Below are positions 1 to 64,000 of a stretch of DNA of 64,000 nt, one piece after another (position 1 is the first letter of the stretch; the number at the start of each line of letters is the position of its first letter). Source of the DNA: Lagopus muta (Eukaryota; Chordata; Aves; Galliformes; Phasianidae). The DNA lies in the NCBI RefSeq assembly GCF_023343835.1, contig NC_064472.1, forward strand, positions 10,097,469 to 10,161,468, given 5' to 3'. The notes under the pieces are model-generated. The model saw only the letters and a program-made list of their open reading frames with translations, was not told the DNA's origin and did not search any database. Position numbers and translations under genes: made by a program.

Positions 1-800
1 GTTCGGATCGCGGCGCGGCAGCGTGCGGCGTGGGGTGGGGTGGGGGCTGCTGCCGCGGGGCGCGGTGGGGGAGCGCCGCTCGGAGACCCCGCGTGCGGCG
101 GAGCGGTGCGGAGTGAAGCGCGCCCCACCCCGGCGCGGCCGCCGCCCCTCGGGCGCTCCGTGCGGGAGGAGCGCGGCCGCATCCTGTTTCCCGCACCCGC
201 GGGGCGGCCGCGGTACTGCCTAGGGAGCGCGGCGGTCGGTCCCCGGAACGGAGCCTTCACCCGGCCCCGGAGCTCCGTGCCCCCGCCCGGCCCCGGGGCT
301 GCATCGCTTCCAGCCCCATATTTGGAAGCGATGCCGCGAGACCGGGACACCGCGCGCGGGCCGGCGGGCGTGGGTGCCGCTGCGCTGCGGGGCTGTATTT
401 CAGCGCGAGTCGGGGCGTGGGAGAGTCGAGCATCCCCTGTCCACGCCATCACTTCAGGATGCGGGTGGGGAGGGTGGGGCGCGGTGTGCGGCTCCGTGTT
501 GCAGGCCCTCCCGGTGCCGTTCACCGGGGACGAAGTCACCGGCCCTACTGTCAGCCTGCTGCCACCCGGCGCCCATCCCCGGCGGGCATGAACCGGCCGC
601 GGCCGCCGGAGAGAAGGAAGCGGCGTGAATCAGCCGCACTGCGTGGGGCTGAGTCACTGCGCCGCGGAGCTGCCCTCCCGGGATCCGCGGTGCTGCGGAG
701 CGTGCGGGGCCGGCGCTGCGCCTCTGGGTTAAAACATTAACTTCTGCATTCGGTGGAGGAGGGGGAAAGCGTCGGAGCATGAGAACTAACAGCGCTGCGT
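1..800 (+). promoter_or_regulatory. TLN1: CpG-rich 5' region of TLN1 (promoter, first non-coding exon not resolved)
   Basis: The first ~800 bases are extremely GC- and CpG-rich and lie upstream of the first coding exon of talin-1 at 3156. This is where the promoter and the non-coding first exon are expected. A perfect CArG box (316-325) lies inside. I could not fix the transcription start or the exon 1 donor from sequence alone. The next ~2.3 kb (800-3155) is intron-like, with A/T homopolymers near 820, 1122, 1148 and 1448 and a G19 run at 2249-2267. No other gene is visible there. Confidence 0.6.
316..325 (+). promoter_or_regulatory. TLN1: Perfect CArG box (SRF site) in the TLN1 promoter
   Basis: The ten bases CCATATTTGG match the SRF consensus CC(A/T)6GG without mismatch. 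They sit in the CpG-rich block upstream of talin-1. Talin-1 belongs to the cytoskeletal gene set driven by SRF with myocardin-related factors in other vertebrates, so this is a plausible functional site. That it is used in this species is inference. Confidence 0.65.
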
Positions 801-3155
801 TTTCTGAGATTAAAAGGAAAAAAAAAAAAAAAAAAAAGACACAACAAAAGCACACACCAAAAAAGAAATCTAGAACAAAGCAGTTTAAGTCCTTCCAGTG
901 CTCCGCTGCGGAGCGGGGTGCTCCCCGCAGGAGCGGAAGGGCTGCGGGAACTTCCTGCAGTGCGATCGCACTGCTGCCCCTTCCCCCGGGCTGAGAGCAG
1001 CGAATTCGGTTCCTTCGGGAAAGCTCTGCGGCCTCTGAACGCGTGCCACGGACCGGCGTGAAAAGCCGGCTGCCTGCAGGCACAGCCTGTGAGGCAGAAC
1101 CCGGGTGGGCTCCGCTTTGTTTTTTTTTTGCCTCTCTCTCTCTCTTTTTTTTTTTCTTTGCAAAAATAAAACTTTCTCTGTGCCCGTGCTCGCAGCAGCG
1201 CTGCTCTGAAGCCGGGAGACATAAATACAGCGGCGACGTCATGGGGTGGAAAATCGCTCTGTGCCCCGGGGATGGCGGCCGAGGCGTCGCGGGGAAGAGA
1301 AATGCAGAAGTGCCCGCAGCCGCTGCACTGCTGCTGTGCTGGCTTATCTGCCTCGCCTACCAGCGAGCACTGCTGACTTGTTTGCTTTCCCTGGAGGGCG
1401 GCCAGTGCTGAAAATTGGTGTGCATTCATCACATCGTTTGGCTTTTTGCTTTTTTTTTTTTCACCTCCCGGTGGGGCAACCTGGGGCTGACAGTTGCTTC
1501 TTGCACTTTGTCTGTGCTCTCAGTGGCACCATCACAGTGCAGCCCTTATTGCCGGTGCTGTGTCTGCACCGGTGCCTTGGGAACACGGCGCTGCTGTCAT
1601 CAGCACAGAGCCCCAGATCTGTTTCCTGCCGCACCGGTGCCTCCGCAAAGCTCGCAGAAGGGCTCTCGCTGCCCTCCGATGCCCCCGTGTCCCCGTGCAT
1701 ACCCTAGTGCGAAATGCACTCAGGTCTTTCCTTTGCACCCCAGGGTGCTGCCATGGGGTGGGAAGCAGCAGCCGAGATTCAACCCTCACACTGTGCCCCG
1801 CTGCCACTGCTCTAAATAGCAGAGACCACTTCTGCTTTAACGTGCTGGTGGAGAGCAACGCACAAAGCATTTACTCGGAACGTAGAAAGAGCAACGAGCC
1901 TCCGGCTTCTTCATGGTTTAAGCGCCTCATAGAGAGAGCTATTTGGGACACAGCGTTATTTGGGGCACGGGGCGGTGGCCACGCGCGGCTGCTGATGGCC
2001 CCACAGAGCCGGAGCTGCCCCTGTCCCATCGCAGTTTCCCCCCCGGCACATCTTGCAGCTAGGGGCCGAGTTCACCAATTTTGCAGAAATTCACGAGTGA
2101 AGCCGGGCCGCTCAGGCGGCCGGGTGCGGCATCCCGTGTTTTCTTTGCAGTACTGTCCTGCTTTGGGACTGTTTTAATTTCTTCTCCTGCCTCTGCGTTC
2201 CTCTTCCTCCCCGCTCCCTGACCCTGCCCTGCGGGCAGAAGCGGGTGCGGGGGGGGGGGGGGGGGGGAGGGAATGGAAAAGGCTCAGCGCTCCGCTCCGG
2301 GGTATTTTTAGATTTAGGGAAGAGGATGATCTCCGTCCCGCCGGCCGCAGCCGCCCCTCCCGTCCGTCCCCTCAAATCCCCGGCGGCCCCTCACAGCTCC
2401 CGGCCGTGGGGCTGCGGAGCGGCTGCGTGCGGGGCCGTCCCGCTCGCGTTGCATTCCTCGTCGGCGGGGGCCGAGGGCCTCCGACGGGGCTCCTGCGCCG
2501 CATTGCCGAACGGCTCAGGAATGCGCAGCTGGAGCGGCTCCACGCGCTGGTGGAGGCGGCACGGCGCTCCTCCCGAGCAGAGCCCTGTGGCCGCCGGGAT
2601 CCGATGGGGAGGACCGCCAGAGCCCCCCGGAGCGGACTGCGGCGAGCTGGGTGCTGCCCCAGCCCCTTCTCCTCGAGCAGCGCCGTGTGCGTTTCCTGGG
2701 GTCCCCACAGGGCTCCCTGCTGGACCTCGATAGTGGTGTTGGACCACGCACCACATGAGGTTTTCCTCTTGCAGTTGCTTTGCCACAGTTTTAATTAAAG
2801 CCCCTTCCGTTGCACAGTGCTGCCTTATCTCAGCACACTACTGACACACATTTCCTCTGTGCTGTGGCTGACAGCTGTGCACGAGCACAGCCCGCTCGGG
2901 GACACTGGGTGCACGATGAGGGCACAGCAGCCCCAGCGCTCTGCATTAGTAGGCCAGGCTGGGAACTCCATCTGAAGCCCTTCTGTCCGTACGCTATTCT
3001 CCACCACCTTCACCTGCTCCTGGGTTGGGACCTGAGCTCTGGGCTTTGCTCCCCCACCACCTCCAGGCACCTGCAGAGGGGTGAACACCATCACATCCCA
3101 CCTAGTTGTGTCCCGACGCCTGGTGGTGGGATCTGACGTGTTGTGTCCTCAACAG

Positions 3156-6100
3156 GTGACACAGAAGTGGGGATAGCCCGGCCGCCACCATGGTTGCCCT
3201 CTCGCTGAAGATCAGCATTGGCAATGTGGTGAAGACGATGCAGTTCGAGCCCTCCACCATGGTGTACGACGCCTGCCGCATGATCCGGGAGCGCGTGCCC
3301 GAGGCACAGATGGGACAGCGTAAGTGTGCGGTCTGGGGATCGTCCCCTGCTCTTTGCAAGTGTGTTTCTGCTTCCCCAGATACACCTCCTTTTTTCTCTT
3401 CTGGCAGCCCTGGAATTGCTCTCATTGCTTCTCACCTGCCTGTGATGGGCACCTTTAAGCACCCAAAGTTTCAGCACGCTCCTGCAGCTTTGGACAAGCC
3501 CATCTTATTTCAGGCTGTGCTTTATGGCCTGCTCTGCTCTGCTGTTTGCATCTCTAAAATATATGTGTAATGGCTCTTCGCAGCTTTCCTTTCCTGCTCT
3601 GTCCCCCGAGATCTGGGTTTCTGCACCCACAGGGCGTTTGCTGGGTGCTGCATGGCGATGGGAGAGCTCGTTTCAAGGCATCTTGTAAGCCCTGGATGAA
3701 GAAGTTTGATAGTGAGCTTGGGAAGCTTTGTGCAAAATGAGGGCTTTGCTGGAGCTTTCGGTGGTGTTATCTTGCTGGAAAGTGTCAGTGCACTGCGGCT
3801 CGTTTTGGAGATCTGTAGACAGAATCACTGAATTGTAGGGGTTGAAGGAACCTCTGGTCTAACCCCTTGCTAGGCAGGTTTCCTGTGTTAGACCTTCACT
3901 CGCATGGAGGGACACAGGTCCCTCTCTGCAGCAACTGAAGGGGTTGCTCTGATAGAGCTGTTTCTATGAGCCTTGGTTCTAGCGAGATGTTCAGGCTCCC
4001 AGGCATGAAGGAATTGTCCAGCCACACAGAGTGGCACAAAAGAGCTCCAAGAGGAGCAGACTTTACCTGAGCCCCGGGGCTGTTGTCTGCTAAGGTCACT
4101 CGCTTGAAAATAAGTAATAGATGAGAACAGGCAGTAGTTCCTGCAGCCCAGCAAGTGCTGCCCTTGATCTGCTCTAGGCTTCCCATCTGCACGCAGCGAG
4201 TCTTGGAAAAATTCCTCCCAGTAACCTGGGAAGAATTTTGGGGACTTGGAGGGGGGGTAGGAAAAAGGCATTGGAAGTGAAATATGTGTCCATTGCTGTG
4301 AGCCTTTTCCCTGCCTCCTATCTCCTCTCCTACATGCCTTAAGCTGGCCAGGACTCGGTGGGTTCCAACAACTGCGGTGCTCCCAGCGGGTGTTCCTGTA
4401 CCATATAAGTTAACTTTTCCTTTCTTGGGGAACATATACCCTCCCCTGCAGCCCTGTGTGGGGCCGTGACGTGCTGCCGTTGTGCTGAGCTTTGTCAGCT
4501 CTAATATCTCCCTGCTGCCGTCAGACTCAAAATTAAGTGGGTGACAAAGCACCTCGGGACGCTGAGCCGCCCCAGGGAGAGGCACCCCCAGCTCCAGGAG
4601 GTGGGAGGAGGGGGGTGAAGGCAGCGACATCTGGGAGCCGCAGATTCCTGGCGCAGCAGAGGAAATGCCTTCTCGCTCTGCACAACCATGGCTTTCGGTT
4701 TCGGAGGGGGACGGGGTGTTTACGCGGATCTGCAGCCATTGCATTTCCTGCCCCTGGGTCCGTGCCAGGCTGCTCGTAAAGCGCGAGGAGAGAGCCTTAA
4801 AGGGAGCTCTGACCATTGCCCTCTGCTCCGCCGGCAGCAGCTGAAGCTCAGCCCTGCTGCAGAGGAGACTTTGGGTCCCTGCATTCAGGCTGCAATGCTG
4901 GGAATCCCCAAGGCAGTTCTTCCACTTACCTGCTTTTACCTCATCCCTGCTGCAGAGCTCACCATTTTCTCTTATTTTTCTTTGTTGCCTTTACCCAATG
5001 ACGTTTGTGGGTCTCTTTTGGAACTGCCCTGCTCCTCTTCCAGGATGCTGTTACAGTTTCATCTGAGCGTGTTTCCCAGCAAACCTCTCTGAGCCTGCTT
5101 TCCTGCCCCAGAGAGGAGTCCCGAGCTGCTGGGGCAGGTGCTGCCCTTTTCCCTGCCTTTTGCCTGAGTTTTATGGCTGAATGCCACTTCCCTGAACAGT
5201 GTGCTGAGCTCTGGCTCTGCTCTTGCCTTGCCCCAGGAAGTGCCTCTCTCCTCCTTTGCAGAGATCTGAGTGAGCTGCATGGTTCTTAGTGCTTTAGAAT
5301 GAGCCTTTTAGAATTGGCTTTGGAAATAGCTTGCTTTTCCAAAAGCCAACAAAGGGCAGTCTCACTGATTCCCTGCTCCATTCAGCAGGATCCCCTGCAC
5401 AGCATGAGCTGGGCAGGCATAGGGCAGCTCAGGAATTTCCCCCTCCCTGCCTGCTTACACAACCAGAGGTTGCTGGCAAGGAGCAGAAGGGCTTTTCCCG
5501 GGGCAGCACTTCTCGCAGCAGCAGTGCCAGGGCTGTCCTTGGGCAGCAGCAGACCCACCCTAGTGGGCAGGATTGTAGAACATCAAAATTCTGCACAAAT
5601 TCACCTTGTAATCCTCCACCACATCCTTCTTCAATCCCCCACAGCAAGCAGCTGCCCCTCCTGCTCCATGACTTCTTCTGCTCTCTTGATGTGTTTGCAA
5701 ACTCTGCGTTGTTCCCTGCAGCCTTCCTGGCAATGTTCAGCATTTTATCATCATCCTTTGGTTGTTATGTTTTGCATCAAACATTTTAGAGCTGTCAGCC
5801 ACCACTCCGAGCTCATCTGTCAGCTGTGACTTCCACTTCCCAGTTAGTACTGTGTGGGCATGCTTCAGATGAGCTTTCCTGCAGACAAACAGATGTAAAA
5901 CACCCACCCTGCTGTTTGTTTGCCAGCTTTTTGCCCACTCAGGCTTTCCCTGGTCTCATGGCCACTGCAGTCAATTCCAGCAGCGTGCAGGGGTGCTGCT
6001 GTGCCATGCACATCCCAGTGGCCCCATCCAACCAGACAGAATCTCTCTGTGTTTTCCAGCCAATGATTTTGGGCTGTTCCTCTCGGATGAAGACCCAAAG

Positions 6101-8900
6101 AAGGGGATTTGGCTGGAGGCTGGGAAGGCACTGGACTACTACATGCTTCGCAATGGGGTAAGCATTCAACCAGCGCTGTGCGTTCCCCACGGTCCTGCTG
6201 AGGAGCTGGGAGTCAGGGGGGATGTGGTGCAATGTACTCAGCATGGCTGCTGGAGTTGTGCTGGTTGTACCTGTAGGATACTATGGAGTACAAGAAGAAG
6301 CAGCGGCCCCTGAAGATTCGCATGCTGGATGGGACTGTGAAAACAGTTATGGTTGACGACTCCAAGACCGTCACAGACATGCTGATGACAATATGTGCTC
6401 GAATTGGTGAGAGGAGGGGTGGCAACGTGGGGCAGGGAGGAATATGGAGTGTCAGGGGAGCAGCACCGGCTCAGTGGTATGTGCTCCTGCAGGCATCACC
6501 AACTATGATGAGTACTCACTCGTTCGGGAGATCATGGAGGAAAAGAAGGAGGAAGTCACTGGCACCCTCAAGAAGGACAAGACCCTGCTGCGGGATGAGA
6601 AGAAGATGGAGAAACTGAAGCAGAAGTTGCACACTGATGACGAGTGTATGTGCTGGCAAGCTCTGGGGACAGAGCCATCCCGTGCTGAGGGTGGTGGGAA
6701 TGGCAGTGAGGCCACCTGTCTGTGTGTCTCTGTATGTCTGTCCCTGCCTTGCTGTCTGTCCCTGCTCACACTCTGCCATCACCTGCAGTGAACTGGCTGG
6801 ACCACGGCCGGACCCTGCGTGAACAAGGCATTGATGACAATGAGACGCTACTGCTGCGACGAAAGTTCTTCTACTCTGACCAGAACGTGGACTCACGAGA
6901 TCCTGTACAGCTCAACCTGCTCTACGTGCAGGTACAGCAATGCTGCCCTGTGACAACCCATCAGGTGTTTGGTCAGGAGCAGCCCCGGGGCATTTCAGGT
7001 GCCTGGCTAGCTCCTCTGTGCCAGCACAGATCCCACCAGATGTGGAAGGGAGCAGAGCAGACCGCAGTGTCTTCTCTTCCCATTCAGGCACGCGATGACA
7101 TCCTTAACGGTTCCCATCCCGTCTCATTTGACAAAGCGTGTGAGTTTGCTGGCTACCAGTGCCAGATCCAGTTTGGGCCACACAACGAGCAGAAGCACAA
7201 GCCCGGCTTTCTGGAGTGAGTGTCCCAGGGTGTCCCTTTGCGCATGTGCCAAGTTCCATCCCCCAGGGCATCATCATCCCAGAGGGTGGCTCCAAGGTTT
7301 TGGGTCCTGGAGTTGTCATTAGTTGCGATGACCTCTCCCACATCCTTCCTGTTACCAAAAACACTGCACCGGTGGGGTTTTGTGCAAGGCTCTGTGCTGG
7401 GCGTCTTCGTAGAGGAACACAAATGCTGGCTTTGGGCTGTGCTGTGGGAGCTGAGTTTGCTGTCTCTTGGCAGGCTGAAGGACTTCCTGCCAAAGGAGTA
7501 CATCAAGCAGAAAGGGGAACGCAAGATCTTTATGGTAAGTGTGAGGCTGTGCTGAGATCAGGCTTGTCACTCCCTGCCAAAGGTTTGGGCTGCTATTGTC
7601 CCAGCACATCACATCCTGGCAGGTGAGGAAGAGGAGTGTGTGGCTGTAATTGGGCGTATGTGACAAATCTGAAGTTTCAGGTGGTCAGAGGGATGATTTG
7701 GGTGGGAATGGTGGGGAATGGAACACTAGTAAGGCAGAGGGAGAGCCTGGAGAAGCTGTGAAGGTGGTGTTGGCAACGTGGTAGCTGACCTGATGTCCTC
7801 TGGTGATTACAGGCCCACAAGAACTGCGGGACCATGAGCGAGATCGAGGCCAAAGTTCGCTACGTGAAGCTGGCCCGCTCCCTCAAGACCTATGGGGTCT
7901 CCTTCTTCCTAGTCAAGGTAGAGCAGAAGCTCTGCAGTTCTACCTCTTCTGCTGCTTTTCAGCATCTCTTCATTTTTCCCATCTCTACCCACCATTTACC
8001 TCTCAGTCCACATTGCCCTAGCTCTCCCTGTATCCCTCCTATCTGCCTGCCCTTCTTCTAACTGTAGAACTGTTCAGGTTGGAGAAGATCACTAAGGTCA
8101 TCTAGTCCAACCACCAGCCCGTCCCCACCATGCCCACTAACCACATCTTTCAGTGCCACATCTCTACGGTTCATGGACACCCCCAAGGACGGTGACTTCA
8201 CCACCTCCCTCGCCTGTGCCAGTGCCTTAACACTGTTTTTGAGAAGCAACTTTTCTTAATATCCAACCTGAACCTCCTCTGGTGCAACCTATGGCCAACT
8301 TAAAGACTTTGTGATTTTTATCTGCACTGCCCTCACACTCGGTTCCTGCTTTTCCCCATATCCTTTTCAAGATCCATGTAATAATTATCACACCTGGACT
8401 TGTGGCCCGAGGGTTGCTTGCTGCCCACATGGCTCTTTGATGAGCCTCCTAACCCCCATAACTTTGTCATGTCCTGCAGGAGAAAATGAAGGGGAAGAAC
8501 AAGCTGGTGCCACGTCTGCTGGGGATCACCAAGGAATGCGTGATGCGTGTGGATGAGAAAACCAAGGAAGTGATACAGGAGTGGAGCCTGACCAACATCA
8601 AGCGCTGGGCAGCCTCTCCCAAGAGCTTCACCTTGGTAGGAGCCAGTCCCAGCTCTCAGCCCTCTGTGCCCTGCTCCCTTCCTCTCCTGGCCCCAAGAAC
8701 AGGCAGAAAGTGCTGGCACAGCACTGGCACATACCAGAGGGGCTCAGGATATGTGCCAGCATCCAGCCTTGGTGCAACCCTGTGCTGTGCCCTTGTAGGA
8801 TTTTGGAGATTACCAGGATGGCTACTACTCAGTGCAGACAACAGAAGGGGAGCAGATTGCCCAGCTGATTGCTGGCTACATCGACATCATCCTGAAAAAG
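3156..8900 (+). CDS. TLN1: TLN1 part 1: FERM head F0-F3 (residues 1-402)
   Basis: Exons: 3156-3319 (5'UTR to 3189), 6060-6157, 6277-6406, 6493-6645, 6789-6931, 7088-7215, 7474-7534, 7813-7917, 8480-8635 and 8799-8900. They encode the F0, F1, F2 and PTB-like F3 subdomains. F3 shows the integrin-tail residues Arg358 and Trp359 (NIKRW, in the exon at 8480) and the basic Lys322/Lys324 patch used for membrane lipid and rod autoinhibition in the family. The intron after the first coding exon (3320-6059, 2.7 kb) is the longest in this half and holds a short CR1 fragment near 3820. The intron 7918-8479 carries a longer CR1. The last exon here ends in a GC donor. Confidence 0.95.
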
Positions 8901-11900
8901 GCAAGTTCAGGGAAAGGCAGCTTGCTCTTCTCCTGGGAGAAGTGCAAAGTGCAAGGTGCTTCTTGAGCTCATGGTTCTGCTGGGTATAGATGGGGATATC
9001 CCATGGACTTCCCCAGCCTGGGCAGCAGCATGGAGGCTGTGAGCTGTGGACTGACCCAATGCATTTTCTCTTTGCCTTAACAGAAAAAGAGCAAAGACCA
9101 CTTCGGTCTGGAGGGAGATGAGGAGTCCACCATGCTGGAAGACTCGGTGTCTCCAAAGAAGTAAGTAAGAGCAAGTTGGCTGCCAAGTGGCATACCACAG
9201 TTCAGCCCCTGGCGTCCCTGGGCATCCTTCAGTATTCAGGGCAGCATTGTGGGGAGCAGCCAAAGTGCTGGTCCAGGGAGGAGGATCTCACTGCTGCTGT
9301 TCCTCTTCATTCCAGGTCAACCGTCCTGCAGCAGCAGTTTAACCGTGTGGGCAAGGCGGAGCTGGGCTCGGTTGCACTGCCAGCCATCATGCGCACAGGG
9401 GCTGGGGGCCCAGAGAACTTCCAGGTGGGGACAATGCCCCAGGCCCAGTTGCAAATCACCAGTGGCCAGATGCATCGAGGGCACATGCCTCCTCTGGTAG
9501 GTGCTTCCAGGGTGGCCAGGGGATTCATGCAGACCCATCCTTCTGGCCTGGCATCGGCTTGCCATGGAGAGCAGGGGCTCTGTAGTCAGCACCTGCCTAG
9601 ACCACTGTCCCAAGCAGCCCCCTCACTCTGCTCTTGCCTTGCAGACTTCAGCACAACAGGCACTAACAGGTACCATCAACTCCAGCATGCAAGCTGTGAA
9701 TGCAGCCCAGGCCACACTGGATGACTTCGAGACCTTGCCGCCCCTCGGGCAGGATGCTGTGAGTGCCTGGGGAAGGAGTGCCAGGCTGCTGGGGGCTAGA
9801 AGTTTGCTGGTGGGGTAGATGAGGCGAGAAGTGTTAGCAGCTCACAGGAAGATTGCTGCCTGCAGAATGAATTTGGAACACTCAGTCTTGGGGTTTTAGG
9901 GGTGAGGGGTTTTGGGTGGTGGCAGCTCTTCTTCCATTACCTCCTGTCTCCTTTCACATCTCACTGCAGCTCCCCATTGCCTCCACCTCCTGACCCTCTT
10001 CTCCTCATTTCAGGCTTCCAAAGCCTGGCGCAAAAACAAGATGGATGAGTCCAAGCATGAGATCCACTCCCAGGTGGATGCTATCACTGCCGGCACAGCC
10101 TCAGTGGTCAACCTCACTGCAGGTAGGGCAGCAGTGGACCACCTCTCAGCAGAAGGCTTTGGTCTCTCATTGTTCACCTTTGGCCTTCCTTAAAGAGAGC
10201 ATGTATACAGGGGGAAATCAACTTTTCACATGGGCAGACAGCGATATGACAAGGAGGAACAGCTTTAAACTAAAAGAAAGGAGATTTAGATTGGATATCA
10301 GGGAAATTTTTCACTGGGAGGGTGGTGAGGCACTGGCATTGCTGTCCAGAGCAGCTGTGGTACCGCATCCCTGGAGGTGCTCAAGGCCAGGTTGGACGGG
10401 GCCCTGGGCAATCTGTGCTGCTGGGGGCAACCAGCCCATGGCAGGAGGATGGAAATTAGTGGAATGAGTGGACTTTACAGTCTCTTCTAACCCACCCATT
10501 GTATGATTGTATGAAGGTTGGGGTTCCTCCCTTCTGAAACGTGGCAGCCTGGCTTAGCCAGTGCTGAGTCTAGACCGCACTGATGTATATTTGTCCATTT
10601 TCACCTGTGGTAGCAGCCACAAGTGTGCTCCAGCTTTCCTGTACTGATGAAGGAGCCAGGGAGCTTCTCATGAATCACACTAATTTCAGGCACTTCTACT
10701 CCAGGCACAGGGTTGAGTGCTTCTGATGTTTCTCCAAGGGTCCCCATATCCCTCTTTTTTCTATGCAGGGGATCCAGCTGACACAGACTACACGGCTGTA
10801 GGCTGCGCTGTCACCACCATATCTTCTAACCTGACTGAGATGTCCAAGGGCGTGAAGCTGCTGGCTGCCCTGATGGAGGATGAGGGAGGCAATGGGAGGC
10901 AGCTCCTGCAGGCAGCCAAGAACTTGGCCAGTGCCGTCTCGGACTTGCTGAAGACAGCACAGCCCGCCAGTGCTGAGGTGCGAAGGAGCAGGAAGGACTG
11001 GCGGGCACTAGAGAGCTGAACCAGGATGCGTGGGAGCCATGGGAGCAGCTTGGTGCTCCCAACCTGGCTTGCCCAACGTGGTGGTTTTGCCTCTTTTCTT
11101 GCAGCCCCGCCAGAATCTCCTGCAGGCTGCTGGCCTTGTGGGCCAGACGAGCGGAGAGCTGCTGCAGCAGATCGGGGAAAGCGACACTGACCCTCGGTTC
11201 CAGGTGAGCGGCTCTGGCTGTGCGTGGGGACATACGCTTGGAAAATCCTTCTGCCCTGCACAGGAGCCCCAGGAGAGGTCCGTGCTGAAGCTTGACCCAA
11301 GCACAGTGCTGGGGGAGCAGACAGGCCAATTCCCATCCCTGCCCTTAGAGCCGCTGTCATGTAATGCCTCTTATCTTGTGGATTCCCATGTAGATGCCCG
11401 AAAGCCGGCGTGCTTGGATCCCGCCCTCCTCAGACCCAAAGACGGTAAAAGGGGGCTGTAGGCATGGCTTGGTGGTGTCCGCTCCTCTTGGATATCAGGG
11501 CTGCTCCTCTGGGGACAATCATCTGAATTCTTTGGAGATGGGTTCTGGTGGAAAATCTGCTTTTCTCGTGATCAGCTCTCAGAAGTCCATGCACTCGGGT
11601 CAGTGCCCCAGCAACCACCTTGTGCCTGCAGTGCCTGGCTGCCCAGAACAGGGATCTGGGACAGCCAAAGACCTGTGGTTGTTGTTTTTGCTGAACTGAG
11701 CTCTTCCCATGCTGGTTTCCTGTAGCTGCTCAGCACAGCAGAGGCAGCAGAGGGAACCTGACCTAGTGTAGACCAAAATGTGCTCATGAAATGAGAGGTC
11801 TCTGCTCACTGCAGCCACATGGCCTCAATATGGTCAGCAAAGCCGGAGAGAACACCAAGAAGAGCAGAACAGCTTGGGGGGGGGAAGTGAGACAGAGGCA

Positions 11901-14900
11901 GCATGTACAGGAGAAGCTAGCAGGAGGAGCTGGGGGGGCAGCTCCTTCCTGGGGGCCCTCACTAAAGACCAAGCAGTCCTATATGCAGCTAGCACAGGGC
12001 AGGGGACAGGTTTAGAAATCGTGGGATGTATAGCCTGCATCACAACCAGACCCGAGTGTATTCTCTTCCTTTCTCCAGACTGTTCATACAGAGTGCTTCT
12101 CTGCCTCAGGCAGCTGCTGTGCTTATGGGAACTGTGGGCTCCAGATTTTGGTGCATGTGCTCTCCAGCCTGCTGCCATGTCTGACAGGGTGATGGACAGC
12201 AGCAGGAGTGGCTTTGGCTTGCAGTAGGTGTGGGGATACTCTGATGTTGCTTGGTGGCCAGAGGCTTTGCTGTAGCAGGGTGCGGCTTTAGGGCTCATTC
12301 ACGAGTCTGGTGGTGGTGTATTTGTCTTGTTTATGCTCTGCAAGCATGCCCTCAGAAGGAAGACAGGCCTGGCAGCCAGCTTAGCTGCTGTCTGCAATGG
12401 GAGGAGCTGTGACCTGTACACCTTGCCCGAGCTCCCTGTCCCAAGCACTGTTATTGGCATCCAGCAGCGTGGCATGAGAGCAAATCCAGATGGTTGCAGT
12501 GTGCTGGGCGTTCTGCCAGGAAGATCCTGCTGTGTGCTGCAGGGCCTCCTGGCAGCATGGGGCCTCACTGCAGGTTCTGGCCGTGGGGTAATCAGAAGTG
12601 CTGCGTGGGTTGTCCCTGTGACAACATCATGGGTGGTGCTGCTGAGTTGCTCCAGGCAGTGATTTTGTCCATGACAGTGTCCTGGTGCTGGTAGGTGCCA
12701 CAGCACCCAGCTGTAGGGATTTGCTGGAGGTGTTGCCAGCCACACACCGGGAGTTCGATGCAAGGCAGGGGTGGCGGAAAGGCCCCCTGATCTCATGTTT
12801 CCCTGCTGAATATTTCACGAGAGCCGTGCAGGCGGCTGTGCCTGGCTCTGTGGTGGCTCCAGGACTGACCCTGTCCGTCCTCCCAGGACATGCTGATGCA
12901 ACTGGCCAAGGCTGTGGCCAGCGCCGCTGCTGCGCTGGTGCTGAAGGCCAAGAACGTGGCTCAGAAAACAGAAGACTCAGCACTGCAGACACAGGTGATT
13001 GCAGCTGCCACGCAGTGTGCCCTCTCCACCTCCCAGCTGGTGGCCTGCACCAAGGTAAGCACCAACACTCACTTTGCTTCTGCTCAGACTTGAAGTCTCT
13101 GTTTCCTCTGACCCTGGTTCTTTGGAACATCCTCCTTGGGGGTCAAGGACAGCAGTCACTGATGTCGTGGGATGCTGGACAGAGAGTGGGGGCTGCAGAA
13201 TGGCAGCGCTGCCCAGCTTTTTTCCTGTCCTGCAGGTGGTGGCTCCCACCATCAGCTCCCCAGTGTGCCAGGAGCAGCTGATCGAGGCTGGCAAGCTGGT
13301 AGCCAAGTCGGCAGAGGGCTGTGTGGAGGCCTCTAAGGCAGCCACCAATGATGACCAGCTGCTGAAGCAGGTGGGGGTGGCAGCCACCGCCGTCACCCAG
13401 GCCCTCAACGACCTGCTGCAGCACATCAAGCAGCACGCCACAGGTGGGCAGCCCATCGGGCGCTACGACCAGGCCACTGACACCATCCTCAACGTCACTG
13501 AGAACATATTCAGCTCCATGGGCGACGCAGGTAAGAGTGAGTGGCTGGTGGTACCTGGGGATGGTGGGCTTGAGAGGCACGGTGAGATGAAGCAGGTTCT
13601 GGAGTCATGCCTTGTTGGGGGCTCATGCTTGGAGCTTCCCCAAAGATGGAGGGCTGGTGCAGCAAAGCAGCAAATCAGGGGAATTCTCAGGACTTGCTGA
13701 CAGCCTTCCTTCCTTCCTTCCTAGGGGAAATGGTGCGGCAGGCTCGTATTCTGGCCCAGGCCACCTCCGACCTCGTCAATGCTATTAAAGCTGACGCAGA
13801 GGGAGAGACTGACCTGGAGAATTCACGCAAGCTGCTGAGCGCGGCCAAAATTCTGGCTGATGCCACCGCCAAGATGGTGGAGGCTGCAAAGGTTGGTGGC
13901 AGGCGGGAGGAGCCGCTGGAGGCAGGGGCATAGCACAGCGACCTCTGGCAGGATGACAGGAGAACTGAGGGTCATGTCGGATACGATGGCTCTGCTTTGT
14001 CCAGGGGGCTGCCGCCCATCCCGACAGCGAGGAGCAGCAGCAGCGGCTGCGGGAGGCAGCAGAGGGGCTGCGCATGGCCACCAACGCTGCGGCTCAGAAC
14101 GCCATCAAGAAGAAGTTGGTGCACAAGCTGGAGGTGAGGCTGCGGTTTGGGCTGCAGGGGGGAAAGAGGGACAGTGTTTGAACAGAAGGGTACTGGTGAG
14201 CAGGACCTTGGTCTGTGGCAGAGGGCTCCTGTGCTGGGCTCCCCACATCTGACTTGTGCTTTTTCCCTGGTAGCATGCAGCCAAGCAGGCAGCCGCCTCC
14301 GCCACCCAGACCATCGCCGCCGCACAGCATGCCGCTGCCTCCAACAAGAACCCTGCTGCACAACAGCAGCTGGTGCAGAGCTGCAAGGTGAGGGACGTGG
14401 GGGACACAGGCTGGGTGTCAGCGGGCCACTAGGCAAAACTGAGAAAAGCTGCTGTGAAAAAGGGACCTTAAAGCCCACCCAGCTCCAGCCCCCACCATAT
14501 CAGGCTGCCCAGGGCCCCATTGAACCCAGCCTTATGCATCTCCAGGGATGGGGCATCCAGACCTACTCTTTGTCCCATCACTGCACTCCTTGTGCAGTGG
14601 TCAGGGATCTGTGCGTGGGATCGGTGGTCAGATCTTTGCGTGGCTGAGCTGCCAGTGCTGAGGAGGGGAGCTCCTGCCCTCAGAGCCTGAGCAGCTGCAG
14701 CCATCGGGATGCCCACACACTCCATGCCCCTGCTGTGACCCTGCTCTCCCTTGATCACAGGTGGTGGCAGACCAGATCCCCATGCTGGTGCAGGGCGTGC
14801 GAGGAAGCCAGTCGCAGCCAGACAGCCCCAGCGCCCAGCTGGCTCTCATTGCCGCCAGCCAGAACTTCCTGCAGGTACCAGAAAACCTGCTGCTGGATGC

Positions 14901-17900
14901 AGGCAGCAAGACAACTACGTGCCATGCCGTGTCTCACTCTTTTCTTTTTTGACAGCCTGGTGGGAAGATGGTTGCCGCGGCTAAGGCCACCGTGCCCACC
15001 ATCACTGACCAGGCCTCAGCCATGCAGCTCAGCCAGTGTGCCAAGAACCTGGCCGCAGCCTTGGCTGAGCTCCGCACAGCTGCACAGAAGGTGAGGGGCT
15101 GCAGAGGGCAGGCGGGCGGGATGGCTCTCTACACGGGCTGAGCTCTGTGTAATGCTGTCCGTCCTTCCACCCGCTGCAGGCACAGGAAGCCTGTGGGCCC
15201 CTGGAGATCGACTCGGCACTGGGCCTGGTGCAGAGTTTGGAGAGGGACCTGAAGGAGGCCAAGGCAGCCGCCAGGGATGGCAAGCTGAAGCCTCTGCCAG
15301 GAGAGACGGTGAGGGCACGCGGGGTGATGGACACGGAGGCCTGGGCGAGGCCGAGCCCCTCTGTGTTGTCACAGGGCCAAACCCCTCCATGTTGTTTGCC
15401 CTGCAGATGGAGAAGTGTGCGCAGGACCTGGGGAACAGCACCAAGGCTGTCACCTCCGCCATCGCTCACCTCCTGGGCGAGGTGGCCCAGGGCAATGAGA
15501 ACTACACAGGTACTAGCCCTCGGCCCCTAGCCAGGCTGCAGCATGTGGCCAGGCCCTCACTGACTGACTACTCTCCTCTATGGCAGGCATTGCTGCCCGG
15601 GAGGTGGCCCAGGCCCTGCGCTCACTCAGCCAGGCTGCCCGTGGTGTGGCGGCCAACAGCTCGGACCCTCAGGTGCAGGCTGCCATGTTGGAGTGTGCTA
15701 GCGACGTGATGGATAAGGCCAACAACCTCATCGAGGAGGCACGGAAAGCTGTGGCCAAGCCTGGAGACCCTGACAGCCAGCAGCGTCTGGTGCAGGTGGG
15801 TCTGGGCCCCTGGATGGCTGTGGGATGAGGGCGGGCCACCAGGGATGGCTGCTGAACAGGCTTTGTTCATATCTTCTGCAGGTGGCCAAGGCGGTGTCAC
15901 AGGCTCTGAATCGCTGCGTGAACTGCCTGCCTGGGCAGCGGGACGTGGACGCTGCCATCCGCATGGTGGGAGAGGCCAGCAAGAGGCTGCTCTCAGATTC
16001 GGTGAGCTCAGCCTGGGGCTAAAGGGAACCATGAAGTGTTGAGGTGGGCACAGCTGGATGCTCTCCCTGCTGTTGGCTGTGGAATGCCCATCCAGCTGCC
16101 ACCACCTCATGGCAGCTCCTGACACCCTCTATGCCTCCAGTTCCCTCCCAGCAACAAGACCTTCCAGGAGGCGCAGAGCCAGCTGAACCGGGCGGCTGCA
16201 GGGCTCAACCAGTCTGCCAACGAGCTGGTGCAAGCATCACGCGGCACACCCCAGGACCTGGCCAAATCCTCTGGCAAATTTGGACAGGACTTCAATGAGT
16301 TCCTGCAAGCGGGAGTGGAGATGGCCAGCCTTTCTCCAGTGAGTGCAAACACCCGTTTGGAGAGCCCAAAACTGGGCAAAATGGCAGTAGAGGGGTAGGA
16401 AGAGGCTAGGGTTGGTTCAGCAAATCACCAGATCATTGCTGCTGCCAGCTGGCAGACAAAGTAAGCAAAGGGGTCTGTCACAGTCTGGAAAGCACCAAAG
16501 AAATTGAGGGTGGGCACAGAGCTTGGCAATCTGCTGTTGGTGACTCTTATTGGTTCTTTGCAGAACAAAGAAGATCAGGCGCAGGTGGTATCAAACCTGA
16601 AGAGCATCTCCATGTCCTCCAGCAAGCTGCTGCTGGCAGCGAAGGCGCTTTCTGCTGACCCCACAGCCCCCAACCTTAAGAGTCAACTGGCAGCAGCAGC
16701 ACGGTAGGAAGAACTGCTTGCAGTGCATGGAGAGAGGTGGTTAAATGCCAAGGGCTGTGCTGGGCTGCAGACAGCTCAGTTTAGGCCAGGTATCTGTCTG
16801 TATGAGACTCAGCTTGTTACAGGGCTGCGCTAAGCCCATTTATCTAATGTACTCCTAAACTGGATGCTGTTGCAGTCTATGAAAAGAGATAGACCCTGGG
16901 GGGGAATGAGGGTCTCATAACCAAAGCCTCTGTCAATTTCCTATACCAAGATGTGCCCCAAAACCAAGTTAAAGCGTTTGCAGTAGTGATGGTTCTGGAT
17001 GATGAAGCTAACGCTGATCCTCTCCATGTGTGCCTCTCCCCTGTCCTGGCAGGGCTGTGACTGACAGCATTAACCAGCTGATCACCATGTGCACCCAGCA
17101 GGCACCAGGCCAAAAGGAGTGTGACAATGCTCTGAGGGAGCTGGAGGTGAGAAACAGCAACTTGGTGACCCAGGCCCTCCTCTATTTGGGCTTGGCTGGA
17201 TGCTGAGATGTCTAGCGGGGGGAGAAGAGCTACAGGTACAGGGTGGGATGCAGGGAATGCGCTTCCCTTTATGTGGCATCTCTGTCTTTATAGACGGTGA
17301 AGGAGCTGTTGGAGAACCCCACCCAGACTGTCAATGACATGTCCTACTTCAGTTGCCTGGACAGCGTCATGGAGAACTCCAAGGTGAGACAGGAGCAGAG
17401 CAAAGGATGGAGGCTGGGGAAGGATGGGGAGGTTTGGGAAAGTATATGAGGGCAAATGTGGCAAAGGGAAAGAGGCTTTCTCCCTCACTTCTTATGTGGT
17501 GGAACTTGGTGATCTCTGAATCTGGAGCACTCAGTGCCAACAGGAGGTGGTCTCTAGCTGGTGGCTGTGTATCCTTCAGGTGCTGGGTGAGTCCATGGCT
17601 GGCATCTCCCAGAATGCAAAGAACAGCAAGCTGCCCGAGTTTGGAGAGTCCATCAGCGCAGCCTCCAAAGCTCTCTGTGGGCTCACGGAAGCAGCAGCCC
17701 AGGTGAGATACACTCATTCCCAGCCTCAGTATCACTCCTGGGGCTGGGAGCTATCGCCTGCCTCTGTCCCCATGCAGTCCCTCATTGCATCTCTCATGTT
17801 CACAGGCTGCCTACTTGGTGGGAGTTTCTGATCCCAACAGCCAGGCTGGGCAGCAGGGCTTGGTAGACCCCACTCAGTTTGCCAGAGCTAACCAGGCCAT

Positions 17901-20900
17901 CCAGATGGCCTGCCAGAACCTGGTGGATCCTGCCTGCACGCAGTCTCAGGTGAGTATGAAGTGGGCTGCTGTGGTGGGCATTTTCTTGTCTAAAAGGGAG
18001 TGTTGGAGAGGTGGGGAGATGCTGTGGGTCCTGCCTCACTCTGCTCTTCTCTACAGGTGCTGTCAGCAGCCACCATTGTGGCAAAGCACACCTCAGCCCT
18101 GTGCAACACCTGCCGCCTGGCCTCCTCCCGCACCGCTAACCCTGTCGCCAAGCGGCAGTTCGTCCAGTCAGCTAAGGAGGTGGCCAACAGCACAGCCAAC
18201 CTGGTGAAGACCATCAAGGTGCGGTTCCTGTTGGGGCAGTGTGGGCAGGGTATAGATAAGAGAGCACTTGGGTTTTAGGGTATGCTCAGGGCTAGATAAC
18301 TGCTTGCTCTCTCCTGCACACCAGGCCCTGGATGGTGCCTTCAATGAGGAGAACCGGGAGCGGTGCCGCGCAGCCACAGCTCCTCTCATAGAGGCTGTGG
18401 ACAACTTGACAGCCTTTGCCTCCAACCCGGAGTTTGCCACCGTTCCTGCCCAGATCAGCCCTGAGGTGGGGTGTCATTGGGGCGGGGAGGGGTGGTGGCC
18501 TGGCTGTGGTGGGAGCTGCTGCCCACATGTACCAGTCCATCTGTTTCACAAGGCCACTGCCTTCCCGCACAGGGACGCAGAGCCATGGAGCCTATTGTCA
18601 TATCTGCGAAGACGATGCTGGAGAGCTCTGCTGGACTCATTCAGACTGCCCGCTCCCTGGCTGTCAACCCCAAGGACCCGCCACAGTGGTCAGTGCTGGC
18701 CGGCCACTCTCGGACTGTCTCAGACTCCATCAAGAAGCTGATCACCAACATGAGGTGAGAGTGGACTGGAACATCTCAGCCAATCTTGTGTGTGTGGCCA
18801 GGGCCCCTTTGCACTGACCAGTATTGGGTGCACTTCCGAGCATGCTGGGAATATTTTGGCACATCTTGCTTTTGTTCTAGTTGGTTGTTGCCATGGGGAA
18901 GCAAGGAAGGTGTTGTTCCTCTTGCCCCTGTTGCGGCACTAATAAGTGTTGAGGGGCATGTGGTGCAGCTGCAGTGCCTGGCTCCAACACCGAGTTGCTT
19001 GGTGAAAGGGGTCCTGCCCCTCTCCAGCACCAGGGGAAGTTTGTGGTAAAGCGATGGTAAGCCCTGCACGGTGCTGATATGGTTGTCATACAGGGACAAA
19101 GCTCCTGGACAGCGGGAGTGCGACGAGGCCATTGAGGTCCTGAACAGATGCATGCGGGAGGTGGACCAGGCCTCCCTTGCAGCCATCAGCCAGCAGCTGG
19201 CCCCCCGAGAAGGTATCTCCCAGGAGGTAAGTGGGAACATGCTCCCGGGGCCAGGATCTTACCTGGAATCCCTCTGCCTTCACAAAGGGCTTCTGCAGCC
19301 CTTCTTGTGTCTTTAGCAGGAGTCCTAAATCCACCTAGCCAAGTGCTTGTCAGAACACCCTAGCTTAAAGCTGTGTGTCCCTGCTGCCTGTCTGGTTCAG
19401 TGGGACGGAGGAGTGGGTCTGCTCAGGCCACCACTGCACCCAGATCTGATTAGCAGTGCAGCCAGCACCTTGGTGTCCTGCTTAGCTCAGCAAGTTAACT
19501 CCTTCTCACCAGAGCTTAGTGAGACCAGCTCTGCTGTAGCTTCATGCAAGATACTCTCTTTACAACAGGCTTTGCATAACCAGATGATCACGGCTGTTCA
19601 GGAGATCAACAACCTGATAGAGCCTGTGGCCAGTGCAGCACGGGCTGAAGCCTCACAGCTGGGACATAAGGTAACTGAAGGGCAGGGATGGGGAGCTGGT
19701 GATCAGCCACCAAATGTGTGTCAAGTAGTTTGCACCATGAGGAGAGGCTCAGGCTAGCGGGTACTAGGACCTGCCAGCACTGACTCTGCTTTTCCCTAGG
19801 TGTCCCAGATGGCTCAGTACTTCGAGCCCCTCATTTTGGCAGCTATCGGTGCTGCCTCCAAAACACCCAATCACCAGCAGCAGATGAACCTCCTGGACCA
19901 GACCAAAACTCTGGCTGAGTCTGCCCTGCAGATGCTGTATACAGCCAAGGAGGCTGGTGGGAACCCCAAGGTGAGCAGGAGGTGGACATGTTGACACCGT
20001 GAGCTTTGGATGTGTGTCGTGTGTCATATGTGCACGCCCGACACTAAAACTCGGGACAAGCATGTGGTGTCTGCATTGGAGTGGAGTAACTTCATTCTCT
20101 CACTCTGTCATGTCCTTGCAGCAAGCTGCCCACACACAGGAGGCTTTGGAGGAAGCCGTGCAGATGATGAAGGAGGCAGTGGAGGACCTGACCACCACGC
20201 TCAACGAGGCAGCCAGCGCTGCAGGCGTTGTTGGGGGCATGGTGGACTCCATCACCCAAGCCATCAACCAGGTGAAGGGAACACAGAGAGGGCTGTGGGA
20301 GAGGAGGAGTCAGAGTCAAACTCTGTGTGTGACACTTAGTCATTTCTTGTCTTCCTTGGGATGCTGCCACTGAGTCTTGCTTGAGGAGTGGTAAACAGGG
20401 TACTGCGCTTAGGCAGCCAAGGAGGAAGGGAGAGATGCTGGAAGTTGTTCAGATCTTCCCCTGAGGGAGCTCTGGGGGATGGTCTAAGGGAGGAGCATCT
20501 GGAGCCCTTGTGGGAAGCACAAATCTCCTGCCCTGCTGTAGTCAAAGAGGGCCTCTGGGCTGGGGCTGGAGCCAAACTCTCCTGATATATTTTCTTGCAG
20601 CTGGATGAGGGACCAATGGGCGAGCCAGAGGGGACATTTGTGGACTACCAGACCACAATGGTGAAGACGGCCAAGGCTATTGCAGTGACTGTGCAGGAGA
20701 TGGTGCGTACAGGGCCCAGTCTCTGCTCTCCTACGCCCTCTTGCTTGAGGCAGAAAGCAGACAGTGTGCTGTGGTCTCACCCAGGCAAGGCAACTGCCAC
20801 TGCTGCTTGCCTGTCCTACTACAGGGCCCATCTGAGTTCTGCCCTTCTTTCATTGGCAGGTCACCAAATCCACCACTAACCCAGATGAGTTGGGCATACT

Positions 20901-23900
20901 GGCCAACCAGCTTACTAATGACTATGGGCAGCTGGCACAACAGGCCAAGCCAGCTGCGCTCACTGCTGAAAATGAGGAGGTAAGATGTTGGGCCTGGAGG
21001 AGCTGCATTGGATGACTGGCATTTCCCTTTGGGTGTATTGGGTGTAAGGCTAATGCCCTTCAGGCTCTCTCATGCACGTGTTTGCCTGCAGATTGGCTCC
21101 CACATTAAGCGCCGGGTACAGGAGCTCGGCCATGGCTGTGCTGCCCTGGTGACCAAGGCTGGAGCCCTGCAGTGTAGCCCCAGCGATGCCTACACCAAGA
21201 AGGAGCTGATAGAGAGTGCACGCAAGGTCTCCGAGAAGGTGAGCAGCCCTGAGGGTCTCAGAGCATGTAATAGGAGGGGGGGATTCAGATGGTGGGAGGA
21301 GTGCTGGGTTGAACCCCATGTCCTATGCCACCAATCTGGTTTCTCCGGTGGTCATCCTGGACTCTGTCTGCTCTTGGCCATGCTTGCCCTGGCACAACTG
21401 GAGTGGAGGAGCCACCCCAGTTCCCTCCTGACACCGTACCAACTTGTGCTGTGATTGGAGCAGTGAAACAGCTGGGTGCTCACTGCTGAAATGCTGAGCT
21501 ACCAAGGAGTATTGATCACACTCTCATGGCAGCTCAGGGCTCAGTAAACCTGCCCTTATTGAGATGTGTGTAGCATTTGCTGCATTTCTAACGAGCTTGC
21601 AACTCACTTTGGGTGATTGATCTCTTCTGCACCTTCTACTGGCATGGTGGAAAACCTTGTCCGTTTAAAAGCACATTGGTTAATAACAGATGCAAACATG
21701 GGTTAAAAAAAGTAGAGCTGCAGTCCTCCGAAGCAAGATTACAAAAGCAAAACAAACACTGGTTTGTACTGTCTGGCACAAATCAGCATGCTCAGGGCCC
21801 CCTGCAGATTCTTCCTTTCCAAGCTTACTTTCCACCAGGAAAACTTCTGTCTTGAGAGTGCTTGGCAGAGTGAAGGATTTGGATTTAGCACTTACAGAAG
21901 GAATGAGCTATAACGTGTAATAAACTGCACGCCTCACTTGTTTGGAGATTAGCACAGTCCAATGGTACATGCAATCCTAAAAGTGAGAGATACGAGATAA
22001 AAATTACTGAATGCTAAGAAGGGATATAATTCCTGATTCCCCTCCTTGATTTAAAGAGGTGCGTGGTGGGGGCTGCATGTGTCTGCCTCTCCAATCAACC
22101 TACTTGTACCCCACAGGTCTCCCACGTGCTGGCAGCCCTTCAGGCTGGGAACCGTGGGACTCAAGCCTGTATCACTGCAGCCAGTGCTGTCTCTGGCATC
22201 ATTGCTGACCTCGACACCACCATCATGTTTGCCACAGCAGGGACTCTCAATCGGGAGAACTCTGAAACCTTTGCTGACCACAGGTATCAGGGGATAGGAC
22301 ACTTTGCTCAGCTGGAGGTGAAGGGTCAGGCTCTATCCTACCATCTCACATCCTTGTAAGCCGTGGGCTAGCCCCAGAGAAATCTGCAAATTCATGCTGG
22401 CTCTGTTTTCACACCCAGTGTGTACAGACAGAAAGCAGGAAGCAAAGAGCATGTGCACATGCAGAGGGACAGAAACCTGCATGTCATTCTTTAGCACCTT
22501 GTGCAAGCACACCTCTGTGGCACTGCCTTCTCTCTGACATTCTTCTTCTCCCCAGGGAAGGCATTTTGAAGACAGCCAAGGCATTGGTAGAAGACACCAA
22601 GGTGCTGGTGCAGAACGCCACTGCCAGCCAGGAGAAGTTAGCCCAGGCTGCCCAGTCCTCTGTGTCCACCATCACCCGCCTGGCCGAGGTGGTGAAGCTA
22701 GGTGCTGCCAGCCTGGGATCTGAAGACCCAGAGACTCAGGTAGGATGGAGCACCTGCAGTGAATGGAGAGTGCTCATGCCTTGCAGGAATGGAATGGAGC
22801 TGAGGGTGTATGGTCTGGGCTGGACTCCATGTGCCCTGAAGAGGGTTGACTGGGCTTTGACCCTGGTCGGGCACTCTAGCTGAGCTAAATTCCATGTATA
22901 TGGTGTATCCTACAGCGCCCGTGTTTTTTATCACTGGGATGCTCCACCCCAGCTTGAGTGTGAGCAGATCACACTCCTGACCCTGGCCTTGCTTTCCCCA
23001 GGTGGTTCTGATCAATGCTGTGAAGGATGTGGCCAAAGCACTTGGGGACCTGATCGGTTCCACCAAAGCAGCTGCTGGCAAAGCTGGGGATGATCCTGCT
23101 GTCTATCAGCTGAAGAACTCTGCCAAGGTCTGCAATGGAGAAGAAAAGTTGGGGCAGGAGGGCTGGAGAAAGAGCTGGGGGACTTCTGTGCATGTCTAGG
23201 GGCACAGGGAGAATTGTGAGACAACTGGGAGAATGGAGCAGAGAGGCATGTGAAGGGTGGGGCACAGCACACATGAATTGGTGAGAGATCAAAATGAAAT
23301 GGTGTGAGTGGAGTTTGGGGAAGGGACAGTTTTGCACCAAACCAGAGGGAGAGATGGTGCTGGCAGCATCCTAGAGGTTTTGCAGGGCTTTACCTGGCTC
23401 TGTTCTCCCTTCCACAGGTGATGGTCACCAATGTCACTTCCTTGCTGAAGACAGTGAAGGCTGTTGAGGATGAGGCCACAAAGGGGACACGAGCACTGGA
23501 GGCCACGATAGAGCATATCCGCCAAGAACTGGCGGTGAGCACCGCTGCGGTGTCACAGCTGACGCCCTGCCCACCCGCTGCCCCATGCCTCATTCCTGCC
23601 TTTCTCCTCGCAGGTCTTCTCCTCCCCAGTGCCTCCTGCCCAGGTCTCGACCCCAGAGGACTTCATCCGAATGACAAAAGGCATCACGATGGCCACGGCC
23701 AAAGCTGTGGCCGCTGGTAACTCGTGTCGGCAGGAGGATGTCATCGCTACCGCCAACCTGAGCCGCCGTGCCATTGCCGACATGCTGCGCGCCTGCAAGG
23801 TGCTGCATGGGTGGGCGGCGGACGTGGGGCTGGCACAGGGCTGGGCGGACCCTGGCACAAGCCCCAGTGTCATATCTGGATGAAAATGCTGTCTCTGGGT

Positions 23901-26900
23901 TGCAGGAGGCTGCCTACCACCCGGAGGTGAGTGCGGATGTGCGGCAGCGGGCGCTGCGCTTCGGCAAGGAATGCGCTGACGGCTACCTGGAGCTGCTGGA
24001 GCACGTGCTGGTGGTGAGTGTCCCCAGCCCCGTGGTTTGCTGAGGCTGCCCGTGGTCACCAGGTGTTCCCCAGATCCCCAGTTACCCTTGAGCCCCACAA
24101 TTACCCTCACTGAGGTATTTTAGCAAGTTTACCCTTACTGCCTGTACTCAAAGTGCCCAAGGTGAGTGCAGGGCAAAAGATGGGGTGCAGTTGCCAGTGG
24201 CACAACAGGTAGCAATGCCTGTTTTTCAGATCCTGCATAAAAGAGAGACCTATCCCTGCCTTGAGACTGCAGCTATTTGTTGCAGCAGTGCTCTCAGGTA
24301 GTGCTGCTATAATTGCTTTGACCTGAGCTGGACAGTCAGTGTCAAAATGATCCTTGAGGAGCTGGTGCTGGATTCCTGTCTTATTGCTTGTCCCTGTACC
24401 TAGGTTAGACAGGCAAATAAAAGGTGAGGAGGGGTAGGAGTGCTGCCTGTAGTTACTTACAGAAGCAGATATCAGAGCCATAAACAGTCTTTCAAGAAAA
24501 GTATTTGGCTAACAACAGATGGAGATTAACTGGCCATAAACAGGTGGAGGCTGGAAATTCAGCAACACAGGAACAGAATCCTAGAGCAGCTTCCATTAAA
24601 AGTGGTGGGAGGGAGAAGCTTCAGTCAGGGTGCAAACAGAACTTGTTAAGCTCACAGAGGAGTGTGAGACAGACAATGCCTGTGGTGGCAGAGGTCTTGG
24701 CTGCAAAGGCCAGCTGCACCCTATTCAGCTTACTGCTGAATAGTACAGTACTTACAGTACTTCAGGTACTGCTGCTGCTACAGTCCTCTCAGTTGGCTGC
24801 TTTAATTAGCTGTCTTACAAAATCAACGTGGCTTGCTTGAAACAAATGAAATCTGGGTTAACCAGGAGATGGAAAGCAAGGATTCAGCGAAGTGCTTCCA
24901 GTGGCTTGCATTCTTGGCAAGATTACATAGTGACAGACTTGACCCTGCTGCAGGGATGTGCAGGGCGCGTGCCTTTGGAGCTGCTGATAGCCCTGGACCA
25001 GGAGCAGGGAAAAAGAGCAAGCGTGGGTTAGTTACACAGCATGGTTTCACTGGGTTAGTTAAAATGGACTGATAAATCACGTTGTCCAAATTCACCAGAT
25101 GTGAAGTGGTGGAGCTCAGGGAAAATCAAGCTCCCTGGGGAAGAGAATTGCCAGCACTGGCAGAACAAAAAGGAGGCAGGCAGGAGCCAAGGGCTAGAAA
25201 TTGAAGAGAGGCAGGGGAAATCAAGGGATGGTTGATTATGCTTGAAGGAGGAAACCACCAGGATACAGTTCCAAGAGGAGCAGTGAGTTTTGCATGCTCT
25301 AGATCAAATGTCTTTCTGGAAGATGCTGTGGCCACACATAAGACATCACAGCCAAGACTGACGTGCTAGATGAAGTTCTCTGGCTGACCTGTTGTTCACA
25401 GATGATTGGGCATTGACATACTGTGGCAGTGCCCAAGGTCAGTCTACTCACAGAAGCATGCTATTCCACTGCATCTTGGGTGTAACCTTCCAGCTGCCTT
25501 CTGACATCTCCTGAATATCACACATGCAGTACATTCAGTGAAATACTTACCAGAGGTACATCTTGGGAAGGCTATGTCCTCTAGAAAGAGACCATTTAGC
25601 AATTTTAAACATGTCAGAAGAGCAGACAACAGACTTAACAGTATGGCATTTTGTCCAGACGTGCTCGTGAGGGCAAACCGGGCATTGCTGTATGCTGTCA
25701 GCTCAGGAGCTCCTGTGACTTTCCTGAGATTGCCCCACGCAAGTCCAGAATAAAGTCAAAAGCACTCCCAGCCTCAGCAGCATGCCAATCTGTGTGTGCA
25801 GGGTCATGTCGGTGGGAGGGCAGCAGGTTCCTGGAAAGCAGTGAGCAGAAGGCATGCAGAGGTGCTGATGGGGCAGAGTGCAGTGCTGGTCCCTTCCCGT
25901 ACAGAAGGGTGTGGAAGGGGAGGTTATGGACGGGATACTGCCTGATACCAACAGGATACAGCAAGACTTGCTGTGTGTATGCTGGGTTGGTCCCTTTGGG
26001 AGCCAACGCCTCACAGAGTGTGAACAGGAGTGGTTGTAGTTCAAGAAAGAGAGTTATTTAGCTTGGGATGGAAAACGTGGCTCCCAGCAGAGGAGTAAGC
26101 AAGCAGCATATTTCACCAGGGAGGGGAAGGAATTTGAACCTCCTCAGGGATGTGGTATTTTGTAACAATAGGTCTCTGCCACCAAAAGCAGAGAAATTCA
26201 GGCTGAGAACTGCAATCAGGCAGTTAGGAGCAGGGAGAAATAAGGTGCTGCTCTGGGCATGGTGGTCCCTCCAGCCCTGCAGCCTTTGGGTCCGGTCAGC
26301 AGAAAATGTGCTGGGGCTGAAATACGAAGTGGTGATGGCAGCTTCCAGGAAGCCTCTGAACCTTGCTTCCCACTTCTCTGTCTCACCTTCTTCACCCTTT
26401 CCTGCGCGTATCCCATTGCCCGTGTGTCTCTGCGGGGCATTCACTGCCTTCTCTCTCCTCTCCGTCCTCCCGTGCAGCCGGTGAGTAAGGCGACACTTGG
26501 TGTGCTTGCCAGTGTCTAACCTCCGCATGAGCCTTGCTGGCGGCACGTCCGCCTGCCCAGCCCAGCACTGGGGTGAAGCTGCATCTGCGTGGTTTGGAGC
26601 AGGACCCCGCGGTCCGTGCCTGCACTCACTCCTGCTCGAGCTGACGTGTGGCCTCGGGTGTGCCGTGGTGTGTGCATGCCTGTCCCCCAGAGCACCCTCT
26701 TCAGGGTGGCTCCTAGAAGGGGGGTGTGTGTCCTGCAGGGGCTGGGACCTTGCTCCGCGTCCTCCCCTGCCCAGGTTGTATTTGCAGATGAGTTTCCAAG
26801 GGGGGGACAGCAAGGGAGGGAAGGGTTCTGGAGCTTGGAGTACTTTGGGGTGGGGAGGAGATCCAAGGGGACAGCCTCTGAGTGGTGGAAGGGGTCAAGC

Positions 26901-29801
26901 CGAGAACCTCAGTGTTGTGCCATGTCCTAGAAGAGCATCCTGTCCCTGTGCAGGAGGAGACCTACCAGCGTTGCTGCAGACAGGATGGCAAACAATGACT
27001 GATACGCACATGCAGGGTGGGGGCTCCCCCCTCCTTCTCTGGGGAAACATCTCAAATGGACCCGTGGGACCCTGATGATGGCACTCGCCGTAGCCTGAAA
27101 TGAGGGTGTCTGAGCCCCAAAAAGCACATTTTCCAAGCAGGCAAATTCTGGGGCAGGGAACTGCCATGTAGGGACCATTTCCTGCTTCCATTTCCCTAAC
27201 ATGCTGACTCCTGCTCTCGCAGATTCTGCAGAAGCCAACCCACGATCTGAAGCAGCAGCTGGCTGGGTACTCCAAGCGGGTGGCCAGCTCTGTCACCGAG
27301 CTCATCCAGGCAGCCGAGGCCATGAAGGGTGAGTGCCACGGCCACATCCACCCTTGGGCTGGCACCTGGGGTTCAGCAGCTGATGGGAGGAGGTAGAGTC
27401 AGCGGGAAATAAAGCTGTGCATGGGTTTAACTTCTCTTGGTTCCTATCTCTGCAGGGACAGAGTGGGTTGACCCTGAAGATCCCACGGTCATTGCTGAGA
27501 ATGAATTGCTGGGTGCAGCAGCTGCCATCGAGGCTGCAGCCAAGAAGCTGGAGCAGCTGAAACCAAGGGCCAAGCCCAAGGTAGCGTGGAGTGCTGAGCC
27601 CCACCTCACCTCCCCAGCTCCCTGCCACCTTCCCTGCCCTCCTGTATAGGATTAATGTGCCCATTTTTTGCCTACAGCAAGCGGATGAGAGCCTGGACTT
27701 TGAGGAGCAGATCCTGGAGGCTGCCAAATCAATCGCTGCAGCCACAAGTGCCTTGGTGAAAGCGGCCTCAGCAGCCCAGCGAGAATTGGTGGCCCAAGGA
27801 AAGGTAAGAGGGAAGAGAGTTGAAGTCATCAAGATGCAGAGCTTTCACAGGAGAAGGGTGGATCTGGGGCTGTGGTTGGTCCTATTCTCCAAGGGCTGCC
27901 GACAGCTCCTGTGCCTCACTCACCTCCTGTGCTTAACAGGTGGGAGTCATCCCGGCCAATGCAGTGGATGATGGACAGTGGTCCCAAGGACTCATTTCAG
28001 CTGTGAGTATCAAGGACGCATAGGGGCAGGGGACATCTCGTGTTGGGCAAGATGCTCTCTGTCCTCGTGCTTCTGCACTCTAAAAGAAGTAGCCCCACTG
28101 CTTACTCCCTCTCCCACCATCTGGGGTGTGGCATGGAAGCCAACTGTCCCCATCCTATGTGCCGTGTCCTCCTTGGGACCCTCTCCTGCACCTCTCTGAC
28201 ATCCTCTCTCACTGCAGGCACGCATGGTGGCTGCTGCCACCAACAACCTGTGCGAAGCTGCCAATGCGGCAGTGCAGGGCCACGCCAGTGAGGAGAAACT
28301 GATCTCGTCAGCCAAGCAGGTGGCTGCCTCCACAGCACAGCTACTGGTGGCCTGCAAGGTGAAGGCTGATCATGACTCAGAGGCTATGAAGAGGCTCCAG
28401 GTGAGTCCCTAGAGCCCCAGCTGCCTCCTCCAGGTTCCTGAAGATTCACCTCTGTGCTTGAGTGGTGGATGGGAGCAGGGAGGCATCTAGGATCATGGGA
28501 TGGGGCTGTGGCACTGCTCTTGGTGATTCAGTGGGATGCTGGCTCCACATAGCTTGGACTTCAGTTGCTTGCACGTGTAATCCTGGGCTCCTGTCCACCA
28601 GGCTGGGGTCGCAGAGCTTGGGGACATTCATGGCTGATGGCCTGGCTTGGGAATGCCTGAAATGTATGCACCAGATCCCTGGCATTAAAGTCTGGGGACA
28701 TGTTTTGATGTGGCCATCTCCGTGGCTGCAGGGCAGAGGTGAATGCCCACGTGCTGCAGGAGGGATCCCAATGGGACCTCGGAGGTGTCATCTGGGGCCA
28801 AAGGCTGGGATGGGACAGTCCCTGCCCCATTGCTCATGTGGGAGCAGAGCAAGGGAGCCCATGTGCTCTCAGTCAGGAGCAGCAGTGCCTGAAATGGTCA
28901 TGAGCAGTTGTGGTGGCAGCAAGCCATGAGCAGGAAGCTCTGCCGGCATGTCGCCTTCTCCCAGCTGCCTCTTCTGCACACAAGCCCATCTGGCACAGGG
29001 GTTCCCCCCCAAGGCAGCAGTTGTACCCTTGGCTGACTGTAATACTCCCCTTTTTTCCCCAACTCCAGGCTGCTGGCAATGCTGTGAAGAGAGCATCGGA
29101 CAATCTGGTGAAGGCAGCACAGAAGGCAGCCGCCTTCCAGGACCATGATGAGACAGTGGTGGTGAAGGAGAAGATGGTGGGAGGAATTGCACAGGTGAGG
29201 AGTGGGGCTGCTTCCATAGGGCAGGGTGGCTCTGGCTGCCTACAAGGCCATATTTATCATCTGCCAACATGGGTCACTGAACAGCACTGCAAGCTGGGAA
29301 GTTGCTCCCGTCCCACACAGCAGAGCTTGATACTCTTCCTACTGTTTAGCAGTGGGCACAGCCAGCAAATATGTACCGATGTGTTTGGGGTAACATCTGC
29401 ACCATCCCAGTGCCACGGGGTGTGTGAAGGGTAGAACGCTGTTCAAGGGACAGGCACAGCCCTATGTGGCATGGCACAAGTCCCAGCTTCGTGAGTTGGA
29501 TGTGGGACCTGTCTGCAGGACACTGTGGGCTGTATCTCATGAGCACCGTGCATATTGCGACCACAGAGGGTGCTTAGCCGTAATTGTGGCTGCGATGGGA
29601 GGATGCAGAGCGAGATGTGCTCCCATCCCTGCCACAGGTGGACAAAGCATCTCATTGCTCTCTCTGCAGATCATCGCCGCCCAGGAGGAGATGCTGCGCA
29701 AGGAGCGGGAGCTGGAGGAGGCGCGTAAGAAGCTGGCCATGATCCGGCAGCAGCAGTACAAGTTCCTGCCCACGGAGCTGCGGGACGAGGAGCAGAACTG
29801 A
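3190..29801 (+). CDS. TLN1: Talin-1, complete coding region (56 constant coding exons, 2541 aa)
   Basis: Talin-1 is the cytosolic adaptor that activates integrins through its FERM head and links them to actin and vinculin through a rod of helical bundles at focal adhesions. The start ATG at 3190 has a strong context (GCCGCCACC before it) in an exon whose acceptor is at 3154-3155; the stop is TGA at 29799-29801. I joined 56 exons by GT-AG rules (one GC-AG), and reading frame is kept at every junction. They sum to 7626 nt, or 2541 residues plus stop, the known talin-1 length. Domains in order are F0-F3 (about 1-400), linker (401-481), rod R1-R13 and the C-terminal dimerisation helix (about 2493-2541). 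Exon coordinates are in the block entries that follow. An extra 51-nt cassette exon would make 2558 residues. Confidence 0.97.
3815..3900 (-). mobile_element. Short CR1 LINE fragment
   Basis: Begins AGAATCACTGAATTGTAGGG, then GTTGAAGGAACCTCTGGTCTAACCCC, the reverse complement of the conserved CR1 3' end. Only the terminal ~80 bases are recognisable. It lies in the first coding intron of TLN1. Confidence 0.55.
8066..8300 (-). mobile_element. CR1 LINE 3' fragment
   Basis: Antisense CR1: GATCACTAAGGTCATCTAGT, CCAACCACCAGCCCGTCCCC and later TTCTTAATATCCAACCTGAA follow the CR1 consensus order. It is 5' truncated and lies in the TLN1 intron 7918-8479. Confidence 0.85.
9084..11203 (+). CDS. TLN1: TLN1 part 2: calpain-sensitive linker and rod bundle R1 (residues 403-665)
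   Basis: Exons: 9084-9160, 9316-9496, 9645-9758, 10014-10122, 10769-10977 and 11105-11203. The first two cover the flexible linker, including the calpain cleavage motif VLQ-QQF around residue 433 that separates head from rod. The remainder encodes helices of R1, rich in Ala and in spaced hydrophobic residues as expected for talin rod bundles. The last exon ends after residue 665 in phase 0, so the 51-nt cassette exon downstream can be inserted without a frameshift. Intron 10123-10768 contains a sense-strand CR1. Confidence 0.95.
10195..10515 (+). mobile_element. CR1 LINE 3' fragment
   Basis: Sense CR1 3' end: TTTAGATTGGATATCAGGGA, GTGGTGAGGCACTGGCA, AAGGCCAGGTTGGACGGGGC and a terminal GTATGATTGTATGA, in TLN1 intron 10123-10768. 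Confidence 0.87.
11394..11444 (+). CDS. TLN1: TLN1 in-frame 51-nt cassette exon (17 aa), matching mammalian exon 17b
   Basis: Between the exons ending at 11203 and beginning at 12887 there is a 51-nt open segment flanked by TAG at 11391-11393 and the donor GTAAAA at 11445. It is exactly 17 codons, phase 0 on both sides, and reads MPESRRAWIPPSSDPKT. It inserts after residue 665, at the R1/R2 boundary. Mammalian TLN1 has an alternatively spliced exon 17b at this junction, which to my recollection also encodes 17 residues. Both splice sites here look weak (short pyrimidine tract, GTAAAA donor), as is usual for a regulated cassette. Expression is not shown by sequence. Confidence 0.75.
12887..24013 (+). 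CDS. TLN1: TLN1 part 3: rod bundles R2 to R12 (residues 666-2255)
   Basis: Exons: 12887-13054, 13236-13530, 13725-13891, 14005-14133, 14274-14387, 14761-14874, 14956-15090, 15180-15308, 15407-15509, 15587-15795, 15882-16001, 16141-16338, 16564-16703, 17053-17146, 17294-17383, 17580-17702, 17806-17949, 18057-18218, 18325-18465, 18573-18754, 19094-19226, 19569-19670, 19800-19970, 20122-20271, 20601-20702, 20860-20979, 21092-21238, 22117-22283, 22556-22739, 23002-23127, 23418-23534, 23614-23799 and 23906-24013. All keep frame across junctions. They encode the Ala-rich four- and five-helix bundles that hold cryptic vinculin-binding helices and the R7-R8 module (RIAM, DLC1 and paxillin-family ligands in known talins). 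The intron 21239-22116 shows no recognisable element. Confidence 0.95.
14458..14575 (-). mobile_element. CR1 LINE fragment
   Basis: Antisense CR1-like text, including CAGGCTGCCCAGGGCCCCAT and CTCCAGGGATGGGGCATCCA, in TLN1 intron 14388-14760. Both termini are eroded. Confidence 0.6.
24014..27222 (+). other. Longest internal TLN1 intron (3.2 kb)
   Basis: This intron separates the R12 exon ending at 24013 from the R13 exon beginning at 27223. Both flanking sites are phase 0. I see no gene, CR1 element or RNA gene in it. The only notable item is the acceptor-CCG-donor configuration at 26478-26480, listed separately. The open frames on both strands around 25.6-26.8 kb have no family resemblance and look like chance. 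Confidence 0.6.
26478..26480 (+). other. Possible 3-nt microexon or recursive splice site in the long TLN1 intron
   Basis: A long pyrimidine-rich tract ends in GTGCAG (26472-26477), followed by only CCG and then a near-consensus donor GTGAGTAAG (26481-26489). It lies in a phase 0 intron, so use as a microexon would insert one Pro after residue 2255 without changing frame. Alternatively it could act as a stepping-stone acceptor-donor pair. Chance juxtaposition cannot be excluded from sequence. Confidence 0.25.
27223..29801 (+). CDS. TLN1: TLN1 part 4: rod bundle R13 and dimerisation helix (residues 2256-2541)
   Basis: Exons: 27223-27328, 27456-27580, 27678-27803, 27940-28002, 28218-28400, 29069-29194 and 29670-29801. 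R13 forms the THATCH actin-binding site with the C-terminal amphipathic helix, which is visible as a charged heptad-like run (EEMLRKERELEEARKKL) in the last exon. The protein ends ELRDEEQN. The introns 28401-29068 and 29195-29669 hold nothing I recognise. Confidence 0.95.
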
Positions 29802-30764
29802 GCCCCGCGCCTCTGCGCTGCGCCCAGGCAGAGCCCTCCCGCCACTCACTGCACAGACTGCTGCCGCCGGCTCCTATTTAAGACACCCCACCTCCAACAA
29901 CACTGGGCTGCCTCGGGAGACCAGTGCCCTGCCCGCACCGGTGCACCAGGACTAACCCAGACACCGTGCAGCACCTGCGCTGCTGCTTCGCCACCCAGCC
30001 CGCCTCTCCACGCAGCACACCGGGCTGGGAGCCTGTCCTGGGGCAGCTCAAGGTGCCCCTGGGGCCCGAGGCTCCCTGCTGCCTGAGGCCTGGCCCTTCA
30101 CACCTTTCAGGACTTTCCTCGTGCCTTCTTGTCCTCTCTCTTGCTTCTTTCTTCTCCCTCCTCCAGGTGGGAGCGGGTGAGGCCTGTGCCTTGCCCTTGT
30201 TTGGGGATCATCTCTGCACCTTCCCTTGTGCCTCGCACAGAGCCTCCCTTCACCTCTATGCCTTACTGCTGGCTGAACGCCCCTACACTCCTCAGCAGCA
30301 GTCTCCCAGGAGGCACCGTGCACCCTCCTCAGTGCCTCCGCTTGGGGGCCGGTGCCATGGCTTTTCCCCAGGAGCTGCTGTTCCCATCTTGTTGCCTCCC
30401 AGCCAGCTCTGCCTTCCTTCTCCTTCCCAAGTGCCTGCATTGTTTTCTGAGATCTTCAGTATTTTTTATAACTTTTAAATTTCTGTAGTATTGAGCCTGC
30501 AGCTTTCCAAGTTCATTTATCCCCTCGCTCACATTGCCCCCACTAACCCCCAGAGCCCAGCGCCTGCCCTGGGGCTGGGAGCCCACAGCTCCCCACCCCT
30601 CCTGGCTCTGGGACCTCCCTCCCTCCCTCCCCTTTGCACTCGCTGAGGCTTTTCTCACTATTTTGATACTTTGAGCATCCCATATTACACATGGAAGGAA
30701 ACCACCTCCCCCGACGCTCCGGGGTGGGTGGATGCGGATGGCTCTTCGGAAAGACGCTTTCATC

Positions 30765-30770
30765 AATAAA
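30765..30770 (+). terminator. TLN1: TLN1 polyadenylation signal AATAAA
   Basis: Canonical AATAAA about 960 nt after the TLN1 stop, followed by a T/GT-rich stretch. The region 29802-30785 is therefore read as the 3'UTR. Confidence 0.85.
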
Positions 30771-30789
30771 AGTGTTTTTTCTGCTTGGA

Positions 30790-44746
<13,957 letters not shown>

Positions 44747-44947
44747 GCTGCCTGGGGAGCCCTCATCCCCCTTCCCTATCCCACACGTGCACCCCACTGG
44801 CACGCTCAGGACGTCACCAGCTGAACTGCATTTTGGCCAAATCCACACATCCATTGAGAAGGGAAACCCTGCAGCCTTGCACCATGGCTCGGGGGCGTCT
44901 TGTCTGTGCACAGCCTGAATGGCTTTGTCCTGTCTTCATGTTCAAAT

Positions 44948-44953
44948 ATTAAA
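44948..44953 (+). terminator. TPM2: Distal TPM2 polyadenylation signal ATTAAA
   Basis: ATTAAA about 200 nt after the exon 9d stop, followed by a GT-rich stretch. It is the only plausible signal after 9d and probably serves the 9c-like exon as well. Confidence 0.7.
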
Positions 44954-46529
44954 GCAGTTTAACAAGAAGGATGGGTGTGAATGGTCCTTGTGGGTGGGAA
45001 TGGGCATTGAGACCTCTGCAGGGACCTTGTGATGTGGCAGGAGCAGTTTGGATGGGAGTGATAGGAGTTCCTTAGGATGCACAGGAAACCTCAGTCTCAA
45101 GGGCAATCCAAACTTAGCATCCTCCTCAAGCACACAGTGACAGAGATATGTCACCAGCCTGTCCCCTTCCACCCCAGTACATTATCTGCCTGGCACTTGG
45201 GTAAGCCACAGGATCCTTGGCTCTCTCCTATTGACTCTGCTTCATGACCCATGCAAACAGTGCCACATGGGCACGTGTACAAGTGCATGACTACACACAT
45301 ACACACACTACTACCTTCCAGTGTCTCACCCAGCTCAGTATCTGCACCACTCGCATTTTCTACTACCAGATGCTGAACGCCTGCCTAAGGGACAGCTATA
45401 TAAACTAGCAAGTATTAATACAGCAGGCAACCAATTCCCAGAGCGTTCAGGAAGTTTCCTCCCACTCTGTTGTAATTTCTCCAACACAAAGAGAAGAGCA
45501 GCAGGATGTATCTCATAGCTGTCACCAAATGGGGGTGGACTCCCTGGGGATGCCCAAAGCCATCATCCAGTCCCGCCCTCTGCTTCGGGCCCCCTGTGGC
45601 TTGCATGGAGCCCAGCTGTCTCACACTGTTTGGCGGATATCCCTTTGACAGCATAGCCTTATGTGGCCAGGAAGCATAATTCATGCTGACCCCTTGCTGG
45701 GCTAAGCCATCAACCTAGCAAGCAACAGGGAGAGCTTTCCCATCCACTTTCCTTTATTTGCTGTGCCTCCTGGCTCACAGAAGAAAGGCGGAGACACAAG
45801 TTCTTTCCTACCCAGGTACAGCTGGCTTCCTGCCCTCCTCATGGTCTCCAAATCATATTTGCAACTCTGAATTGCATCTGGCAATGCGCAAAAGGCATCT
45901 TTCACACAGGGACTCTCCATTCCCTGCCTTGGTGCTTGTTCCTGATTGGGTTGTGGCATCCCAGGATGTGCTGGAAGGGAGACATTGCTCTCCTAGCAGA
46001 GCCTGTCCTGTGCAAGGATTGGAGTTTTTCTTTGGGTCTGCCTTGCTTCCATACAGTACATCACTGTGTTGAGTGGTGTTAGGTAAAAGCACCTTCCTGA
46101 AATGGATTTGTCTTGCTGTAAAAGAGCAAGTCAAAACCACAGCCTTTCCCTGTGAGCAGCACCCTATCCTGCAAACAAGCCTGCCCAGACTTCCTATCAG
46201 GGTGCGTCCCCACCACTCAGTCTCTGGGCGTCCCTTCCTGCTGGGACAAAGAGCCCTTTCACACCCAGTGATTTTCCCCATTCCAGCCTCCTGGATTGGG
46301 TCGGTCCATTTAACCATTTACTTCCCTATGCCAGATCCTTCTTCTTCACCTCTAAACTCTCAATTTCTGCAAGGGCCTGGAAGCTGCTCCCAGAGTAATG
46401 CTCTGCCTATGACCACCAGCTGATCCCCAGTTCTGCTTTTCGCTCACCCTCTGCTCCCCTTTTTTCTTCAAGAAGGAGAAGCACCAGGAGGCTGGTGCTG
46501 GCCAAGAGTCAGCTGGGAGCCACATCCGT

Positions 46530-46910
46530 GCCACACCGCCCTGCCACGGGCTGGTTGCCTCCACCAGCTCAGGCTGCCCAGGGCCCCATTCCAACCTGGA
46601 CTTGAGCACGTCCAGGCATGGGGCACCACAGCTCTCTGGGCAGCAGTGGCAGCACCTCACCTCCCTCTCAATGAAAAATGTCCCCAGCATCCAATCTGGA
46701 TCCCTCCTCTTTTAGTTTAAAGCCATTCCTTCTTTCTTATCACTGTCTGCCCATGCAAAAAGTTTGGTCACTCCCCTACTCATGAACATTGGAAGGCTGC
46801 AATAAGGACTCCCTGGGGCCTTCTCTTCTCCAGGCTGAACATCCCCAGCCTTTCTTCATAGCTCCCAGCTCCCTCAGCCTTTCTTCATAGGAGAGGTATT
46901 CCATCTCCAT
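46530..46910 (-). mobile_element. CR1 LINE fragment
   Basis: Antisense CR1: CAGGCTGCCCAGGGCCCCAT, ATGGGGCACCACAGCTCTCT, AAGCCATTCCTTCTTTCTTA, TTCTCTTCTCCAGGCTGAAC and CCCCAGCCTTTCTTCATAG in consensus order. The last phrase appears twice, a local duplication. Confidence 0.87.
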
Positions 46911-46984
46911 TACAGTTCTCCACAACAACCCTCTTTCCAAATTGGAAAGATGTGGATTTGATGGGTGGACTGTTTGATGGATAA

Positions 46985-47545
46985 GAAACTCACTGCAAGA
47001 CCCAAAGCAGCGCGGCCAGCGGGGCGAGGGAGGGGATCCTGCCCCTCTGCTCTGCGCTGTGACACCGCACCTGGAGCGCTGCGTCCACAGCTGGAGTGCT
47101 CAGCACAGCAGAGACGGGGGCCTGCTGGAGAGCGTCCAGAGGAGGGCCGCACGAATGGTCAGGATGGAGCAGCTCCCTGTGAGGACGGGCTGAGAGCTGG
47201 GGCTGTGCAGCCTGGGGAAGAGGAGGCTGAGCGAGACCTGAGGGCGGCCTGCCTGTGTCTAAGAGAGGACAGACTCTGTAGTGATAGGATAGGAGAAATG
47301 GCTTCAAACTGAAAGAAGGGAGATTTATATTGGATATAAGGAAGATTTTCATATTCAGGGTGGTGAGGCACTGGCACAGGTAGTCAGAGAGGTGGTGGAT
47401 GCCCCATCTCTGGAGCCACCCAAGGTCAGAGTGGGGGCTCTGAGCACTTGATGGCTGTTGCGGGTGTCCCTGGTCACTGCACGGGAGTTGGACCGGATGA
47501 CCTTTAAAGATCCCTTCCAACTCACACGATTCTGTGACTGTCCCT
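46985..47545 (+). mobile_element. CR1 LINE fragment
   Basis: Sense CR1 of about 560 bases: CTGGAGAGCGTCCAGAGGAG, GCCTGGGGAAGAGGAGGCTG, TTTATATTGGATATAAGGAA and a 3' end with GATGACCTTTAAAGATCCCT and ACGATTCTGTGACTGT. It is the longest CR1 in the window. Confidence 0.9.
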
Positions 47546-47775
47546 GCGCCCTCCTCTGGACCTGCTCCCGCAGCTCTGCATCCCTCCTGCGCCGGGGGCC
47601 CCCGCCCTGGACGCAATACTGCGGATGGGGCCTCATGAAAGGAGAGTAGAGCAGAGCACGGCAGAGCAGAGGGGACAGGCACCTCCATCTCCCTGCTGCC
47701 CCCCCCTGCTGACAGCCCAAGATGCTGCTGGCTTTCTGGGCCACAAGAACTCACGTCAGTTCGTGTTGAGCCCCA
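47546..47775 (-). mobile_element. CR1 LINE internal fragment
   Basis: Antisense internal CR1: CTCTGGACCTGCTCCCGCAG, GACGCAATACTGCGGATGGG, GCTGGCTTTCTGGGCCACAA and GTTCGTGTTGAGC follow the CR1 order. It directly abuts the preceding sense copy. Confidence 0.82.
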
Positions 47776-47929
47776 AACCACTCGGCTGCTCTTCCCACTC
47801 TCCGCCCAGCCCGTGCAGTTGTGCGGTTTTGCTCTGCCCCAGCCGCAGCACTGCACTGCACTCGCCCACGCTGGCAGCCACGCCAAAGCTCAACCCCACA
47901 TCGCCATGACGGCATCCCCCCTTCCCGGG

Positions 47930-48240
47930 AGGCCCCGCCTCCATCAGGCCCCGCCCACAGCGCAGACCCCTCCCACGCCGAAGCTCCGCCCCGCCCCCGC
48001 AGTCAGACCGCACCCAGTCACGCCCACCCGCAAACCACGCCCCCCTCGGGTGGTCACGCCCATTTTCCCCCCTCCCCGCTCGCCCGCCTCTTCCGGCCCG
48101 GGCGGCGGTGCGCCGCGGCGTGTGACGTCAGGCGGCCCCGGAAGGGCGCGGGCCGGGAGCAGCCGCCGCCGCCGCCGGGCCCCGTCGGGCCCCGTCCCGT
48201 CCCGCCGCAGCCCCACCCCCGTACCACGCGCCCCGCCGCC
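47930..48240 (+). promoter_or_regulatory. CpG-rich, TATA-less APH1 promoter region
   Basis: Very GC-rich sequence with repeated CCCCGCC-type motifs (possible Sp1 sites) directly upstream of the APH1 ATG. A TGTGACGTCA-like element (48120-48129) contains a cAMP-response core. No TATA box is seen, which fits a housekeeping gene. Confidence 0.55.
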
Positions 48241-51200
48241 ATGACGCTCGCCGTTTTTTTCGGGTGTACCTTCATCGCCTTCGGGCCCGCGTTCAGCCTC
48301 TTTCTCTTCACCATCGCCCGCGACCCCCTCCGCATCATCATCCTCATCGCGGGGTCAGTGCGGGGCTGGGGAATGTCGTGGCACGGTACGGTGCTGTGGC
48401 ACTGGTACCGGTGCGGGAGCATCGTGGCACCGGGACGGGAGTGGTACCGGGGTGGGGGACATAGGGCACTGGTGTGGGGGTGGTACCAGTACGGTGACAT
48501 CGGGGCATCTCTATAGGAGCTGTACCGGGGGGGACATGAGGCGCTGGTGTGGTACCGGCTCTGGTACTGGGACTCCAGTATGGGACTGGTACCATTGCGG
48601 GGAGCTCAGGCACCAGTATGGCACTGGTACCAGTGCAGAGATGTCACGGCACCAGTACTGTAGCGTTACCAGTGTGGGAGTGGTGGAGCACCAATTTGGT
48701 GCCAGGGCACCAATCTGGTGCCTGGACACCACTATGGCACTGACAGCAGTGCATGCAGGGGGCTGGCACAGTACTAGTGCTGGTTCAGGTGCCTGAGCAC
48801 CATTCTGGGTGCTGGTGGGCACCTTGTGAGCATGAAAGCACCACCAGTACCACTACTCATACTGGTGCCAGTGTCTGCTCAACCACTGCACTGGTGCCAC
48901 TATAGCTGTGGCACGGCAGGGACGGGGTCTGTAGGAGCATGGGAGCCAGCGGCACTGCAGGACTGGTGCTAGCCCTCCTGCAGCAGGGACTGAGCCCTAC
49001 CATGGCTCTGTGCTGGTGCCCACACAGCTCAGCTGCTGTTTCCCACCTCCCTAGGGCATTTTTCTGGCTAGTCTCACTGCTGCTCTCCTCCCTCATCTGG
49101 TTCATTGCTGTGAAGGCTAGCGACCCACGTGATGAGCCGCTGCAGAAAGGGCTCCTGATCTTCGGGGTGATGTTCTCCGTGTTGCTGCAGGAGGCGTTCC
49201 GCTTCCTCTACTACAAGCTCCTCAGGTAAGGGCAGCTCTGGCCTGGCTCCGGGCTGGGGGCACGTAATGTCGGTGAGCCTGGTGCCAGGAGAAGCCATTC
49301 TGACCCTGTGTGCCACATCATCCTGCTGCTCGGGGTCCCAGTCAGGGGGTTTTATGAGGCAAAAGGTCTTACGGCCAAAATCGCCGCACAGAGATGGGTT
49401 AAGGTGGAGGATGTCTGCGTAGTGAAGAGCAGCCCCAGGTCTGCAGGGCTGGAGGCTGACTGTGTGGTAGTGTCTTCCTGATCTCAGTGTGAGTTGGCTG
49501 TGATTTTAAGCTCCTGTAGCATCCTCACTGCCTGCCCTTCTTGTGACTGGAGTGGGTGGTGCTCCTGCAGCTCATACAAATGCCTGTGGGATGCCAGAGA
49601 CAAGAAGGTTCCCACTTTGCTGCATGGAGGATGCAGAAGGGTGAGGGACCGGCCCTTGTCGCAAGCCTCATCCCTTTCCCAGGAATAGCTCTGCATCAGC
49701 AGAAGGAGCCTGGAGGAGATTCTAAGGCTCCGCAGCACTGCAGTCTGCCCAATCTGGAGCAGTGTTGTGAGTGCAGGATTGCCTTCCCCCAGCCCAGGCT
49801 GCTGTGGGTGGCACACCCCTGCCTGGACAGGGCAAAGTCTGGGCCCAGCCCCGCGGTGTCTGCAGCAGCAGCAAGGAGGAGGAGGAGGAAGAGGAGGAGG
49901 GCTCATGCCGCTCCTTGTGGCAGCACTGCGGCAGGCAGGCAGAGGGTAGCAGAGATCTGTGCTTTGCCCTGCAGAGCCACGGCAGTGCCAGCACCACTGC
50001 CTTCCTGGCTGCACAGTGACATTCAGGACACTTAGCTTTCTGTGTTTCTTTGCCCAAAATTGATTTTTTTCTAGCTTTCAGTGTTTTTCTCTGCACTTCC
50101 TTGCATTTTTTCACCACCTCATAGAAAATACAACTCCTGAGATCTCAGCTCTTTGATGCCTGAACTGTGTTCACAACCAGGGGTGCTGCTGCCTGCAGCA
50201 TCCCACCAGCCGGTGTCTGAGCATTGGTGTGTGCTTGTCTTGCTCTCTGGAAAAAAATTCAAGGAGGTCCCATGGTGCTTGTTGCAGTGACGGCCAGCTT
50301 GGCAGCCACATGCTGCCCTCGGTCAGCACTCCAGGAGCTGTCAGCAGAGTCCTAAATGGTTCTCAGTAACGTGCAGAGTGCCTGTTGATTCATTAATCAA
50401 CCTCAGGGTCATTTAGGACAAGGCCAGGTGCCTGCCAGCAGCAGAACTGTACCCTTTTTTCACACTCATGAGAGGCGTGGGCTGGTGCAGGACAGTCCCC
50501 AGTCCCTTGCCCCATCCATCCAGGGTGCCATGTGGTGCCCCATCACACTGTCCCCTGCAGGAAGGCCATCGAGGGGCTGGTGGCCCTCAGCGAGGACGGC
50601 TGCTCCCCCATCTCCATCCAGCAAATGGCATATGGTGAGTGCTGCATGGGGAAGACGAGGTTGGGTCTCCTGGGGTCTTGGAGGTGCTTGGGTGGGGGGG
50701 GGATTGTGTCCTTGGGGTGTCACAGCCTCTCTGTGTCCTGGCAGTGGCTGGTGTGGGCTTTGGACTCATGAGCGGTGCTTTCTCCATGATCAACCTCCTG
50801 GCGGATGCTCTGGGACCTGGCACCGTGGGCATCCATGGGGACTCACAGCTCTATTTCTTGACCTCAGGTGAGGACAGGATTGTGCCCTGAGCCTTCATCA
50901 CAGGGGTGGCAGACACATAGCTGTATCATAGCCACTTGCAGCCCCAGTCTGTGGTGTTGTAGTCCCCTGTGACCTTGTCCAGCCCTGACCTTGCAGCATT
51001 ACTGAATCTCCATTACCTCCCCACTGTTGTCCCGGCAGCCTTCATGACCATGGTGCTGATCTTCCTGCACACCTTCTGGGGCATCCTCTTTTTCCATGGC
51101 TGTGAGAACCGACACTGGTGGGAGGTCGTGGCCGTCGTTGTCATGCACTTGGCTGTTTCAGGGTCGGTAAGTAGCCGGGAGCAGAGCTCAGTGCTGCCAC

Positions 51201-51896
51201 TAGGGGTGGCTGTGGGGTATGCTGGTGCCTGTGCCTGTGGAGGAGCAGCTACTCCTGCTACTGTGCTATGCTAAATTCATACTACATATTGGGCTACAGC
51301 TTGATACATCCTCACTAGATGTGCACCAGCAAAGCACGTAGAGATCATAACTCCCTACTAGGAGTTCCCCATGGGCTGTGCCCATCACTAACCAAACCCT
51401 GGAGCTAGTTTCCTACCCCTGGAACCATGAGTGATGCTGCTCTGTCCCCATCCTGTTCCAGCCACTCCCCAGAGTGCTGGGGCGAACTAAGAGGGGGACA
51501 CTGTGGCTGTGTGTGACAATTAGGCCATGAGAGATCCTGCTCACCCTTTCCCTTTCTCCTCTCTGCAGACATTTTGCAACCCGCTGTATGTAGGCAGCCT
51601 GGTGCCCTCCTATGTGCTGATGGCCATTGCTGCTGTCTGGGCATATATGCTGTCGGGGGGCTCTGTCCAGAACCTGCGCCGCTTCCTGCTCTGTAAGTCA
51701 CCCAAATGGAGTTTTCTTTGGTTACTGTGTCTTGAGGTGGGGCAGGGTGTCTTGGAGACTGAAGCAAGGTGATAGCTAAAAGGAAGAGACTCCAGGGTTT
51801 GGGTTGTTGCCTCTCTGAGGAAGTTAATTGGTAAAAACTGACCCCTTGCTTCCTGCAGGTGCACAGAGTGGAGCTAGCCCCCAGCCAGCATCCTGA
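48241..51896 (+). CDS. APH1: APH1-family gamma-secretase subunit, 256 aa, seven exons
   Basis: APH1 is the seven-pass scaffold of gamma-secretase, the presenilin complex that cleaves Notch and APP within the membrane. Exons: 48241-48353, 49055-49225, 50561-50634, 50745-50867, 51039-51166, 51569-51692 and 51859-51896. All junctions keep frame; total is 771 nt, 256 residues plus stop. The start (CCGCCGCC-ATG) gives MTLAVFFGCTFIAFGPA. The GxxxG glycines Gly122, Gly126 and Gly130 and the conserved His171 and His197 are all present. The C-terminus is short (LLCAQSGASPQPAS). Residues match APH1A in places (EDG-SPISI-QMAYV) and APH1B in others (PLRII-LIAG, SAFMT), so which paralogue it is remains open. 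It lies between TPM2 and CA9 and converges with CA9. Confidence 0.93.
48360..48870. repeat. Degenerate minisatellite in APH1 intron 1
   Basis: About 500 bases consist of diverged copies of a short unit built from GGCAC, ACTGGTACC and CAGTATGG elements (for example GGCACTGGTACC and variants at 48399, 48461, 48600 and 48627). Unit length drifts around 25-40 bases. It fills most of intron 1 (48354-49054). No coding potential is seen. Confidence 0.75.
49226..50560 (+). other. APH1 intron 2
   Basis: A 1.3-kb intron between the exons ending at 49225 and starting at 50561. Apart from a GGA-rich run (about 49876-49905) I see no repeat, exon or RNA gene. Confidence 0.5.
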
Positions 51897-52680
51897 GGCC
51901 CTGCAGACGTTCCCATCCCCAGCTGCCCCTGCCCTCCCCTGTCAGCGGCAAGGTTGGCCATCGCCTTTTCTGCAATACATTTTCTCCTGGAACGGGGGAC
52001 CCTGGCCAGCCCCAGCAGGGACAGATGCTGCCATCCGGCTGCAGCAGCGGTGCTGTGACCGGCTTGCTCCTCTGCCCCTCTGGGGACAACTCAGTCTGGG
52101 GGACTCAGCTCTGTTGGCCCTGAGCTATCACCTGGGAAGTACTTCCTTGGACTGCTGGAAGCCCAAGCCCAGGAAGCCCCCTCACTTTTCCCCCTGGTAC
52201 AGAAGATGTCCTGCAGTCCCCTGTGCCTACAGGGGACACAATGTCTCCTCCTCTCCTGGGAATTGGCTTTGTGAGGTGCTGCTGGGGCCAGGACTGAATG
52301 CTTGGTGCTACTTTCTCCATCTCGACTTGCTGTACTGGGAGATGCAGCCCCAGCACTGAACTGTAGTGAGCATCCCAGGGTGGGCAGATGGGGGTTGGCA
52401 TGGCAAGGTTAGGGGATGATGTGGAGGAATGGGGGCAGAATGCATCCACCATTGTTGGTGGACGTGCAGTCAAGGGCTTGGGGTGAGCGGTGGGCGGCAG
52501 CTGGTGCTGGCACCGCCTGGGGAGGGGGGCTTGGGGCTGTTCTGGGGATCACTGCCCTCTCACTGAGTCAAAAGGGGATTTTAAGGCAGCTACCCCCCTG
52601 TTAACCTGCTACAGGACAGGGAGGACTGCCAATGGGCTCAGGGCTGAGAGGCGGTTTTGTCCACAGTGGGCTTTTGTACC

Positions 52681-52686
52681 AATAAA
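52681..52686 (+). terminator. APH1 polyadenylation signal AATAAA
   Basis: AATAAA 785 nt after the APH1 stop; the 3'UTR would be 51897 to about 52705. The CA9 3' end on the other strand begins within a few hundred bases, so the genes are tail to tail. Confidence 0.8.
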
Positions 52687-53112
52687 AGAAGCACCAGAGG
52701 TGAGCAAAAGTTGTGTGCTGGCCATGCAAGCATCCTTCCTCCTGCTCCTGTATAGAGCTCTGACTGATGCACTGGGGTGGAGGCTGCTCACAGGCTTCCT
52801 CCTGCTCCATGCCCAGCCTGTTGCTCTTGGCTCCAGCTGCAGAGGGGAGCAGGGCGGGGGTTAGCCAGGAGTGGTGGGTCTGCCACCGTCACCTCTGCAT
52901 TTCTTCACGGCGCTGTGATATTTTTCCAACACTCTGCACAAATAAGAGGAGGAAGAAGTCCCAGAGCGATGTAGGGCAGGGTGGGACTGTGCAAGGAGCC
53001 CTGCACTGCTTGCTCTGGAGCTCTGCCGTATGCACGGATGGAGGCTGATGCTTCCTCTGCAAGAGGTGGCTGGCAGAGCAAAAAGCTTTTATCGTAGTTG
53101 TTTTGTTTTTTT

Positions 53113-53118
53113 TTTAAT
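53113..53118 (-). terminator. CA9: Candidate CA9 polyadenylation signal (ATTAAA on the minus strand)
   Basis: TTTAAT on the plus strand reads ATTAAA on the minus strand about 107 nt past the CA9 stop. It overlaps the end of a T-run, so the call is tentative. No AATAAA is closer. The gap 52705-53110 between the two convergent genes holds no other feature. Confidence 0.4.
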
Positions 53119-53224
53119 GGTTTTATCCTTTTTGTAACAAAAATATCCCCTTAGGCTAGGTGCTGTCCCAGGTGAACAGTCCATGCAGCTACTGGAGGTC
53201 CTCCTGCAGCTCAGTGGGAGTGGC

Positions 53225-56200
53225 TTAGGCGGTGTTCTCGGCTGTGGCTGCTGTGTAGATGACCTTGGATTTAGTGGGTGAGTCCAGCCTGGAGCAGGAA
53301 GGAAGAGGATAGGTTAGAGCAAGAGGGGGCCCTGCTAACAGCTGTCCTGCAGTGGGTGCTGCTATCCCTGGGGAGGACTGCTGCCCATTGCTGGTGTTCC
53401 CATCACTTACCGTGCATTCTGGCTGCGGTTCTTGTAGACGTAGAGCAGGAAAGCCAGCATTGTGATGGCAAAGAGCACTCCAAAAAGCACAGCCAGCACA
53501 TCTCCTGAGCCCAAAAATGATACAAGGTTGGTTGGGGGGGGGAATGGTGCCAGGCTGGTGGCAGCCAACAGAAAGCCAGCAGCCAGCATGCTTACCTGCA
53601 TGAAATGAGCTGGTGTGTCCTGCTGAGAAACAAGAACTAGTGTGAGAGCATGCTGCAGGGACACCAGGGTGGATCTAGAGTATCCCCCCTGGCTTTTTGC
53701 CCCTCAGCGCAGCACAAGGCTGCCAGAAACCCCATCCCCACCAGGCACCCCAATCCCTTTTGCATCCCCGGCATCTCCCCTACCTGCTGTTGCTGAGGTG
53801 CCATCACCTGAAAGAGACACATCACAGTCAGGGGGTGCCCAGAGGCGAGGGGAACACAATTATGGGTTCTTCCAGAAGTGACAAGAGGTTGGCCCTAGAG
53901 CCAGGCTGCTCACGTTGCTCCCTGCATAGGATGGCCAGTGCATGTCCATGCCCTAAATGCTGGGCCGGGGCTGTGCCAGGCAAATATTTACCCAGCACAA
54001 TGGTGCTGCTTGCACACAGCTGCATTATCGCCTCTGTGCCTCTCTGTGTGGTGCCGGCTGGCACTATCGGTGGCAGTGTCCCATGGTTCAGGGAAGCCAC
54101 CACCACGACAACAGCAATGCCACTGCTGCTTGGGGACAAGGGCTTTGTATGAGCTCAGGGCTTTGATAGAAATAGCAAATAAGAGAAAAAAAGCAGTGTT
54201 TGCACCTCCACCCCCACCTCTACAATGCCAGGGAGCAGCTTCTGCAGAAAGTGTCAAGAGGCTTGGAAATAAATGGTGAACACGATAAAGCAGCCAACAG
54301 GTTTACCAAAGATAGAGCAATGCCAGCCTAACCCGATATCCTTCTTTGATAAGTGAGATTCTAGACAAAGAAAATGCGGCAGATTTTATCTGCTAGACTT
54401 CAGTGAAGCGTTCCCATGGTGCTGCCCGGGCACTGCAGTGATGGGAGCCCATGGCCAGGGGAAGCCCCAGCACTGCCCCAGGCCTTGGTGCTGTTACTCA
54501 GTGTGACACAGGGCATCGGAAACGCCGCCCAAAGGGAGAGGGAACAGGATGTTGGACAGCAAAAAAATAAAACCCTGAGTGAGTTCAGAGAACTGAGAAT
54601 GGCATGGATTTAGTGATGCAGAGATAGTCACACCTGAGGGCAAACAGGAATTTCGAGTCATAGCTGGAAACCACCAGTGCTAGGAAGTGCTCTGAGGACA
54701 AACTAAGGACAGGAGCAGGGCCAACCCATGCACAAACCTTTCACCAAGAGAAGCAGAGCTCTGAAGCATCACTCCTCCCCCCCCAGGATGCTCACGCACT
54801 CCTTACCTGCAGGCACCTGCCTCTCCCGGGAGGAGCTGGGCTCAAAGCTTGCCAGCACCCATCTCCTGTGCAGGCTCTGGTCCTGCCGAAAGTTGTTCAT
54901 GAGGAGGCGGTGGTCATCTGTGTGCAGGCTGCTCACCAGTATGGACATCTGCGAGGAAAGCAGTGTGAGTGGGGTGGGATGCGGGATGCCCTGGGGAGCC
55001 AAGATCCAGCATGCACATGGCCAACAGACCTGTTCCTTGGAGAGCATCACCGTCTGGTTGAAGACAGTCCACTTGATGGATTCATGGCAGGGTGGGGTGG
55101 TCAGGGACCCATTGTAGTGGAAGTAGAGGTGCAGGTTGTCAGGCAGCAGGCCAGCGATGTTGAACCCGGGCACAAGGACTTCATCATCTGTGAGGAGAAA
55201 TGGGGCAGCGGTGAACTGCTGCTGTGCAAGCTTCTCCTGTGCACAGAGCCAACAGCTGCTACAGCCTTCCTCTGCAGTGCCAGCAGGGCATTACCTTCTC
55301 CTTGGATGCTATGCAGGTGCTCGAGTATCTGCTGGTAATATGGGTTCTCCCTTGGCCCAACCTGCAACAGAGCAGTGATGGAAGGAATGGCTGCTGGCAA
55401 AGGGCCTCATGTCCTTCTGTCCCCTTCTCCATCCTCTAGATCATGTTGTTCTTCCTTCCCCTCCTTGCTCAAGGACTGCTCACCTCCAGGAAGACCCCCA
55501 GCACTGCCATCCCATCCGGTTGAGTTAGGGCTGCCTTGAAGTTCTCGTACTTGGTGTTGTAATGGACCACGTGGAGCTGAAAGGAAACACAGCCCCAGTG
55601 TGGGATGGGCACCCCTGGATGGTGCTCACTTCCTTGGACAGAATATATTCTGGGGGAGAGATGCAGCTCCTGCTTGGGGGACATTGCTGGTGAAGTGGGA
55701 TAAAGGTGCCATAGCAGTGAGCACCAAGAGCTGCCCTGAACATGGGCAGACAACCCGCCCTGGAGGACAGCAGCTGTACCAGAAGGGATGAGATCAGCCC
55801 GAGCTGGCTGTGTGCAGCTCACGGTCCTGTGCCACCAGCCCAGCAGCAGGACAGAACACTCCTCACCTCCCCAGCAAAGCGCTTGTGGTCAACGGTGTGC
55901 TCGGAGCCAGGATTCGAAGGCGAGCCCCAGTGCAGGTGCAGCTGCACGGCACGGTACTGCTGTGCGTAGCCACCCGTGATGGCCAAGGACTCAGGCAGCT
56001 TCAGGACCACTGCAGAAGGAGGGAGAGTGCAGTTGGTAAGGCAGAATGGCTGAAGGGAAGGAGTCACCTTGGGCTGGGGGAGGTTGGTGACAACAAACAA
56101 AGTGGCTTTGGATCTTAAACGAGGTTGAGGGTAGGGCAACGGGTAGAGCCGTGCTATGAAGCAAGGTTCAGCCTGCAGAACACCCAGTGAATAGCTGTAT

Positions 56201-59200
56201 TCGCTATGTGGGAATAACACAAAGAGGCTGTGGATAGAGGATAAGGGGATTGGCAGTGATGTACACCTAAAGGAGCGTAGAGCTGCATCACTGCTGCATC
56301 AAACAGAGCAGCCTGCAGGCCTGGCCAGCACTGGGGCTGGCGTCACATGAAATCTGCAGAGTTAGAGCAGAGTTAGTTTGGACACAGGGCACATGTATTT
56401 GGTTTTGCCTTTACCTTTAGGTGTGGTTTAGGGCAAAGTTGAGCTCCAGATACCTGGCGAGCAGAACAGTGCTGTAGATAACCTAAGGGCTGAGCTACGG
56501 GGGGGACAAGCACCAACATCATGAGTATCCCTGGGAGAGGCTGTGGATGGTTGGACTGGATGATCTTTTCCAACTTTGGTGATTCTGTCCCATCCTTATA
56601 GGTGAAGTGTTTCAATCACATCACTAGGGCACAGGTTTGTGATGAGTCATCTGTCCTCTCCTGCGCCACCAGGCACAGAGATACAGAACTCAAATACACT
56701 CCTTCCTCCCTGTGCATTTATACCCTCCCATGTTTCTATTGTATATCTAACTTGGTGCTTTCCTAGCATTCATCTGAGTCATTTTCAACATATACATTGT
56801 GTAAGGAGTAACTGTAGAGCTGTCCTAGCTGACTTGCAACTTTTCACTTTGTTCTATTTTTCCTGAGTGATCACAGAGGTCAGCACATGAAAAACTACCT
56901 CAGCCCTGGCCCCTCTGGTTGAAAATGCTACAAGTGTTTCTGTGAACACCAAACAGCACCAGATGCCAGGGTGCCTAAAATAGCAACCACTGACCTCAGA
57001 CCGTTGAGCTATGCAGGCAGCTAGGGCAAGAGGCTATAAAATAGAGTGCTGGGCATGCCGTGCGCAGCAAGTCTGACTTGTTGGGTTTGCAGCACGCAGG
57101 GATCAGCTCCCACGGGCAAGGGCATGGAGCTATCCTGCTGCAGCCTCAGAGAGTTCTTCAGCTGCCATCACTACCAGCAGGTCCCACTCTGAGCAGCATG
57201 CACAGGGCTGGAAGTGCTTTTGGAAGGAGCTGGTGGCAGCCAGGATCCACTGCTGCAGGGAGGAGCTGATGAGGTTTCTGGAAAGCTGGGACAGAATCTG
57301 TTCACATTATTTTACTATCAGTCTCACCATGCTAGATAGAGAGAAAAAAGCCCTTCTAAAACTGCAGAAGCCTTTTAAAAGTGTCTTAAGATCCTCAGAT
57401 AGCATCTCAAAGTATAGACTTCAAGAAGAGTGTCCTACAAGAGAGGCGGTACCATGGAGGCTAATTCACACAAGGCCATGATTTCTCCTTTGAAAAAAGT
57501 GCCATGTAGGAAAGGAACCAATGGCTGCAAACCTGCATTAGGAACAAATTTCTAAAGGAAACACGAATTACAATAAATTCCTGAAGCCAACACCCAACAC
57601 AGTGAATAGCGAGCTCCCCCACCCACCTGTGTGCCCATTGTTCTTCATTTCTAGCATCTGGCTGGCAGGCAGGCTGTAGCCGGAGAGCTGGATGGGTCGC
57701 AGCTGGGGGCTGAAGATGGTCGTCTCCGTGTTGATGTTGATGGGAGATTGCATGTTGCCTGCACACTCTGGGAAGTGCTTGGCCCACTGCCCTGGATCTG
57801 GCATGGAGAAAGGGCAGAGGTGAGAGCAGGCAGGGACAGGACCTGGGGGTTTGGTGGGTGCAGGAGAAGAGATGGGCCGTGCACCACGCACAAAGGGTAG
57901 GTTTCTACCAAGTCAGCTCATGAGCAGCTCTATGGGCATGGTAGTGGTGGGTTGGCGGTTGGACTTGATGATCTTTGAGATCTTTTCCAACCTTTAATGA
58001 TTCCATGATTCTATGCTGCCATATGACCGCTTGTGGCTGCATCATGAAAGGGTTCTGAGCATGGTGAGCTGCCAGGAAAGTCTATTTTAGGGGTGTTTGG
58101 GAAGAGCGTGAGAATATCATTTACAAGTGGACTTGGCAGGCAGGGGAGCTCTGCAGCTCATCACACTCACTGCTGGCAGGCACGGCCCCCTGTGAGCACG
58201 GTGCCACCATCTGCAGCTTCTGCCTTGGGCCACCGCAAGCCAGCGTCGTCCCCCTGCACACCCTGCTCTAGGAGACGGTGCAAGGACACAAGGTGATCCT
58301 CGGGCAAAGTCCCAGTACAGCCTGTCAGTGAGAATGGCATGGGACGGGCCTGTGCCTGCCTGGGGAGGCAAAACCCCAGAGACCCCCACACTGAGGCACA
58401 GGGGATCCCACTGCTGCCTCACAAATGGCCCAGGCTCGGTCACTGCTGAACCAGCATGGTGCAGGGAGGGAAGGGTGAGACACTGAGTGTGCCTGGTAAT
58501 CATTAACCAGGACTGGCTGGAGCCCAGGGTCTGATGGTGGTGGCGAAAGTAGGAGCAACTGCAGGGTATTTACCTTCATAACTCCAATGGCTGTCACTGG
58601 GACCTTGAGAATAAAAAAAAAAAGAAAAAGAGAGCATGAATGGAAGTGAAAGATTGGCTGCAAACACACCTCTGCCATGCAGCACTCCTGGTCCTACGGC
58701 AGCCATGCACCCTCTGCCTCAGTGCTCTCCCAGCATTTGCCTGCTTGTTCTCCTCCTCCTCCTTCACCAGAACCAGAAATGCTCCCAAAGGGCACTGCCT
58801 CCTCCATGCAGAGAGAAAACTCCTGAGTTGATGCTTGGTTATTATCATTATAGTGGAAAATAATTCACAGATATCGCTCCCATCACTCAATAGCACCAGT
58901 TATGCTCTTCCAGCTGCTCCCACTGTGCCCCCATCAGATCCTGTAAGCACCATCCAGCTCCATACCTCTATCCCTCATTAGGGTGAGTGCCTACCAGGAT
59001 GGCTGGGAGGCAGGAGAGCCACCATGTTGGTCCCCATTGCCCCCCTGACAACAGCCATTGACTTGCTATTAATAGGAGCAGATTCCATCTCATGGTGAGA
59101 AAGGAAAAGGCACACTTTCCCAGGCCCAGGCAATCGGCACAAGCCCCAAGCCCAGCAGGATCCTGCCCTCCTCCCAGCCCCAGGCAGCGGGTGGCCACAG

Positions 59201-62200
59201 CTGAAGGATGCTTGGGGACAGGGATGAGGACGGCTCTCAAGGCTTCTCCAGCACCACGGGTGGCATTTCAGAGAAGTCCAAAGAAGCTGTGGTGCCCCAT
59301 CCCCAGGGGCAGTCCAGGCCAGGCTGGATGGGTCTCTGGGCAGCCTGAGTTTGTGGAGGGCAACTAGCCCATGGCAGCGGTTGGGGCTGGGTAGGCTTTA
59401 ATGTTCCTTCTAACCCAAGCTGTTGTGCAGGCTTAGGAGTGATGCGAGGGAGCCACTCACCGAGGTGTGGGACATTCTCAAAGGTGTATGAGAAGGGAAC
59501 AGCAAGGCATCAACAAGAAGGATGAATAGGGGCACTCGCACCAGAGCTGAGACCCGTGGGAGATACGCCAGCAGTTTCTCAAGCACGGTTCCTCAGCTGC
59601 AGCAGAAGGCTTGTGCTCTGGCACAGGTAACTTGTGGCACCCCGGGGCTGGCATACAGTACCTGGGCACACTGCACATGCCTCAGCTGCCACAGACAGCC
59701 CCAGCATCCTGCTCCCTGCTTCCCTCTGCGGCTCAGCCTATGAAGAAAGCATAGACCTCCCATGCATACAATCCTAAGCACTGAGGCAACATCTCCCACC
59801 CCATGGAGCTGGGTCCCTTGGTGCATGCCCTGGTGCTGCAGGGTGGCATCCCCTGGCATTGTGGTTCAGCTCTCAGCCCTGCAATACTCTCATCCCTTCC
59901 ACACGGGGGCATTCACAATCCCACAGTCCTTCGGCAAGCACATTAACCCCCTGCCCTGCCCAGCCCAAATGCAATCCCAGCCTCCATCCCAGCTCCCCGC
60001 TGCAGCACGTCTTCTCTCTCTGATTGCTGCTGAACTGTTGCCATGCACCACAACGGAGGTGATGGTGCCGCAGCTGCAGCTCCCTGCATGCCCTGCCCTG
60101 CCTCTGGGCGCGCTCAGCCCTGGCAGGGGCTGCAGTGTACTCCCAAAAATGTGCATGTAAGGAAAAAAGTGCTGCAATAGGGCTTCAGTGTACATTCTGG
60201 GAGGTGTGAGCAAGGAGAGTCTCAGCAAAATACTGTGGGGCACAGAGGGGCAGCAGCAGGAGCCAGCTGCCACTGCAGACAGCACAAAGACACCCTGCTT
60301 GGCCATGTGGAGTCCCTCTGTTCCCTACTTGCTCCAAGCCCACCCCTCCCCTGAGCAGGGGGTATTTCACACCCAAGAGCAGCAACACTTCCCCCTTTCA
60401 ATACTTTCTTCCCCTTGTATTCACTCCCTCTCCTTCTTTCCATCTTGGGATCCCAGTGCTGCCGTCAGCTTGCTTTCTTCCTGACGTCCAACACCATCCA
60501 ACAACACCTCCCCGCTGAGTCGGGGCAGGCGCTGCCATTAGCAGTGCACTGTTCTGCATGTCCTGCGGACTGCGAGCAGCACAGCTGCTGCTAGCAGTGG
60601 GGAAAAGCAGCAAGTTGCAAGCTGCTCCCATAAACATCCCCATGGCTCCAGGGACTACATACCTAACGCTGTTTGTATAGAGCAAGAGCCAATACCAGAG
60701 AAAAGAGAGGGCTCAGTGTAGCCCTCCATCCTCACATGGAGGGTAAGTCCACAGAACAGAGCAATGTGGGTTGTAACAGGAGGGATCAGGACACACAGAT
60801 ACACCATGTCTCAAAGCAGTGAGCAGCACAGCTGCAAGTCCACAGCGTACCACACATCCAAGCACCTTGTCCCCTGCAAATAATAACCTGACCAAGGTAC
60901 AGAGACTGTGCCAGGACGCTCATGCTTGCCTGCAGACAGCTCCCGAGGCAAGGACTAGTACAGGGTCCAGAGGATAGCCAGCATTCCCTGACAAACCGTG
61001 CAAAGAACCACTGCACCCCATGGACAGTAAGGCATCAGACCCCAGCTTGATTCCCCAAGCACAGCCCCTTTTTTGCCCACTCAGACACACAGCCATGCAG
61101 CCCCAGCCACTGCTGTGTGCACTGCCCACGGGGCACCAATCCTGGCTGCATTAAAGCCCTTTTGTGTTTATTAACTTCAGCCAACAGCGAGCCATGGGGA
61201 TCAGCCTTTAATCTGCACCGGAGCTCAGGTCGCTGCAGGAATTGTTCTTTGTGCTGCTGGGAAACAGAGGGGCCCCACAAGGCAGGCAGCATCCCATGGA
61301 GCAGCAAGAGTTTGTGGGGGGAGGCACAGGGCAGGAATGGCCCCTGGTCTGTTTCTGCTGCCTGTGAACCCAAATAGTCTTGAAGAGTGCCGGGGGAAAG
61401 GGAAAATATTTACAGGGCATTAGGGTGTAAGGGATGGGATAAAAACGGGGAAATCCTGGGGAAAGACTGAGGCTTGAAGCAGAGGAATGAGTTGAATGAG
61501 GGGATTACAACAGAGGAGGGAGATCAGATGGAGGAAGAGAGAGCATCAGGGAACACAAAGCAGGACAGGACTGAATAAGAGGGAGAGAACAGATAGGCTG
61601 CTCTACTACAAAGACACCAGAGGTTCCTCAGGCTCCCACGCTAGGAAATCTCATGGAAAGCCTTATGGAAGGCTACAGAGTGCAATGGATGCTGCCAGCC
61701 TGGCCCCATGCAGGAGCCGAAAGGGGAAAATGAGACAGGAATGTGTACGGGACCCGGCCCCAGCACCAGGACTGTCACTGAGGGCTGGCTACTGCTCCTC
61801 GCCCACATCTTCTTCCCATCCACATCCCACCCGGCTCACAGCCGCATGGAGACGGTGTCACCCGGCTCCCTCCCACTCTGTGGAGGAGTTTCTCCATCTC
61901 TGTGGCAAGGAGCAGTGCGTCCCCAAAACCCCACGCACAGCCCAACAAGAACTCGGTAAGAAATGTGAATCGTTGCAATAACAGCAGCAGCTCGCAGCAC
62001 CCCGTATTTGACACAGGGAACAGTGATGCCACACTGTGAGCCCGGAAAAGCAAACCCACGGGGAAAGCAACGCTGGGACGGGGACATCCCTGCGCTGTGC
62101 TCAGCCGCGGGTGAGAAACGCACCGCACTATCTCCAAACATTACTGAATGCCGGAATGAAAAAAGCGACCGAGACCACAGGGTCTGAGCACTACCCCCCA

Positions 62201-62880
62201 AAAGTGACTCCAAAACTTGAAAGCCCTCTGCGTGGGGTGAGGGGAGGCACGCCACAGCACCCAGCCCCGCGCTTCCCACGCTCCCCCATCCCACCGCCCG
62301 CCGTGGTGCAGCCCCACACCTGCCCCGCTGCACGGACCCTGCGGGCGGCCGAGAGCCCAGAGCCGCAGTGCGGTGCGAGCTGTCCGGCGGGAGCGGGATG
62401 CGAGGCTGCGCGCGGGGCGGGGACGCGGACCCCGCGGGGGTCGAAGAGTTGGCGGGAGCGGGGACAAAGGCAGCGGCGTGCGGGGCTGTGCTGGGCGGGG
62501 GGAGGCGGGGTTCCGTAATGGGTGGCACTGCAGCCCCAAATCTCAGCGAGAGAGCACCCCCAAAATCGTGCACAGGAGCACAAAGGTGCTCCGTGCATCG
62601 GGATAACCCGAAGCCGGCACTGGAGAGCCCCGTGCACGGCACTGCTCAGCGCCTCGGCGATCCCAAAGCCCCCATCGGGGGAGGGGGGCTGTTCCGTCCG
62701 TCGGGGTGCCCCGCGCACTGCGCACCCCACAGCCAGCGCTGTGCAGCCCAGCCACTTCCCCTCACCTCTCTCCTGGGAGTGCGGGGCGTTCTCGTCGTTG
62801 TGGTCGTGCTCCTGCCCGGCGGCGGTTCGGCCCAGCCCGGCCAGCAGCAGGACGCAGATCCGCAGCGCGGTGCGGTTCAT
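53225..62880 (-). CDS. CA9: Transmembrane carbonic anhydrase, CA9 by synteny (375 aa, 12 exons)
   Basis: A zinc enzyme hydrating CO2 on the outer cell surface. Minus-strand exons in order: 62766-62880, 58574-58603, 57627-57797, 55867-56009, 55484-55576, 55295-55361, 55030-55187, 54807-54948, 53784-53807, 53596-53622, 53411-53504 and 53225-53288. They join in frame to 1128 nt. A signal peptide (about 1-21) is followed by a short acidic stretch, the CA domain, a stalk, one membrane helix (about 326-347) and a tail ending AATAENTA. Zinc ligands are His130, His132 and His155, the proton shuttle is His104, and Thr236 lies in SLTTPPC. Cys60 and Cys240 can form the disulfide of extracellular CAs. 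The sequon NQT at 250 matches the N-glycan site of human CA9. The mammalian proteoglycan-like domain is absent. CA12 or CA14 are alternatives on sequence alone; position favours CA9. Confidence 0.92.
53596..53807 (-). CDS. CA9: CA9 stalk microexons (24 and 27 nt)
   Basis: Two very small exons, 53784-53807 (24 nt) and 53596-53622 (27 nt), lie between the CA domain and the membrane helix. With the flanking split codons they encode the Gly/Ala/Ser/Thr-rich stalk [17 protein letters not shown]. Each is flanked by AG and GT on the minus strand and is phase-neutral, so either can be skipped without a frameshift. They are too short to stand out as open frames, but the flanking sites and phases agree. 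Confidence 0.75.
54285..54425 (+). mobile_element. CR1-like reverse-transcriptase remnant
   Basis: In a CA9 intron, ATTCTAGACAAAGAAAATGC followed by a segment that reads roughly as [11 protein letters not shown] resembles the LDFSKAFD motif of LINE reverse transcriptases. It is short and diverged. Confidence 0.45.
56505..56600 (+). mobile_element. CR1 LINE 3' end
   Basis: GGTTGGACTGGATGATCTTT, TCCAACTTTGGTGATTCTGT match a sense CR1 3' end. It lies in the CA9 intron 56010-57626, which otherwise shows only non-coding sequence. Confidence 0.72.
57915..58017 (+). mobile_element. CR1 LINE 3' end
   Basis: GGTTGGACTTGATGATCTTT, TTTCCAACCTTTAATGATTC and CATGATTCTATG mark a sense CR1 3' end in the CA9 intron 57798-58573. 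Confidence 0.78.
58574..58603 (-). CDS. CA9: CA9 exon 2 (30 nt)
   Basis: A 30-nt exon encoding [10 protein letters not shown] (first codon split), which carries the conserved HW-Y start of the carbonic anhydrase fold. It is separated from exon 1 by a 4.2-kb intron. Its length is a multiple of three, so skipping it would keep frame but remove the start of the domain. Confidence 0.88.
59300..59425 (+). mobile_element. CR1 LINE 3' fragment
   Basis: GGCCAGGCTGGATGGGTCTC, GGGCAACTAGCCCATGGCAG and TGTTCCTTCTAACCCAAGCT mark a sense CR1. It sits in the 4.2-kb CA9 intron 1 (58604-62765), where I find no other gene or repeat. Confidence 0.78.
62766..62880 (-). CDS. CA9: CA9 exon 1: signal peptide and short acidic N-terminus
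   Basis: Starts [20 protein letters not shown], a clear signal peptide, then a short His/Asp/Glu/Asn-rich segment ([16 protein letters not shown]). The upstream in-frame Met on the minus strand (62944-62946) lies close to or inside the likely transcription start and would spoil the signal peptide, so the ATG at 62878-62880 is preferred. The family's proteoglycan-like repeat region would lie in this exon but is missing. Confidence 0.88.
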
Positions 62881-62994
62881 TTCTAGCAAGTGCGGCGTGC
62901 GGGACGGCCCGTGGCTGCCTGCTGGTCGAGACTGCCGCACATACATGGGAACAGGAGGGGGGAGGAGGCAGCCCTGACTCGACGCCGCCGTTAC

Positions 62995-63002
62995 CTTTTA
63001 TA
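62995..63002 (-). promoter_or_regulatory. CA9: TATA box of CA9
   Basis: CTTTTATA on the plus strand reads TATAAAAG on the minus strand, about 115 bases before the CA9 ATG. This predicts a start near 62965-62970 and a 5'UTR of roughly 90 bases. The surrounding 62220-63240 is CpG-rich. Confidence 0.65.
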
Positions 63003-63224
63003 GAGGCTGGAGGCAAAGTCTGCCGCCGCCCGGCCCGGACAGGTGAGCCGCGCCGCCGCCGCCCCTGCACCGGGACTCGAACCCGTGATCCTGCCGGGAC
63101 GGAGGAGGGGGCTACCCCGCCCCCCCTGCGCCGCGGGCACCTGAGTGGGGCGCGCGGCCCGGCCCCTGCGAGGGGGGGCGGGAGACCCCGTACGTCCCTC
63201 TGGCGCCTCTGCTGAGGGCGTGAG

Positions 63225-63715
63225 GGGCCCCTCGGGGAGAGCTGAGGGGTGTGCGTAGCTGTGGGGCGAGACGTTTCAGCTATGGGATTCCCTCAGTGCT
63301 GGACTGAGGGACCCTCTCAGAGAGGGGCTGAGACATCGTCAGCTATGAGATTCCCTCAGTGATGGGGTGGAGGGCTTCCCTCAGCTTTCTCCTCAACAAT
63401 AGGGTGATGGATGTCCGCAGTGAAAGAAGTGAGGGAGATCATCGGTGATGGGGTGTGGGACACCCTCAGCAATGACACAAGAGACTTCTCCAGCTGTGGG
63501 TGTCCTCTCACAGTGCTGAGCTCAAAGAGCCCCACCTCCAGTGAGGGACATCTCCAGTGATGGAGTACTGACCAATCCAATGACTGACATCTCCAGTGAG
63601 GGATCTCCTCAGTGAGGAACATCCTCAGCTCTGGCTTGAGACCCCTTGGTAGAGGGGTGAGACCCAGTGTGCCCTCCTGCAGCAGGGCTTTGAGGGACCC
63701 CGTCAGCACTGGATG
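63225..63715. repeat. Degenerate tandem repeat upstream of CA9
   Basis: Phrases such as CCCTCAGTGATGG, CTCCAGTGAGGGAC and TGAGGGAC recur roughly every 30-45 bases with drift. It begins about 220 bases upstream of the CA9 TATA box. The remaining 63716-64000 shows nothing I can name. Confidence 0.6.
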
Positions 63716-64000
63716 TTCCCCCATGTGCCAGTGATGGCTGTGCTCAGGAGGATGTGCCAGGACTCATGCTTTCAGCATTTTCAGCAATAGTCTGGAAAAG
63801 TGTGCAGGCAGTGATGAGACGGAATTAGCAACGATGTTAATTTGGGTCAGGAAAAGGCTGAAGTGGTCTTGAAGAGTTCAGGGGGTTGTGATGTATGGTG
63901 CTTGGGCAGATCTACAGCATGTTGCAGTTCTATGTTGTAGATACCAAGGAACACAAAAGTAGTGCAAGCAAGGGTGCAAGAGCATGGTTTTAAATCAGCT

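Follow-up and report, generated by a model that had tools for sequence, protein, structure and literature searches.

The APH1 gene and its neighbours

The window, i.e. the whole 64,000-base stretch of DNA that was analysed, corresponds to C59:10097469-10161468 of a bird genome of 1.03 Gb in 165 contigs and carries, in this order, talin-1 (+), a TPM2-type tropomyosin (+), an APH1 gene (+) and CA9 (-). The talin-1 exons located (20634..21247, +) are a part of the gene recognised by a VBS domain match; all four PDB sequences found for this segment (4/4) are Talin-1, with the proviso that Talin-2 chains may not cover the stretch in PDB. The tropomyosin, given here by its matched exons only (34006..40475, +), resembles beta fragments more than alpha fragments of matching length, scoring 170.2 bits with the beta fragment 3u59 against 95.5 with the equally long alpha fragment 3u1c, and 205.3 bits with 8zbm against 192.4 with 8zb7. 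Its top PDB matches were full-length alpha-1 chains (266.8 bits), no full-length beta chain being among the matches listed, and the TPM2 label is in part our assumption. The CA9-type carbonic anhydrase (53409..57798, -) lies tail to tail with APH1, its approximate limits being a transmembrane-type exon and the first exon matched, and is nearest to CA9 (236.7 bits) as against CA14 (205.2 and 204.6 for two chains) and CA12 (194.8).

The only Glyco_hydr_116N locus of the genome lies on the + strand of the same contig, some 38-40 kb upstream of the window; we take it to be GBA2 and GBA2 to be a 9p13 gene, and in gene order the block presumably matches human 9p13. Human 9p13 is not known to have an APH1 between TPM2 and CA9; humans have APH1A and APH1B. 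Further along the contig, three DM-domain genes lie within about 90 kb (26.45-26.54 Mb; 26452909-26543034), which we assume to be DMRT1, 3 and 2 (DMRT1-3-2), arranged as on the avian Z, and on account of this trio C59 most probably represents the Z chromosome.

The first-pass annotation had placed an intact 256-residue APH1 gene between TPM2 (+) and CA9 (-), past TLN1 (+), and exons, Pfam and neighbours all agree with this. The coding span (48241..51896, +) comprises seven exons whose chaining by AG/GT sites gives an exact open reading frame of 256 residues, with GT-AG at all six introns (6/6). Exon 1 (48241..48353, 113 nt) ends in phase 2 and is followed by exon 2 (49055..49225, 171 nt), exon 3 (50561..50634, 74 nt), exon 4 (50745..50867, 123 nt), which encodes the GxxxGxxxG glycines 122, 126 and 130, exon 5 (51039..51166, 128 nt), which encodes His171 and His197, exon 6 (51569..51692, 124 nt) and exon 7 (51859..51896, 38 nt), with a short tail AQSGASPQPAS and then the stop, all on the + strand. 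The Pfam Aph-1 family (PF06105) matches the protein at 311.3 bits (cut-off 25.6) over positions 1-231 of the 231 of the profile; the gene is real and chance is no issue. A CpG-rich promoter region at the start of the gene (47800..48600; GC 0.66-0.76 and CpG o/e 0.85-1.08 in 400-base segments from about 47800, 48000 and 48200 onwards) and an AATAAA signal at its likely 3' end (52681..52686, +) would fit an active gene. Two repeats were observed by the way: the sequence at 47000-47540, just 5' of the CpG-rich start, resembles what we take to be a bird CR1 element, and intron 1 (48360-48960) reads by eye as a degenerate repeat in which GGTACC / CACTGGTACC-like units are abundant.

APH1 loci of the genome and their relationships

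The genome has two intact APH1 loci, the window gene and an APH1A on contig C32. In a genome search with the Pfam Aph-1 profile all eight matches above the cut-off (8/8; 14/14 candidates scored) fell at these loci, four on C59 and four on C32, and with human APH1B as query 11 matches were obtained (11/11 candidates scored), five on C59, five on C32 and one on C11. The last of these (C11:18561892-18562110) has an E value of 0.108 and five stops and is probably due to chance. The C32 gene and a carbonic anhydrase are arranged tail to tail; the latter is CA14, scoring 267.4 and 262.3 bits with two chains of CA14, 228.8 with CA12 and 195.7 with CA9. It is this arrangement, together with 79.3% identity to human APH1A, that identifies the C32 gene as APH1A. 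Its exons 1-5 (113, 171, 74, 123 and 128 nt) are identical in length and phase to those of the window gene. One intron of the CA14 beside it (C32:1524330-1525000) reads by eye, in translation, as a short-period tandem repeat.

A further block, on C13, contains another talin, a tropomyosin, a RAB8B-like gene, found with a RAB8B query sequence of other than database origin, and a carbonic anhydrase nearest to CA12 (296.9 bits, against 194.1 for CA14 and 158.1 for CA9). By gene order we take this block to be of the human 15q22 type, in which APH1B presumably sits between RAB8B and CA12. The window APH1 has the place and orientation expected of an ohnolog in a paralogous block with TLN, TPM and CA members. 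The search that had been suggested for an APH1A beside CA14 and an APH1B beside CA12 thus came out divided, the former being present on C32 and the RAB8B-CA12 neighbourhood on C13 being without an intact APH1.

Over 246 aligned columns the window protein is 63.4% identical to human APH1A, 61.4% to bird APH1A and 56.5% to human APH1B, the two APH1As are 79.3% identical to each other, and human APH1B is 56.1% and 58.9% identical to them. A tree was built from the four sequences, human APH1B being the sole APH1B included. Quartet sites were divided 16 : 5 : 2, most of them uniting the window gene and human APH1B against bird and human APH1A, and in the AU test of the unrooted quartet this topology obtained 0.998 and the other two, at 0.002 and 0.004, were rejected; the window gene thus predates the divergence of human and bird APH1A. 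Summed branch lengths were 0.89 from the window gene to human APH1B, 0.87 from human APH1A to human APH1B, 0.73 from the window gene to human APH1A and 0.285 from bird to human APH1A, so that the first path is about equal to the second and threefold the last. On these figures the window gene, APH1A and APH1B appear about equally distant from one another, as would be expected of three old ohnologs. When a fly outgroup was added, its sequence being of other than database origin, the window gene branched first with 62% bootstrap, and no rooting was rejected, all three being accepted by the AU test (0.75, 0.35 and 0.19). Since the quartet split would also fit a true APH1B ortholog, the tree alone cannot separate a third ohnolog from a fast-evolving APH1B; it is ambiguous, and therefore genomic place and relics decide.

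The RAB8B-CA12 interval on C13

From the end of the last RAB8B exon (C13:16269702) to the start of the last matched CA12 exon (16287482) there are 17,779 bases without an N, within a surrounding stretch that is itself gap-free (0 N in 56.5 kb); the GC content of the interval is 42%, against 57% for the window. An intact APH1 was sought between RAB8B and CA12 (17.8 kb) and is absent. A hidden Markov model (HMM) made from four APH1 proteins gave two matches in the interval, of 10.5 bits at 16277583-16277738 and of 8.5 bits at 16279728-16279856; the strand (+) and the order of the two are as expected. Among 300 dinucleotide shuffles none reached 10.5 bits (0/300) and none had two matches of at least 8.5 bits together (0/300), while 8.5 bits was attained as best match in 14/300. 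The model peaked at 7.9 bits in block shuffles of the interval (n=30), at 5.1 in 25 overlapping genomic stretches as long as the interval, taken from C32, C13 and the window, and at 5.4 and 4.7 in two separate pieces of C13 with GC matched to that of the interval (0.43 vs 0.42). With the window gene left out of the model the two matches scored 10.7 and 9.6 bits; with human APH1B alone as profile they scored 7.4 and 6.7, and a minus-strand match scored 6.6. By tblastn, the best match of human APH1B in the interval (23.9 bits) was equalled in 2/60 block shuffles and that of the window gene in 20/60.

The HMM alignments of both candidate relics cross expected introns, and this running through counts against them at first; the positions of AG acceptors suggest why it occurs. 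The core of the putative exon 3 relic (C13:16277621-16277694) starts directly after a TTACAG acceptor and is exactly 74 nt long, the length of exon 3 in the window gene and in APH1A, with no GT after it; that of the putative exon 6 relic (C13:16279785-16279886) follows a pyrimidine-rich tract ending in GGCAG, begins at the exon 5/6 boundary and hits a TAG at 16279884. This splice-site agreement was noticed post hoc and carries no separate probability. The exon 3 core scores 34 with human APH1B (0/2000 residue shuffles), 26 with bird APH1A (15/2000) and 24 with the window gene (8/2000), and the exon 6 core 35 (4/2000), 34 (19/2000) and 29 (36/2000), respectively; both are thus nearest to human APH1B, the second with less contrast. 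We consider it probable that the two matches are decayed exons 3 and 6 of APH1B, and the APH1 copy retained by mammals has apparently gone from this genome. The search on C13 covered exons 1 to 6, of which exons 1, 2, 4 and 5 gave nothing clearly above chance, and a nucleotide-level search for relic exons there with 10 exon queries gave lowest null counts of 2/40. One exon 2 candidate, 'FWLLSLLPSAL' at C13:16277188, was rejected, as it was equalled in shuffles (2/60 with the window gene as query and 10/60 with human APH1B) and has no AG in place.

Origin and likely role of the window gene

Our preferred reading, to which we give a probability of roughly 0.87, is that the TLN1-TPM2-CA9 paralogon has its own APH1 ohnolog in the window gene, and that the genome keeps APH1A and this third copy, with APH1B no longer intact at its place. 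According to this reading, early vertebrate genome duplications would have produced an APH1 copy on the TLN1-TPM2-CA9 paralogon, which would then have stayed intact on the likely Z while the 15q22-type APH1B decayed, probably to traces; the early vertebrate date of the duplication is the one we infer. The pattern resembles hidden paralogy through differential loss of ohnologs, the second APH1 of this genome being probably not the counterpart of the human second APH1, and by extension from the one bird genome and the human sequences compared it may be general across birds. The first-pass annotation likewise had the gene as the APH1 of a third paralogon, distinct both from the APH1A by CA14 and from the 15q22-type APH1B place, and in this it was supported. 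Its suggestion of an extra γ-secretase composition found no support, because the genome, with two intact APH1 loci and not three, has APH1A and a third ohnolog where humans have APH1A and APH1B.

An ordinary APH1B might instead have moved in this lineage from between RAB8B and CA12 to the TPM2-CA9 interval, a possibility that the first-pass annotation had raised in the form of a sole locus translocated here. In part this holds, as the searches found no APH1 other than APH1A and the window gene; moreover, the window gene is paired with human APH1B in the unrooted quartet, and the RAB8B-CA12 interval on C13 is without an intact APH1B. However, the gene sits precisely at the ohnologous position, facing CA9 tail to tail in the way that APH1A faces CA14, and this shared arrangement and the possible APH1B relics persisting on C13 both oppose a move. 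Moreover, at 56.5% identity it is no nearer to human APH1B than the two APH1As are (56.1% and 58.9%), the one-residue gap of human APH1B is missing from it in the alignment, and it keeps its introns, hence it is no retrocopy, an origin that we regard as ruled out. A move is therefore improbable. By position, too, the gene does not match an APH1B ortholog, lying on C59 by CA9, with and the RAB8B-CA12 interval on C13 having no intact APH1. Still less likely is it that the window gene is the third ohnolog but that an APH1B too divergent or unassembled to be found makes three APH1 genes in all. Bird assemblies can drop genes with difficult or GC-rich sequence, according to part of the literature, and the genome search scores only the best candidates; the surroundings of RAB8B and CA12, however, are gap-free and 42% GC with no intact APH1, and, of the two possible relics there, the exon 3 one has no GT behind it and the exon 6 one meets a TAG. 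A lineage-specific duplicate of APH1A is the least credible of the three, for although the better of the two PDB relatives found is human-type APH1A (345.8 bits, against 296.9 for APH1B) and exons 1-5 are arranged as in APH1A, the AU test rejects pairing with bird APH1A (0.002) or with human APH1A alone (0.004), and the gene is only 61-63% identical to APH1As that are 79.3% identical to each other. Identity with APH1A itself was rejected on the same AU values and on the neighbour, which is CA9 and not CA14, the ortholog being the C32 gene.

As the probable third ohnolog, the window gene shares with APH1A (human 1q21; C32 by CA14) the fold family, the lengths and phases of exons 1-5, the glycine triad, the two histidines and a carbonic anhydrase neighbour tail to tail; it differs from it at 61-63% identity, in being most likely Z-linked and in a short C-terminal tail without the EDDSRVM..YSAL.. 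end present in the C32 APH1A. With APH1B (human 15q22) it groups in the unrooted quartet and has the same place relative to TPM and CA, but it belongs to another paralogon (TPM2-CA9), is 56.5% identical and has no one-residue deletion. The name of mouse Aph1c hints at a third APH1, but Aph1c is presumably a rodent copy of Aph1b and is not known to be related to a third paralogon. A parallel in history is Bmp16, a 2R duplicate reported to be lost in mammals, archelosaurs and amphibians and recognised by phylogeny and synteny (PMC6395752). Like the window APH1 it is missing from well-studied genomes; unlike it, it is of a different family, and in the APH1 case the lineage also appears to be without the copy retained by mammals.

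The titles and abstract beginnings among the literature matches listed described neither a third APH1 nor a history of APH1 in birds. Excerpts of avian studies list an APH1B (PMC5103168) and an APH1A (PMC6438477) in quail and an Aph1a accession in chick (PMC3880542), and no chromosomal place of APH1 is given in the excerpts of PMC5103168, PMC11594159, PMC4075077, PMC6438477, PMC3880542 and PMC11591532. The window gene may already be named in public annotation databases. We would tentatively suggest, at somewhat under even odds, that birds as a group lost the APH1B used by mammals and run their second γ-secretase on a different, Z-linked ohnolog; avian 'APH1B' genes would then be hidden paralogs rather than orthologs, and the make-up of γ-secretase, and hence Notch, neuregulin and APP processing, could vary in dose with sex (ZZ males, ZW females). 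If another ohnolog did take the place of APH1B in birds, studies of 'APH1B' function in chick and in mammals would pit different genes against each other, and birds would offer a natural way of telling ancestral from specific APH1 properties and of testing whether Z linkage of one copy makes γ-secretase dose-sensitive to sex.

APH1A and APH1B confer different properties on mammalian γ-secretases, and the residues G122, G126, G130, H171 and H197, important in APH1, are all kept in the window protein (5/5). Most likely it is an ordinary or alternative APH1 scaffold of γ-secretase; it would join presenilin, nicastrin and PEN-2 in the complex and govern its stability and processivity, the role that APH1A and APH1B have in mammals. 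APH1 isoforms are reported to alter the Aβ42/40 ratio without a shift in ε-cleavage of APP (PMC4683055), and Aph1b is reported to be tied to neuregulin-1 signalling (PMC4073283). The window protein departs at 18 sites from a residue common to both APH1As and human APH1B, e.g. D180H, P154Q, M224A and G225A. Presenilin is encoded at no fewer than two loci of the genome, on C9 and C2, with 12 of the 15 matches above the cut-off (93 of 1590 candidates scored).
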